Assembly (NCBI GenBank): GCA_902591025.1
Contig: CACIZB010000001.1
Span: 124,001 to 188,000, forward strand
Length of the DNA stretch: 64,000 nt
From: an uncultured Pelagibacteraceae bacterium
GTDB taxonomy: Bacteria; Pseudomonadota; Alphaproteobacteria; Pelagibacterales; Pelagibacteraceae
Direction of reading: 5' to 3'
Part shown: piece by piece, positions 1-64,000 of the stretch
Numbering within the stretch: position 1 is the first letter of the stretch
Layout: every line of letters starts with the position of its first letter
Notes under the pieces: generated by a model
Database searches by the model: none
What the model saw: only the letters and a program-made list of their open reading frames with translations
What the model was told of the DNA's origin: nothing
Translations under genes and position numbers: made by a program

Positions 1-1380
1 ATAAACCGCTTTTTTAAAATCCTCACATTGTTTATCTGAAACATTAATACCTTCTGCTTTTTTATCTTCAATATATTTAACTGCCGCTTTCGCTGCTAGT
101 CTACCCTCAGTAAATGAGCCTGATGAAAACTTATGGGCACTACCTCCCACAGTGTCACCTGCTCCAAAAAGGCCATCAATAGTCAACATTCTATTATATC
201 CCCAGAAATACTCTGGTGGAGACAAGTCCTCTGGGCCACTTACCCATGCTCCAGAGCATGTTGCGTGCGATCCCATTACATAAGGCTCTGAAGTTGTTAA
301 TTCTGGATTTGTATATTTTGGATCAATGTTTTGTGAAGCCCAAACAACAGCTTGACCAACCGTCATCCCTAAAAAATTCTCCCAACCAACGGTTTCTAAG
401 TGTGGATCTTGAAAAGCTTCCTTAGTAACCATATGAATTGGTCCACCACCTGCTGCAACTTCTTGAATGAAAGCATGATTTCTAAGACAAGTAGGTGTTG
501 GATGATGATCGATGTACTCGCCAACTAACTCTTTAGTCTGGTCGTACCATTTCTTCTCATAATTTTCACCATTCGCATTTTGTGTGTATGTTTTTAAATG
601 TAAGAAATAAGCTCCAACTGGTCCATAACCATCTTTAAATCTACATAAAACTATTCTATTTTCCATTTGAGTCATTTTTGCACCCGCTGCAATAGGTAAA
701 GCATAAGCAGAGCCGTTACTCCAAGGAGCGTACCATGTTCTTCCCATTCCTTCTCCCACTGCTCTAGGTTTAAATATATGGGATGCTCCTCCTGCTGAAA
801 CAATCACAGTTTTTGATCTAAACACATGGAAGTCACCTGTCCTCATGTTGAAACCAACTGCGCCACCAATCCTGTTTTCCTGACTCTCGTCCATTAACAA
901 ATGTGTTATCATTATCCTATTATAAATTTTATCTGCTGATTTCTTTGCTGCCTCAGCTACTATGGGTTTATAACTTTCTCCATGAATCATGATTTGCCAT
1001 TTACCCTCTCTTAAATATCTTCCAGTCTTTTCATTTTTCATCATTGGAAGACCCCATTCATCAAACATATGAACTGTTGAGTCTACGTGACGAGCCATAT
1101 CGTAACCTAAATCTTCTCTGACCATTCCCATTAAATCATTTCGAGCATATCTGACATGATCCTCTGGTTGGTTTTCATTCCATTGCATTCCCATATAACA
1201 ATTTATAGCGTAGAGCCCTTGAGCAACAGCTCCACTTCTATCAATGTTTGCTTTTTCAACACAAATAATTTTTAAATCCCTCCCCCAATGTCTTGCTTCA
1301 AATGTTGCACCAGTGCCGGCCATTCCGCCACCAACAACTAATACATCGCATTCCTCGTAGTGTGTTTTATACTTAGCCAT
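1..1380 (-). CDS. aprA: Adenylylsulfate (APS) reductase alpha subunit, 3' end outside the window
   Basis: Reverse-strand open frame from ATG at 1378-1380 running off the window: MAKYKTHYEECDVLVVGGGMAGTGATFEARHWGRDLKIICVEKANIDRSGAVAQG..., a FAD-binding AprA N-terminus; directly follows aprB. Confidence 0.93.
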   Translation of the reverse strand, partial: MAKYKTHYEECDVLVVGGGMAGTGATFEARHWGRDLKIICVEKANIDRSGAVAQGLYAINCYMGMQWNENQPEDHVRYARNDLMGMVREDLGYDMARHVDSTVHMFDEWGLPMMKNEKTGRYLREGKWQIMIHGESYKPIVAEAAKKSADKIYNRIMITHLLMDESQENRIGGAVGFNMRTGDFHVFRSKTVIVSAGGASHIFKPRAVGEGMGRTWYAPWSNGSAYALPIAAGAKMTQMENRIVLCRFKDGYGPVGAYFLHLKTYTQNANGENYEKKWYDQTKELVGEYIDHHPTPTCLRNHAFIQEVAAGGGPIHMVTKEAFQDPHLETVGWENFLGMTVGQAVVWASQNIDPKYTNPELTTSEPYVMGSHATCSGAWVSGPEDLSPPEYFWGYNRMLTIDGLFGAGDTVGGSAHKFSSGSFTEGRLAAKAAVKYIEDKKAEGINVSDKQCEDFKKAVY

Positions 1381-1850
1381 TAATAGTAGACACCTTTTTT
1401 GAAAGATTCTTTTGGAACAGATGGTAATTCTTTATTAGTATTTAAACCCTCTGGCTCACTATATAGTCTCTGTGAATTAATTTCTCCTTGATTAGGCGTA
1501 TCACCTTCAGCAAGCTTAGGTATAAATTTTCCCCATGGCTTAGTTGTTATTGGTGAAACAAAGTTTTTCTCTGTTCCATTTCTAAATTTAATTTTCCAAG
1601 AGATGGTTCCTTTTTCTTCTTCTCTTCTAACTCTAACGCTGTGTCCCATTGGAGCAAAATCTGCATATCCTCTAACATCAATCGCGTGATTAGGACATGC
1701 TTTAACACATGAATAACATTCCCAACAAAAATTTGGTTCAATGTTTTTTGCTCTCCTGATATTTTCATCAATGTGCATTATGTCTGACGGACATATGTCT
1801 ACGCAGTGCCCACAGCCATCACATCTTGTCATGTATACAAAAGTTGACAT
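1380..1850 (-). CDS. aprB: Adenylylsulfate reductase beta subunit (ferredoxin-type)
   Basis: 156 aa with two 4Fe-4S cysteine clusters (CDGCGHCVDICPSD; CWECYSCVKACPNHAI); adjacent to aprA. Confidence 0.95.
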   Translation of the reverse strand: MSTFVYMTRCDGCGHCVDICPSDIMHIDENIRRAKNIEPNFCWECYSCVKACPNHAIDVRGYADFAPMGHSVRVRREEEKGTISWKIKFRNGTEKNFVSPITTKPWGKFIPKLAEGDTPNQGEINSQRLYSEPEGLNTNKELPSVPKESFKKGVYY

Positions 1851-1883
1851 AATTTTTATTTTACTCCTTTTTCTATTATCATA

Positions 1884-2687
1884 TTAATAATGTTTTGGCT
1901 CTTCTCTTTTTATACCCAGGCCAAATTGTTCAGGGGCATCAGCTGGTGGAGGTAGATTATCTCTAGAACCATCTGCTTCTGCTAAGTTTTTTTGTATTGC
2001 TGCACCTGGTTTGTAGAACATATGGGCAAATTTAGACCAATAAACACCACCAAACAAAATTAAATTAGATGCAACAAATAAAGTTAAAAACAAATATGAT
2101 AATCCTATTTGTCCGTTAAATTGAGTGAAAGACCATACTAACCCAAAAGTTGAACATGCAAGTAAAGCTAAAACAAATAAATCGGCTTTAATGATTCTAT
2201 ACCAAGGATGAGCTTCTGCTGATACATCAACTCTTAAAAAAAACCAAAACCAATATCCACCTAAACATGTTAATATAGCTCCTGCGTGCCAAATCATTGA
2301 CCAAGTTTGAGAAGTTGGTTTACCAGCACCTGTGTAACAAAAAACTAAAACAGCTGATGACACCCAAAATAAAATTGTTCCATACATTCCTAGAACATGG
2401 GCTAATCTTCTTTTACCAAAACCTAATTCAGAGGTAGTACCAATATCAACAACTGTTGTTTTGGCAATCACGGAAATTTTTTCTCCAACACCTAGTTCTT
2501 TTGTCGCTGATAGTTTTGCTTTTTTTGCGTTATTAAAAAAATAAGTTAAATTTTTATGATGTATCATTTGAATAATAGTTCCAACTGCAATCAACAAAAC
2601 CATTGCAATAATAAAAGATTGCATTGCAAATGGTGAAATAGTTTCTGATAAAATTGAAAATGGATTGTTACTTAACATTTCCGCCAT
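1884..2687 (-). CDS. aprM: AprM-like membrane anchor associated with APS reductase
   Basis: 267 aa multi-TM protein immediately upstream of aprBA, same strand. Confidence 0.75.
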   Translation of the reverse strand: MAEMLSNNPFSILSETISPFAMQSFIIAMVLLIAVGTIIQMIHHKNLTYFFNNAKKAKLSATKELGVGEKISVIAKTTVVDIGTTSELGFGKRRLAHVLGMYGTILFWVSSAVLVFCYTGAGKPTSQTWSMIWHAGAILTCLGGYWFWFFLRVDVSAEAHPWYRIIKADLFVLALLACSTFGLVWSFTQFNGQIGLSYLFLTLFVASNLILFGGVYWSKFAHMFYKPGAAIQKNLAEADGSRDNLPPPADAPEQFGLGIKREEPKHY

Positions 2688-2731
2688 TTGTTAAATTTTG
2701 AATTAGTTTTAAAGTTTTATATATAGTTGAA

Positions 2732-2760
2732 ATTATAGTTCAACCTCAAACTGCGGTCAA
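2732..2760 (-). promoter_or_regulatory. Sigma70-type promoter for aprMBA
   Basis: Minus strand TTGACC - 17 nt - TATAAT, 45 nt upstream of the aprM start. Confidence 0.7.
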
Positions 2761-2778
2761 TTTGTCTTTTATAACAGG

Positions 2779-3177
2779 CTAATTATTTCTTTTATAATGT
2801 TGTTTGTTTGGAATGACTGATCTCACCCCACCCTGGGGATTGTCAACATCTCCTTTTCTTCGGGGTATCAGATGAAAATGACAATGTAAAATAGATTGAC
2901 CAGATACAATTCCTATATTTGTACCTAGATTAAATCCTTTAACAAGCGGATCCTTATTGGTTATTTCTTTTTTAACAATTTTTATAAGATCATTACATGC
3001 AAGCAGTTCATCATTAGATAAGTCAAAATAATCCTTTATGTGTCTTTTGGGTATAATCAAACAATGGTGTTCTGAAACTGGATATGAATCATAACTTGCG
3101 TATGCCAACTCATTTTCATAAACAATTCCTTTTTTTTTTACATCACAAAATAAACAGGGATTGTTTGGATCTTTCAT
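2779..3177 (-). CDS. HIT family protein
   Basis: 132 aa with HCHFHLIP histidine-triad motif and N-terminal CLFCDV. Confidence 0.9.
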   Translation of the reverse strand: MKDPNNPCLFCDVKKKGIVYENELAYASYDSYPVSEHHCLIIPKRHIKDYFDLSNDELLACNDLIKIVKKEITNKDPLVKGFNLGTNIGIVSGQSILHCHFHLIPRRKGDVDNPQGGVRSVIPNKQHYKRNN

Positions 3178-3180
3178 CTA

Positions 3181-3954
3181 TTAAAATCTATAAAAATTGC
3201 ATTTGTTTATAACTGATTCATATTGCTTTGATAGAAACTTAAATTTTTTTAGGTTTTTTCTTTTCCAGCTAAGCTCATTTATAGTTTTAACTGAAGTAAC
3301 CCCTTTGCCAGAACCTATTAATAATATTTCATCATAATTTTTTATTTCTTTAAGCAAAATATCTTTTTTAATTATCTTTCTTATTCTTGTTTTAAAAAAT
3401 TTATAAGTATTTCCCTCATAATAATCTTTTTTGGGAGTAAAAAATCTTTGATCTTTAACAAATAGTAAATTTGAGGTTCCAGTTTCTAATAATTTCTTAT
3501 TAGAGACTAATGCAATATCTGATTGGGAGTTATCCATTTTAGATAAGTAAGATAATATTTTTTTATATTTAAGGTTTTTAAATTCTGGTTTTTCTCTTTT
3601 AAATTTTACTAACTTCAAATTAAAATTTAATTTTGGCTTAACTCGTTTCCTTAAAGAGATAGAAATAACTTTCTTATTTATGGCAATTCTCAATAGATGA
3701 TTGTATTTCCTTTCTTTAGATAAATTTCTATTAATTATTTCTAAAATATCTGACTTTAATGATTTCTTTTTTATTTGATATTTTTTCAATGATAAAATTA
3801 AATTTTTTAAATGATTATCAAAAAATAAAATTTTTGCTGGTTTCCCAAAAATCCACATCGTTGTGAAAATTCCATGATCCCCCCAAAGATCTTGGAATTC
3901 TATCTGTTTTAAGTCTTTAAGCTGATAAGATTTTTTTAATAAGTAGGTTACCAT
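3181..3954 (-). CDS. pabC: Class IV aminotransferase, 4-amino-4-deoxychorismate lyase-like
   Basis: 257 aa; LVSNKKLLETGTSNLLFV and ILLIGSGKGVTSV regions fit the class IV fold; follows pabA/pabB-like genes. Confidence 0.7.
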   Translation of the reverse strand: MVTYLLKKSYQLKDLKQIEFQDLWGDHGIFTTMWIFGKPAKILFFDNHLKNLILSLKKYQIKKKSLKSDILEIINRNLSKERKYNHLLRIAINKKVISISLRKRVKPKLNFNLKLVKFKREKPEFKNLKYKKILSYLSKMDNSQSDIALVSNKKLLETGTSNLLFVKDQRFFTPKKDYYEGNTYKFFKTRIRKIIKKDILLKEIKNYDEILLIGSGKGVTSVKTINELSWKRKNLKKFKFLSKQYESVINKCNFYRF

Positions 3955-4474
3955 TGATAGTTAAAAAAGATTCTGGGTGAAATTGAAATCCATATATTTT
4001 TTCCTTTTTGTTTTCAAATGCCATTGCAACTTTTGAATTTAAACATCTCATAGTTATCTCAAAATTGTTAGATTTGAAAGGTTCTTTTAATTTTAAAGAA
4101 TGATACCTGCCAACTTTAAATATTTTTCCTTTGTTGAATAAAGATTTATTAGTGATTACTTTTATATTTGATTGAAATCCATGATAAATTTTTTTTTGCT
4201 CAACAATTTTTGCACCCTCGCAAAATAAAATATGTTGAAATCCTAAACAAATCCCTATGATTTTCTTTTTACCTTTATATTTTTTATAAATTTGTGAAGT
4301 GATTGGATAATTTTTTGGATTACCTGGTCCGGGTGAGAAAATTATTGTAGATGCTTGCTTAATTTTATTTTCGCTTATTTTATCATAGTTATCGCACTCA
4401 ACTTTATCAAACAAAGCAAATTGATGAACAACATTATGAGTAAAAGAGTCGTTATGATCAATTACATAAATCAT
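3917..4474 (-). CDS. pabA: Aminodeoxychorismate/anthranilate synthase glutamine amidotransferase component
   Basis: 185 aa, SPGPGNP, GICLGFQ and FQFHPES motifs. Confidence 0.88.
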   Translation of the reverse strand: MIYVIDHNDSFTHNVVHQFALFDKVECDNYDKISENKIKQASTIIFSPGPGNPKNYPITSQIYKKYKGKKKIIGICLGFQHILFCEGAKIVEQKKIYHGFQSNIKVITNKSLFNKGKIFKVGRYHSLKLKEPFKSNNFEITMRCLNSKVAMAFENKKEKIYGFQFHPESFLTINGNLLIKKILSA

Positions 4475-5622
4475 TTAAATAAATCTATTAATGCTTTAGC
4501 TTTAAGAAAATTCTCATTAAATTCATGATTGGCATTACTATCGACGACAACACCTGAGGCAACTGAAATTTCAGATATATTTTTATAATTTAGAATTGAA
4601 CGTATAATTATATTAAATCTCATATCACCGTTAAATTTTATGTAGCCAAAACTACCTGTATAAATATTCCTATTTTCTTTTTCCTGATTATTTAAAAGAT
4701 TAAGCGTATTTATCTTTGGACACCCAATTACTGAACCACCTGGCATCATTGCTTTAATTATATCAAAGTTGTTGATATTTTTTTTTAGTTTTCCTTTAAT
4801 CAAACTAACATAATGAAAGAGATCTTTGTATTCTTCGACAATTTTTTGTTTAGATAGTTTTACAGAGCCTACTTTACAGACTCTCGATAAATCATTTCTT
4901 TCCATATCGACTATCATATTGTGTTCCTTGGTCTCTTTTAGATTTTTTCTAAAATATTTTAGCGCTCTTAATTTATTCAAATTTTTCGTTTTTTTTACAG
5001 TCCCTGCTATTGGTTTTGTTGTTATATCAACACCTTTTTTTGTTATTAAGTTCTCGGGCGAACAACTAATTATTGAATAATTGTTGTCTTTAATCATGAA
5101 AGCCTCTGGTGCTAAATTGCTATTAGATAATCTTGAAAAAAAATCTAAAGGATTGATTTTTGATTTGGTCTTATATTTGGTGCAAATCTTAATTTGATAG
5201 GTTTCACCTTTTTTAATTTTTTTTTTAAATTTACTGAATATTTTCGTATAATTTTTTTTATTCATATTGATTTGAAAATTTCCAGCAACAAAGTTTTGTT
5301 TTGGATATTTAAAATTATTACTTAATTTAATTTTTTTTTCCGGTTTATAAAAAATTCCTCTTGGAAAATTTAAACTTTTTTGTTTTGGAACTTTGATATT
5401 AATCAGATTGTTCAACAACTCGTATCCAAAAAAACCAATGAATAGATCAGTATTTTTTAATTTTTTTTTATTTTTTTTACTTAAAAAACTCTTAATATTT
5501 TTATTATTCAAAATAATTTTTTTTGAAAAATCAGTATAAAGATCAAATCCTTTTTGGGATTTATAAATAATATAAGGTGCTCCCGACTGATGTATCTCTG
5601 ATAATTGTTTTGTTATATTCAA
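4471..5622 (-). CDS. pabB: Aminodeoxychorismate synthase component I
   Basis: 383 aa chorismate-binding enzyme: TKPIAGTVKKT, MIVDMERNDLSRVC, MMPGGSVIGCPK, YTGSFGYI. Confidence 0.9.
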   Translation of the reverse strand: MNITKQLSEIHQSGAPYIIYKSQKGFDLYTDFSKKIILNNKNIKSFLSKKNKKKLKNTDLFIGFFGYELLNNLINIKVPKQKSLNFPRGIFYKPEKKIKLSNNFKYPKQNFVAGNFQINMNKKNYTKIFSKFKKKIKKGETYQIKICTKYKTKSKINPLDFFSRLSNSNLAPEAFMIKDNNYSIISCSPENLITKKGVDITTKPIAGTVKKTKNLNKLRALKYFRKNLKETKEHNMIVDMERNDLSRVCKVGSVKLSKQKIVEEYKDLFHYVSLIKGKLKKNINNFDIIKAMMPGGSVIGCPKINTLNLLNNQEKENRNIYTGSFGYIKFNGDMRFNIIIRSILNYKNISEISVASGVVVDSNANHEFNENFLKAKALIDLFK

Positions 5623-5623
5623 T

Positions 5624-6844
5624 TTATTCTGTTTTTAGTCTTAAAACTGGTTGTTCTTTTATTGGTAAATGAATTATTGCCGCAAAAACAGATAAGGCAA
5701 TTGCTAAATACCACGCATAATCATACGAGCCATAAAGATCGTGGAACAAGCCCCCTAGGAAAGCCCCAAAGAAAGAACCAATTTGATGGCTTAAAAAAAC
5801 AATACCATATAACAGACCTAAATACTTTGTACCAAACATATGGGCAACTATGCCACTTGTAGCTGGCACAGTAGAGAGCCAAAGAAAGCCAAAACTTGCA
5901 CCAAAGATAAATGAATTAATATTACTCGCCGGTAAAAATATAAAAAATATAATTGTTAGTCCCCTCAAACCATAAATTGCACTTAGTATTAATTTTTTAC
6001 TCATTATTGTTGATAAATAGCCACTAGTCAAAGAACCAAAAATATTGAACAAACCTATCAATGACAGAATCGCTGCTGCAGTCCAACTTTCTAAACCTCT
6101 GTCAATTACGTATGTTGGAACATGAGTTCCAACTAAAGTTATATGAAAACCGCATACAAAAAAACCTGAGACTAAAAGTAGATAACTTTTAGTACCAAAA
6201 GCTTCTTTAATTGCCTCTAAAGTACTTTGAGTGTTTGGTTGTTCAATTGTGTCGTTTAATGATGGAGATCTAACAAGAAAGGAAACAGCAAATCCGATGG
6301 TTAAAGCAATCATAAATGCAACTAAAGTATTTTGCCAGCCGTTTTCCGTGAGAGAGTACTCTGTTAATATAGGAGATAGAAAATAACCAAATGAACCAAC
6401 TGCAGTAACAATACTCATGGCGATAGTTCTATTAGACAAAGGAAAGTGTTTACCTACAACAGACATTGGAATACTTATAGCAGTGCCTCCAAGACCAATA
6501 CCTACTAAAATGCCAAGATCAATTTGAAAAAAAATTCCAGTATTTGGTCCTGCATACAAGAAATAAACTCCAGCTATAAAAAAGATAAATGCCAATGAAA
6601 TTGCTTTATGTCCACCATACTTATCTGCTATTACACCAAAAATAGGTCCGGTTAATCCCCACATTAACATTTGAAGACCAATTGATAAACCAGATTGTGT
6701 TAAAGAAATTCCTAGATCATCTCTAAAATCCATAAAGAACATTCCAAAAGTTTGTCTCACACCTAATGAAATTAGAACAACTAAGCTAGCTGCAATTAAA
6801 GTAACTAACGCTGTGTTATTTTTTATAAATTTTTCTGATTGCAT
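5624..6844 (-). CDS. MFS transporter
   Basis: 406 aa, 12-TM pattern, GLTGPIFGVIADKYGG motif. Confidence 0.88.
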   Translation of the reverse strand: MQSEKFIKNNTALVTLIAASLVVLISLGVRQTFGMFFMDFRDDLGISLTQSGLSIGLQMLMWGLTGPIFGVIADKYGGHKAISLAFIFFIAGVYFLYAGPNTGIFFQIDLGILVGIGLGGTAISIPMSVVGKHFPLSNRTIAMSIVTAVGSFGYFLSPILTEYSLTENGWQNTLVAFMIALTIGFAVSFLVRSPSLNDTIEQPNTQSTLEAIKEAFGTKSYLLLVSGFFVCGFHITLVGTHVPTYVIDRGLESWTAAAILSLIGLFNIFGSLTSGYLSTIMSKKLILSAIYGLRGLTIIFFIFLPASNINSFIFGASFGFLWLSTVPATSGIVAHMFGTKYLGLLYGIVFLSHQIGSFFGAFLGGLFHDLYGSYDYAWYLAIALSVFAAIIHLPIKEQPVLRLKTE

Positions 6845-6850
6845 TGAAAT

Positions 6851-8026
6851 TTATTTTAAATGTCTAAGAGCTTGTTTTAAATCAGCAATAAGGTCACTAG
6901 GATCTTCGAGGCCTATATGAAGTCTTACTAAATGCTCGTTTTTTTCTAGACTCATAAATTTCCTACTCCCCGTTTCTCTAGATTCTTGATGTAAAGCTAA
7001 ACTTTCAAAACCACCCCAGCTATATCCATAACCAAACAATCTTAAGGAGTTCACAAATTTTGTTACAGAATTTGGGTTTTTTGATTTAATTTTTAATCCC
7101 ATCAAACCTGAAGCTCCTGAATAATATTTTTTCCACATTTTATAATTTAATGAATTTTTTTTATAAGGGTAAAGCAATTTTATTTTTTTATTTTTATCTA
7201 AAAAAGATGCAACTTTTTTTGCATTCTCGCTATGTCTATCAAGTCGCACATCTAAAGTTCTAAGTCCTCTAGTAATTAAATATGCATCATCAGGTCCTAA
7301 TCTCAAACCAGTAATTTTTTCTGCTACTTTTACTTTATTAAAAACCTTTTTATTGACTGCTAAGCTACCACCCATGACATCAGAGTGTCCAGAATAATAC
7401 TTGGTTGCAGAAACAATTGACATATCAAAACCAATTTTAATTGGTTTAAAAAAATATGGTGTAGCCCAAGTATTATCAATAGCTGTGAAAATTTTTTTTC
7501 TTTTTGCAACTGAGAGTATTTTTTTTAAATCCTGAAATTCAAATGTGTTACTACCTGGATTTTCAACAAAAATTAGTTTAGTTTTTTTTGTAATGGATTT
7601 TTCTAAAGTCTTCAAATTTCTAGGATCATAAAAAGTTGTATGAATGTTAAATTCTTTTAGATAATTTTCTGTTAAAATTCTTGTTGGACTATAAACAGGG
7701 TCTGCGACCAACATTTCATCTCCAGGTCTTACAACACTAAAAATTGCTAAAAAAACAGAGCCAAAACCAGTTGGTGTAGTAAAAACGTGATAGCTTTCCT
7801 CAAGTTTTGTTAAAATTTTTTGTAATATATAAGTTGTGGAAGTTCCTTGTCTTCCATAATCATAATGTCCACCAATAGGATTTTTTTGTGCTTTAGCCTG
7901 AGTTTTTCTTAAATGCTGCATAGACTTAAATATAATTGTAGATGCTCTTACTACTGGTGGATTGACAGATTGATTATGAAAGTCTTTGGCTGTGTGTTTT
8001 AAGAATGTTCTGAAAGATTTAGTCAT
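6851..8026 (-). CDS. metC: Cystathionine beta-lyase / Cys-Met metabolism PLP enzyme
   Basis: Long PLP enzyme with SATKYYSGHSDVMGG lysine motif and ENPGSNTFEFQDL; start chosen at MTKSF. Confidence 0.88.
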   Translation of the reverse strand: MTKSFRTFLKHTAKDFHNQSVNPPVVRASTIIFKSMQHLRKTQAKAQKNPIGGHYDYGRQGTSTTYILQKILTKLEESYHVFTTPTGFGSVFLAIFSVVRPGDEMLVADPVYSPTRILTENYLKEFNIHTTFYDPRNLKTLEKSITKKTKLIFVENPGSNTFEFQDLKKILSVAKRKKIFTAIDNTWATPYFFKPIKIGFDMSIVSATKYYSGHSDVMGGSLAVNKKVFNKVKVAEKITGLRLGPDDAYLITRGLRTLDVRLDRHSENAKKVASFLDKNKKIKLLYPYKKNSLNYKMWKKYYSGASGLMGLKIKSKNPNSVTKFVNSLRLFGYGYSWGGFESLALHQESRETGSRKFMSLEKNEHLVRLHIGLEDPSDLIADLKQALRHLK

Positions 8027-8101
8027 AATAAATTTGATAACTCTTATGGACAATGCTATATCCCACCAATAATTTCAATTAAATTATAAACGAAAGGAAA
8101 A

Positions 8102-8185
8102 ATGGGTTACCCAAAGAAACATAGAGGTCGAAGAAAAATGGGCTCTAAAAAAAGAAGAGCTAGAAAAAAGAACAAAAAAAAATAA
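8102..8185 (+). CDS. 27-aa highly basic microprotein
   Basis: ATG..TAA encoding MGYPKKHRGRRKMGSKKRRARKKNKKK; preceded by SD-like GAAAGGAAAA; not in the ORF track because it is short. Confidence 0.65.
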   Translation: MGYPKKHRGRRKMGSKKRRARKKNKKK

Positions 8186-8191
8186 TTACTA

Positions 8192-8905
8192 ATGGAGTAT
8201 ATTAAAAAGGCCAAGTCCATTAGTATTTGGATATTTATTTTACCCTTTGTTGCTGTTAACACTTGTTTGATATTAGTAACTCAATTTCATAGTTTATTTC
8301 CTAATCAAGTAGATATAATTCACAATACTTTTCCCTATTTTGATGGAGGTGCTTCTATTAGTAGAACTGCTAGACCATATCCTTCGTGGTTAGTTTTCAA
8401 ACCTTTGATGATTTTCACATCTTTTCTTTTAGTGAGATATTGGATGTATAATCGTGAAATAGTTAATTTTTTTAGTAAAGATCATAAAAATATGAAAAAA
8501 ATATTTTTTTTTGGAGTAGCCTCTGCAATATTTTTAACATTGCATTCTATTTTTTTAGGTATCAAATTCGATAATGACTTATATAAACTTTTTAGAAGAG
8601 TAATACTTTTATTATTCATAATATTTGAAATAGTCGCTCAGGCATATCTTGTATCAACATTATACTCGCTGAAAAAAAATATATCACAATTCCTTAATCT
8701 TAATGTTCTTAAAATAAAGATTGTTTTAGTTACAATTTTAATTGTAGTAGCAACAATAAGTATTCCGATAATAAGTTTACCAGGAGATGACTTTATGGGA
8801 ATAACATTAAAGTTTCTTAAACATGGTTTAGAATGGAATTATTTCTTAGGAGTAATAACTTTTTATCTTTTAACTTTTTTAATGTGGAAAAAAGTTAGCT
8901 CTTAA
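8192..8905 (+). CDS. Hypothetical multi-TM membrane protein
   Basis: 237 aa with several hydrophobic segments; starts 6 nt after the basic micro-ORF. Confidence 0.75.
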
Positions 8906-10013
8906 TCCAACCACCGCCTAAAACTTTATGGCCAAATTGGTCTTTTTTATAAAATACGCAGGCTTGGCCCGGTGAAATCCCATCTTCAGAATTTTTTAGA
9001 TTTACCTCAGCTTCATCAAAATTTATGATGTCTATTTTAGCCTCAAGAAGTTTTCCAGTAGATCTTACTTTCACTAATATATCTTTTTCAAACTCTGATT
9101 TGTTAACTAATAAGTTAGTTTTATCTAAATGAATTTTTTTTCTACCTAATTTGTCTTTTGGACCAACAATAATCTCATTTTTTTCTGGGTTTATCTTAAG
9201 AACGTACAGAGGATTTTTACCTGAAACTTTTATGCCTTTTCTCTGTCCAATGGTAAAATTAATAATTCCTTCATGAACACCTATAACTTTTCCGTTTTCA
9301 TCTTTAATGTTTCCTTTTTGTAAAGACTCTGGTCTAAATTTTTGAATTACTGACGCATAATCACCATTTGGCACGAAACATATATCTTGACTATCAGGCT
9401 TTTCAGCTACATTAAGTTCTAACCTTTTAGCAATTTCCCTAGTTTCATTTTTTAACATCCCTCCTAAAGGAAATCTTAAATAATTTAATTGATCTTTGCT
9501 CGTGTTAAATAAAAAATAACTCTGGTCTCTATTTTCATCAATGGCCCTATACATACTTGTTTCATTTTGTTTGGTTATACTCTTAACATAATGTCCTGTT
9601 ACCAATGCATCTGCTCTCAAGTCTTTTGAAACTTCAAATAGATCTTTAAATTTAACTGTTTTATTACACTGTACACATGGAATAGGAGTTTCTCCCTTTA
9701 AGTAACTTTCAACAAAATTATCTATGACTCCTTGTTTAAACTTATCTTGGTAATATAAAATTTTATGATCAATGTTTAATTTGTTAGCAACACGTTTTGC
9801 ATCCATAATGTCCTGACCAGAACAACATTGTTTTGATTTTGCAATTTCTTTTGTATCATCATAAAGTTTTAAAGTTATACCGATTACATTGTATCCATCT
9901 TTTTTCATCATCCCAGCTACTGTTGAAGAGTCAACTCCTCCAGACATAGCCACAACCACAGTTGTGTCCGATGGCTTCTTATTTAAACCAATTGAGTTTG
10001 GCACATCATTCAT
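8895..10013 (-). CDS. mnmA: tRNA-specific 2-thiouridylase
   Basis: 372 aa; [20 protein letters not shown]-loop, [23 protein letters not shown]-like [14 protein letters not shown]. Confidence 0.96.
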
Positions 10014-10055
10014 TTGGTGTTATTTATACTAATTTCTAATATAAGTTAAATTAAA

Positions 10056-10238
10056 ATGATTTTAGATTTTGAACCAGGTGATAAAGTTTTCAATCCAAAA
10101 AATAAAGATTGGGGTATAGGACAAGTTCAATCAATTATCAAAGATAAAGTTACAGTAAATTTTGAAAATGCGGGAAAAAAGGTAATAAACATAAAGAATA
10201 TCGAGTTAAAAAGAATTAATGGTCAAGGTAAATATTAA
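10056..10238 (+). CDS. Small DUF3553-like protein
   Basis: 60 aa: FEPGDKVFNPKNKDWGIGQVQSI...VNFENAGKKVI. Confidence 0.75.
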   Translation: MILDFEPGDKVFNPKNKDWGIGQVQSIIKDKVTVNFENAGKKVINIKNIELKRINGQGKY

Positions 10239-10989
10239 AGAAATTGTTGAAAATTTAATTTCTACTTTTTTGTATGCTGGAAAAGTATCATTAGATTTAA
10301 GAGATAAAGGTCTTATTAAAAAAATTAAGGATGATAACACTCCTGTTACTAATGGTGATCTAGAAGTTAATAAAATTATTACTAAAAAAATTGATGAACT
10401 CGCTCCAAGTATACCAATCATTTCTGAGGAAAATTCTGATAACAAAACAATAAGTGATCTTAAAGATTTTTGGCTAATTGATCCTATCGATGGGACACAT
10501 GATTATATAAATAACATGGACGAGTTTACAATTAATGCAGGACTTATATTTAATAACAAACCAGTTGCAGGGTTAATATACGCTCCTGCGAAAAAAAGAA
10601 TGTTTTTTTCATTTGGTATAAACCAGGCATTTGAATTAATTAATGGAAAAAGTATTAAATTAAATCCGACTAGAAACTTCAAAAAAGACAATATAAGTTT
10701 TGTTTCATATTCAAATAAAATCAAACCTGAAATCGAAAAAATTCATAAAAAATTAAATGTAAAAAAAATTACAAGAATGAAAAGTTCATTAAAATTTTGT
10801 GTGATAGCTGCAGGAGAATATGATGGTTATGTTGCAGAACCTCGTGCCTGTGAATGGGATATTGCAGCTGGACATGCAATTTTAGAGCATGCTGGCGGAA
10901 TTGTTACAGACTTCAGTGGAAAAGAAGTTTTGTATGGAAAAAAAGATTTTAAAAATTTAAGCTTAATTTTAAAAAATAAGGATGTCTAA
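10219..10989 (+). CDS. cysQ: 3'(2'),5'-bisphosphate nucleotidase, inositol monophosphatase family
   Basis: 256 aa; ISEENSD, DPIDGTHDYIN and CEWDIAAGHAILEHAGG motifs. Confidence 0.88.
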   Translation: MVKVNIKEIVENLISTFLYAGKVSLDLRDKGLIKKIKDDNTPVTNGDLEVNKIITKKIDELAPSIPIISEENSDNKTISDLKDFWLIDPIDGTHDYINNMDEFTINAGLIFNNKPVAGLIYAPAKKRMFFSFGINQAFELINGKSIKLNPTRNFKKDNISFVSYSNKIKPEIEKIHKKLNVKKITRMKSSLKFCVIAAGEYDGYVAEPRACEWDIAAGHAILEHAGGIVTDFSGKEVLYGKKDFKNLSLILKNKDV

Positions 10990-10991
10990 AA

Positions 10992-11135
10992 ATGGATGAT
11001 CAAATAAGAATTGTGCTTATCATTATCATCTCAGTTTCTATATTTGGATTGTTGGTCTTTGTTTTTGTAAAAAACTACATGAGAAACAAAATAAAAAGTT
11101 TAGTTGAGGAAAAGAAAAAAAAAAAATCAAAGTAA
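10992..11135 (+). CDS. 47-aa single-TM microprotein with lysine-rich tail
   Basis: MDDQIRIVLIIIISVSIFGLLVFVFVKNYMRNKIKSLVEEKKKKKSK; follows cysQ by 2 nt; overlaps the recX stop by 9 nt. Confidence 0.6.
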   Translation: MDDQIRIVLIIIISVSIFGLLVFVFVKNYMRNKIKSLVEEKKKKKSK

Positions 11136-11690
11136 CTTTACAATTTTATTATAATCATTTTTACTGAGATCCATGACTTTTTTTGATGTCTCAAAATTAA
11201 ATCCATTTCTAGCAAGTAATGAAATGTCTTTTCTATAAAATAAAGATCTATTGTCCTCTACTCTTGCTGGGCCAATTCTTTTTTTTTTACATATTTTGAT
11301 AGCTGAGAAAAAATCTTGATCTGAATTTTCATCTTTTATTTTATTGACAGTTTCTTTTATAAATTCCTCACTAATTCCTTTTCCGATCAAATAGTTTCTA
11401 ATTTTGTTGATTGAGCTTCCTCTTTGTATCATGCTTTTTGCTTTACTATGTGAGTAAAATTTATCGTTTATAAATCTATTTTTTTCTAAATCTGATAAAA
11501 CAATATCTATTAAATTGTTAACATCTTGTTTTTTAACGTTGGGCACTGAAATTTTGAGATACTTTTTCAATAAATAAGTCTTAAGCTGTTGCTTTGAAGG
11601 TGCATATTTTTCAACATATGCAAAAGCAAAATTTCTCATTTCCTCTACAGTAACTTTTAGTGATTTTCTCTTATTTCTTATAGGAATCAT
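11127..11690 (-). CDS. recX: RecX family regulatory protein
   Basis: 187 aa; R(Y)L..RGSSINKIRNYLIGKGISEEFI pattern typical of RecX. Confidence 0.82.
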   Translation of the reverse strand: MIPIRNKRKSLKVTVEEMRNFAFAYVEKYAPSKQQLKTYLLKKYLKISVPNVKKQDVNNLIDIVLSDLEKNRFINDKFYSHSKAKSMIQRGSSINKIRNYLIGKGISEEFIKETVNKIKDENSDQDFFSAIKICKKKRIGPARVEDNRSLFYRKDISLLARNGFNFETSKKVMDLSKNDYNKIVKLL

Positions 11691-11718
11691 AATAAGATTT
11701 AATATAATATATTTAAAA

Positions 11719-12192
11719 ATGATCGAACAAATTTATAATTATTTTACCATTGAAATGCTTTACTTTTGGGTAAATTTAGGAGTTTTACCTTTCTGGATAA
11801 CATTAATTTTTTTTCCACAGTCGCAGATAAGTAGAATATTCATAACTTCTATTTTCCCAATCATTATTCTTAGTGGAACATACATCTTTATGCTCTACAA
11901 ATCTTTTCTTGGTTCGTACGACTTTATTGGTAATTTTAACCTTTATGTTGGAGTTGAAAATTTATTATATTTGTTCTCAGATAAATCATTTTTAATGCTT
12001 TTTTGGATACATTTCGTATCAATTAATCTTTTTACTGGGGGTTGGATTGTAAGAGACTCTCAAAAATACTCTATAAATAAGGTTTTAATAATTCTTCCAT
12101 TAATTATAACTTATTTAATTGGTCCAATAGGGTTACTTTTATATTGGATTATAAAAATTTTTTATTCCAAAAGCATGAGTCTTTATGACTAA
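11719..12192 (+). CDS. ABA4-like family membrane protein
   Basis: 157 aa; LGVLPFWITLIFFP..., FIGNFNLYVGVENLLYLFSD, WIVRDSQ, GPIGLLLYWI. Confidence 0.75.
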   Translation: MIEQIYNYFTIEMLYFWVNLGVLPFWITLIFFPQSQISRIFITSIFPIIILSGTYIFMLYKSFLGSYDFIGNFNLYVGVENLLYLFSDKSFLMLFWIHFVSINLFTGGWIVRDSQKYSINKVLIILPLIITYLIGPIGLLLYWIIKIFYSKSMSLYD

Positions 12193-12769
12193 ATCAATTG
12201 ATTTTTATTTTGATTTTATAAGTCCGTATTCATATTTAGCATATAAAAAAATTAAATCTTTAAATGATTTAAATGGTTATAAAATAATCTACAAACCAAT
12301 ACTCCTTGGTGGACTTCATAACTTAGGAGGAATTACTGCGCCTGCTTTTAATGTTCGTAAAATGAAAAATATGAAAAATGATTGTGAGTTAATTGCGAAA
12401 AAAAATAAAATTATTTTTAAATGGAATGACAAGTTTCCGATTAATTCTTTATACTTAATGAGGGGTTATCTTGTCTTGAGTGAAAAACTTAAAGAAAAAT
12501 ATTTTGAGGTTTGTTTTGATAATTATTGGAAAGAAAACACTGATATATCAAGCGAAGAAAATATTCATAAAATTTTAGATTTATGCTCTATAAATAAAAC
12601 TGATTTTTTCAAAAATATAAACGATAAAAAAATTAAAGATCAACTAAAAGAATTAACAAATTTGGCTTTTCAAAAAGATATATTTGGAGCTCCTACTTTT
12701 GTAGTAAATAACAAAATTTTTTGGGGTCAAGATCGTTTGGAATATGCGCTAGATGAATATAATTCTTAA
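12185..12769 (+). CDS. 2-hydroxychromene-2-carboxylate isomerase / DsbA family
   Basis: 194 aa; IDFYFDFISPYSYLAY and GAPTFVVNNKIFWGQDRL. Confidence 0.88.
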   Translation: MTKSIDFYFDFISPYSYLAYKKIKSLNDLNGYKIIYKPILLGGLHNLGGITAPAFNVRKMKNMKNDCELIAKKNKIIFKWNDKFPINSLYLMRGYLVLSEKLKEKYFEVCFDNYWKENTDISSEENIHKILDLCSINKTDFFKNINDKKIKDQLKELTNLAFQKDIFGAPTFVVNNKIFWGQDRLEYALDEYNS

Positions 12770-13149
12770 ATTATTTTAAATTTACTATTTTTAATTGCAC
12801 CAAATCCACCTTCAATATGAGAAACCTTTTCGAAACCCATGTCTTTTAATGTTTTGGTTGCTAAAGCAGATCTTAAACCTCCAGCACAAAATAAAACTAG
12901 TTCTTTACCTTGGTCTAATTTTCCTTCCTTAAAATACGAACTTTCCGGGTCTAACCAGAACTCTAACATACCTCTAGGAATATGAGATGCACCCTCAACT
13001 TTTCCTTCTTTTTGAAGCTCTCTTATATCTCTAATATCAATTAAATTCGATTTTTCATCAACCATTTTTGAATAGGCTTCGTCAGGTGTTATAGTTTTTA
13101 TTTCCCTTAAAGCCTGATTTACTAGTTCTGCAGATGATTTAATTTTCAT
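12766..13149 (-). CDS. Rhodanese-like domain protein
   Basis: 127 aa; LIDIRDIRELQ and LVLFCAGGLRSALA active-site loop. Confidence 0.92.
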   Translation of the reverse strand: MKIKSSAELVNQALREIKTITPDEAYSKMVDEKSNLIDIRDIRELQKEGKVEGASHIPRGMLEFWLDPESSYFKEGKLDQGKELVLFCAGGLRSALATKTLKDMGFEKVSHIEGGFGAIKNSKFKII

Positions 13150-13196
13150 TTATTAGTTTTTTTAGTTAAAATTACTATAGTTTAATTTTTTAAAAA

Positions 13197-14240
13197 ATGA
13201 AAAATAAAATTTCAAATAAAAAAAGTTTTTTTTCAAAATTAATTGTAAAAATTATAAGAATTTTTGGTTATGAAATTATTGATCAATCCAACCTAACTTT
13301 ACCTTTAAAAAATCTTAACGCAAATGATAATTTAAGTAAAAGTGGGGTTAAATCAATCACAATTCCATTGGGTGTTACAAATATAACAAATAAGATTAAT
13401 AGTCTCTCAATAATAATTAGATCTTATACTTTTGGAGATATCCAAAATAGTAAAGTAATGTTAGATCAAAATAAAAAAAGAGTTTTTGAATTTCCAAAGA
13501 TCGAATACACTTTAAGAACTATTAATTCGATAATTGCATCATGTGAATACGCAGCTAAATCTTTTGAAAAGTTAAAATTTAAAATCATCATAACTGATGA
13601 CAAATCAACTGACGAAAATCTTTTAAAAATTCAAAAACTCCTGGGAAAAACAAATATAGAGTCAGAGATTATAAATTTAGACGAAAAAGAATTTTTTGAT
13701 GAAATAAAAACAAAGGACATCAATGGCAAAGAAATTTCTAAAAATATGATTTCAAATATGCGAAATATTTTAAAATCTATAAAAATTTCTGAAGAAAGTA
13801 ACTCCGATTTATTCTATTTTCTTGAAGATGACTATATTCATAAAAAAGATGCAATTACAGAAATGTTGTTTACCTACGAAAAAATATCGTCACAATTAGG
13901 TAGGGAAATCTTCTTATGTCCTGCAGATTATCCTTACCTGTATTCAAACATAGATGATACGAAAATTTTTATTGGAAATAAAAGTCACTGGAGGACAGTA
14001 AAAGAGTCCTTAATAACTTTTATGACCAGTAAAAAAATGCTCAATAGATATTATGATGATTTAAAAACGATGGGAAAAATAAGACATCACCCAATGGAAC
14101 AAAAACTTCACGAAATTTACAACAATGAAATTTGTTTATCTCCAATACCTTCTTTAGCAATGCATGCTACAAATATTAACTCTGTTTATGGTTTACCTCC
14201 AAATTTTGATTGGAAAAAAACTTGGGAAGAAAATAGATAA
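13197..14240 (+). CDS. Putative glycosyltransferase-like protein
   Basis: 347 aa; SLSIIIRSYTFGD... KFKIIITDDKSTDENLL and FYFLEDDYIHK fit a GT2-like nucleotide-sugar fold. Confidence 0.5.
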   Translation: MKNKISNKKSFFSKLIVKIIRIFGYEIIDQSNLTLPLKNLNANDNLSKSGVKSITIPLGVTNITNKINSLSIIIRSYTFGDIQNSKVMLDQNKKRVFEFPKIEYTLRTINSIIASCEYAAKSFEKLKFKIIITDDKSTDENLLKIQKLLGKTNIESEIINLDEKEFFDEIKTKDINGKEISKNMISNMRNILKSIKISEESNSDLFYFLEDDYIHKKDAITEMLFTYEKISSQLGREIFLCPADYPYLYSNIDDTKIFIGNKSHWRTVKESLITFMTSKKMLNRYYDDLKTMGKIRHHPMEQKLHEIYNNEICLSPIPSLAMHATNINSVYGLPPNFDWKKTWEENR

Positions 14241-14243
14241 AAA

Positions 14244-14268
14244 AAAGCCCCCTGAGGGAGGGGGCTTT
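14244..14268 (+). terminator. Rho-independent terminator
   Basis: AAAGCCCCCT-GAGGG-AGGGGGCTTT followed by T-rich sequence, just after the stop at 14240. Confidence 0.9.
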
Positions 14269-14380
14269 ATTATATGTTTAACTAACTTAGAGAGTTTTTT
14301 AAGGGACCTTTCTATGAGTAACTATGCAAATACACAGAGAGTGAAAGATCCCTTAATTGTTATTGTCAATTAACCAACAA

Positions 14381-15679
14381 TTAGTCACGAATTGAGTAAG
14401 CTATAACTCCAGTTTCTGACACGTCAGTTCCTTTCATTTCAGCTTCTTTACTCAATCTGATACCCATTGTAGCTTTCATCAATGACCAAACTATAAACGC
14501 AGCAACAAATACAAAAGCATTTATTGAAATTACGCCCAGTAACTGAGTACCAAAATTCGCACCCGAGTTCGTAGCTGGAACTATTAAAGTTCCCCAGATA
14601 CCTGCAAACATGTGAGCAGGAATTGCTCCGACTACGTCATCGATTTTTAGAGCAAACAACATCTTCGTACCATAAACAACTATTATACCTCCTACTGCAC
14701 CAATTAAAATTGCAGCAAACGGTGAAGGCATTAATGGCTCTGCAGTAATAGCAACTAAGCCACCAATACATCCATTAAGCATTTGCACTACGTCTGTTTT
14801 ACCAGATAATCTAGTGACAGCTGCAGCAGCCATTACACCACCTGCACCAGCTAATAGAGTGTTTATAAATATTTTCGATACAGCAATTGCATCAGGAGCA
14901 GTTCCAATTGCTAATTGTGAACCACCATTAAATCCAAACCAACCTAGCCATAAGATGAAAACACCAAGTGTGACTAATGGAATTGATGATGCTGCAAAAG
15001 GTTTAAGTGGTGCTGGCGATCCAGATTTAGTAAATCTACCTAATCTAGGCCCAATAATCATTGCACCAGCTAAAGCAGCTGCTCCACCAGTTGAGTGAAC
15101 TAATGTTGAACCAGCAAAGTCAGAGAAACCAGCTTTAGCTAACCAGCCGCCTCCCCATTGCCAACCCATTACAATTGGATAAATAACACCAGCTAAAATT
15201 GCTGCAAATAAAAAGAATGGCCATAATTTAATTCTTTCAGCCATTGTTCCAGAAACAATTGAAACTGTTGTTACACAAAATACCATTTGGAAATACCAGT
15301 CTGATCCATCTGCATAACCAGTATCGATTTTACTTGCATCTGACCATGGAATGAATTTTCCAATGTATCCACCTTCTGGGATACCATATGCTAGGTTGTA
15401 TCCAACTAACCAGAACATTATTGCTCCAATAGATACTAAACCTATATTTTTTGCACAGATTACAGATACACTTTTCGATGTAACCATACCTGACTCTAAC
15501 ATTGCAAATCCGCAAGCCATAAAAAAGACCAGGAATCCGCACATTAAAAATAGTAGAGTATTAAAAATAAACCCTACTTCTGCAGAAACAGTTGATTCTG
15601 CATATCCTGCACTACTCATGTTTAATAAAAATATTAAACTAACAAGTGGCACACTTATTTTCTTTAAAAATTTAGTCAT
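14381..15679 (-). CDS. amtB: Ammonium transporter
   Basis: 432 aa; MACGFAMLESGMV, GGWLAKAGFSDFAGSTLVHSTGGAAALAGA, Amt signature. Confidence 0.97.
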   Translation of the reverse strand: MTKFLKKISVPLVSLIFLLNMSSAGYAESTVSAEVGFIFNTLLFLMCGFLVFFMACGFAMLESGMVTSKSVSVICAKNIGLVSIGAIMFWLVGYNLAYGIPEGGYIGKFIPWSDASKIDTGYADGSDWYFQMVFCVTTVSIVSGTMAERIKLWPFFLFAAILAGVIYPIVMGWQWGGGWLAKAGFSDFAGSTLVHSTGGAAALAGAMIIGPRLGRFTKSGSPAPLKPFAASSIPLVTLGVFILWLGWFGFNGGSQLAIGTAPDAIAVSKIFINTLLAGAGGVMAAAAVTRLSGKTDVVQMLNGCIGGLVAITAEPLMPSPFAAILIGAVGGIIVVYGTKMLFALKIDDVVGAIPAHMFAGIWGTLIVPATNSGANFGTQLLGVISINAFVFVAAFIVWSLMKATMGIRLSKEAEMKGTDVSETGVIAYSIRD

Positions 15680-15773
15680 TAAGACCTCCCTGTTGTTGAG
15701 GGGTTATATTTTTCTAAACTTCTAAAAACTAACGCTTATTGAGAAAATTGGGTATGCAGATTTTGCATATAGA

Positions 15774-15806
15774 AACAGCCTCAACGTTTTTAGCGTTAAG
15801 GCTGTT
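15774..15806 (-). terminator. Terminator of the HU gene
   Basis: Minus strand AACAGCCTTAACG / CGTTGAGGCTGTT 13-bp stem (one G-U) followed by TTTCTATAT, directly 3' of the HU gene. Confidence 0.75.
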
Positions 15807-15813
15807 AAATTAA

Positions 15814-16089
15814 CTATTTATTAAATACTTCTTTTAAAGCTTTAGCAGGTAAGAATTTAACCTTTTGTGATGCAGCAATTTGAATTTGCTCACCAGTTCT
15901 TGGGTTTCTTCCAACTCTGGCTTTTCTTTTAGCCACTTTATATGTACCAAACCCTGCAATTTTTACTGAGTCATCAGCTTTTAGTGCATCTAAAATAGTG
16001 TTGGTAATTGTGTCAAAAGTTCTTTCAGCGTCAGCCTTACTTAGGTTTAAAGCGCCTGATAATTTGACAACTAGTTGTTTTTTGTTCAT
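15814..16089 (-). CDS. HU family DNA-binding protein
   Basis: 91 aa; MNKKQLVVKLSGALNLSKADAERTFDTI... GFGTYKVAKRKARVGRNPRTGEQI. Confidence 0.96.
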   Translation of the reverse strand: MNKKQLVVKLSGALNLSKADAERTFDTITNTILDALKADDSVKIAGFGTYKVAKRKARVGRNPRTGEQIQIAASQKVKFLPAKALKEVFNK

Positions 16090-16244
16090 TTTAGCTCCGG
16101 TTTTATTAGGTTATTTACTATCTTTATCAAAAGTATTGATAAATCAAGCTTTTTTTTAGTATGTGGCTTAAAGTTATACACAATATCTAGTATAGTGAAA
16201 AAAACCTTATTTTATTGGTTTTTTTTGAATTTGTCTAAATTTTT

Positions 16245-17378
16245 TCAATTTTGGTATCGTAATAAAAAATTATTTACATCGTTAAAAATTGTAAAAATCA
16301 TCAACATTGCAATAACTCCAATACCGATTCGAAAAGTATTTTCGAGAGTTTTTCTTTTAAATTCTTTGCCTCTAATTCCCTCAATTGTATTTATTAAAAT
16401 ATGACCACCATCCAATAAAGGTATCGGGAATAAATTGAACAAGCCTAGACTTATTGAGATATAAGAAATTATCATAATAAAAGGCAATAATCCCAATTTT
16501 GCGAAATCTCCTGAAATTTGTGCAATTTTAATTGGGCCTCCTAATTGTCTTAAATCACCATAACCTTGGCCCCATAATTTTTGCAGATAACCCCAAACTA
16601 TCTCTAATGTTTTTTGACTGATAAAAAGTATTTCTTTAACTGAATAATAAATGGCTTCAATTGGTCCTAATTTTACATGATTAATATTATTATTGTTTGG
16701 GCTAATTACTATACCAACCATTCTTTTTTCTAAAGGATTTCCAAACTGATCAACACTTTCAACTAAATTAGGTTTTACTTTTAATGTATACACTTGACTA
16801 TTTCTTAAAACAACAAACTCAATAAAATCATCTGTTGAAAGCATAATGAATTTAGAAACATCTAATAAACTCTCAACTTTATTGCCATCAATATTAAGTA
16901 AAATATCATTTTGTTTTAATCCATATACTTCGGCAGGACTTTCTTTTTGGACCTCAGAAATTGAAGCTGGTGTCATATCTTTTCCTACAAACATAAAAAC
17001 ACCTACAAATATAACAAAGGCTAAAATAAAATTGGCTAAAGGTCCACCAAATGCAATCAAATTTCTTTGATATAATGGCTTAAAAGCTAGTAATTTTTTT
17101 TGTTCTTCCTCAGTATATTTTTTTCGGAGTTCTTCTCTATTGAAATCGCTAAAAATATTATGATCCCCAAAAAACTTTACATAACCACCAAAAGGAATTG
17201 CAGAAAATTTCCATCTGGTTCCATTTTTGTCAGTATAGCCAAACAATTCTTTACCAAAACCAATTGAAAATGCAGTCACTCCTACTCCATACCTTCTTGC
17301 AAAATAATAATGTCCATACTCATGAACAAAAACAACTATTGAAATTAAAAAAATAAACGAAAGAATATAATTTAACAT
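16245..17378 (-). CDS. rseP: RIP metalloprotease (site-2 protease)
   Basis: 377 aa; VHEYGHYYFARRYGV (HExxH), PDZ region, NLFPIPLLDGGH. Confidence 0.94.
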   Translation of the reverse strand: MLNYILSFIFLISIVVFVHEYGHYYFARRYGVGVTAFSIGFGKELFGYTDKNGTRWKFSAIPFGGYVKFFGDHNIFSDFNREELRKKYTEEEQKKLLAFKPLYQRNLIAFGGPLANFILAFVIFVGVFMFVGKDMTPASISEVQKESPAEVYGLKQNDILLNIDGNKVESLLDVSKFIMLSTDDFIEFVVLRNSQVYTLKVKPNLVESVDQFGNPLEKRMVGIVISPNNNNINHVKLGPIEAIYYSVKEILFISQKTLEIVWGYLQKLWGQGYGDLRQLGGPIKIAQISGDFAKLGLLPFIMIISYISISLGLFNLFPIPLLDGGHILINTIEGIRGKEFKRKTLENTFRIGIGVIAMLMIFTIFNDVNNFLLRYQN

Positions 17379-17382
17379 AATA

Positions 17383-18174
17383 TTATTTGCTGATTATATT
17401 TATCCAATTTTTTAACTCAAGCATTCTTTGAGATTTATCTGAATTTAATATTTCACTCTTAATCAAAGAAATATGATTTGTTACTTCAGTTTCATCTTTG
17501 AAAACTTTCCTTTTTTCAATTAATCTTTCTTTTCGAAATTCGATTAAACTTATCATTTTTTCATAAGATATTTCAGGATGGTACTGTAAACCCCAAATTT
17601 TGCTATCGTTAATTTCAAAATACAAGCTTTGTATCTTATTAATACTATTTGAAGAAAGACAAATAGCCTTGTCAGGTAATGTAATGACTTCATCAAAATT
17701 AAAAGCAGGAGAATTAAATTTTTTAGACTTATTTACATAGATAGGATTTTTCAATCCATTATCATTTAATACGATTTCTTTTGCAATACCAATATGAGAG
17801 CTGTCAGCTTTTTTAACTTTACCTCCTGCAGCTGTGACGGCTACTTGCATACCCCAACAAATAGCTAAAATATTTTTTACTTTTTTTTGACATTCTTTCA
17901 TAAATTCAATCTGATTTTTAATTTCAGGTGTATTATTATAAATATTAAGACTACTGCCTCCCCAAATCAAACCATCAAAATTTGATAAATTTTTTATTAC
18001 CGAATTTATGTTTTTATCTGATGATGGATTTACAACTGCAATATTTGTTTTTATTTGAAGACTATCAAGGCTCTGCTTTAAACTATCAGTGTGTGTAGGT
18101 ATGCCTGCATCAGTGAAATTCTTGTTTTCCTCTTTTAGATTTCCCTCGACAATAAGGATATTAAGATATGTCAT
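17383..18174 (-). CDS. Type 1 glutamine amidotransferase
   Basis: 263 aa; NILAICWGMQVAVTAAGG and GLQYHPE motifs. Confidence 0.85.
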   Translation of the reverse strand: MTYLNILIVEGNLKEENKNFTDAGIPTHTDSLKQSLDSLQIKTNIAVVNPSSDKNINSVIKNLSNFDGLIWGGSSLNIYNNTPEIKNQIEFMKECQKKVKNILAICWGMQVAVTAAGGKVKKADSSHIGIAKEIVLNDNGLKNPIYVNKSKKFNSPAFNFDEVITLPDKAICLSSNSINKIQSLYFEINDSKIWGLQYHPEISYEKMISLIEFRKERLIEKRKVFKDETEVTNHISLIKSEILNSDKSQRMLELKNWINIISK

Positions 18175-18210
18175 TTAATATTTTAGAATTTTTTTTGTAA
18201 AATATATCAG

Positions 18211-18375
18211 CTAAAAATATAATAAAACTCCAATAATTCCTAGAATTATCAATATACCAATCAAAGCAACATAATTTATTTTAATTTTAAATTTTTCGTA
18301 AATTTTTTCATTTATCTTTTCCCAAAATAAAACAATTAAAAAAATAATGATTGTTGGTATTATAAATTTAATCAT
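18211..18375 (-). CDS. 54-aa two-TM microprotein
   Basis: MIKFIIPTIIIFLIVLFWEKINEKIYEKFKIKINYVALIGILIILGIIGVLLYF; ATG overlaps the stop of the upstream regulator (TAATG). Confidence 0.6.
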   Translation of the reverse strand: MIKFIIPTIIIFLIVLFWEKINEKIYEKFKIKINYVALIGILIILGIIGVLLYF

Positions 18376-19805
18376 TAATTCTTATCTCCTACGTAAACAG
18401 ACACACCCCTCAAATTAATATCGACATCAAATTTTTTATGTAATGGTGGAAAAGCTCTTTGAGAACAATCTAATCTGTCACATGTTCTACATGAAACTCC
18501 TATAGGTATTTCTGTAGCTTTATCATTTAAGTTAAGGTTTTCAGAATATACAAATTCTTTTGCATACTTTGCTTCACATCCAAGACCAATCGACAAAATA
18601 CTTTTGGACTTACCAAATCTTCCGATTCCTTTTTCAACTGTTCTGGCTATACAAACATACTTTTCTCCATTAGACATTTTACTTACTGCAGCCTGTATAA
18701 CACCCGGTCTGGTTAATGCTGAATATACGTTCCACCTTGGGCATGCACCACCATATCTTGGAATTTCAATACCTGATAATGAAAATCTTTTTGAAATATT
18801 ACCCGCCATATCAACTCTTAGAAAATGAAACGGTATACCTGGAAGTTTAGGATCTTGTAAACAGGTCACTCTGTGGGCGACTTGTTCAAAAGAAGTTGCA
18901 AAAGTATTTTGTAATAGTTCTAAATCATACTTTAATTTTTTACATTCAGTATGAAAAGGTTTATAAGGCATAAGTATAGCCGCGCCGCAATAATTTAATA
19001 ATGCAATTTTAGTTAATTTTTTTGACTCCTCTGAAGGAAAAGTAAATTTTGAAAGATAATTTTCTATTTCATCAATCGCTCCTTCTTGGGCAATTTGAGC
19101 TGCTGCATGAAGTTTTTTTGTTTCAAGAGAGCTGTAATCACTTAAAAATAATTCTCGTTTATTTTTATTAAAAATTTTTGAAAAAGGTTTGTTATCCTCT
19201 GGAATAACATCTTTTACGATTATACCATACTCTGTTTTTAAATAATCACATAAAGCTACGTATCTAGTTCTATTATTTTTTTGAACTTTTTCAAAAACCT
19301 TGTTTGCAAAATCCTCTAATTTTGGAAAATAATTTTTATTTTCTTGTAGAAAATCTGATATTACTTCTCCCGGAAAAGAATTTTTTCGATTATCAACAAT
19401 TTTGCCAGAAATTTTTTCAATCTTATTAATAAGTTCATGATCTTTCTTTTTAAGAATATCACCTAATCTAACTATAGCTTTGCCAATCTTTGGATTTGTA
19501 CTAACTAGGTCTTTTACCTCTGGTCCCAAAATATCTAAATCCTCAAATAATTTGTCATCTAAAATTTCTGATAAAGTATTTTCTAAATTAATATCTATTT
19601 TTGAAGTTAGTTGAGACAGCTCAATATTTAATTTTTCGCATATCTTTAGTAATAAATCTCCATCAATTTTTCTTTTTCCACCCTCAATTAAGTTCAAATA
19701 ACTAGGTGATATATCAAGATCCTCTGCTAGCTTATTTGCCTGTAGGCCAAGCTGGCGTCTAAAAGCCTTAATTTTTGGACCAATTTTTAAGTTTATTTGA
19801 CTCAT
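18375..19805 (-). CDS. XRE-family transcriptional regulator of the ScfR/RamB type
   Basis: 476 aa: N-terminal HTH (IKAFRRQLGLQANKLAEDLDISPSYLNLIEGGKRKI), ImmA/IrrE-like middle, C-terminal CRTCDRLDCSQRAFPP; divergent from aceA. Confidence 0.9.
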   Translation of the reverse strand: MSQINLKIGPKIKAFRRQLGLQANKLAEDLDISPSYLNLIEGGKRKIDGDLLLKICEKLNIELSQLTSKIDINLENTLSEILDDKLFEDLDILGPEVKDLVSTNPKIGKAIVRLGDILKKKDHELINKIEKISGKIVDNRKNSFPGEVISDFLQENKNYFPKLEDFANKVFEKVQKNNRTRYVALCDYLKTEYGIIVKDVIPEDNKPFSKIFNKNKRELFLSDYSSLETKKLHAAAQIAQEGAIDEIENYLSKFTFPSEESKKLTKIALLNYCGAAILMPYKPFHTECKKLKYDLELLQNTFATSFEQVAHRVTCLQDPKLPGIPFHFLRVDMAGNISKRFSLSGIEIPRYGGACPRWNVYSALTRPGVIQAAVSKMSNGEKYVCIARTVEKGIGRFGKSKSILSIGLGCEAKYAKEFVYSENLNLNDKATEIPIGVSCRTCDRLDCSQRAFPPLHKKFDVDINLRGVSVYVGDKN

Positions 19806-19813
19806 ATTTACTA

Positions 19814-19905
19814 TTTGTAAATTTTGTAAATTTATATTTACAATATTTTTCCAGTATTTACAAGCTTTTTGTTATTTTTTATAGATTTTGTAAATTTTGT
19901 AAATT
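19814..19905. promoter_or_regulatory. Cluster of TTGTAAA operator-like repeats
   Basis: Identical 19-mers TTTGTAAATTTTGTAAATT at 19814-19832 and 19887-19905, plus inverted TTTACAA at 19837-19843 and 19857-19863. Confidence 0.8.
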
Positions 19906-19916
19906 ATAAGATTTAC

Positions 19917-20078
19917 ATGGAAAACAAACTAAAAAATAGTGAAAATGATAATCAAATCATAAACCATGAAGATCTTGCTAAACATAATAACAGAGGGATC
20001 TACATGAGAGATGATCATTGTGATTGGGGATCAAGTGGGATGCAGGACTTAGTTGAGAAAACTAACGACTCAAACTAA
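19917..20078 (+). CDS. 53-aa hypothetical protein upstream of aceA
   Basis: MENKLKNSENDNQIINHEDLAKHNNRGIYMRDDHCDWGSSGMQDLVEKTNDSN; start chosen at ATG 19917, downstream of the operator cluster. Confidence 0.6.
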   Translation: MENKLKNSENDNQIINHEDLAKHNNRGIYMRDDHCDWGSSGMQDLVEKTNDSN

Positions 20079-20142
20079 TTTATACAATCCAACTTAAATT
20101 CATATTTCACAAATAACACTTAAATAGCATAGGATCATATCT

Positions 20143-21417
20143 ATGAGTGCAGAAAAAATTTCTTACGATTTAAAAAGATTTGCAGGTATTAAAAGGGATT
20201 ACACACCTGAAGATGTAGAGAGACTAAGAGGTTCAATTAAAATTGAATATTCTATATGTAAACAACAATCTATGAAATTATGGAGACTGCTGCACACAGA
20301 AAATTATGTAAATACCTTAGGTTCATTATCTGGTAATCACGCTGTTCAACATGCCAAGGCTGGATTAAAAGCCATCTATCTGAGTGGATGGCAAGTTGCA
20401 GCGGATGCAAATAGTGCTGGTGAGATGTATCCAGATCAATCATTGTATCCATATGATAGTGCTCCAAAATTGGTTGAGTCAATGAACAATGCTTTAATTA
20501 GAGCAGATCAAATTCAACATATGGAACTTTTAGATGGTGATATGAATAAAGAAAAAAGAATTGATTATATGTTACCAATCATAGCTGATGGAGAAGCAGG
20601 TTTTGGTGGTCCATTAAACGTATTTGAACTTGCAAAAAAATTTATTAAAGCTGGAGCTGCTGGTGTTCATTTCGAAGATCAGTTAGCAAGTGAAAAAAAA
20701 TGTGGTCATATGGGTGGTAAAGTTCTAGTACCTACAGGCACAATGATCAAAAATTTAAAAGCTGCTAGGCTTGCAGCAGATATAGCAGATGTGCCCTTGA
20801 TCATCTTAGCAAGAACAGACGCTAATGCAGCAAAACTAATTACAAATGATCATGATGAAAATGATAAGCCATTCATGACCGGTGAAAGATCTCCTGAAGG
20901 TTTTTATTACGTTAAAGCTGGAATTGATCAAGCTATTTCTAGGGGTCTAGCTTATGCACCATATTCAGATTTAATTTGGTGTGAAACAGCTACTCCGAAT
21001 CTTAAAGAAGCTAAAAAATTTGCAGATGCAATACATGAAAAATTTCCAGGTAAACTTCTTGCGTATAATTGTTCTCCTTCATTTAATTGGAAAAAACATC
21101 TATCAGACGCAGAAATAGCTTCATTTCAAAAAGAAATTAGCGCAATGGGTTATAAATTCCAGTTCATTACCTTAGCTGGGTTTCATGCACAAAATATTGC
21201 AATTTTCGAACTTGCAGAAAAATACAATAAAGAGGGTATGTCTGCTTATTCAAAAATACAAGAACAAGAATTTGCTCGTGAGAAAGATGGTTATACAAGT
21301 GTAAAACATCAAAGAGAGGTTGGTACATCTTACTTTGATGCTGTTTCCAATACGATAAGTAGTGGGAAAAGTTCTACCACAGCAATGGATGGCTCAACTG
21401 AGTCAGAACAATTTTAG
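20143..21417 (+). CDS. aceA: Isocitrate lyase
   Basis: 424 aa; [14 protein letters not shown] active site, [17 protein letters not shown]. Confidence 0.98.
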
Positions 21418-21468
21418 AATTAATCTTCTTGAAAAGAAACGTTATTAATTAGTTCAGAGATGGGTCAG

Positions 21469-22236
21469 TTAAGATTTAATATTGTAACCTTTTTTAAGAA
21501 GTATTGAGACAGAAAATACGCAAATTACGAAAAATAAAACCATTAATCCCACACTTATCCAAATATTAAAATCTGAGATACCATAAAATGAGTATCTTAA
21601 GCCATTAATGAGATATACAACAGGATTGAAATAAGTAATCATTTGCCAAAATTCTGGAAGCATATCTAGTGAATATAAGCTACCGCCTAAGAATACCATG
21701 GGAGTTATCACCAAAGATGGAACAATTGACATCTGTTCGAAATCTTTACTTATTAATCCGATTAAAAAACCAAATAAAGCAAAGGTAAAGGATACTAATA
21801 CTAAGAGAAAAATCATCAATAAAGGAAACTGGACTTGAACGTCAACAAAGAATAAGGATGTACAAAATATTACGAAACCAACTATTAATGTTTTAGTTGC
21901 TCCCGCACTAACAAATGCTAATACGATTTCAAATGTTGAAATAGGTGCAGCTAAAATTTCATATATTGTTCCATTAAATTTAGGAAAAAAAATCCCAAAA
22001 GATGTATTACTTATTGATTGTGTTAATAAAGTTAACATCAATAGACCAGGGACTATATATGAACCATAACTAATTCCATCTATTTTTTGAACGTAACCAC
22101 CAATTACAGAACCAAATACTATGAAATATAAAGAGGTTGATATAACAGGAGAGAGTAATGATTGACCTAGAGTTCTCCTAAAACGATCCATCTCATGCAA
22201 ATATATTGCTTTTAATCCATAAAAATTAATTTTCAT
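21469..22236 (-). CDS. ABC-2 type transporter permease
   Basis: 255 aa, 6 TM, partner of the adjacent ATPase. Confidence 0.88.
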   Translation of the reverse strand: MKINFYGLKAIYLHEMDRFRRTLGQSLLSPVISTSLYFIVFGSVIGGYVQKIDGISYGSYIVPGLLMLTLLTQSISNTSFGIFFPKFNGTIYEILAAPISTFEIVLAFVSAGATKTLIVGFVIFCTSLFFVDVQVQFPLLMIFLLVLVSFTFALFGFLIGLISKDFEQMSIVPSLVITPMVFLGGSLYSLDMLPEFWQMITYFNPVVYLINGLRYSFYGISDFNIWISVGLMVLFFVICVFSVSILLKKGYNIKS

Positions 22237-23161
22237 TATTTTCCCTTACTAAAGAAACAAATATATTTTCTAAATTACTTTGTTCAGTTTTTAAGTCTCT
22301 CAATTTTAAACCAGAATCTCTCATGTCTTGCAAAAGATTAGTTATGCCTGTTTGTTTTTCTCTAAGGTTATATGTATAATTTAGTGACATCTTATTACTT
22401 CCAATTATCAAATTATATTTTTTCAATGTTTCAGGCACTAAATCTAACTCATGTTGTAATTCTACAATCAATTTCTTTTGTCCCATTTTTTTTAATAATT
22501 CTTTTTTTTGCTCTACGATAATGATTTCACCTTGATTTATTACACCTACTCTATCCGCAATTGCCTCTGCCTCTTCAATATAGTGGGTTGTTAAGATTAT
22601 TGTCACCCCTGTTTCTCTTAAAGATTTTACAACCTTCCACATTTCTTGTCTTAATTCTACATCAACCCCTGCAGTAGGCTCATCTAGAAATAAGATTTGT
22701 GGTTCATGAGATAAAGCTTTTGCAATTAAAACTCTTCTTTTCATTCCTCCAGATAATTGACGAAGAATTAAATCCTTCTTATCCCAAAGACTCAATTGTC
22801 TTAAAACTTTTTCTATATGAAGAGGGTCAGGTTTTTTTCCATAAAGTCCCCTTGAATAAGATACATTATTAAAAACAGTTTCAAATTGTTCTAATGTAAG
22901 TTCTTGCGGCACCAGTCCAATTTTAGATCTTGTTTCTCTATAATCATCTATGATGTTAAAACCTTCTACAAACACTGTGCCAATTGTAGGTTTTACTATT
23001 CCACAGATAATACTTATCAAAGTTGTTTTACCTGCTCCATTAGGGCCTAGCATTGCAAAAATTTCACCTTTTTGAATTTCTAAATTTATATCTCTTAAAG
23101 CACTAAAACCATTATCATAAACTTTTGAGAGATTTTTAATAATTATTTGATTACTGCTCAT
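22226..23161 (-). CDS. ABC transporter ATP-binding protein
   Basis: 311 aa; Walker A GPNGAGKTT, LSGGMKRR, ILFLDEPTAGVD. Confidence 0.95.
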   Translation of the reverse strand: MSSNQIIIKNLSKVYDNGFSALRDINLEIQKGEIFAMLGPNGAGKTTLISIICGIVKPTIGTVFVEGFNIIDDYRETRSKIGLVPQELTLEQFETVFNNVSYSRGLYGKKPDPLHIEKVLRQLSLWDKKDLILRQLSGGMKRRVLIAKALSHEPQILFLDEPTAGVDVELRQEMWKVVKSLRETGVTIILTTHYIEEAEAIADRVGVINQGEIIIVEQKKELLKKMGQKKLIVELQHELDLVPETLKKYNLIIGSNKMSLNYTYNLREKQTGITNLLQDMRDSGLKLRDLKTEQSNLENIFVSLVRENNEN

Positions 23162-23202
23162 TGAAAAAGATATATAGCTATAAATTCAGTTAATACAATC
23201 GA

Positions 23203-24651
23203 CTAATATCTAAACTTTATAATTTTTAAAATCAAAAAAGGCAAAAATGTTGCTAAAGCAAAAGATAAAAATAATAATGATTGTGAAATCAATGGTAAAA
23301 ATAATTCTTTTGGTATTAAGACACCTACTAAAAAACTTTTTGAAAAATCAGGAGTTGGGAACATCAAAAAACCACCTAATAAACCTATTAAAATCGCAAT
23401 ATAAGCAGTCTTTTCATTAATATTCCTATCATAAAAACTTAAAAAAATGGTTAATACAAATGAACAACAAAACAGATCTGCCAATAAAAACAGATACAAA
23501 ATGTCAAAACCTTTAGATGCAACTATAAATGAAATAAAAGATAAAAATAAAATTAAATATTTGGAAACTCTTGAATAATTTGTTTTTTTTTTAAAATTAA
23601 AAGTAGCTTTACCATCAACTATAATCAAACTTGAAATTGCGTTAATCAAAGTATCTACTGTTGAAATAGTTAGAGCTAAACCAAGTATAATAACGATAAA
23701 TGATAAAAATGTTGATTGCTCCTTTAAAAGTAATGAAAAAAAGCCTAGATCTGGTCTAACATTTGGATTTTGTGAAAAAGATACCATACCAGTAAATCCC
23801 ATATAAAAAACAATTGGAATTATAATTAAAAAAGAAATGATTAAGCTTTTTTTTAACGTTTCAAAGTTTTTTGCAGCATAAACGCGCTGCCAGTTTCCCT
23901 GATGAAATAAATTTGTCGCTGCCACTGCAATGAAAAATGTTAAACCCGCAGTGTAATTTGGTATGTATAAGCTACTTAATAATTGAGGATTTCTTTCTCT
24001 AACAAATTCAAAAGAAAATTGGGATCCAACTGTGGAATTGAGATATATAAAGGAAAATAATAACAATATTCCAATTATAACCATCTGTAAATTATCTGTA
24101 AAAATCGAAGCTTTTAAACCACCATATAAAGTATAAGTTAAAGTAGATAACAAAACGATTAAAGCAGTTATCCAAAATTCTGTGCCTGATATGTAATTTA
24201 TCAAAACTGCTACTGCAGTTACTTCAGCACACAAAAAAATAAACATATAAAAAACTGTCATTAAAAGAATAAGTTTGAATAAACTTTTCCTAAACTTCTT
24301 TCTCATAAATTCAATTAATGAAGATCCTCTTGGAAACTCTTCTCTAATTTTTTTTCCAAGAAAGATTAATATAAACATTGGAAATGCTGTTCCTAAGGAA
24401 TATCCAATAATTGCTCCAATTCCTCCCCATGTGGCTGCAGATACGGGTCCAAATAAAATCCATGCACCTAAAGCTGAAGCTGTTAAACTTGTGGTTAAAG
24501 AAAATAATTCAATGTTTCTATTGGCGGTAAGATAGTTTTTAAGTCCTTGATATTTTTTTGAGTGATAAATACCCAAAAAAACAAAAATCAAACTTATAAA
24601 AATAATTATAGATAGAGAAACTGATTGGCTAATAAACTGTGTTTCTTTCAT
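23203..24651 (-). CDS. thiV: Sodium:solute symporter, probable thiamine-precursor transporter (ThiV-like)
   Basis: 482 aa SSS-family protein immediately downstream of a TPP riboswitch. Confidence 0.82.
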   Translation of the reverse strand: MKETQFISQSVSLSIIIFISLIFVFLGIYHSKKYQGLKNYLTANRNIELFSLTTSLTASALGAWILFGPVSAATWGGIGAIIGYSLGTAFPMFILIFLGKKIREEFPRGSSLIEFMRKKFRKSLFKLILLMTVFYMFIFLCAEVTAVAVLINYISGTEFWITALIVLLSTLTYTLYGGLKASIFTDNLQMVIIGILLLFSFIYLNSTVGSQFSFEFVRERNPQLLSSLYIPNYTAGLTFFIAVAATNLFHQGNWQRVYAAKNFETLKKSLIISFLIIIPIVFYMGFTGMVSFSQNPNVRPDLGFFSLLLKEQSTFLSFIVIILGLALTISTVDTLINAISSLIIVDGKATFNFKKKTNYSRVSKYLILFLSFISFIVASKGFDILYLFLLADLFCCSFVLTIFLSFYDRNINEKTAYIAILIGLLGGFLMFPTPDFSKSFLVGVLIPKELFLPLISQSLLFLSFALATFLPFLILKIIKFRY

Positions 24652-24654
24652 AAT

Positions 24655-24722
24655 TTTCCCTTTCTGAATTACCGGACAGGTTCGTAGGGTTTATTCTCAG
24701 TCTTTTAGGACACCCCTTTATT
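24655..24722 (-). promoter_or_regulatory. TPP (THI-box) riboswitch
   Basis: Minus strand GGGGTGTCCTAAAAGACTGAGAATAAACCCTACGAACCTGTCCGGTAATTCAGAAAGGGAAAA: conserved CTGAGA, ACCC and GAACCTG..CCGGTAAT blocks. Confidence 0.93.
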
Positions 24723-24728
24723 TAAAAA

Positions 24729-25016
24729 CTATACTTTATTATCCATAATTTCAATCATGCATTTAGTTGCATATTCACGCCATTCAGATGAATTTTTTCC
24801 CTTAAGTGAATTCAAGTGATCTTTATTATTCTGAATGTCGACTTTATGTTTTGTTTTTTCTTCTCCATCTAATTTTGCCTCAATATTTTCAAGATTTTTT
24901 TCCATTGCTTGAATCCAACTATTTCCTAGCTCAACACACTTTTGGTCGTCTTTCTCATCACATATTTGTTTGAAAAAATTAAAAATTACATCATCAGTTT
25001 TAACAGAATTGCTCAT
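24729..25016 (-). CDS. Hypothetical protein
   Basis: 95 aa ORF with typical codon usage between flanking genes. Confidence 0.6.
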   Translation of the reverse strand: MSNSVKTDDVIFNFFKQICDEKDDQKCVELGNSWIQAMEKNLENIEAKLDGEEKTKHKVDIQNNKDHLNSLKGKNSSEWREYATKCMIEIMDNKV

Positions 25017-25023
25017 AACAAAA

Positions 25024-25203
25024 CTATTTTCTGAAACAATTATTCACAAGTATTGCCATTAAAATCCAAATCACAAAAGTCTCTCCATGTGTAAATGTGT
25101 AATCAGCTCCTGCAAATCCGGCAATTATGTTTATTCCGTAGATAATTATTGTTGATACTACTAAGCTTATTATTAAATCTATTAATCCTTTAATATATCT
25201 CAT
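25024..25203 (-). CDS. 59-aa two-TM microprotein
   Basis: MRYIKGLIDLIISLVVSTIIIYGINIIAGFAGADYTFTHGETFVIWILMAILVNNCFRK. Confidence 0.6.
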   Translation of the reverse strand: MRYIKGLIDLIISLVVSTIIIYGINIIAGFAGADYTFTHGETFVIWILMAILVNNCFRK

Positions 25204-25221
25204 AAATTTAGTTAATATATT

Positions 25222-25632
25222 CTAAATTTTATTACCTTTCACTAAGAAATAAAATCCTCCAATCAAAAGAAAAGTTTGTATACTTGTAAATAATTGTTTG
25301 GTTATAAACCAATCCCTGTGAGCTACTATAAAAATACAAATCATTAGAACAACAATGTTTAAGCCTGCTAGTCTAGTCAAAGTTTGACCTAAAGGGTTTT
25401 TAATAAAATGAGCAATTATCAAAACAATTCCAGTAGAAACTTCCGATATAGCGACTAAACTTGCAACAAATGGTGATAGTCCAAAATTGTCTATGAGCCC
25501 TTCTGGTGGTAAAGGAAATTTTCCAAGTCCATAAATTATAAACGCTATGCCAATTATAAGTCTAAAAAATAGAGATCCTAAGGCCTCAAAATTTGAAAAA
25601 AAATTATTAAATTTTCCAAAAAACTGATTCAT
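25222..25632 (-). CDS. DoxX-like membrane protein
   Basis: 136 aa; SLFFRLIIGIAFIIYGLGKFPLPPEG and 4 TM. Confidence 0.7.
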   Translation of the reverse strand: MNQFFGKFNNFFSNFEALGSLFFRLIIGIAFIIYGLGKFPLPPEGLIDNFGLSPFVASLVAISEVSTGIVLIIAHFIKNPLGQTLTRLAGLNIVVLMICIFIVAHRDWFITKQLFTSIQTFLLIGGFYFLVKGNKI

Positions 25633-25642
25633 ATATCTATTT

Positions 25643-26362
25643 TTAAATATTTTTAATGATTATACAAATTAATTTATCACTAAATCTTAATTTTTTTCCA
25701 TATTTAAAATCAATTTCATTAATACCATTCAAAATTTGTTTGTTACTTAAACTTAAAAGTGTCGAAATGTACTTTTTTTTAATCATTTTAATATATGTCT
25801 TTTTAGTAATTTCAACTTTATAAGAAAAATTTTTAAGAGTTCTTTTGGGATATAAACTAGAAATTAAACCTAAAATTTCTTTATCTCTCTTTAAAGATAT
25901 TAACAATTTTTTTCTCATAAGTTTAAAATTAGGAATTTCATTATTATTCGGATTGAGCATAAATATAAATATTTTTCCTTTTATATTTAAACTTTTGCTC
26001 ATTTTTCTTAATAGAATTTTTATTTGATTAAGTTGAAGTAAATGGACGGTTTGTTTAATCAAAATTAAATCAAACCTTTTTTTATTATCTCTAAAAAAAG
26101 ATAAAGCATCAACTTTTTTGAAAGTGATTCTTTTATCTTTATCTTTATGATTAACCAAATCTATACCGATTGGTTTATTTATAAGCTTAATTTTTGAACT
26201 TAATGATCCAATAATCTTACCTCGACCACATCCAATATCTAAAATTTTAGAATTCTTATTGAGTTTAGTCTCTTTTATTAAGAATTTGTTAAAAGATTTA
26301 ATATAACTATTTGAAGAAAGCCAAGTTTTATTATCCCAATTTTTAATATTCTTTTTTACCAT
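25643..26362 (-). CDS. SAM-dependent methyltransferase
   Basis: 239 aa; ILDIGCGRGKIIGSL motif I. Confidence 0.85.
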   Translation of the reverse strand: MVKKNIKNWDNKTWLSSNSYIKSFNKFLIKETKLNKNSKILDIGCGRGKIIGSLSSKIKLINKPIGIDLVNHKDKDKRITFKKVDALSFFRDNKKRFDLILIKQTVHLLQLNQIKILLRKMSKSLNIKGKIFIFMLNPNNNEIPNFKLMRKKLLISLKRDKEILGLISSLYPKRTLKNFSYKVEITKKTYIKMIKKKYISTLLSLSNKQILNGINEIDFKYGKKLRFSDKLICIIIKNI

Positions 26363-26380
26363 AATTTTTTAAATCTTAAG

Positions 26381-27694
26381 TTAAGTTTCAAATCTTTGAT
26401 GAATTTTATCCAAATAATAAAATAATGATAATCCTCTTAAAATCATAAATAAACAGAGTGAAATCCAAACTCCTGTATTAGAAAAATATTTTGTTAAAAT
26501 TATTGAAATTAATAAATAACAAAACACGGAAAAAATCATAGCATTTCTCAACTCTTTTGTTTGAGAAGATCCAATAAAAATACCATCAAATTGATAACAG
26601 AAAGATGCAATAAAAGGTAATAAGATCAACCAAATTACATAAGTTGAACTTAAATTTCTAATATTTTCAATATCTGACATTAAATTTATTACATTTTCAT
26701 TTATAAAAAAATAAATAATTGAAATCAAAAACCCTGTTAACGAACTTAATATAAAAGAATTTTTAATAATTTTTTTAAAAAGTATTAAATCTTTTTTTCC
26801 AAGTGAGTATCCAACCATTCCTTCGGTAGAAAATGCGTAAGCATCTAATATAAATGCTGATAAAAAAACTAAATTTATTAAGATTGCATTAGCTGAAACA
26901 TAATCTTCTCCTATTTGAGTTCCTAAATAAGTAAACCATAAAAAAGAAAATGTTAATAAAATAGTTCTAATAAAGATGTCAAAATTAATATTAAAAATAT
27001 CTTTCATCTTTTTTAAATTAAAAAGATTTAGTACATCAATCTTAATATCAATAAATTTGTTTAAATAATAAAAAGTGTAAATCAAAAATATTAAAGATGT
27101 AATTAATGCAGAAAACAAACTGCCGTAAGCCACTCCTTTTATATTTAAGTCAAATTTTGTGACTAAAATAATACTTAAAAATATATTTAGAATAGAAAAA
27201 CAACCAACTGTCAAACTTGAAATTTTAGTTTTTTGTAAACCAACAAATAAACCTGTAATAATATACAAAGTTAACTCACCTGGAGCCGAATAAATTCTTA
27301 TTTTAAAATATTGAATATAGAATTCTTTGGTTAACTCAGATAAATCAAATATTGCTAAACTTAAATTAAGAATAAATATTTGAGATAAAAAAATTAAGAC
27401 TGAAACTATCAACACAAATAATAAATTTCTTAAAACTATATTTAAAATTTCTAGATAACTATTTTGTCCTAAAGCTTGAGAGACCATACCCACAGTTCCC
27501 ATTCTTAAAAAACCAAAACTCCAAAATATCATGGAGAATAAATTTGCTGCAATCGATGTTGCTGTTAAATAAGAAAGATTTCCAAGATTTCCCATCAGCG
27601 CTGTATCGATAATACCAACTAAAGGAATTGCTAGATTTGCAAAGAAAATGGGTATAGATAATTTTAAGATATAAGATATTGATGATTTTTGCAT
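26381..27694 (-). CDS. MATE family efflux transporter
   Basis: 437 aa, 12 TM; IPLVGIIDTALMGNLG. Confidence 0.9.
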   Translation of the reverse strand: MQKSSISYILKLSIPIFFANLAIPLVGIIDTALMGNLGNLSYLTATSIAANLFSMIFWSFGFLRMGTVGMVSQALGQNSYLEILNIVLRNLLFVLIVSVLIFLSQIFILNLSLAIFDLSELTKEFYIQYFKIRIYSAPGELTLYIITGLFVGLQKTKISSLTVGCFSILNIFLSIILVTKFDLNIKGVAYGSLFSALITSLIFLIYTFYYLNKFIDIKIDVLNLFNLKKMKDIFNINFDIFIRTILLTFSFLWFTYLGTQIGEDYVSANAILINLVFLSAFILDAYAFSTEGMVGYSLGKKDLILFKKIIKNSFILSSLTGFLISIIYFFINENVINLMSDIENIRNLSSTYVIWLILLPFIASFCYQFDGIFIGSSQTKELRNAMIFSVFCYLLISIILTKYFSNTGVWISLCLFMILRGLSLFYYLDKIHQRFET

Positions 27695-27721
27695 TTAATC
27701 AATTTAATTTAAATTTTTTGA

Positions 27722-28168
27722 TTAATGACAAGCAACACCAAATTTTTTAAGTCTCCAATAATTATATGGCCATGGTGTTATAAAGCCTGCTAAAAGCATT
27801 ATTGGTACAACCCACCATGTTAATATTGCACCACCAGTTAAAAAGTAATCAGTCAAGTTCATAGCAACTTCCATACTGATCATCGATATGAAGCTCATAC
27901 CAATTGCAGTTTTAAAAGCTTTAGAAAAATTTAAATTTTGTTTCATTAAAATAATTGTTTCTAAAATGATACTTGTAATTAAACCGTTAATGATAGCTAA
28001 AATCATTATTCCTAAAACAGGAAATGGAATTTTTGTAAGCTGAAAAAATAAAATTGTTCCCAAATCTCCAATCGCACAACCTAGCAAACACCATGCAGTG
28101 TTTTTTGCACTTCTTTTCCAAGTATGTTTGCATGACCAATGAAAATTAGTCCTCGCTGCAGTGTCCAT
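27722..28168 (-). CDS. DUF4396-like membrane protein
   Basis: 148 aa; HWSCKHTWKRSAKNTAWCLLGCAIGDLGTI. Confidence 0.75.
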   Translation of the reverse strand: MDTAARTNFHWSCKHTWKRSAKNTAWCLLGCAIGDLGTILFFQLTKIPFPVLGIMILAIINGLITSIILETIILMKQNLNFSKAFKTAIGMSFISMISMEVAMNLTDYFLTGGAILTWWVVPIMLLAGFITPWPYNYWRLKKFGVACH

Positions 28169-28172
28169 TAAG

Positions 28173-28676
28173 TTAATTTATATCAACTTTAGCGATCATT
28201 CCAACTTGATAATGACCAGGAACATTGCAAGCAACTTCAATGTTTACTGCATTATCAAATTTCCAGATGATTTCTCCCTTTTGTTTTGGCTCAAGCAAAA
28301 CACTATTGCTATGTGAGTGGGCCATGGCTTTGTCCATTTTTGCCATTTTTTTCATTTTTTCTTTATCAATGGTGTCAGCTAATAGGATTTCATTTTCAAC
28401 CATTTTTATCATTTCTGGTTGATGCTTCATATGCATCATCTTATTTGCAATATTGAATTCGTGGACTAGCATACCAGCGTTCTCCACCACAAATTTAATT
28501 GTTTCACCAGCTTTAATTTGAAATGAACTTGGTTCATAATAGTTATCATACATCATAACTTTAACTGTACGTGAAATTTCACTTTCTTTACCTTTAGAAC
28601 CGATTTTCATATTTTTATCAGCAAAGGCAAATGTATAGGTAAACAAGAAGATTATTAATAATTTAAATATTTTCAT
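28173..28676 (-). CDS. Cupredoxin-domain protein with Met/His-rich segment, signal peptide
   Basis: 167 aa; FQIKAGETIKFVVENAGMLVHEFNI and VACNVPGHYQVGM copper-site motif. Confidence 0.88.
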   Translation of the reverse strand: MKIFKLLIIFLFTYTFAFADKNMKIGSKGKESEISRTVKVMMYDNYYEPSSFQIKAGETIKFVVENAGMLVHEFNIANKMMHMKHQPEMIKMVENEILLADTIDKEKMKKMAKMDKAMAHSHSNSVLLEPKQKGEIIWKFDNAVNIEVACNVPGHYQVGMIAKVDIN

Positions 28677-28746
28677 AATTTTAAAAATAATTTTTTTTAA
28701 AAATTTTTACAATGGGTCAATTTGTACTTATGTGTTATTATAATTA

Positions 28747-29427
28747 ATGATTTTTAAACAATTATTTGACACAAATTCCTCAACATATACCTATTTAATT
28801 TCATCAGGAAAAGGTAGAGAAGCATTAATTATTGATCCTGTGATAGAGAACGTTGGTGAATACATAAATTTACTCAAAGAATTAGATTTAAAATTAGTAA
28901 AAGTAATTGACACTCATATTCATGCAGATCATGTTACGGGAGCATCTAAGCTAAAAGACATCACTAAATGCTCAACTATTATGGGCGCCCATACTCCTGC
29001 GGATGCAGTTGAAATAAAAGTTAAAGATGATGAATATATTAATCTTGATAATCTTAAAATAAGAGCAATGTATACTCCTGGGCATACTTCAGATAGTTAT
29101 TGTTTTTTAATGAATAATTATCTTTTTTCAGGAGATACGTTATTAATTAATGGAACCGGTCGAACAGATTTTCAAAATGGTAGTTCAAAAGATGCCTATA
29201 ATTCAATATTTAATAAACTTTTAAAACTACCTGAAGAAACTCTTTTATACCCTGCTCATGATTACAAGGGTGAAAAAGTAAGTACAATTGGAAAAGAAAA
29301 GAAACAAAATCCAAGATTGCAAGTGAGTAGTGTTGATCAATATATTGAAATCATGAACAACCTTAATTTAAAAAAACCTGCTCAGATTGATTTCAATGTA
29401 TCTAAAAATATTAATTTAGGTATTTGA
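28747..29427 (+). CDS. MBL-fold hydrolase, persulfide dioxygenase (ETHE1)-like
   Basis: 226 aa; DTHIHADHVTGA, GHTSDSYCF, FSGDTLLINGTGRTDF, PAHDYKG. Confidence 0.92.
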   Translation: MIFKQLFDTNSSTYTYLISSGKGREALIIDPVIENVGEYINLLKELDLKLVKVIDTHIHADHVTGASKLKDITKCSTIMGAHTPADAVEIKVKDDEYINLDNLKIRAMYTPGHTSDSYCFLMNNYLFSGDTLLINGTGRTDFQNGSSKDAYNSIFNKLLKLPEETLLYPAHDYKGEKVSTIGKEKKQNPRLQVSSVDQYIEIMNNLNLKKPAQIDFNVSKNINLGI

Positions 29428-29428
29428 A

Positions 29429-29797
29429 TTAAATCGAAGTCTCTAAAGCTTTATAGATCAGTTCTTTAGTAGTCTCTCCAAGACTTCTATAAACTTCTTT
29501 ATTATCTTTAAAAATTAAAAGTGTGGTTTGATATTGTACATTAAAAAAATTAGCAATATCTTTATTCGTTACATCGAAACTAAAATATTCAATATTTTGA
29601 AAATCATTTTTCGCTTTATTCAAAACTTTCATTTGGCTAGCACATGACGTACAATACTTAATCCAGGAGCTGACCACTACAACTTTGCCCTCAGATTGTG
29701 CTTTATCAAATAATTCTTTTTTGAAAGTTGTTTCCTTTTCCATAGCATTTACATTGATTGCAAATAAAAGAAAACAAAAGGTTAAAATTCTTTTCAT
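29429..29797 (-). CDS. Secreted thioredoxin-fold protein
   Basis: 122 aa; signal peptide, SSWIKYCTSCASQMKVLNKA. Confidence 0.8.
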   Translation of the reverse strand: MKRILTFCFLLFAINVNAMEKETTFKKELFDKAQSEGKVVVVSSWIKYCTSCASQMKVLNKAKNDFQNIEYFSFDVTNKDIANFFNVQYQTTLLIFKDNKEVYRSLGETTKELIYKALETSI

Positions 29798-29803
29798 AAT
29801 TTC

Positions 29804-30118
29804 TTATACAACAAATATTAAAAACCAGTAAGAGGCTAATCCTGAAAATATTGTCGCAATTATACTTCTAGAGAAAATACCGATGACCATTGCAATTATT
29901 GCAGCTAATATTTTTGGATTATTATCTATCTCGAACAAACCTTTGTCATTAATAAAAATTGCTGGAAAAATTATTGCAGGAAATATTGCGGAGGGCACAA
30001 ATGATAATATCTTTCTAATTCTATCATTAAACATTTCTTTTTTAATAAGAGCAATCATGGAAAATCTTGTTAAATAAGTAATCAACCCACAATATATAAT
30101 TAATGCCCAGTTGCTCAT
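29804..30118 (-). CDS. azlD: AzlD family protein
   Basis: 104 aa; GLITYLTRFSMIALI, overlaps azlC-like gene. Confidence 0.85.
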   Translation of the reverse strand: MSNWALIIYCGLITYLTRFSMIALIKKEMFNDRIRKILSFVPSAIFPAIIFPAIFINDKGLFEIDNNPKILAAIIAMVIGIFSRSIIATIFSGLASYWFLIFVV

Positions 30119-30807
30119 GCTTTTTTATCTTTTGTTGTTAATATCATTGCAGCAAATAATCCAGCCACAGCTGCAACAATGACATATGCTTTAAAAGGAA
30201 TATAATTATAACCAAATGTGGCCACTAAACCTGAAACTAATATTACAATTACATTTATAAATTTTCTGAAATCATTAACTAATAAAGCTAAGAATGTTAA
30301 AGGAACCGCAAAACTTAGTCCAAGTTTTTCTGGAATTGCTGCTCCAAGGATAATACCTAAAAATGTTGTTGATTGCCAAATTACCCAACAAGTAGCTCCA
30401 CCACCCAATAAATGAAAATATCTATTATTATCCTTATTCTTTTTTAAATATTCATTTGATGTTGCAAAAGCCTGATCAATTAAAAAGTATGAAATAATAA
30501 TTTTCCAAGTTAATTTTAAATCTGAAAGATGTTCAGATACAACCGCTCCATAAAGTAAATGACGTGAATTGACAGCTCCCACAGAACTAATTATCACTAA
30601 AGAAGAAGCTCCACCAGAAAATAATTGCAATAAAACTATTTGAGAAGCACCACCAAAAATTATAAGTGACATTGCTATCGTTTGGATTGGTGTAAATCCG
30701 ATATCAATAGCCAACACGCCAAATATTAGACCGAATGGGACCACTGGAATCATAAGGGGACTAACATCAATGATTCCTTTTAAAAATACTTTAAAGTTAC
30801 TTTTCAT
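30115..30807 (-). CDS. azlC: AzlC family ABC/branched-chain amino-acid exporter subunit
   Basis: 230 aa; VPFGLIFGVLAIDIGFT, FGGASQIV, VNSRHLLYGA. Confidence 0.9.
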   Translation of the reverse strand: MKSNFKVFLKGIIDVSPLMIPVVPFGLIFGVLAIDIGFTPIQTIAMSLIIFGGASQIVLLQLFSGGASSLVIISSVGAVNSRHLLYGAVVSEHLSDLKLTWKIIISYFLIDQAFATSNEYLKKNKDNNRYFHLLGGGATCWVIWQSTTFLGIILGAAIPEKLGLSFAVPLTFLALLVNDFRKFINVIVILVSGLVATFGYNYIPFKAYVIVAAVAGLFAAMILTTKDKKA

Positions 30808-30824
30808 TTTTTAAAAGGTTTTTA

Positions 30825-31886
30825 TTAGAAGCAAACTATATGATCAATATGTATTGGTCTTTTGATACCAAATTTTTCATCTATTTCATGTTGATGAATA
30901 TGGTGAGAATGCACAAAAACTGGGATAAGAGTGTTGCTAGAGGCTCTAAGTGTATAAATGAAATTAGTACCTCTAAATTTCCTATCCACCACATGTAATT
31001 TTAAGTTACTTTTATCATCGTGTTGTAAATCCTCTGGCTGGATTAGGAGTTTTACATTAGATCCTATAGGAAATGGCTTAACAAAATTGCCAGTGATTGT
31101 TCCAAGATCCTTACTTTCTAAACTTTTAGGGCTTGTTACTTCTGCTGGAATGAGAATTCCTCTATTTAAAAAGTTAACTACCTCAACCGAATTTGGTAAA
31201 TGATAAACATTATAAGGATCATCAAATTGTTTAAGTTCTTGATTTAAAATTATTCCACATTTTGATCCTAAATAAAATGCCTCATATGAATCATGAGTGA
31301 CTATAATTGTTGTTATCTTTAAATTTGTGAGTATTTTTTTTAGTTTTTCTTGTATCTCTTCTTTAAAACTTTGATCTACATTTGATAATGGCTCATCTAA
31401 TAGTAACAAATCAGGCTTAGTGATAAGAGATCTTGCAAGCGAGGCTCTTTGTGCTTCGCCAGCACTTATCTCATGTGGATACTTATTTAGTATTTGGGAG
31501 ATATCTAATAAACCTATTAATTCTTCAATATTTATTTGTTTTTTTTTATTACCTTTATTTCTTTCTGAACCTAATAATATATTTTTCTTAACAGTATAAT
31601 GTGGAAATAAGCTATTTTCCTGAAAGGCAAGAGATACATTCCTATTCTCTGGTTCAATATTTATTTTTTCTGAAGACAAAGTTTTTCCATCAAGTTTAAT
31701 TGAACCATTATCTATTTTTTCCAATCCTGCAATAGTTCTTAAAATTGTTGTTTTACCAATACCTGAAGGTCCCAACAAACATATTATTTCCCCTTCTTTT
31801 TCTATAGAAAAAGAAACATTCTTTACTTTGACTTTATTTCCAACTTTAAAATCAACATTTTTAATTTCAAAAAAATTTTTACTCAT
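30825..31886 (-). CDS. fbpC: Fe3+-type ABC transporter ATP-binding protein
   Basis: 353 aa; GPSGIGKTTILRTIAGL, ISAGEAQRASLARSL, LLLLDEPLSNVD; in operon with permease and Fe-binding protein. Confidence 0.87.
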   Translation of the reverse strand: MSKNFFEIKNVDFKVGNKVKVKNVSFSIEKEGEIICLLGPSGIGKTTILRTIAGLEKIDNGSIKLDGKTLSSEKINIEPENRNVSLAFQENSLFPHYTVKKNILLGSERNKGNKKKQINIEELIGLLDISQILNKYPHEISAGEAQRASLARSLITKPDLLLLDEPLSNVDQSFKEEIQEKLKKILTNLKITTIIVTHDSYEAFYLGSKCGIILNQELKQFDDPYNVYHLPNSVEVVNFLNRGILIPAEVTSPKSLESKDLGTITGNFVKPFPIGSNVKLLIQPEDLQHDDKSNLKLHVVDRKFRGTNFIYTLRASSNTLIPVFVHSHHIHQHEIDEKFGIKRPIHIDHIVCF

Positions 31887-33498
31887 TATTTTCTCTTAAA
31901 ATATATTTTGATGTTACTATAATAAATAAACTAGCGATTAAAATTAAAAATAAAGAAGGAACTGCTGCTGCTTCTAGTAAATCTTCAGAAGCTGAAATAT
32001 ATGCAGTTGTAGCGAAAGTTTCAAAATTAAAAGGCCTTAAGATAAGTGTTATTGGTAACTCCCGTATAATCTCTAAAGAGATTAGGATAATAATAAACAA
32101 AAGTGAATTTCTTAAAAAAGGAATATGAATATTGGTAAAAGTTTTTCTTTTAGAATAACCAAGTAAATATGCACTTTCATCGACAGAAATATTCATCTTT
32201 TCATATCCCGACTTGATCCCGTTGAAAGCCAAAGAGTAAAATCTTATAAAATAAACCAAAACCAATCCAAAGATAGATCCTATAAATAATTTTTTTATTG
32301 ACGAAAAGCCTAATGACTTAATTATGCTATCATCAAACCATGCTATAAAAGTAATAAAAGCAATAGCTAAAATCACTCCTGGTATAGCATATCCCGAAAT
32401 AGACAATGTGGATAAAAAATTGAGAAACTTATTATTTGAGACTCTGTTGCCATAATTAGAAATTAAAGAAAATATTATTAACACCAAACTTGATAACGTA
32501 ACTAGATATAAAGTATTCAAAACTAAATTTGTTATTTGTAAATCAAATAAGTTTTCAGGGAATTTAACTGTCCAGTACAACATTTGACATAGTGGAAATA
32601 AAAAACTTACGAAAAAGATAAAAAAACAAAAAACAAAAGCTAAATAGGCATCAAATCCAAAAAGTTTTATTTTTTCTTTTTGTTTAAATCCACCTTTTGA
32701 ATTAATATGATATTTAGCCCTTTTTCTTGATAAATTTTCTAAAATAAATAAAGAAAATATAAATAATAATAAAAAAAAAGATATCCGATTAGCGAAAGCT
32801 AAATCATCAAAATAAATCCAAGAGTTATAAATACCTGTAGTCAGAGTATTTATTGAAAAAAAGTCGACAGCACCGAATTCTGCTAAAGTTTCCATTGCAA
32901 CCAAAGATAAACCCGCAACTATAGCTGGTCTAGCTGCAGGCAAAATTACCTTATAAAAGGATTTAAACCTTGAAAAGCCGAGATTTTTACCAAGATCTAT
33001 TAGATTTTGTGATTGATATAAAAATGAAGCTCTGGCTAGTATATATACGTATGCATATAAAGAAAAAGATATGGATAATATTACTCCAAACATTCCATCA
33101 AATTTAGGAATATTTTTGTTATAATTTGCATCTCCTAATAAACTTTTAAGAATGGTAAAAGCAGTTCCATAATTTTCAAAAAAAGCAGTTAAGGAATATG
33201 CATAGATATAGGGTGGAACTGCAAAAGATAATATTAACGACCATTTAAAAAACTCACTTCCAGGAAATTTATAGAAAGATACTAAGTAAGCTGCACCTGT
33301 ACCTATAACAAAGGTAAGTAATAAAACTGATAATAAAAGTATAAGTGAATTTGAAATATACTCAAATAGAAAAGTATTTTTTAATATTTCATAGTAGTTA
33401 GAAGTACTCTCAAAAAAACTTGCAAACACAGTTATGATTGGAATTAATACTATAAAAGAAACTAAAAAAGATGAAAAAAACCAGCTATTAAATTTCAT
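31879..33498 (-). CDS. fbpB: Fe3+-type ABC transporter fused permease
   Basis: 539 aa with duplicated BPD permease half; EFGAVDFFSINTLTTGIY. Confidence 0.9.
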   Translation of the reverse strand: MKFNSWFFSSFLVSFIVLIPIITVFASFFESTSNYYEILKNTFLFEYISNSLILLLSVLLLTFVIGTGAAYLVSFYKFPGSEFFKWSLILSFAVPPYIYAYSLTAFFENYGTAFTILKSLLGDANYNKNIPKFDGMFGVILSISFSLYAYVYILARASFLYQSQNLIDLGKNLGFSRFKSFYKVILPAARPAIVAGLSLVAMETLAEFGAVDFFSINTLTTGIYNSWIYFDDLAFANRISFFLLLFIFSLFILENLSRKRAKYHINSKGGFKQKEKIKLFGFDAYLAFVFCFFIFFVSFLFPLCQMLYWTVKFPENLFDLQITNLVLNTLYLVTLSSLVLIIFSLISNYGNRVSNNKFLNFLSTLSISGYAIPGVILAIAFITFIAWFDDSIIKSLGFSSIKKLFIGSIFGLVLVYFIRFYSLAFNGIKSGYEKMNISVDESAYLLGYSKRKTFTNIHIPFLRNSLLFIIILISLEIIRELPITLILRPFNFETFATTAYISASEDLLEAAAVPSLFLILIASLFIIVTSKYILRENNE

Positions 33499-33520
33499 AT
33501 TATACTCCGCCTTATAAAAA

Positions 33521-33570
33521 TGAAAAAAATAAAGTGCCCATAATCAATACCGATCTATTATGGACACTAT
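33521..33570 (-). terminator. Intra-operon terminator/attenuator
   Basis: Minus strand AGTGTCCATAAT - 12 nt loop - ATTATGGGCACT then TTTATTTTTTTC; between the 61-aa ORF and fbpB. Confidence 0.78.
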
Positions 33571-33578
33571 TAAAAAAT

Positions 33579-33764
33579 TCAAAAATCAAATACTTTTAGG
33601 ATATGCGGAACCTCCTCAATTTTAATCTCTGATATTTTTCTATTATTTATTCTTTTGTTGATTTTTTTACACTCCTTTAAACATGGGGAACATGCAACGG
33701 AAGATTTATTTAAATCAACTTCAGAAATAAATTTTTCTTTTTCTTTCACCATAATTATTTCCAA
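33579..33764 (-). CDS. Small cysteine-containing protein in the iron operon
   Basis: 61 aa ORF (ACSPCLKECKK); overlaps the fbpA-like stop region. Confidence 0.55.
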   Translation of the reverse strand: MEIIMVKEKEKFISEVDLNKSSVACSPCLKECKKINKRINNRKISEIKIEEVPHILKVFDF

Positions 33765-34783
33765 CCAGCAGCTGTCATTACTTCTACTGCAGCAGCTTGA
33801 TTTTTTCCGTAAGAAGCTAGCTTAGTTTTCATATCTTGTTTAAAATCTAAACCTAAGTTGTTTACTACTAATGGACTTGGTGAAACACCATCAATCATAG
33901 GAAACTCAAAAGTATTATTTGTAAAATGCTCCTGAGACTGCGGAGTTAGTAAAAACTCAACAAGTTTGATAGCATTAGCTTTATTAGGCGCACCTTTTAC
34001 TAAAGCTGCACAACTGACATTCATGTGCGTTCCTCTATCATTTTGATTAGGGAAAAAAGCTTTAACTTTCTTTGCGGCCTCTTGTTGTTCTGCACCTTTT
34101 TTACCAGACAACATAAGAGCTAAGTAATAAGTATTAGCTACAGCAATATCTGCTTCACCAGCAGCTACTGCCATTATTTGAGCCCTGTCATTACCAGTTG
34201 GTGTTCTTGCCATGTTAGAAACAACGCCTTCGGCCCACGCTGCTGTAGCAACTTTTCCATTATTTTTAATCAATGAAGCCACAAGAGATTTATTATAAAT
34301 GTTGCTAGACTTTCTTATAACTAATCTACCTTTCCATTTAGGATCAGCTAAACCTTCATAAGTCATTCCGGATAATTCAGCACCAGTAACTCTCTCTGGA
34401 GAATAATAAATTATTCTTGCTCTTTTTGCGATACCTACCCACTTGCTTGTTCTAAAACTTTTCGGAACAGCTGCCTTAATAGCTGCAGATGTTAAACCAC
34501 CCTGAAGAGTACCTTTTGCATCCATAGCACCACATCTTCCAGCATCTGCTGTGATGTAAAGATCAGCAGATGAGTCTGCACCCTCGCTGATTATTCTTTT
34601 CTCTAAAGCACCTGATTTTCCATTTATTAAGTTAACTTTAATACCAGTCATGTTAGTAAATTTGGAATAAAGCTCACCATCTGCTTTGTAATGTCTTGCG
34701 TTAAAAACATTAACTTCATTTGCAACAGAATATGCTGAAAAAAAGATAGAAGTTATTAACGCAAAAATTGATATTTTTTTCAT
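33755..34783 (-). CDS. fbpA: Fe3+ ABC transporter substrate-binding protein
   Basis: 342 aa, signal peptide, EVNVFNARHYKADGELYSKFTNMTGIKV...ADLYITADAGR. Confidence 0.92.
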   Translation of the reverse strand: MKKISIFALITSIFFSAYSVANEVNVFNARHYKADGELYSKFTNMTGIKVNLINGKSGALEKRIISEGADSSADLYITADAGRCGAMDAKGTLQGGLTSAAIKAAVPKSFRTSKWVGIAKRARIIYYSPERVTGAELSGMTYEGLADPKWKGRLVIRKSSNIYNKSLVASLIKNNGKVATAAWAEGVVSNMARTPTGNDRAQIMAVAAGEADIAVANTYYLALMLSGKKGAEQQEAAKKVKAFFPNQNDRGTHMNVSCAALVKGAPNKANAIKLVEFLLTPQSQEHFTNNTFEFPMIDGVSPSPLVVNNLGLDFKQDMKTKLASYGKNQAAAVEVMTAAGWK

Positions 34784-34823
34784 TAGTCTCCTTTATTGTT
34801 ATTTTTTCCGCATATTTGTTAAT

Positions 34824-34864
34824 GAGAATGATAACTATTCTCAATGATATTGATAATCAATCGC
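34824..34864. promoter_or_regulatory. Two adjacent Fur-box-like sites upstream of fbpA
   Basis: GAGAATGATAACTATTCTC (34824-34842) and GATATTGATAATCAATCGC (34846-34864); each matches 15/19 of GATAATGATAATCATTATC by eye. Confidence 0.7.
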
Positions 34865-34907
34865 AATGATGTCGCAGTCAGAAAATCTGATTATTCTCTA
34901 ATTTTGG

Positions 34908-35798
34908 CTATGATTTCCAATCACCGATCTTACTAAACAAAAAATTCCTGAAAGCTTGAACTCTAGCGGTGTTTTTAAGAGATTGTGGATACACGAAGTG
35001 CGCCTCTGTAATGGGTCCCTCAGATTTTGGTAAAACTTTAATTAAATTATTTGAATTATCAACCAAATAATCTGGTAATGCAGCTAAGCCTACGCCAGAC
35101 TCAACCGCCAATAAAAGACCCATCACACTATTCACTTTCATTATAGATTTTCTTTTTTTTCCGTCATGCATACCAAGTTTTAAGGCCCAATCTGGATTAT
35201 AAACAGGTGAAGGAGCACCTTTACCAAAAGATATAAATTTATGTTTATTTAGATCATTAACTGTTTTTGGCATGCCATGTTTTTCTAGATATTTATTTGA
35301 ACCATAAATATGATAATTTATATCAACTAGTTTTTTTTGAATATAATTTAGTTGTTTTGGCCTTCTCATAAAAATACCAATATCTGCTTGTCTAGTACTT
35401 AAATCTAATTCTTTATCATCAAATACCAACTCAATATCAATTTCTGGATTAAGACGCATAAATTCTTGAATTCTTGGTGTCAACCAGTGAGTTCCAAAAC
35501 TTCTAACGGTTGTAATAGTTAATTTACCTGTTGGTTTATTTTTTTGATCTCCAAGGGAAGTTTCTACTTCTTTTAACTTGGTAATTACTTCATGAGCTGT
35601 TTTAAAAACGTATTCGCCATTTTCTGTAAGTGTCAATCCTCTTGCATGTCTCTCAAACAATTGAACTTTTAAATCCTGTTCTAAAGATTGAATTTGTCTA
35701 CTAATTGCTGATTGACTTAAATTTAAATTAATAGTCGCATTAGTAAAACTTCCCGCTTCAGCGACAGCATGAAAAATTTTTAATTTATCCCAGTCCAT
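34908..35798 (-). CDS. LysR family transcriptional regulator
   Basis: 296 aa; AEAGSFTNATINLNLSQSAISRQIQSLEQDLKVQLFERHARG. Confidence 0.95.
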   Translation of the reverse strand: MDWDKLKIFHAVAEAGSFTNATINLNLSQSAISRQIQSLEQDLKVQLFERHARGLTLTENGEYVFKTAHEVITKLKEVETSLGDQKNKPTGKLTITTVRSFGTHWLTPRIQEFMRLNPEIDIELVFDDKELDLSTRQADIGIFMRRPKQLNYIQKKLVDINYHIYGSNKYLEKHGMPKTVNDLNKHKFISFGKGAPSPVYNPDWALKLGMHDGKKRKSIMKVNSVMGLLLAVESGVGLAALPDYLVDNSNNLIKVLPKSEGPITEAHFVYPQSLKNTARVQAFRNFLFSKIGDWKS

Positions 35799-36799
35799 TA
35801 TTTATTTAAATCAACCAAAACCCTTCCGGAAATTTCCCCTTTTAATATTTTTGGATAAATTTCAACTAATTCCTCTAGACTAACTATCTGAATAGATTTT
35901 TCTAATAAATTAAAATCAATTAATTTTGCAGCTTCTCCCCATATAAATTCTCTTCTTTTAATACTACAATTAGCAGAGTCCATACCCCATAGTTTAATAC
36001 CTCTTAACATAAAGGGAATAACACTGGTATTTAGTTCATTAGTATTTGCGTTTCCGCATACTGCAATAATTCCATTTGGATTTGTTTGAACTATTGCATT
36101 GGCTAAAATTTTTCCACCTACTGTATCTACCACACCGTCCCATAAACCTTTATCAATAAGTCGTGGATCTTTATCGAATTCTGCCCTATTTACAACAGTT
36201 TTAGCACCTAAAGATTTTAAGTAATCCACTTTAGAATCTTTTCCTGTAACCGCAGTCACATTGTAACCCATTTTATTCAATGCTATTACTGCAATACTAC
36301 CAACTCCCCCTGTTGCTCCAGTTACTAAAACGTTATTTACTTTCTCACCCAACAAAATTTCTTCCCTTGCCTTTATCGCAAAAGCACTCATCAAAGAAGT
36401 AAAACCTGCTGTTCCAAGGATCATAGCTTGCTTACTTGTAAGATTTTTTGGTTTTTTTATCAAAAATTCAGCATTTACTTTAGCTAACTGGGAATATCCA
36501 CCATAAAAAATTTCACCGACTCTAAATCCTGTTAATATTACTTCATCATCCTTTTTAAATTTTGAATTCTCACTTTCTATAACCGTTCCAGAAAAATCTA
36601 TTCCTGGAATATGTGGAAATTCCTTTACTAGTCTTCCACCATTCTTCAAAATCATTCCATCTTTAAAATTTAGATCTGAATAATCGACTTTAACTGTTAC
36701 GTCACCGTGTTTAAGAAAACTCTTATCTATTGATTTAACTTCTCTACTAAACTCCTCACCTTTTTGATTTAAAATTAATGCTTTAAATTGTTCAGACAC
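35798..36799 (-). CDS. acuI: YhdH/AcuI-type NADPH:acrylyl-CoA reductase-like oxidoreductase
   Basis: 333 aa; DYSDLNFKDGMILKNGG, FPHIPGIDFSGTV, VTGATGGVGSIAV. Confidence 0.8.
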   Translation of the reverse strand: MSEQFKALILNQKGEEFSREVKSIDKSFLKHGDVTVKVDYSDLNFKDGMILKNGGRLVKEFPHIPGIDFSGTVIESENSKFKKDDEVILTGFRVGEIFYGGYSQLAKVNAEFLIKKPKNLTSKQAMILGTAGFTSLMSAFAIKAREEILLGEKVNNVLVTGATGGVGSIAVIALNKMGYNVTAVTGKDSKVDYLKSLGAKTVVNRAEFDKDPRLIDKGLWDGVVDTVGGKILANAIVQTNPNGIIAVCGNANTNELNTSVIPFMLRGIKLWGMDSANCSIKRREFIWGEAAKLIDFNLLEKSIQIVSLEELVEIYPKILKGEISGRVLVDLNK

Positions 36800-36800
36800 T

Positions 36801-37415
36801 TTAATCTTTTGAAATACTAATAAATCTTAAATATCTATTTTGGTAACTAAGGTCTTCTTTAAATTGACCTAAATAATAATTAGTCACAGTCGTTGCTTGC
36901 TCTTTTTTAATTCCTCTCATGGTCATACATTGGTGAGTTGAGTCAATTGTTACTGCTACTCCTTTGGCGTCTAAAGCCTCCATTAAGGTGTTCGCAATTT
37001 GCATAGTAAGTCTTTCCTGTGTTTGCAGTCTTTTTGAAAAAACCTCAACTACTCTTGCGAGTTTACTCAGACCAACCACTCTTTCTTTAGGAATATAAGC
37101 AACATGAGCTTTTCCAATTATTGGTGCCATATGATGTTCACAATGACTCTGTACAGAAATATTCTTTTGAATTACCATATCGTCATAACCCTCAACATCT
37201 CCAAAAGTTTTTTCCAATATTTGAAGTGGATCCTCTTTATATCCTTTGAAGTATTCCTTAAAAGCTTTAACAACTCTTTTTGGAGTTTCTAATAATCCTT
37301 CTCTGTTTGGATCTTCGCCCATCCAAGAAAGAATAGTTTTAAATGCTTCTTCAGCCTCAGAGTCACTAACATTTTTTAATTCTTTTTTAAGACTAGTATC
37401 TTTAACAAGTTTCAT
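36801..37415 (-). CDS. folE: GTP cyclohydrolase I
   Basis: 204 aa; SVQSHCEHHMAPIIGKAHVAYIP, GLSKLARVVEVF, THQCMTMRGI. Confidence 0.96.
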   Translation of the reverse strand: MKLVKDTSLKKELKNVSDSEAEEAFKTILSWMGEDPNREGLLETPKRVVKAFKEYFKGYKEDPLQILEKTFGDVEGYDDMVIQKNISVQSHCEHHMAPIIGKAHVAYIPKERVVGLSKLARVVEVFSKRLQTQERLTMQIANTLMEALDAKGVAVTIDSTHQCMTMRGIKKEQATTVTNYYLGQFKEDLSYQNRYLRFISISKD

Positions 37416-37491
37416 GCAGGGTTTTATACCTATATTTTCGTAATTTTAAAATATTTAAAATATGGCTATATGTGCTACAAAATAACTTTTT

Positions 37492-37959
37492 ATGTTCAAA
37501 AAAAGAGAGAATGTTGTTGAAATTGAAGAAGGTAATCTTCTTTCCCCTAAATTTGATAATGATGGGTTAATACCTGTTATTACTATGTGCTCAAAGACTA
37601 AAGAAATTTTAATGCATGGGTACATGAATATCGAAGCATTTAAAAAGACTATTGAAACTAAAGAAGCTCATTATTACAGCCGTTCAAGAAAAACTATTTG
37701 GCATAAAGGAAAAACTAGTGGGTTTATTCAAAAAGTTATTGAAATTAAAATTGATGATGATCAAGACTCAGTTTGGCTCACTGTTGATATTGGAGATGGA
37801 GCCAGCTGTCATGTGGGGTATCGATCATGTTTTTATAGATCAATTCCATTAGGTCCAATAGATAATGGCAGAAAAGTTGAGATGAAGTTTACGGAAAAAG
37901 AAAAGAAATTTGATCCTGAGAAAGTTTATAAAGGTCAGCCCAATCCTACTAAAATTTAA
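37492..37959 (+). CDS. hisI: Phosphoribosyl-AMP cyclohydrolase
   Basis: 155 aa; YSRSRKTIWHKGKTSG, CHVGYRSCFYR. Confidence 0.93.
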   Translation: MFKKRENVVEIEEGNLLSPKFDNDGLIPVITMCSKTKEILMHGYMNIEAFKKTIETKEAHYYSRSRKTIWHKGKTSGFIQKVIEIKIDDDQDSVWLTVDIGDGASCHVGYRSCFYRSIPLGPIDNGRKVEMKFTEKEKKFDPEKVYKGQPNPTKI

Positions 37960-38334
37960 ATGAGTAAAAATCAGAAAAATGTTCTTGGAGAAAATTTAGA
38001 GGAATGTTCTTTAGATCCACTTACAGGTTGGTATAGAGATGGTTGTTGTAATACAGATGAGAATGATCATGGGGTGCATACAGTTTGTGCAAAAGTTACA
38101 ACAGAGTTTTTAGAATGGTGTAAAGAAGCTGGTAATGATTTAATTACCCCGCATCCTGAATTTGGTTTTCCTGGATTAAAAGATGGAGATGGTTGGTGTG
38201 TTTGTGCTACTTGGTATGCAAAAGCTGTTGAGGCTGGAAAAGGTTGTCCAATTTTTTTAAAAAGAACTCACGAAAATACTTTGAAGATCTTACCTATTGA
38301 AACTTTAAAAAAATTTGCAATAGATTTATCTTAG
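37960..38334 (+). CDS. DUF2237 family protein
   Basis: 124 aa; NVLGENLEECSLDPLTGWYRDGCC, GDGWCVCATWYAKA. Confidence 0.88.
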   Translation: MSKNQKNVLGENLEECSLDPLTGWYRDGCCNTDENDHGVHTVCAKVTTEFLEWCKEAGNDLITPHPEFGFPGLKDGDGWCVCATWYAKAVEAGKGCPIFLKRTHENTLKILPIETLKKFAIDLS

Positions 38335-39954
38335 CTACATATTCCCATACTTTGGTCCGCCACCACCTTCTGGAGTAACCCACATTATATTCTGAGAAGG
38401 TTCCTTAATATCACAGGTTTTACAATGAATACAATTTTGTGAGTTAATAACAAATTTATTTATATCATTTTCTTTTTGAACCTCGTAAACTCCTGCAGGA
38501 CAATATCTTTGAGCAGGTTCATCAAATTTTTCTAATGTATAGTTTATTGGCAAATTTGGATCTTTTAGTTTTAGATGAACTAGTTGGTTATCTGTATGAT
38601 TAGTTCCTGTTAAATAAACTGAACTTGTCTTATCAAATGTAATAATATTATCTGGTTTTGGATACTCAATTTTTGGCATTTCATTAGCAGGTTTTAAAGT
38701 TTCGTGATCAGCATGTTTGTGTTTTAATGTAAAGGGAAGTTTTCCTCTAAATAATATTTGATCTATTCCTGTAAATATAATTCCCAAAATCAAACCCCAG
38801 CTAAAACTAGGTTTTACATTTCTAGCATGATACAACTCTTTATATAACCAGCTATCTTTAAATTTTTTTTCATAATCAGATAAGTTTTTACCTGAGCTAA
38901 TATGATCATTAATCGTTTCTGCTGCAATTATTCCGCTTTTCATTGCTGTATGAGATCCTTTTATTTTTGGCATATTTAATGTTCCTGCATCACAACCTAT
39001 TAATAAAGCACCAGGCATGAACATTTTGGGAAGACTCTGAAGACCGCCTTCGATAAGAGCTCTCGCACCATAAGATATTCTCTTTCCCCCTTCAATTATC
39101 TTTTTTATTGCAGGATGAGTTTTAAATCTTTGAAATTCATCGAAAGGGGATAAATGAGGGTTTTTATAATCAAGTCCTATAACGTATCCCAAAAAAACTT
39201 GTTTATTTTCTGCATGATACATAAAACTTCCACCATAAGTATTGTTATCCAGTGGCCAGCCAGCAGTATGCATCACTAGTCCTTCTTCATGTTTTTTTTC
39301 ATCAATTTCCCATATTTCCTTAAAACCAATTCCATATTGTTGAGGATCTTTATCTTTGTTAAGTTCAAACTTTTGAATTAATTGTTTACCTAGATGTCCT
39401 CTACAACCCTCAGCAAATACAGTCACTTTACCTAATAATTCAATACCTGGTTCAAAACTATCCTTTTTATCCCCATTTTTGTCAATTCCCATGTCTTGTG
39501 TAGCTACACCTCTGACTGATCCATCTTCGTTATATAAAATTTCACTAGCTGGAAAGCCTGGGAAAATTTCAACACCTAAGGTCTCAGCTTGTTCAGCAAG
39601 CCATCTGCATAAATTTGCGAGACTAATGATATAATTATTATGGTTCTTTTGAACTGCGGGCAAAAGCCAAGTTGGCCAATTTAGTGATTTATTTTTACCT
39701 AGAAACAAAAATTTTTCTTTTGTCACTTTTGTTTTAATTGGAGAGTCTAATTCCCTCCAGTTAGGTATTAATTCATCTAAAGCTCTTGTTTCAAAAACAT
39801 TACCACTCAATATATGTGCACCAATTTCTGATGCTTTTTCTAAAACACAAACATTTAAATTTGAGTTTAGTTGTTTCAATTTAATTGCTGTTGTTAAACC
39901 TGAAGGTCCTCCACCTACAATAACTACATCATATTCCATTGACTCTTTAGTCAT
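38335..39954 (-). CDS. Electron-transfer flavoprotein:ubiquinone oxidoreductase
   Basis: 539 aa; VVIVGGGPSGLTTAIKL, CPAGVYEV, INSQNCIHCKTCDIKEPSQNIMWVTPEGGGGP. Confidence 0.97.
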   Translation of the reverse strand: MTKESMEYDVVIVGGGPSGLTTAIKLKQLNSNLNVCVLEKASEIGAHILSGNVFETRALDELIPNWRELDSPIKTKVTKEKFLFLGKNKSLNWPTWLLPAVQKNHNNYIISLANLCRWLAEQAETLGVEIFPGFPASEILYNEDGSVRGVATQDMGIDKNGDKKDSFEPGIELLGKVTVFAEGCRGHLGKQLIQKFELNKDKDPQQYGIGFKEIWEIDEKKHEEGLVMHTAGWPLDNNTYGGSFMYHAENKQVFLGYVIGLDYKNPHLSPFDEFQRFKTHPAIKKIIEGGKRISYGARALIEGGLQSLPKMFMPGALLIGCDAGTLNMPKIKGSHTAMKSGIIAAETINDHISSGKNLSDYEKKFKDSWLYKELYHARNVKPSFSWGLILGIIFTGIDQILFRGKLPFTLKHKHADHETLKPANEMPKIEYPKPDNIITFDKTSSVYLTGTNHTDNQLVHLKLKDPNLPINYTLEKFDEPAQRYCPAGVYEVQKENDINKFVINSQNCIHCKTCDIKEPSQNIMWVTPEGGGGPKYGNM

Positions 39955-39976
39955 AAATATTTTTTTACAGATTTTA

Positions 39977-40930
39977 TTATTTTTGTATAGTGTTTAATTT
40001 ATTTAATTCCTCTAGAAATTTGGGAAGTGCCTCAAAAAGATCAGCTTCTAGACCATAATCAGCAACACTAAAAATTGGAGCTTCACCATCCTTGTTAATT
40101 GCTACGATTACTTTACTTTCTTTCATTCCTGCTAAATGTTGAATTGCTCCAGAGATACCAACAGCTATATATAAATCAGGTACAACAACTTTGCCAGTTT
40201 GCCCTACCTGATGATCATTTGTTATATAACCAGCATCAACAGCAGCTCTAGATGCTCCGATTGCTGCATTAAGTTTATCTGCTACCGCAGTTATTAATTT
40301 GAAATTTTCACCACTTTGCATTCCTCTACCACCTGAAATAACAACTCTTGCAGTTCCAAGTTCAGGTCTATCAGATTTAATTTCCTCTTTTTTGATAAAT
40401 TTTGATAAGTTTGTAGAGTCTCCAACTTCACCAGTTTGTATTTCAGCAGATCCACCTGTGGTTGGTGCTGGATCAAATGATGTCGGTCTTATGGTTATAC
40501 ATTTAATTTTGTCAGAACTTTTTACTGTTGCAAATGCATTTCCTGCATAAATTGGTCTTAAGAAAGTATCTGAGCTTATAACTTTAGTTATATCACTTAC
40601 TTGAGAAACATCTAACAAAGCCGCTATACGGGGCATTAAATTTTTTCCAAACGTATTAGCTGAACACATTATATGCGAATAATCTTTTGATAAATTGATT
40701 ATTGCGGATGTGTAATTTTCAGCTAAATAATTTTCATAAATAGTGTCGTTGATATGTACCACCTTTTTGACATTTGGCACTTCAGAAACTGATTTGGCAA
40801 CACTATCAGAGTTATGTCCTAAAACTAAAACATGAACGTCTTCATTTATTTTTGAAGCTGCTGTAATGGCATTCAAAGTAAAGGGTTTTAGTTCTTTATT
40901 ATTATGTTCTGAAATTAATAAAACTGACAT
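39977..40930 (-). CDS. etfA: Electron transfer flavoprotein alpha subunit
   Basis: 317 aa; VVISGGRGMQSGENF, GAIQHLAGMKESKVIVAINKD. Confidence 0.97.
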   Translation of the reverse strand: MSVLLISEHNNKELKPFTLNAITAASKINEDVHVLVLGHNSDSVAKSVSEVPNVKKVVHINDTIYENYLAENYTSAIINLSKDYSHIMCSANTFGKNLMPRIAALLDVSQVSDITKVISSDTFLRPIYAGNAFATVKSSDKIKCITIRPTSFDPAPTTGGSAEIQTGEVGDSTNLSKFIKKEEIKSDRPELGTARVVISGGRGMQSGENFKLITAVADKLNAAIGASRAAVDAGYITNDHQVGQTGKVVVPDLYIAVGISGAIQHLAGMKESKVIVAINKDGEAPIFSVADYGLEADLFEALPKFLEELNKLNTIQK

Positions 40931-41680
40931 CTATATAACTTTAGCCTCATTCTTTAATTTTTGCACCAATTCTTCAACACTTGCGACTTTAATCCCAGCT
41001 TTTCTCTTTGGTGGTTCTTCAACCTTGATTTGCTCAATTCTAGGTTTTGTATCTACTCCCAAATCAGATGCATTTAATTGTTCAATTGGCTTTTTTTTTG
41101 CTTTCATGATGTTTGGCAAAGAGGCATAACGCGGTTCGTTCAATCTTAAATCACATGTTACTATGGCTGGAATATTTACCTCTATTGTTTCAAGACCCTC
41201 GTCAATCTCTCTTGTCACCTCCAATGATTTATCTTTTACATCTATTTTTGAGGCGAAAGTTGCTTGCGGCCATTTTAATAAAGCTGCCAACATTTGACCT
41301 GTTTGATTACAGTCGTCATCAATAGCTTGTTTTCCCATAAAAACTAAGTCAGGTTTTTCTTTTTCAACAATTTTTTGTAAAATTTTTGAAACTGCTAATG
41401 GTTCTATTGCACCCTCAGCTTTAACAAGTATTCCTCTGTCAGCACCAACTGCTAAAGCTTTCCTTACTGTTTCTTGAGCTTTCTCCTCTCCAACAGAAAC
41501 TGCAACTACTTCTTTTGCTTTACCAGATTCCTTTATTTTAACTGCTTCTTCGATAGCATTATCATCAGGTGGATTAGTAGACATTTTAACATTTTCAGTC
41601 ACAACACCAGAACCGTCGTCTTTTACTCTAATTTGAACATTATAATCAATAACTCTTTTTACTGCGACTAAAATTTTCAT
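40931..41680 (-). CDS. etfB: Electron transfer flavoprotein beta subunit
   Basis: 249 aa; [48 protein letters not shown]. Confidence 0.97.
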
Positions 41681-44112
41681 TAGGCTCTTAACAACTTGTT
41701 TTCACTATCATATGGACTTTCCTCGAGAATTGTAGCCTCATACATTTTTCCAAGAATATCGACTTTAAGTTTTTCACCTACATTAGCAAGATCAGGTTTA
41801 ACCATTGCTAGAGCAATTGATTTATCAAGTCTAAAACCATATTCACCTCCAGTAGCTCTACCAACAACTTTATCGTCTTTATATATCGGATTATTTCCTA
41901 GCACATCTGAGTCAGTTGTATCATGAACTTCAAGTGTAACTAATTTATTATCAAAGCCTTTTTCTCTCCACTTATTTAAAGCTTCGAGGCCTATAAAGTT
42001 TCCTTTATTTGGATGAACAAATCTATCTAAGCCAGATTCGTATGGAGAGTACTCTATTGACAATTCTGTACCCACCAACTTATAAGACTTTTCTATTCTT
42101 AAACTGTTCATAGCCCTGATGCCAAAAGGTTTAATTCCTAAATCTTTACCTGCTTCCATTAATTTATCAAAAATATGATTTTGATATTCAATCGGGTGAT
42201 GTAACTCCCATCCTAATTCCCCCACAAAATTTACTCTCATTGCATTTACAGGTGCGTATCCCACATTCACATTTTTAGCAGTAAGCCACTTAAAGTTTTC
42301 ATTTGAATAATCATCAGTTGAAACCCTTTGCATTAGTTCCCTTGCTTTAGGGCCCGCAACAACCAACACTCCATTACTATTTGTCAGATCTTCAAATATG
42401 ACCGAACCATCAGTCGGCATCCATTTCTGTATCCAATCATGATCTAATCTTAAATTCGCTCCAGCTGATACAAGATAATAACTATTTTCTGCTTCTTTCA
42501 TTATTGTAAATTCAGAATGGACACCTCCCTTAGTATTAAGTGCATGACATAGATTTATTCTGCCAATCTTTTTTGGTAATTTATTCGCAACTAAATAATC
42601 CAAAAATTCCTCTGCTTTAGGACCTTTAATTCTACATTTTGCAAAAGCAGTCATATCTAAAAGACCAACATTTTTTTTTACATTTTCACACTCTTTTTTT
42701 ATTGCATCAAACCATTTAGATCTTCTAAAAGACCAATCATCTTTTTGCTCCATACCATCCGTTGCAAAAAAATTTGGTCTCTCCCACCCAAACTTTTGTC
42801 CAAAGACAGCTCCTAATTTTTTCATTCGCTCATAACATGGTGAGGTTCTAAGAGGTCTTGCCGCTGGTCTTTCTTCGTCAGGATAATGAATAATAAAAAC
42901 ATGGCTGTAAGCTTCCTCATTCTTTGCTTTTAAATAAGACTTTGTTGCGTAATTACCGTAACGTCTTGGTTCAACTCCAAGCATATCGATAGTAGGTTCT
43001 CCATCAATAATCCACTCTGCTAATTGCCAACCAGCACCACCAGCTGCAGTAATACCGAAGCTGTGGCCTTCGTTGATCCAGAAATTTTTAAGTCCCCAGG
43101 CGGGTCCAACTATTGGATTACCATCTGGTGTATAACAAATTGCCCCATTATATACTTTTTTAACACCGACTTCTCCAAAAGCGGGTACACGATGTATTGC
43201 TCCTTCAATATGAGGTGCAAGTCTATCCAGATCTTCTTGAAACAATTCGTATTCTGAATTTTTAGATGGACCTTCGACATAACAAGCTGGTGCACCATCT
43301 TCGTATGGACCTAAAATTAATCCACCAGCCTCTTCTCTCATGTACCATCTGCTATCACTATCTCTTAATACACCCATTTCAGGAAGACCTTCTTTTTTTC
43401 TTTTTTGTATTGCTGGATGTGGTTCAGTAACAATGTACTGATGTTCAACAGGTATGACTGGAATATCTAGACCAACCATCTCTCCTGTTTGCCGTGCAAA
43501 ATTTCCTGAGCAAGAAATTACATGTTCGCACTCAATTGAACCTTTGTCAGTTTCTACTACCCATCCATCTTTATTCTGTCTCATTGATAAAACAGTTGTA
43601 TTCCTGTAAATTTCAGCTCCTCTATTTCTTGCTCCAGTTGCTAAAGCTTGTGTTAAATCTGCTGGTTGTATGTATCCATCTTCTGGATGTTGGATAGCTC
43701 CAATTAAATCATCTGTATGACACAAGGGCCAAATTTCTTTCACTTGTTTAGGAGTTAAAAACTTTACATCGACTCCAATTGTTTTTGCTACTCCAGCGTA
43801 TTGATGATATTCATCCATTCTATCTTTAGTACTGGCTAAACGAATATTTGAAACCACACTAAAGCCGACATTTTTCCCTGTCTCTTCCTCTAATGTTTTA
43901 TAAAGATTAACTGCATATTTATGAAGCTGACCTACAGAGTAACTCATATTAAATAGTGGTAATAATCCCGCTGCATGCCAAGTAGAGCCTGATGTAAGCT
44001 CTTTTCTCTCAATTAAAACAACATCAGACCAACCTTTTTTTGCTAAATGGTAAAGCGCACTAACTCCAACAACACCTCCACCAACTACAACTACTTTTGT
44101 TTTACTTTTCAT
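41680..44112 (-). CDS. Dimethylglycine/sarcosine dehydrogenase-like FAD + GcvT fusion
   Basis: 810 aa; N-terminal [47 protein letters not shown]-terminal aminomethyltransferase-like half. Confidence 0.9.
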
Positions 44113-44168
44113 TATTTGATTTCTACTAAATTTTTATTCATTTCGAAACAAAATTGTACCAAAGTGTA

Positions 44169-44645
44169 TCAAATTGAACTTCCTAGAGGTTCTGGACTTG
44201 ACACCATTGTAGTCAACCAACAGTTTTTTAAAGGTCCATCACCAGTATATTTTTCAACCTGCCAATTGAATTTATGATAAATTTTTTCTTTATCTAACAA
44301 AATAACCTCAAATTGCACCCAATCATCTCCACTCGTAACTTGTGTAACAGTATGGCTTAAATGATTTATCATCATTTTATAATTGTTTCCTTTTATCATT
44401 CTTTTAAATTTCTCGAGAGGACCTGTGGCTTTTTTATTGTTTGGATGAGCGAAATTCCAAGTTTGCTCAATTCCACTATCTTCAAATCCGTCATTATTCT
44501 TTTGTAAACTTTTTAATTGTATCTTAACAACTTCAGAAGGATTAATTTGACTATTTGGCTTAAGTAATTCTGCTTTCGAAATTGAAATTGAGACAAAAAA
44601 GAATATTAAAAACTTAAATACAGTTAGCAGTTTTTTGGACATCAT
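44169..44645 (-). CDS. DUF4864-like secreted protein
   Basis: 158 aa with N-terminal signal sequence. Confidence 0.65.
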   Translation of the reverse strand: MMSKKLLTVFKFLIFFFVSISISKAELLKPNSQINPSEVVKIQLKSLQKNNDGFEDSGIEQTWNFAHPNNKKATGPLEKFKRMIKGNNYKMMINHLSHTVTQVTSGDDWVQFEVILLDKEKIYHKFNWQVEKYTGDGPLKNCWLTTMVSSPEPLGSSI

Positions 44646-45183
44646 CTAAGAACTTATTCCTTTTTTTATCACCTACAAAAGGTACAGCAAAGTATCTTCT
44701 ATATATAACATCCGTTATGCCGCATATATTGAATACTCCTCGTCTTAACCTTTTTGTTGGCATGTTTAGAAAAAAAGTCCTTACTGCAAACTGGGGAGAT
44801 CCATAAGTACAAAATACCACTGCTTTTTTTCCTTTTAAATTACCAATAGGATATCCGTAATTTCCAAATAATTTTTTAAATTTGAATGCCCATGGTGGAG
44901 CCAAGACTTTATCTATCCAACCCTCAACAATTGCCGGCATTCTGAAATTCCAAATTGGTGCAATTAGCACTATCACATCAGAGTTTTCTATCCTTTTTCT
45001 GTGATCTAATGTCTGATTGTCTGGTTCTTCACCAGAAAAAACTGGGTCAAACTTTTCTTTATAAAGGTCAACAATATCAATTTCATGCCCATTATTTTTT
45101 ACTGTTTCAATGAACCTATCTCTAATAGCCGAATTAAAAGATTTTTCATTATAATGTCCATATACTACAAATATTTTTTTCAT
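44614..45183 (-). CDS. NAD(P)H dehydrogenase / flavodoxin-like fold quinone reductase
   Basis: 189 aa; KKIFVVYGHYNEKSFNSAIRD, VLIAPIWNFRMPAIVEGWIDKVL. Confidence 0.87.
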   Translation of the reverse strand: MKKIFVVYGHYNEKSFNSAIRDRFIETVKNNGHEIDIVDLYKEKFDPVFSGEEPDNQTLDHRKRIENSDVIVLIAPIWNFRMPAIVEGWIDKVLAPPWAFKFKKLFGNYGYPIGNLKGKKAVVFCTYGSPQFAVRTFFLNMPTKRLRRGVFNICGITDVIYRRYFAVPFVGDKKRNKFLDDVQKTANCI

Positions 45184-45584
45184 TTTTTCAAAAATTTTTC
45201 AAATTCTATTTTTGTACATTTATTTTCAATATAAAAAATATTATTTGCTTCAACAATTTCTCTTGCTTTATTATTAGATATATCTAATTGTAACCATAAA
45301 ACTTTTGCACCAACTTTTACTGCATCTTTTGCTATCTCAACGACTTCATTGGAGGGTCTAAAGACATTGACTATTTCTACTGGTTTCTTTATGTCTGAAA
45401 TTTTTTCATAAACATCCTCGTTCAATATTTTCTCGTCTTTAATTGAAGGATTAACCGGATAAACTTTAAATCCATATTCTTGAAGATATTTCATGACAAC
45501 AGTCGATGTTTTTTTTAAATCCTTGCTTGCCCCAATCAAAGCAATACTTTTATATTTTGATAAAATTTCTTTTGTACTAATCAT
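45180..45584 (-). CDS. CoA-binding domain protein
   Basis: Start set at MISTKEIL; IALIGASKDLKKTSTVVMKYLQEYGFKVYPVNP. Confidence 0.87.
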   Translation of the reverse strand: MISTKEILSKYKSIALIGASKDLKKTSTVVMKYLQEYGFKVYPVNPSIKDEKILNEDVYEKISDIKKPVEIVNVFRPSNEVVEIAKDAVKVGAKVLWLQLDISNNKAREIVEANNIFYIENKCTKIEFEKFLKK

Positions 45585-45588
45585 CTTT

Positions 45589-46365
45589 TTATCTATCTTT
45601 CCAGACAGGTTTTCTTTTTTCGAGAAATGCTGATATTCCCTCTTTTGCATCCATTGCCAACATATTAATTGTCATCATCTTACTAGTATAAGCGTAAGCT
45701 TTATCTAAAGGCATTTCTAACTGTTTATAAAAAGTTTGTTTTCCAATTTTGATTGTAAGATTTGATTTTGATGCAATTTTTTTTGCAATTTTGAAGACCT
45801 CAGAATCTAATTTAGACTTTGGAAAATAATCATTAATTAAACCCAGCTCTTTTGCAAATTTTGCTTTGATAGGTTCTCCAGTTAAAAGCATTTTCATCAT
45901 AGGTTTTCTATTCATCTTCCTGCTGACGGCAACCATTGGCGTGCTACAAAATAATCCAATATTAACTCCTGGTGTAGCAAATAATGCGTCCTTGGAACTA
46001 TAAGCAAGATCACAACTTGCAACTAGCTGACAACCTGCAGCATAAGCCGCTCCGTGTACCTTTGCAATTACTGGTTTCTTTCCCTCTACAATTTGAAGCA
46101 TTAATTTTGAGCAAAGATTAAAAAGTTTTTGATATTTTTCTTTTTTTTTTAAACTTTTTACCTCTTTAAGATTATGTCCTGCACTAAAGCCCTTCCCTGA
46201 TCCTTCAATTACAATTACTTTTATATTTTTATTTTTGTCTAATCTTTTTAATACATTAATAAGATCAGTAAGATTTTTAAATGATAAAGAATTATATGTT
46301 TTTGGATCATTTATAATTACTCTTGCAATTTCTTTATATTGGTAGATTACCCTTATATTGCTCAT
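45589..46365 (-). CDS. Enoyl-CoA hydratase/isomerase family protein
   Basis: 258 aa; GSGKGFSAGHNLKEV, KVHGAAYAAGCQLVASCDLAY. Confidence 0.94.
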   Translation of the reverse strand: MSNIRVIYQYKEIARVIINDPKTYNSLSFKNLTDLINVLKRLDKNKNIKVIVIEGSGKGFSAGHNLKEVKSLKKKEKYQKLFNLCSKLMLQIVEGKKPVIAKVHGAAYAAGCQLVASCDLAYSSKDALFATPGVNIGLFCSTPMVAVSRKMNRKPMMKMLLTGEPIKAKFAKELGLINDYFPKSKLDSEVFKIAKKIASKSNLTIKIGKQTFYKQLEMPLDKAYAYTSKMMTINMLAMDAKEGISAFLEKRKPVWKDR

Positions 46366-46373
46366 TAAAAAAT

Positions 46374-46748
46374 TTACTTAAGCTTTCCTTCTTCTCTCAT
46401 TTTCGCTCTTATCTTTGTGGCGGATATTTCTTGTATCTCTTTTGATAATTCAATTTCCTCTATTTTATACCCTACTCCACGACCATAACAAATGTTGGTT
46501 ATGTTAGGAACTAGCATAATCTTAAAACGACCTTCAAATTCTGGGTTTAATCTCTCCTCAATATTTTTTTTTACTGTTTCAAAATCAAATGGGTTATCGT
46601 CAACCCCTTGAACATCTCTAATTTGAATACAAACTTGACCTGTTTTTTTTATTATTTCTTTAAATAAAGTGTAGTGACCCTCATGAAATGGTTGCCATCT
46701 ACCTAACATTTGTGCAGTTGGTTTCTTATTATCCCATCTATAAGACAT
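46374..46748 (-). CDS. HIGH-family nucleotidyltransferase (adenylyl/cytidylyl transferase-like)
   Basis: 124 aa; MLGRWQPFHEGHYTLFKEI (HxGH) and EISATKIRAKMREEGK. Confidence 0.8.
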   Translation of the reverse strand: MSYRWDNKKPTAQMLGRWQPFHEGHYTLFKEIIKKTGQVCIQIRDVQGVDDNPFDFETVKKNIEERLNPEFEGRFKIMLVPNITNICYGRGVGYKIEEIELSKEIQEISATKIRAKMREEGKLK

Positions 46749-47155
46749 TATTTGATTTCCTTTAAAATTTTAGGTGCCCAATTTTTAGCATCCTTAGTGG
46801 TGACATGATAGTTAAACTTTTCAGGTTTAACAAACATCTTATTTGTATCCTCAAATCTGCCCTCTTTAATAGTGTCCATCCAGATGATATAATCAGCTGG
46901 GAACAAAGCTCTTGCTTCAGGTGTTGGGCATATAAAGTCTGCAACTACATAATTCCCTTCATCTCGCAATTTAATTGCAAAATCTGCCATTCTTTTAGCT
47001 TGTCTTTTCCGCCCCTCTTCTGAAAAGTCCCAGTCATTTGCCTCTTTTCTTACTTCGTCAGCATTTAACCTTTTTGCATTAAGCATCGGACCAATTTCAT
47101 TGGCTAAAGTTGTTTTTCCTGATCCAGGTAGGCCCATAATTAATATAATCTTCAT
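46748..47155 (-). CDS. APS kinase-like P-loop kinase
   Basis: MKIILIMGLPGSGKTTLANEIGPMLNAKRLNADEVRKEANDWDFSEEGRKRQAKRMADF...VADFICP; start set at MKIIL. Confidence 0.82.
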   Translation of the reverse strand: MKIILIMGLPGSGKTTLANEIGPMLNAKRLNADEVRKEANDWDFSEEGRKRQAKRMADFAIKLRDEGNYVVADFICPTPEARALFPADYIIWMDTIKEGRFEDTNKMFVKPEKFNYHVTTKDAKNWAPKILKEIK

Positions 47156-47262
47156 ACTGAATTCATAGTTAGCAACAGGACTAAATTTAATCAACTAATA
47201 ATGTTAAAGCTAATTGTTGAATTTCTTTGACAGCTTTTTTAAAAAATATAATGATCTAAATA

Positions 47263-47991
47263 ATGAATTTTTCTTTGGAAATTAGTCCTACAACCGATAT
47301 CGATTCTGTGCCAGCGATAAAAGATGTTTACATCACTATGTTACCTGGTGGAGATTACAAAGATACTGCTCAACAAGCAGTTGAACTTGTAAAAAAAGGG
47401 TTCAACCCAGTCCCTCACTTTCCCGCGAGATCCATGCACAACGAAAAAGAGCTCAAAAATTATGTAGACATTTGTAAAGACGGTGGGGTGAAGCAAGTAT
47501 TAATTATAGGTGGTGGAAGAGAACCAGTTGGAAAATTTGATAGCTCTTATCAACTATTAGAAACAGGTTATTTTGAAAAAATGAAGATAGGAATTGCTGG
47601 ACACCCTGAGGGTAGTCCTGATATATCGGATGCAGAGTTAGAAAAAGCTATGATAGATAAAAAGCCTTATGCTGATTATATTGTGACCCAATGGTTGCTA
47701 GATCCTCAGCCTATCATAGATTTTATATCAAAACAAAGCGTGCCAGTTCATGTTGGAATTACTGGGCCTCTTAAGATATCGAGCTTGATTAAATTTGCCA
47801 ATATTGTTGGAGCAAAAAATTCCTTAAATTTTCTTAAATCTAATTTTAGTAAGGCTTTAGATTTATTGAAACCTAAAGACCCTAATGATTTAATTGGGAA
47901 AGTTAAATCGCATACAGATTTCTTCCACATTTATACATTCGGCGGCTTGAAGGAAACTAACAAGTGGTTGAAGGAGAATAGTTATGTCTAA
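47263..47991 (+). CDS. MetF-like methylenetetrahydrofolate reductase family protein
   Basis: 242 aa; VKKGFNPVPHFPARSM, VLIIGGGREPVGKF, GHPEGSPD, YIVTQWLLDP. Confidence 0.85.
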   Translation: MNFSLEISPTTDIDSVPAIKDVYITMLPGGDYKDTAQQAVELVKKGFNPVPHFPARSMHNEKELKNYVDICKDGGVKQVLIIGGGREPVGKFDSSYQLLETGYFEKMKIGIAGHPEGSPDISDAELEKAMIDKKPYADYIVTQWLLDPQPIIDFISKQSVPVHVGITGPLKISSLIKFANIVGAKNSLNFLKSNFSKALDLLKPKDPNDLIGKVKSHTDFFHIYTFGGLKETNKWLKENSYV

Positions 47992-49342
47992 AGAATTTGA
48001 CTATACTAAATTAAAACATGTTACTTCAGTTGATCAATCAGATCGAAAAGTACCATATAACTTAAGGCAAAGTGGACCAACAAAAGTTGAAATGTTAATA
48101 TCAACAAGAGTAAGAAAATCACCTTATTGGCATTTATCTATGCAAGCAGGATGTTGGAGAGCAACTGTTTACAACCGAATTTATCATCCTAGAGGATATG
48201 TAAAACCTGAAGATGGTGGAGCAATGGTTGAATATAATGCAATTGTTAATCATGTTACAATGTGGAATGTAGCTGTTGAAAGACAAATACAGGTTAAAGG
48301 ACCAGATGCAGAAAAATTTGTTGATTATGTTATCACAAGAGATGCAACAAAAATTTCACCCATGAGAGCAAGGTATGTAATATTATGTAACGCTTATGGT
48401 GGGGTTTTAAATGATCCTATTCTTTTGAGGATATCAAAAGATGAATTTTGGTTTTCTCTATCAGACTCTGATATTGGTATGTATCTTCAAGGTGTAAATG
48501 CTGATGGAAGATTTAATTGTACTATTGAGGAAATTGATGCATGCCCTGTTCAAATTCAAGGACCAAAATCAAAAGCATTGATGAAAGATTTATTAGGTGA
48601 CCAAGTCGATTTAGATAATATGCCTTTTTATGGTTTAGCAGAAGTTAAAGTTGCTGGAAGAAGTTGTGTAATTTCTCAATCAGGTTTTTCTGGTGAAGCA
48701 GGTTATGAAATATATTTGAGAGATGCAACTTTATACGCAGATGAAATGTGGAATGCAGTTCTTGATGCGGGAAAAAAACATAATTTAATGGTTATTGCAC
48801 CTGCTCATCATCGAAGAATTCAAGCTGGAATTCTTTCTTGGGGTCAAGATATGGATCAACAACATAATCCTTATCAATGTAATTTAGGTTATCAAGTTTC
48901 TTTATCTGGTAAAGGCGAATGGAATAAAAAAGCTGATTATGTTGGTAAGGCAGTATTAGAGAAAATGGGTGCAGAAATAAGAGCAGGAAAAAAACCATAT
49001 AAACTTCAATTAGTTGGAATGGAGTTAGGTGGCAAACCAATTGACGATTATGCGCCTGACTTTTGGTTAGTATCACCGGAAGGTGGTGGAGATCCAGTTG
49101 GATTTATTACTTCACCGTGGTGGCATCCTGAAAAGAAAAAAAATATAGCTATGGGATATGTTCCTTTCGATGGAACTTTAAATCCTAATGGATTTCCAAA
49201 AAATAAAATTGGAACTAAATTTAAAGTTCATTTGCCTGAAAAATATTCAGAAAGTCCAGGTAAACCAGTTAATGCGGTAATTGTTGATATTCCATTCAAA
49301 GAGTCATTTAATGCTAATACTAGAGAAGTCGTAAAAGGTTAA
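47984..49342 (+). CDS. GcvT-family folate-dependent methyltransferase/demethylase (DmdA/LigM-like)
   Basis: 452 aa; GCWRATVYNRIYHPRGY, SQSGFSGEAGYEIYLRD, GILSWGQDMDQQHNPYQCNLGYQV. Confidence 0.85.
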   Translation: MSKEFDYTKLKHVTSVDQSDRKVPYNLRQSGPTKVEMLISTRVRKSPYWHLSMQAGCWRATVYNRIYHPRGYVKPEDGGAMVEYNAIVNHVTMWNVAVERQIQVKGPDAEKFVDYVITRDATKISPMRARYVILCNAYGGVLNDPILLRISKDEFWFSLSDSDIGMYLQGVNADGRFNCTIEEIDACPVQIQGPKSKALMKDLLGDQVDLDNMPFYGLAEVKVAGRSCVISQSGFSGEAGYEIYLRDATLYADEMWNAVLDAGKKHNLMVIAPAHHRRIQAGILSWGQDMDQQHNPYQCNLGYQVSLSGKGEWNKKADYVGKAVLEKMGAEIRAGKKPYKLQLVGMELGGKPIDDYAPDFWLVSPEGGGDPVGFITSPWWHPEKKKNIAMGYVPFDGTLNPNGFPKNKIGTKFKVHLPEKYSESPGKPVNAVIVDIPFKESFNANTREVVKG

Positions 49343-49351
49343 TCTTGTTCT

Positions 49352-49374
49352 AGGGGAACTCTTAAAGTTCCCCT
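49352..49374 (+). terminator. Rho-independent terminator
   Basis: AGGGGAACT-CTTAA-AGTTCCCCT followed by ATTTATTT, 9 nt after the GcvT-like stop. Confidence 0.85.
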
Positions 49375-49386
49375 ATTTATTTCAAA

Positions 49387-49491
49387 ATGACAAATAGTTT
49401 TTTAATTGCAATTTGCATTATAATAATTTTTGCTTTAATAGTATTCCCACTAATTGTTTCTTACATTGAACAAAAAAATAAAAAAAAATAA
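49387..49491 (+). CDS. 34-aa single-TM microprotein
   Basis: MTNSFLIAICIIIIFALIVFPLIVSYIEQKNKKK; TAA abuts the ATG of the next gene. Confidence 0.5.
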   Translation: MTNSFLIAICIIIIFALIVFPLIVSYIEQKNKKK

Positions 49492-50034
49492 ATGTTTGGT
49501 GAATTTATTGATATAATTTTTAGATCTATAAGATTAGATAAAACTCTTTATAGTGATAATAAAAATTTTACTGAAGCATCCATATATTTTGCTGGGCTCA
49601 TTATGATTTTAGATGGAATTGCTGGTGCAGTCGCTGCAAACACTGTGATTAAAACTGCTATAGGGATGTCGGGACTAACGGCAATAATAACTTGGTTTAT
49701 CTGGGCAATATTTATTTTTGTAATTGGTGTAAAAATATTTCCAGATAAACAAACTAAGGTATCCTTCAAAAAAGTTTTGACTGCAGTTGGTTTTGCCCAT
49801 GCACCTGGGCTTTTAAGATTTTTTGCAGTCACACCAGAATTGATGGTACCAATTATTTTTTTAACTCAATTTTGGATTTTTGCAGCTTTAATAATATCTA
49901 CCAAACAAATACTAAATCTAAAATCAAATTTCAAATCTTTTGGAATTGTATTTTTATCATTTTTAATAATTGCTATTTTATCAATATCTTTTGTTATGAG
50001 CAGAATGAACGCTTTACCAATTAATCATATTTAG
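49492..50034 (+). CDS. Yip1-like membrane protein
   Basis: 180 aa, 5 TM; VGFAHAPGLLRFFAV. Confidence 0.75.
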   Translation: MFGEFIDIIFRSIRLDKTLYSDNKNFTEASIYFAGLIMILDGIAGAVAANTVIKTAIGMSGLTAIITWFIWAIFIFVIGVKIFPDKQTKVSFKKVLTAVGFAHAPGLLRFFAVTPELMVPIIFLTQFWIFAALIISTKQILNLKSNFKSFGIVFLSFLIIAILSISFVMSRMNALPINHI

Positions 50035-50192
50035 ATTGGAAAAATTGTTTTAGAAATTCTACAAGATTTACATATTTTAAAACCTGTAAGAATTAAATTT
50101 TGTAAAACACTTTCATCTTTTTCTTTACACTCCTCACAAATATTATCTATTTCCTTTTGGTTTTTTTGATTGATATCTTCGTATTCAGTCAT
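50031..50192 (-). CDS. 53-aa CxxC/CxxC microprotein
   Basis: MTEYEDINQKNQKEIDNICEECKEKDESVLQNLILTGFKICKSCRISKTIFPI; stop overlaps the stop of the convergent Yip1-like gene. Confidence 0.6.
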   Translation of the reverse strand: MTEYEDINQKNQKEIDNICEECKEKDESVLQNLILTGFKICKSCRISKTIFPI

Positions 50193-50282
50193 CTCGATTT
50201 AAGAATATCAGCATGTTTTAAAAATACTATTTATTTTATTGAAATCTTTATTCATTTTTGAAATAAACTTTAGGCAAAAATC

Positions 50283-50774
50283 ATGAAAAAAAATAAAAAT
50301 TATAAAGTCTCAATAGTAATGGGAAGTCAGTCCGACTATAAAGTAATGAAATTAGCCACAAAAATCCTAAAAAATATTGGTGTTAAGTTTGAAACTAGAA
50401 TCATTTCCGCTCATAGAACACCTAAAAGAATGTATGATTTTGCTAATTCTGCTGAAAAAAATAATATTGGTGTAATAATTGCAGGGGCTGGTGGTTCAGC
50501 TCATTTGCCAGGTATGATTGCTTCACTAACATCTATACCTGTTTTAGGAGTTCCAATCGAAGGTAAAAAGCTTAAAGGATTAGATAGTCTATTATCGATA
50601 GTTCAAATGCCAAAAGGTATCCCTGTTGGAACTTTAGCAATAGGTGAAAATGGAGCTGTAAATGCTGCATTATTAGCTACTTCTATAATTTCAAACAATG
50701 ATGCTAAGATAAAAAAAAAATTAGATAATTGGCGATTATCACAAACAAAATCAGTTAAAAAATATCCTAAATAA
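50283..50774 (+). CDS. purE: 5-(carboxyamino)imidazole ribonucleotide mutase
   Basis: 163 aa; MGSQSDYKVM, ISAHRTPKRM, IAGAGGSAHLPGM. Confidence 0.97.
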   Translation: MKKNKNYKVSIVMGSQSDYKVMKLATKILKNIGVKFETRIISAHRTPKRMYDFANSAEKNNIGVIIAGAGGSAHLPGMIASLTSIPVLGVPIEGKKLKGLDSLLSIVQMPKGIPVGTLAIGENGAVNAALLATSIISNNDAKIKKKLDNWRLSQTKSVKKYPK

Positions 50775-50779
50775 TAAAG

Positions 50780-51826
50780 ATGTCTAAAAAAAATCTGGGT
50801 ATAATAGGTGGGGGTCAATTGGGAAGTATGCTCTCAGACGCAGCAAAAAAATTGAATATAAAAACCGTAGTTTATGCTGATGATATTGATTCTCCAGCGC
50901 AAAATTTTTGTAATGAATTTATTCAAGGAGAATACAGTGACAATGAGAAAATTAAAAAATTTATAAATAAAGTTGATGTTATTACATATGAATTTGAAAA
51001 TATTCCTTATGAAACTCTTGATAAAATGAATCAATTAAAACCTGTATTACCGAAGCCATCAGTAAATAGATTGATACAACATAGAATAGCCGAAAAAGAT
51101 TTTATTAATAAACTTAATATAAGAACAACTAGATATGTTTTGGTAGAAAAAAAAACCGACTTAGAAACTTTAAATGATTTCTTTCCGGGAATTTTAAAAA
51201 CCACAACTATGGGTTATGATGGTAAGGGACAATACCCTATAAAAAAAATTGAAGATTTGGATAATATAAATATCGATTTTTCTAAAGAATATATTCTTGA
51301 AAAATTAGTTAAACTTCAAAAAGAAATATCTGTGATTCTCACTAGATTTGGTAATAATAATTACGAAATATATGAACCCATTGAAAATACCCACCAAAAT
51401 CAAATTTTAAAATATTCAGAAATTCCAGCAAATATCAATAAAAAAATTTTAGATCAATCGAAAGAGTGGGCAACTCGAATTGCAGAAGAATTAAAATATA
51501 TTGGCACTTTATGTGTTGAATTTTTTATTGATAGAAATGAAAATTTATATGTGAATGAGATTGCGCCTAGAGTACACAATTCTGGTCATCTTACAATTAA
51601 CGCATATAATATCAGTCAATTTGAAAATCATGTAAGAGCTGTTTGCTCACTTGAAAAAATTTCTTTAAAAAAATTATCTAATGCAAAAATGATCAACTTA
51701 ATTGGAAAAGAGATCGAACCTTATCGGCAAAATCTCAAATTAAATGAACAAGAGTTCTTCTTTGATTATTTAAAAAAAGAGATTAAAGAAAAAAGAAAAA
51801 TGGGACACATAACAACATTAAAATAA
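50780..51826 (+). CDS. purK: 5-(carboxyamino)imidazole ribonucleotide synthase
   Basis: 348 aa; GIIGGGQLGSML, TTTMGYDGKGQ, NEIAPRVHNSGH. Confidence 0.97.
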   Translation: MSKKNLGIIGGGQLGSMLSDAAKKLNIKTVVYADDIDSPAQNFCNEFIQGEYSDNEKIKKFINKVDVITYEFENIPYETLDKMNQLKPVLPKPSVNRLIQHRIAEKDFINKLNIRTTRYVLVEKKTDLETLNDFFPGILKTTTMGYDGKGQYPIKKIEDLDNINIDFSKEYILEKLVKLQKEISVILTRFGNNNYEIYEPIENTHQNQILKYSEIPANINKKILDQSKEWATRIAEELKYIGTLCVEFFIDRNENLYVNEIAPRVHNSGHLTINAYNISQFENHVRAVCSLEKISLKKLSNAKMINLIGKEIEPYRQNLKLNEQEFFFDYLKKEIKEKRKMGHITTLK

Positions 51827-52294
51827 ATGCTAAAATCTATAGAAGCAAACTTTGATCACCCAGAAGTAAATAAACTTTTAACTAAACATTTCATTGAATT
51901 AAGAACTGTATCACCTGAAGGAAGTACACATGTATTAGATATTCATGGGTTAAAAAATCCAACAATAAAATTCTGGAGTTTGTGGCAAAATGATAATCTA
52001 TTTGGTTGTGGTGCTTTAAAGTTTTTAGATAAAGAACATGGAGAATTTAAATCAATTAGAATTCATGATAAGTTTAGAAATAAAGGTTACGGAATAAAAG
52101 TTATAGAACATTTAATTTATGAAGCAAAAAAATTAAATATTAAAAGATTAAGTATTGAGACAGGTGCAGGTAAATTTTTCGAACCGGCTAGGAAATTATT
52201 CGAAAAATGTGATTTTAAGCCTTGTAAGCCCTTCGCGCATTACAAAGAAGACATAAATTCAATATATCTCACAAGACTAATAAACAACGAATAG
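51827..52294 (+). CDS. GNAT family N-acetyltransferase
   Basis: 155 aa; FRNKGYGIKVIEHLIYEAKK, LSIETGAGKFFEPARKLFEK. Confidence 0.92.
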   Translation: MLKSIEANFDHPEVNKLLTKHFIELRTVSPEGSTHVLDIHGLKNPTIKFWSLWQNDNLFGCGALKFLDKEHGEFKSIRIHDKFRNKGYGIKVIEHLIYEAKKLNIKRLSIETGAGKFFEPARKLFEKCDFKPCKPFAHYKEDINSIYLTRLINNE

Positions 52295-52411
52295 ATAAAA
52301 AAAGAGATAAAATTATCAATTTTGTTGACAAATCTATATAAATTATAAAGAAAGTTAATATTACTTAATTATAAGTAATAAATTAACTAAACAAAAAGTA
52401 AGAAGATAAAT

Positions 52412-52618
52412 ATGAGTCTACAAGGTAAAGTAAAGTGGTTCAATCCAACCAAAGGTTTTGGTTTTATTGAAAGAGAAGATAAAGAAAAAGATGTGTTTGT
52501 ACATGTTTCAGCGGTAAGAGACGCTGGTATGAACGGTTTAGATGAGGGTCAGGCTTTGACTTTCGATGTTGAAGATGGTCCTAAAGGTCCTTCAGCAGTT
52601 AACTTAAAAACTGCATAA
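52412..52618 (+). CDS. Cold shock protein
   Basis: 68 aa; [30 protein letters not shown]. Confidence 0.97.
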
Positions 52619-52635
52619 TTTTCACACTATCATTT

Positions 52636-52693
52636 ATTGGCTATAAATTTTTTGATTAATCTTGATTTAAGATTAATTTTATTTGTAGCCAAT
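52636..52693 (+). other. Long nested hairpin 3' of the cold-shock gene
   Basis: Outer ATTGGCTATAAAT/ATTTGTAGCCAAT, inner ATTAATCTT-gattt-AAGATTAAT; 18 nt after the csp stop. Confidence 0.75.
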
Positions 52694-52729
52694 AAACCAT
52701 TCAGTAGGTTATAAAAGATTAATTTTAAA

Positions 52730-53479
52730 ATGATCGGAATTTTAGGTGGAATGGGAACTCAAGCAGGACTTGATTTCTGTAATAAGTTAGCAGTTTTATA
52801 TAGAGGGAAAGTTGATCAAGATTATCCTCTATTCATTCTTTATAATAAATCAAATGTTCCTGGAAGGCCTGAGTCAATAGGTATTTATACTAAAAAGTTA
52901 ACAAACAAGATCAAAAGTAAAAAAAATAAAGAAAAATACCAATCGGTATTAAAAAGCTTAATCAAAGGTTGTCAGGTTTTAAAAAAAAGTAAGTGTAAAT
53001 TTATAGTCATACCCTGTAACACAGCACATTACTGGTACGATGATTTGAAAAAAAAAGTAAGTTTACCCATAATAAATATGCCAAAAGAAGTTTTCGACTA
53101 TACAAAAAATAAGTGTAAAACAAATTCAAAAATTGGATTACTTGCTACTGAGGGTACTATTAAAACAGGTATTTACAACAAATTTTTTGACAAAAAATTT
53201 AATATAATTTCTCCAAACTCATCTATTCAGAATAATTCAGTTAATAAAGCTATCAGATTAGTAAAAATGGGAAAAGTTAAAGAAGCTAATGGTATTATTA
53301 AATCCGCTATTAATTATTTAAACAAAAAAAAATGTAAAAAAATTATTCTCGGATGTACAGAACTCCCCATTGCTATATTCGCATTTAAGTCAATTAAAAC
53401 GATTAAATCTTCTAAAATATTTTTAGATCCTAATTTGATTTTAGCTAACGCAGCCATGAGACGATACCATCAAAAATAA
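52730..53479 (+). CDS. Aspartate/glutamate racemase family protein
   Basis: 249 aa; IGILGGMGTQAGLDF, IPCNTAHYW, ILGCTELPI. Confidence 0.92.
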   Translation: MIGILGGMGTQAGLDFCNKLAVLYRGKVDQDYPLFILYNKSNVPGRPESIGIYTKKLTNKIKSKKNKEKYQSVLKSLIKGCQVLKKSKCKFIVIPCNTAHYWYDDLKKKVSLPIINMPKEVFDYTKNKCKTNSKIGLLATEGTIKTGIYNKFFDKKFNIISPNSSIQNNSVNKAIRLVKMGKVKEANGIIKSAINYLNKKKCKKIILGCTELPIAIFAFKSIKTIKSSKIFLDPNLILANAAMRRYHQK

Positions 53480-53916
53480 TGCAAGTTAAAGAAAGACCAT
53501 ATATTTTATACGTGGCTGAAAAAATTTATTTTGCTATTTGCGATATTAAGAAAAAAAATCAAAGATTTTCAAATGATGAAGCGATACAAGATTTTATTGG
53601 TTCTGATTTATATAAAGAAATAAGTAGTGGCAAATTTCATGATAGATGGTTTGAGCAATTAAAACAAAATGATTATCTGGATAAAAAAACAAAAAATAAA
53701 ATACCAAATGAAACTATAGAACTTTTAAGAATTCAAAAAGATATGATGATTAAACAATTAATTCAGTTTCCAGACTTGTATTACACAAAAAATAATATTC
53801 CTTTAGAACTTTCTCAAAGAGCATTTGATCAACTTTGGAGAATATGTGAAAGTTATGAATTATGGTGTAAAGAGACAAAACAAAATAATCTTTTAAAATT
53901 AAATATTATTGATTAG
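53479..53916 (+). CDS. Hypothetical protein
   Basis: 145 aa ORF overlapping the racemase stop. Confidence 0.65.
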   Translation: MQVKERPYILYVAEKIYFAICDIKKKNQRFSNDEAIQDFIGSDLYKEISSGKFHDRWFEQLKQNDYLDKKTKNKIPNETIELLRIQKDMMIKQLIQFPDLYYTKNNIPLELSQRAFDQLWRICESYELWCKETKQNNLLKLNIID

Positions 53917-54229
53917 TTAGATTAAAAATCTCATTTGCTTTATCTATTTTATTTTTAATCAAAACATAAAAATCCTCACTTTCTAAAGTTTTTTTTTTTA
54001 TATTTTGAGTTTCATTTTCTTCAATAACACGTAACTTTGTTAAATTTTCAATCGGAGTTTTACCAGTGTACTGTGTGATGAGTTCATTTGATCCATAACT
54101 CAAACCAGCTTGAAAGGTATTACCAGTGGAGGATAAAGTATATACGGGACCTATCATTGCTGATGGAGAAGTGCAGCCATTTAATAAAATCACAACAATT
54201 AAAGCTAATAATATTTTTCTTTTAAACAT
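53906..54229 (-). CDS. Small putative lipoprotein
   Basis: 107 aa; lipobox-like VILLNGCTS. Confidence 0.7.
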   Translation of the reverse strand: MFKRKILLALIVVILLNGCTSPSAMIGPVYTLSSTGNTFQAGLSYGSNELITQYTGKTPIENLTKLRVIEENETQNIKKKTLESEDFYVLIKNKIDKANEIFNLTNQ

Positions 54230-54314
54230 AATTGCTAAATAATTTTAAGCATTTTGAAATACAACTCAAGGTAGTATTTAAAAATATTATTTTCATTATT
54301 AAATTTAACTAAAT

Positions 54315-55208
54315 TTGATGATCTTATGTAAGAATAAAAGTTCTATAAAACCTGAAATGATCAGAATATTTCCACTTATATTTATTTTACTTTGGTCTTC
54401 AGCTTTTATTACCACTAAGCCTATTGTTGACAATAGTGATCCATTTGCAGCTTTAGCTTTTAGATTTTTTTTTGTAGCCATAGGCTTTTATGTTTTTTGT
54501 ATTTTTTCCAAAAATTCAGTAATTATTAAGAGAAAAAGTTTTGTTGAATCTTTTTTAAGTGGTGTACTTTTTCATGGAGTTTATCTGGGAGGAGTATTTT
54601 ATTCTATCTCGATTGGGATGCCAACAAGTCTAGCTGCTCTTATTGTCACTTTACAACCTATTCTAACTAACGCTCTCAGTGGACCAATTTTAAATGAGAA
54701 AGTCTCAAAGAAACAATGGGCAGGAGTTTTTCTTGGATTTGGAGGAGCGAGTATAGTTTTAGGTTTAGATATAGGTTCAGATATTCCTTTTCTTGGATTT
54801 ATTGCAACTATTATAGCTTTAATCGCAATTACAACATCTACAATTTGGCAGAAAAAATTAAGTAACAATTTACCTTTATCTGTTAGTAATTTTTATCAAG
54901 CTATTGGAGGTTGTTTTTTTCATATTATAATAATTATTTTTTTTGTAGACCCTTTTATTTATTTTTCAAAAACTTTTTTGATAGCCATAAGCCATCAGAT
55001 TTTACTTGTATCTTTCGGAGCATTTACAATACTTATGTTTCTTATTAAGAAGAATTCGGCCAGTAAAACAGTCTCCGTATTTTTTTTGATTCCTCCTACG
55101 TCAGCTTTTATGGCATGGTTTTTCTTAAATGAAACACTTACTACATCAGATATTGTTGGATTTTTTATTGCATCAGTAGGTGTATATTTAGCAACAAGAA
55201 ATGAATAA
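54315..55208 (+). CDS. EamA/DMT family transporter
   Basis: 297 aa, 10 TM, two EamA repeats (ILLWSSAFITTKPIVD). Confidence 0.9.
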   Translation: MMILCKNKSSIKPEMIRIFPLIFILLWSSAFITTKPIVDNSDPFAALAFRFFFVAIGFYVFCIFSKNSVIIKRKSFVESFLSGVLFHGVYLGGVFYSISIGMPTSLAALIVTLQPILTNALSGPILNEKVSKKQWAGVFLGFGGASIVLGLDIGSDIPFLGFIATIIALIAITTSTIWQKKLSNNLPLSVSNFYQAIGGCFFHIIIIIFFVDPFIYFSKTFLIAISHQILLVSFGAFTILMFLIKKNSASKTVSVFFLIPPTSAFMAWFFLNETLTTSDIVGFFIASVGVYLATRNE

Positions 55209-55301
55209 TTGTATTTTTAAGTTATTAAAATGAATAAAAAGAATTCTAATTTTTATATTTAAAAAATTGATAAAAAGGGTTACTAATTAAAGAATTATAT
55301 A

Positions 55302-56990
55302 ATGCCTAAAATTAAATCTGACATAGAAATAGCAAGAAAAGCAAAAATGAAATCTATATCAAAGATTTTAGGCAAAATTAACGTACCTGATAATAGTAGT
55401 GCTTTTAGTCCTATGGGCAGGCATATAGCTAAAATTAATTTTAATTTTTTAAATAAACTTAAAAAAAAGAAAAATGGTAATTTAATATTAGTTTCAGCAA
55501 TTACGCCAACTCCTGCAGGAGAAGGAAAAACAACTACTTCTGTAGGTTTGAATGATGGTTTGAATAAAATTGGAAAAAATTCAATTGTTTGTTTAAGAGA
55601 ACCGAGTTTAGGTCCTGCATTTGGGATGAAAGGAGGAGCAGCCGGTGGAGGATATGCTCAAGTGGTTCCCATGGAACAAATCAATCTTCATTTTACTGGA
55701 GATTTTCATGCGATAACATCTGCACACAATCTTTTATCAGCATTAATCGATAATCATATTTATTGGGGAAATAAACTTAATATTGATGAGAAAAAAATTG
55801 TGTGGAAGCGTGTGTTGGATATGAATGACCGTGCTTTAAGATTTATAGACATAAATACTGATGGAGTTGCAAAGGATTTTAAGAGAATTGAGGGTTTTGA
55901 TATTACTGTTGCATCAGAGGTAATGGCAATTTTTTGTTTATCTAATGATTTAAAAGATTTAGAAAAGAGAATTGGTAATATAACTATTGCGTATAACAAA
56001 GATGGAAAGCCATTATTCGCTAGAGATCTCAATGCCCATGGTCCTATGACCGTACTACTTAAAGAAGCATTACGACCTAATGTAACTCAAACTTTAGAGA
56101 ATAATCCTGCGATTATTCATGGAGGGCCATTTGCGAATATTGCACATGGTTGTAATTCAGTTATAGCAACTCAAACTGCTCTTAAACTAGCTGATTATGT
56201 AGTAACAGAAGCTGGTTTTGGTGCTGATTTGGGCGCTGAGAAATTTTTAAACATCAAATGCAGAAAAGCTGGTTTCACTCCAAGTTGTGTGGTTATTGTT
56301 GCTACAATAAGAGCATTAAAAATGCATGGTGGATTAGAAAAGAAAGATTTGAAAAAAGAAAATATTAACTCTTTAAAAAAAGGTTTGGAAAATCTAGAGA
56401 GACATATTCAAAATATTAAAAAATTTGGATTAGAACCAATAGTTGCTATTAATAATTTTATAACGGATACCAATAAAGAAATAAAAATAGTCTTTGATTT
56501 TTGCAAAAAACTTAAAGTAGAGATAAGTGAATGTAAACACTGGGCTCAAGGTGGAAAAGGTACAACTGATTTGGCAAAAAAAGTTGTTAAAATATGCAAA
56601 AATTCAAATAAAAAGAAATTTAGATATTTATATAAAACCAGTGATAAATTATTAGAAAAAATTGATTTAATCGCGAAACAAATCTATAGAGCTAATAAAG
56701 TTGAGATCAATCAAGAGGTTAGAGATCAGCTTAAAATGTTTGAAAGCAGTGGATATGGCCATTTGCCGATTTGTGTTGCAAAAACTCAGTATAGCTTCTC
56801 TACCGATCCAAAGCTTAAAGGTGCACCATCAAATCATGAAATTTCAATTAGAGAAGTTAGATTATCCTCTGGTGCTGAATTCATTGTTGTTATTTGTGGT
56901 TCGGTGATGACAATGCCTGGTTTACCAAAAATCCCTGCAGCAGACTCTATCACATTAAACAAAAAGGGAGAGATTGAGGGATTATTCTAA
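55302..56990 (+). CDS. fhs: Formate-tetrahydrofolate ligase
   Basis: 562 aa; [36 protein letters not shown]. Confidence 0.98.
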
Positions 56991-57949
56991 ATTAATAATT
57001 TAAGTTTTTTGTTACTAATAATTGTTTTTATCAAATTAACCATAAGGGGTATTTTTTTTCTGTCAATTTTTTTCAAAATGAAAGGTGCAATCTCTCTGGC
57101 TAATTGTTCTCCCTCTACAGTATCTTTTGGCATAAATTTTTTTTTAGCTAAATTAAATTTATAACCTTTTCCTAAAAAACTACCCATTTTACTATTTCTA
57201 CCTCCAGCCGCGCTAACATATAAATCCCCAACACCAGCGAGTCCTAGTGTTGTTTCCTCTTTACCATTAAAATATTTAGTAAGATATTTCATTTCATCAA
57301 TCGATTTTTGAAATAAGTTAGATGATTCATTTAAACTTTGTCCTGCTCCGACTATCATTGCATATATATTCTTTATTGCAGAACAAACCTCTACACCTAT
57401 AATATCTTTGGAGTATTCTGCCAAATAATAATTTGTGGAAATTATTTTTCCAATTAGCTTTGCTTTATTTAAATTCTTGTTTGCAATAATAACACTTGTT
57501 CTTTTTTTTTTCGCTAACTCTTTTGCTAAGCATGGTCCTTTTAAGATTGAAATATTCAATTTTTTGTAATTTTTTTCAAGTAGTTGAGAGATAGTTAAAA
57601 TTCTTTTATTTTTTTTTTCATATTTAAGTCCTTTTGTTAAGACTAAAATAGGCGTTTTAATTTCTAATTCACTTAATTCTTTACCAATAAAATCTATTCC
57701 AGACAAGCTTAATGCTATCACCATCAAATCATAATTTTCCTCCAATAAATTTTTTGAATATTTTCTAAATTTTAACTTTTTGGGAAGAATTATCTTTAAC
57801 GAAGAATGAAATTTTTTTTTTGAGGCTAAATTTTTGATAAAAACTTTATTATATGGTTCCGTGATGGTAACATCATTGTTGTTTTCTAAACATGGGATCG
57901 AAAAAGCTGAACCCATTGCACCACCTCCAATGATTAATATTTTTTTCAT
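56987..57949 (-). CDS. gpsA: Glycerol-3-phosphate dehydrogenase [NAD(P)+]
   Basis: 320 aa; [42 protein letters not shown]. Confidence 0.93.
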
Positions 57950-58049
57950 AAAATTTTCTTTTGTATAAATATTAATATAGGTTTATTTATAGTTTGAATA
58001 TAAAAAAATTAGTCGTAACTAACAGTGATACTTAAATAAGAAAATTAAA

Positions 58050-59171
58050 ATGAAAACTGATAAATGGAAACTATCTAAATTCTTATTAAATAAAAAGTTT
58101 AAATTTAATAGAGATTATATTCTAAAATATTTACCATCTACTTTATTAATTGATTCTTATAAAAACATATCAAAATGGAGAGGATATAATTCAACGCCAC
58201 TATTAAAATTGAATAAACTTAATAAAAAACTTAATCTTAAAAATATATTTTATAAAGATGAGTCAAAACGTTTTCATCTAAAATCTTTCAAAGCTCTGGG
58301 AGGAGCTTATGCGGTAGAAAAAGTTTCAAAAAAAGAAAAGAAAATAACAGTTTCATCAGCAACTGCTGGAAATCATGGAAGATCTGTAGCATGGGGGGCA
58401 AAAAGATTAAAATTAAAATGTAAAATTTTTGTTAGTCAATATGTAAGTGAAACTAGGGTAAACGAAATAGAAAAATTAGGTGCTGAAGTAATAAGAGTTA
58501 AAGGAAATTATGAGGCATCCTTAAAAAAATGCAAATTGGCATCAAAAAAGAACAATTGGAAAATTATCCAAGACGTATCAACAAAAAATTATAAATACAT
58601 TCCTCAACTAACAATGGCAGGATACTCTATCTTAATTAAAGAGATTTCAAATCAAACTAATGAGTATATTACTCATATATTTCTTCAAGCAGGTGTTGGA
58701 GGTCTTGCAGCAGGATTAGTGGCTGGAGTAGCAAAATATTTTAAAAGAATTCCTAAAATTATCATTGTTGAACCTGACAGGGCAGATTGTGTACTTCAAA
58801 GCATAAAGAGCAATAAACTAAAAAAAATAAGAATCAAAAAAGAGAGTATTATGGGTGGAATGTCATGTAATGAAATGTCCCTTTTGCCTTGGCAGATTTT
58901 AAAAAAAGCTAGTAACTGTTGTGTGACAATATCTGATAAAAATGTAGCCCGAACCGTAGCCAACTTAAAAGATAAAAAGTTTAGTAAGTTATCAATTATA
59001 GGAGGTGAATGTGCAACTCCTGGTGTTATTGCTTTAATTGGTATGTGTAACAACGTAAAATTAAGAAAATTGATTGATCTTAACAGAAATTCGAATGTTT
59101 TGTTAATTGGATGCGAAGGAAATGCAGATGTTAAACTCTATAAACAACTGCTATCTAAAGGCAGAAAGTAA
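58050..59171 (+). CDS. Diaminopropionate ammonia-lyase-like PLP enzyme
   Basis: 373 aa; DESKRFHLKSFKALGGAYAV, SATAGNHGRSVAWGAK, GGECATPGV. Confidence 0.85.
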   Translation: MKTDKWKLSKFLLNKKFKFNRDYILKYLPSTLLIDSYKNISKWRGYNSTPLLKLNKLNKKLNLKNIFYKDESKRFHLKSFKALGGAYAVEKVSKKEKKITVSSATAGNHGRSVAWGAKRLKLKCKIFVSQYVSETRVNEIEKLGAEVIRVKGNYEASLKKCKLASKKNNWKIIQDVSTKNYKYIPQLTMAGYSILIKEISNQTNEYITHIFLQAGVGGLAAGLVAGVAKYFKRIPKIIIVEPDRADCVLQSIKSNKLKKIRIKKESIMGGMSCNEMSLLPWQILKKASNCCVTISDKNVARTVANLKDKKFSKLSIIGGECATPGVIALIGMCNNVKLRKLIDLNRNSNVLLIGCEGNADVKLYKQLLSKGRK

Positions 59172-59181
59172 AAAAATTTAT

Positions 59182-60603
59182 ATGACAAAAAATGCACTTG
59201 TTTGGATAAGAGAGGACTTTAGAATTGAAAATAATCCTGCTCTCTCATATGCAACTCAAAATCATGAGAATGTATTAGCCTTATATATTTATAATAAAAA
59301 TGAGTTTGATCATATAAGAGAAGCTCAAAAGTGGTGGCTTTCAAAATCATTAGAAGCATTTGAAACTGAATTATCTAAATTTAAAGTTAATTTACAAATA
59401 CTTAATGGTGATGAACTTAACATATTTTCCAAAATTAATAAAAAAGACAATATCTCAATATATTGGAATAAAATTTATGAACCAGATGTAATTGCTAAAG
59501 GAAAAAAAATAAGAGATGTCTTTATTAAAAATGAGATTAAATACAAATATTTTAAAGGAAATATTCTTAATGAATTTCAAGAAATAACAAAAAATGATGG
59601 AACACCTTTTAAAGTATTTTCTCCTTTTTGGAGAAATGCTGAACAAAAATATCTAGAATTGCCGCCAATTAAAAATTACATAATAAAAAAAAAATCCAAA
59701 GAAATATTATTTTTTAAAAATAGTATTAAACCAAAAGATATTCTTCCAAAAAAAAATTGGTATAAAAAATTTGAAAATTATTGGAAAGTTTCTGAAAATG
59801 ATTCAAAAAAAGTTTTAAATAATTTAATCGAGAAAAAGATAAAAAATTATGGAACAGCAAGAGACTATCCATCTATTGAGGGTACATCTAGATTGTCACC
59901 ATATATAAAACATGGACAAATTCATGTAAGCACTATTTGGAAAAAGTGTGGTGAAATAAAATCTAAAGGAATTGGTTATAGAAAATATATAAACGAATTA
60001 GGTTGGCGTGAATTTTCCCACAGTTTGATTAATTATTTTCCAGAGTTCTTAAAAGGGAATTATAGAAAAGAATTTGATAAATTTCCTTGGATTAAAAATG
60101 AAAAATATTTGAAAGCATGGAAATCAGGTATGACAGGTTATCCAATTGTTGATGCTGGAATGAGAGAACTTTACGAAACTGGTTGGATGCATAATCGAAT
60201 AAGAATGATTGTTGGTTCTTTTTTAGTCAAACATTTAAGAATAAATTGGACTGAAGGTGAAAAACATTTCAGAAATTGTTTATTAGATTTCAATAAAGCT
60301 AATAATGTAGCTCAATGGCAATGGGTTGCAGGTTGCGGTGCTGATGCAGCACCCTATTTTAGGATATTTAATCCTATTCTTCAGGGTGAAAAGTTTGATA
60401 AAGAGGGTTTGTATGTAAAAAAATGGATTCCTGAATTGAGTAAAGTTCCACAAAAATTTATACATAAACCTTGGGAATTGGATATTAAATTACAAGAGTC
60501 TATCAAAACTATAATCGGAAAGGATTATCCAAAACCTATTGTAGTGCATGAAGAGGCACGTAACGCAGCTTTAAAAGCCTTTCAAAGCTTAAAAAAAAAT
60601 TAA
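59182..60603 (+). CDS. phrB: Deoxyribodipyrimidine photolyase
   Basis: Start set at MTKNALVWIREDFR; VDAGMRELYETGWMHNRIRM, FRIFNPILQGEKFD. Confidence 0.95.
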   Translation: MTKNALVWIREDFRIENNPALSYATQNHENVLALYIYNKNEFDHIREAQKWWLSKSLEAFETELSKFKVNLQILNGDELNIFSKINKKDNISIYWNKIYEPDVIAKGKKIRDVFIKNEIKYKYFKGNILNEFQEITKNDGTPFKVFSPFWRNAEQKYLELPPIKNYIIKKKSKEILFFKNSIKPKDILPKKNWYKKFENYWKVSENDSKKVLNNLIEKKIKNYGTARDYPSIEGTSRLSPYIKHGQIHVSTIWKKCGEIKSKGIGYRKYINELGWREFSHSLINYFPEFLKGNYRKEFDKFPWIKNEKYLKAWKSGMTGYPIVDAGMRELYETGWMHNRIRMIVGSFLVKHLRINWTEGEKHFRNCLLDFNKANNVAQWQWVAGCGADAAPYFRIFNPILQGEKFDKEGLYVKKWIPELSKVPQKFIHKPWELDIKLQESIKTIIGKDYPKPIVVHEEARNAALKAFQSLKKN

Positions 60604-61022
60604 GACACTCCTAAAAAATGATGAATTATGATTCTTTTTTGTGGCTTAAGTCTATGCTCAAACAAATATATTCCTTGCCAGGTTCCTAGAAGTAATTCAC
60701 CACTTTTTACACTTAATGAAATTTGATTATTGGTTAATGCTGATTTAATATGTGCGGGCATATCATCCTTTCCCTCGGTAGTATGTACATACAAGTTTTT
60801 ATTCATAGGAGCTAATTTATCAAAGTAATTAATTAAATCAGTTTGAACATCAGGATCTGCATTCTCTTGAATGATTAAAGATGCACTTGTATGTTGAATA
60901 CTTAAATTAATGATACCATCTTTAAATTTATTTTTTTCTATCCATTGGATTGTTTGATTAGTAAAATCATAAAGTTTTTGCCCATCAGTATTTATTTGTA
61001 AATTAAAAAAATCTTGTCTCAT
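60600..61022 (-). CDS. YjbQ family protein
   Basis: 140 aa; IQHTSASLIIQENADPDV, LLLGTWQGIYLFEHR. Confidence 0.93.
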   Translation of the reverse strand: MRQDFFNLQINTDGQKLYDFTNQTIQWIEKNKFKDGIINLSIQHTSASLIIQENADPDVQTDLINYFDKLAPMNKNLYVHTTEGKDDMPAHIKSALTNNQISLSVKSGELLLGTWQGIYLFEHRLKPQKRIIIHHFLGVS

Positions 61023-62077
61023 AAATTATATTCCTTTGATGTTAGCTCATACAACCTGCTAATTGTTCGCTTAAATGGCTTTTCGAGAGATAAAGAGGAT
61101 TTGAGTTGATCGAGATTTTGATTTGCACTGATAGCCAATGGTATATTTTTTTCATAAATTACATCAATTAAAGTAATAAATCTGTGTTGTTGATTAGAAT
61201 TAATATTATCAAATTGAGGAATTTCATCAATTACCATAAATTTTATAAATTTTGCAATCTCTAAATAATCTTCTGCTCCTAGATTTCTGCTACAAAGTTC
61301 TTTAAAATTAAATCTTGAAACACCCTCATAATAATTTTCTAATTCAAGTTTCCTTCCCTTAATATTTAGAGTTTTGAGCATCTTTTTTTTATTTTTTGTG
61401 ATAACACGAAATAGCTTATTCATTTTAAAATAAGTTTCTTTATTTAATGGAAAAAACAATCTTTGTTTTTTATTTTCTTGAGATTTACGATAATCATCTT
61501 CAATTACCAGTTCATGCTCAATACAGTTTTTTTCCATTATTTTTATAAAAGGTATGAATTGATCTCTTTGTAAACCATCTTTATAAAGGTCTGATATCTT
61601 AGTGTTGGATGTTAATATTATCCTAATATTTTCTTTGAAGATTTGCTCAAATAGTTTACCTAAAATCATAGCATCAACAATATTTGTAACTTGAAATTCA
61701 TCAAAATAAATTAGAGAAACTTTTGATTTCAGCTTTTTTACAAAAAAAACAATAACGTTTTCATTATTACTACTTTTATTTTTGTGAACAAAATCATGAA
61801 ATTCCAACATAAATTCATTAAAGTGAAGCCTTTGTTTATTTTTATTAATAAGATTAAAAAAAAAGTTCAAGATCATTGTTTTTCCAACCCCAACTCCACC
61901 ATATAAATAAAAACCTTTTTTTGAATTATCTTTTGTAAAAAATTTTTTTATCGAAAATTTAAAATTATCATTATAAAATTGCTGTAAAGTTTTGATTAGT
62001 TGTATTTGATTTAAATTATTTTCAAAATTTTTTGTTTTACATAATAAATTAAATTGATTAGCTAGATTTTTGGACAT
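61019..62077 (-). CDS. zapE: AFG1/ZapE-like ATPase
   Basis: 352 aa; GFYLYGGVGVGKTMILNFFF, LIYFDEFQVTNIVDAMIL. Confidence 0.93.
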   Translation of the reverse strand: MSKNLANQFNLLCKTKNFENNLNQIQLIKTLQQFYNDNFKFSIKKFFTKDNSKKGFYLYGGVGVGKTMILNFFFNLINKNKQRLHFNEFMLEFHDFVHKNKSSNNENVIVFFVKKLKSKVSLIYFDEFQVTNIVDAMILGKLFEQIFKENIRIILTSNTKISDLYKDGLQRDQFIPFIKIMEKNCIEHELVIEDDYRKSQENKKQRLFFPLNKETYFKMNKLFRVITKNKKKMLKTLNIKGRKLELENYYEGVSRFNFKELCSRNLGAEDYLEIAKFIKFMVIDEIPQFDNINSNQQHRFITLIDVIYEKNIPLAISANQNLDQLKSSLSLEKPFKRTISRLYELTSKEYNL

Positions 62078-62508
62078 TAATCTTTTTTACTTTTAAGTTC
62101 TATTCCATATTCAGATCGCGGTCCTTTCCTTAGACCGTATGGTCCACAAAAAAACAATGTTAACGGTTTAGTGCCTGGTTTTAGATCAATTCTGTGTAAA
62201 TTATTCGCAGATCTAAATCCTACATAACCTCTTGATCTCCAAAATTTTCCTGTGCTTAATGTTTCCCAATAACCACCTCTCAAAATAACAGTTACATAGG
62301 GAAATGGATGATTATGAACCCCCTCACCGTGGTCATCTGCTAACATTTCATGTATCAATATGTTAAAAGGAAACCATCTTGGACGATGCCTAAATAATAC
62401 ATAATATCTATTCATCCAAGGTTTAGCTTCTGAAAATCTTGGATGAGAAGGTCCTCTATCAAGTACTATTTTTTTTCTTCCTAATTTTTCTAATATCTTT
62501 AAAAACAT
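62077..62508 (-). CDS. Cupin-like protein
   Basis: 143 aa; DHGEGVHNHPFPYVTVILRGGYWE, HRIDLKPG. Confidence 0.7.
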   Translation of the reverse strand: MFLKILEKLGRKKIVLDRGPSHPRFSEAKPWMNRYYVLFRHRPRWFPFNILIHEMLADDHGEGVHNHPFPYVTVILRGGYWETLSTGKFWRSRGYVGFRSANNLHRIDLKPGTKPLTLFFCGPYGLRKGPRSEYGIELKSKKD

Positions 62509-62509
62509 T

Positions 62510-63802
62510 TTAATTTAAGCGAATAATACTATTATTTTTTACCAATAAAATTTTTTTATTGAAAGCAAATGGTCTTGAAATCTTTTCTTTATCAATTTTA
62601 AAAACAGATTCAGTTTTTCCAGAAGCAATATCTATCTTTAAAAGTTTTCCATTATTTGTAGATAACATCAATTTATTATAACTTGCTATGAAGCCTATTG
62701 GTTTAATTTTTTCTCTGTTTTTATTTTTAAAAATATTAAAAATATCCGTAATTCTTATTATGTTTCCAGATTTACTATCAATTATAAAAAAGTATCCCTC
62801 ATTAGAAATAGAAAAAATTAGATTATTATAAAAGATAGATCTTACACTTGAATTAACATCTTGTTTCCAATTTATTAAACCATTATTTAAATTTAGAGAG
62901 TAAAGTTCATTTCTATTATTTGAAAAAACTAAATTATCTTGATCAGCAATTAAATCAGATATGATTAAATCAAAAGCGTTTTCATATATCAAGCTACTTT
63001 GAGTAGGAGTCTGCCACAATAGAGAGCCATTTTGAGCATTTATTGCAATTATATCACCAATTGAGTTGTTTAAATAAACTCTATTATTCTTCACAATAAT
63101 TGAGTTTCTTTTGGGTGATTTTAAAAAAATATTTTCACTTTTGAATTTCCAAACTTCAGATCCATCAAGTAAAGAAACACATCTTATAATATTATTCATA
63201 TCTACTGAATAAATCTTATCATCAAATATTTTTATTTGTGAATTTATAGGATTCTTATTTTTTTTAGACCATAACAAATCACCATTTTCTAAATTAACAG
63301 CATAAAATTTTGAAATATTATCAAATACAATTAAGGTTTTTTCTTTAATCGAAAGCGTCAAGATTGGTTTTTGTTTTTTTTCTTCTTTAGAATAAAAGTT
63401 TTTTTTCCATACTATCTTAAAGTTCTCATCGAACTTAATTAAATTACCTTGATCATCAAAAAAAACAAAATTTTTACCGTCAAAAACTAATTCTGGTTCA
63501 AAGTATTCAAAATCTCTAATTTTTGAAAATTTAAATTTTGAAATCTTATCAATATCTTTGTTAAAATTTTTTATTGCTGAATTATTCGAAAGGTCATCAG
63601 ATATAGATCTAAATTTTTTAGAAGTATCAATTTTCAAATTTGGATTAAATTCTTTTTTTGTTATTAATTTTTTTTCCAAAATCTTGGAAATATTTTTGGA
63701 TAGTTTTTCAACTTCTTTTTCTTCAGTCCAAAATCTTGAGTTTGTGTTGAAGGAACATCCGTAGAGAAAAATAAACAATAATAGGATGATGTATCTAGTC
63801 AC
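62510..63802 (-). CDS. bamB: PQQ-like beta-propeller lipoprotein (BamB-like)
   Basis: 430 aa; lipobox LYGCSF, repeated LENGDLLWSKK / LDGSEVWKF / QNGSLLWQ blades. Confidence 0.75.
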   Translation of the reverse strand: MTRYIILLLFIFLYGCSFNTNSRFWTEEKEVEKLSKNISKILEKKLITKKEFNPNLKIDTSKKFRSISDDLSNNSAIKNFNKDIDKISKFKFSKIRDFEYFEPELVFDGKNFVFFDDQGNLIKFDENFKIVWKKNFYSKEEKKQKPILTLSIKEKTLIVFDNISKFYAVNLENGDLLWSKKNKNPINSQIKIFDDKIYSVDMNNIIRCVSLLDGSEVWKFKSENIFLKSPKRNSIIVKNNRVYLNNSIGDIIAINAQNGSLLWQTPTQSSLIYENAFDLIISDLIADQDNLVFSNNRNELYSLNLNNGLINWKQDVNSSVRSIFYNNLIFSISNEGYFFIIDSKSGNIIRITDIFNIFKNKNREKIKPIGFIASYNKLMLSTNNGKLLKIDIASGKTESVFKIDKEKISRPFAFNKKILLVKNNSIIRLN

Positions 63803-64000
63803 TAAAATCTCTATTCAGTCTTTTTTGTGTTTCTTTAATTATATCTTGATTAGCATTATCTAAACTCAAAATCTTATTAAAGAACTCTTTAGCTTTTTGT
63901 TTTTCATTTTTTGAATAAAAAAATTCAGCCAAAAGATAAAATGCATGAGAACTCCAAATGCTCTGTTTATTAATCAGTGGTTTTAACATTTCTAAAATTT
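63795..64000 (-). CDS. TPR-containing protein, 5' part outside the window
   Basis: Open frame to the window edge; SHAFYLLAEFFYSKNEKQKAKEFFNKILSL TPR-like; overlaps bamB-like start. Confidence 0.65.
   Translation of the reverse strand, partial: ILEMLKPLINKQSIWSSHAFYLLAEFFYSKNEKQKAKEFFNKILSLDNANQDIIKETQKRLNRDFSD

Follow-up and report, generated by a model that had tools for sequence, protein, structure and literature searches.

A strictly conserved six-site array between an ScfR/RamB-type regulator gene and aceA as a likely operator in SAR11 bacteria

The divergent spacer that separates the gene of an ScfR/RamB-type regulator from the isocitrate lyase gene aceA in SAR11 bacteria carries six TTGTAAA sites, and their offsets, orientation and spacing are constant in 129 distinct spacers. 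Judging by the sequence comparisons reported here, this spacer is likely to be the operator through which the adjacent ScfR protein controls both genes, and repression is the somewhat favoured main sign of that control. SAR11 are the most abundant bacteria of the ocean and have kept few transcription factors. We found no explanation in the literature for the induction of their glyoxylate shunt, including its induction under iron limitation. The locus is a concrete candidate, with one regulator, essentially one target, a strictly kept predicted operator and a conserved predicted iron-sulfur site, and it provides a lead on how SAR11 metabolism switches as iron or carbon changes. The locus was studied in a stretch of 64,000 nucleotides from a Pelagibacteraceae genome (the window), and we computed the family of the regulator, its metal and CoA-phosphate residues, the invariance and spacing of the sites and their near-exclusive occurrence at the locus.

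The first-pass annotation of the window had reported two identical 19-mers placed 73 bp apart, about seven helical turns, and six heptamers with 9-bp spacing inside each 19-mer. Both were found exactly so: TTTGTAAATTTTGTAAATT lies at 19814-19832 and at 19887-19905, the 73 bp between the copies correspond to 6.95 turns at 10.5 bp, and the 111 bp contain four forward TTGTAAA and two TTTACAA (Table 1). The spacer begins at the regulator, as annotated, but it ends at a 53-aa ORF and not at aceA. A pattern search revealed no other exact match to TTTGTAAATTTTGTAAATT in the window or in its source genome. From the window background 0.07 heptamers are expected in 111 bp, so that six have a Poisson P of ~2e-10, and the TTGTAAA count stayed at three or below when the spacer was dinucleotide-shuffled 20,000 times. 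Over the whole window TTGTAAA is not enriched (40 found vs 42 expected), and the heptamer count alone is therefore weak proof. As one heptamer or another reaches at least six copies in ~10% of the shuffles of this AT-rich spacer, a single sequence is only suggestive and conservation across genomes is decisive. No RNA element was found in the spacer or the leader by Rfam matches up to an E-value of 1.

Table 1. Coordinates of the features at the regulator-aceA locus in the window
Feature	Position	Strand	Remarks
476-aa ScfR/RamB-type regulator	18375..19805	-	XRE HTH, M78-like domain, ScfR C-terminal domain
Predicted [4Fe4S] ligands of the regulator	Cys355, Cys439, Cys442, Cys447		alignment with MtPrpR
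Divergent intergenic region, likely operator	19806..19916	.	from regulator start codon to 53-aa ORF
S1, TTGTAAA, regulator-side pair	19815..19821	+	GTAAA core in 129/129; exact heptamer in 105, one mismatch in 24
S2, TTGTAAA, 9 bp past S1	19824..19830	+	exact heptamer in 127/129
S3 (TTTACAA on +)	19837..19843	-	TTTAC unchanged in 129/129
S4 (TTTACAA on +)	19857..19863	-	20 bp past S3 in 126/126 parsed spacers
Putative -10 in aceA direction, TATAGA	19880..19885	+	17 bp past TTTACA (19857-19862); conserved geometry only
S5, TTGTAAA	19888..19894	+	GTAAA core in 126/126
S6, TTGTAAA, 9 bp past S5	19897..19903	+	GTAAA core in 126/126; exact heptamer in 92
Gene of 53-aa uncharacterised protein, first in predicted aceA operon	19917..20078	+	motif Y-x-RDDHCDWGSSGM
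aceA, isocitrate lyase, 424 aa	20143..21417	+	

The relatives that we searched comprised 150 whole genomes, 80 named contigs and extracted stretches, all Pelagibacteraceae or Pelagibacterales where named. The 129 unique Pelagibacteraceae spacers were aligned (a few rows are gapped, the start of the small ORF having been placed too early), and in nearly all unique relatives with a single-HTH regulator the spacer measures ~111 bp. The GTAAA/TTTAC core is unchanged at five of the sites, the two exceptions both falling in S2, and in the parsed spacers S1 and S5 are 73 or 74 bp apart. Mean column entropy is 0.078 bits in the heptamers, vs 0.703 outside them and 1.375 at four-fold degenerate sites of the aceA genes that go with these spacers. 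Loss of the heptamers in related genomes had been named as the observation that would speak against an operator; they are kept in every genome of the genus with a readable spacer. Fixed sites with near-zero entropy indicate strong purifying selection on the heptamers, and judged by their conservation the TTGTAAA repeats are functional.

This bears on the possibility that AT-rich promoter DNA alone gave rise to the heptamers, as repeats of the -35-like TTTACA that no regulator binds. SAR11 DNA is indeed AT-rich, TTTACA does resemble a -35 element and heptamers often recur in shuffles of the spacer. However, the core columns hardly vary while equally AT-rich neighbouring columns do, spacing and orientation are fixed, and the same 9-bp register is found in GC-richer alphaproteobacteria. 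The entropy contrast and the other alphaproteobacterial ScfR loci largely refute such an origin, to which we give next to no credence.

The assignment of the neighbouring gene to the ScfR/RamB type was borne out by PF09856 (197.6 bits against a cut-off of 24, E-value 1.4e-58) and HTH_3 (42.9 bits), and the closest solved relative in the PDB is PrpR of Mycobacterium tuberculosis (MtPrpR; E-value ~1e-63). With the NCBIfam RamB model (NF038139) the protein scores 359.9 bits, under the equivalog cut-off of 700, and since this is below the actinobacterial RamB cut-off we name it ScfR/RamB-type and not RamB in the strict sense. It carries C-X2-C-X4-C and a GAF-domain cysteine, which by alignment form a predicted [4Fe4S] site: the four cysteines align with Cys363, 447, 450 and 455 of MtPrpR and are unchanged in ~148 sequences. 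Two CoA-phosphate contacts of MtPrpR, Arg338 and Lys347, have unchanged equivalents; of the other residues compared for acyl-CoA binding, Lys410 is represented by K or R, and Lys217 is not alignable. At the position of the thiol-pocket residue Phe155 there is a glycine, so the sensed acyl group may differ from that of MtPrpR.

The motif and its architecture had been taken to be specific to this lineage; for the motif this was ruled out by its match to MtPrpR and by other alphaproteobacterial ScfR loci. In DNase footprints MtPrpR protects TTTGCAAA-N-TTTGCgAA, which spans 17 bp with its octamers in 9-bp register (PMC3420887, PMC6765138); TTTGTAAA-T-TTTGTAAA is laid out in the same way. The two regulators have in common the ScfR fold and the CxxCxxxxC and Cys363-equivalent Fe-S ligands, and both lie divergent to a target, as prpD-prpR in M. 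tuberculosis, where MtPrpR also binds the icl1 promoter (PMC3420887, PMC6765138). The SAR11 octamers differ from those of MtPrpR in being non-palindromic and in having GTAAA instead of GCAAA; there are six sites instead of one pair, the target is aceA, and Gly replaces Phe155.

RamB of Paracoccus denitrificans (Pden_1365) is likewise an alphaproteobacterial ScfR protein encoded divergently to glyoxylate-shunt genes and acting from paired boxes, but its two boxes are 18 bp apart and 82 bp upstream of malate synthase, the gene order is malate synthase then icl, and it senses CoA esters of the ethylmalonyl-CoA pathway (PMC10370305). Its binding oligonucleotide holds the boxes TGACAAACCTTACA and TGACAATACTGACT, which on our reading contain a 9-bp TKAC repeat. 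Two boxes 18 bp apart are not the layout of the SAR11 genus. RamB of Corynebacterium glutamicum, also an ScfR protein and a repressor of aceA and aceB, differs in its 13-bp motif (AA/GAACTTTGCAAA) and its many targets (PMC4448153). A connected control in the same organisms is that of glycine and glyoxylate metabolism by the SAR11 glycine riboswitch, to which two reports refer (PMC2864753, PMC13198564); it is RNA-based, however, and acts on other genes.

Of 26 other alphaproteobacterial ScfR loci, with regulators 34-43% identical, 11 have TTTAC/GTAAA pairs at 9 bp, against a shuffle mean of 0.03 and a shuffle maximum of 2, and further sites often follow ~32 and ~41 bp on. These comparisons suggest that the alphaproteobacterial ScfR operator consists of asymmetric half-sites in direct repeat at 9 bp. 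Two loci of other alphaproteobacteria (L213 and L217) have runs of three TTTAC in steps of ~9 bp adjoining the ScfR gene, suggesting that multi-site operators are not unique to SAR11. The locus, and in most cases the pairs, persist in sister SAR11 genera, with the regulator-side pair reversed and, where the two pairs are readable, ~93 bp away from the one on the aceA side; in one such genus (g12, genome G150) two 9-bp pairs lie 41 bp apart, start to start. Given the 9-bp pair elsewhere and its reversal in the sister genera, what is genus-specific is the flipped regulator-side pair and the rigid 73/74-bp six-site layout. The type of motif itself is already known. It is very unlikely that another XRE-type or an unrelated regulator binds the array in place of the adjacent ScfR, as the layout matches ScfR operators and the ScfR gene and the array co-occur. 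ScfR-family regulators are, moreover, commonly autoregulatory and adjoin their targets. An operator made of near-identical boxes in pairs beside the regulator gene, a trait of ScfR/IsaR regulators, is seen here as well.

In the aceA direction, the distance from TTTACA to the putative -10 is 17 bp in 116 of the 126 spacers and 18 bp in the other 10, TAGA is conserved (TATAGA or TGTAGA), and S4 overlaps the putative -35 TTTACA. A generic sigma-70 scan did not report this promoter and was dropped as promoter evidence, its calls not exceeding those in shuffles; the promoter is thus placed by conserved geometry alone. From the arrangement as a whole we infer binding of the regulator to the sites, repression, the promoter positions, bridging by tetramers and an iron or acyl-CoA signal. 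The locus would be an autoregulated ScfR/RamB-type glyoxylate-shunt switch with the spacer as its operator/promoter region, in which the XRE HTH domains would read asymmetric TTGTAAA half-sites set as 9-bp direct repeats. The S1-S2 pair would serve beside the regulator gene and the S5-S6 pair over the predicted aceA transcript start, which would lie inside S5 with S5 covering +1, while the single sites S3 and S4 stand between them. One ScfR tetramer, or two, placed across the array would occlude the two promoters, so that aceA and its regulator would be repressed jointly until the C-terminal domain loses or changes its acyl-CoA/[4Fe4S] state. With sites over the -35 and the start, repression is favoured, and an array shared by both genes would put the regulator under the same control. 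RamB of Paracoccus, a tetramer, is proposed to repress when bound, and it also activates, from paired boxes. The phasing, constant within the genus to 73 or 74 bp, is not kept in the sister genera, and its loss there together with that of the regulator-side orientation argues against one obligatory loop geometry.

ScfR proteins can be activators or repressors, and either sign is compatible with the conserved geometry. The regulator could thus be mainly an activator, working from S1-S4 as the ancestral site of upstream activation, with a pair on the aceA side that only tunes expression or keeps activation from running away. MtPrpR activates its targets, Paracoccus RamB on acetate activates the glyoxylate operon from its boxes 82 bp upstream, and sister genera and other alphaproteobacteria retain sites near the regulator. 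Yet S5 and S6, which this genus keeps strictly, are placed downstream of the predicted -10, as is usual for repression, and both aceA and the regulator rise weakly when iron is limiting, a condition expected to weaken an activator that depends on an Fe-S cluster. We regard predominant activation as possible but less likely than repression.

If the regulator acts as a repressor, its predicted cluster raises the possibility of iron sensing, with [4Fe4S] loss under iron limitation lifting repression and turning the glyoxylate shunt on. The invariance of the four predicted ligands in ~148 sequences would fit this, and iron sensing was proposed in the work on MtPrpR. In published data on iron-limited Ca. 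P. ubique, aceA rose 1.58-fold (p 0.091) and the neighbouring regulator SAR11_1242 1.60-fold (p 0.054), and expression of SAR11 isocitrate lyase is reported to be higher in iron-poor Southern Ocean water, in a paper that cites Beier (2015) for this. These expression data fit the repressor model weakly. The fold changes are small and the p-values borderline, the sfu iron-uptake operon is adjacent in P. ubique so that read-through could explain the response, the [4Fe4S] cluster of MtPrpR is unusually stable, and acyl-CoA pools may shift under iron stress too. Iron sensing is for these reasons a reasonable hypothesis, but one less likely than not. The fuller proposal, in which the Fe-S ScfR protein is a dedicated single-target iron-responsive repressor whose cluster loss induces the shunt and the 53-aa protein, is more doubtful still; if true, iron would directly control central carbon flow in the most abundant bacteria of the ocean.

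The enzyme encoded downstream of the spacer was correctly recognised as isocitrate lyase. Of the 150 genomes, 63 carry aceA, and 62 of these have the regulator as well; in the remaining one aceA stands at the start of a contig. Wherever a SAR11 locus offered sufficient sequence, aceA adjoins the divergent regulator, an arrangement shared with the alphaproteobacterial RamB of class 2, which is encoded divergently beside glyoxylate-shunt genes. Regulator sequence without aceA was seen in two genomes of the genus, in one of which the regulator is cut by the contig end. The other, which has no full-length aceA, holds an isolated 28-residue regulator C-terminus, 93% identical (L230; G015 contig 3, ~36334-36417), and may possibly have lost the locus recently. 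The pair TTGTAAANNTTGTAAA occurs mainly at the aceA-regulator locus, with at most one stray copy in same-genus genomes that lack the regulator. In the genome of the window no further site was convincing: two matches with two mismatches did not exceed a reversed-pattern control, and a multi-gene regulon there was rejected.

The 53-aa protein gene is present in one copy per genome that has the locus. Y-x-RDDHCDWGSSG is unchanged in 129 loci and degenerates to REDDQDWG-x-SG in sister genera, and synonymous third-position change around the invariant RDDHCDWGSSGM indicates that the ORF is truly coding. The protein has no Pfam match, a phage origin was rejected as no phage match was found, and outside its family there was one weak match among 337 genomes of the class. 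A literature search for SAR11_1241 by that name gave no match. In sister genera another small ORF precedes aceA (L191, ~2710-2900; L192, ~2318-2555; MRREKNNIESNCVSFDDACFDETN... and MTHREKHNIESNCVSYNDDCYNETN...), with no confident Pfam match.

At 30115-34783 on the reverse strand, ~9 kb from aceA, the window encodes an AzlC protein and an ABC transporter (ATPase, permease and solute-binding protein). These genes resemble the sfu iron(III) operon that is adjacent to aceA in Ca. P. ubique; their Pfam classes were tested, and iron specificity is assumed from gene order and the literature.

Some regulators contain two in-frame tandem HTH domains (L034, L127, L136, L137, L141, L142, L143 and L029), in frames of ~565-590 aa; long frames occur also in L032, L189 and L190. 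The additional HTH copy is 59-68% identical to the canonical one and is found in at least two SAR11 subclades. Both domains have an intact YLNLIE recognition region, and the operator is the same as in the single-HTH relatives. Two linked HTH domains suit head-to-tail sites at 9 bp.
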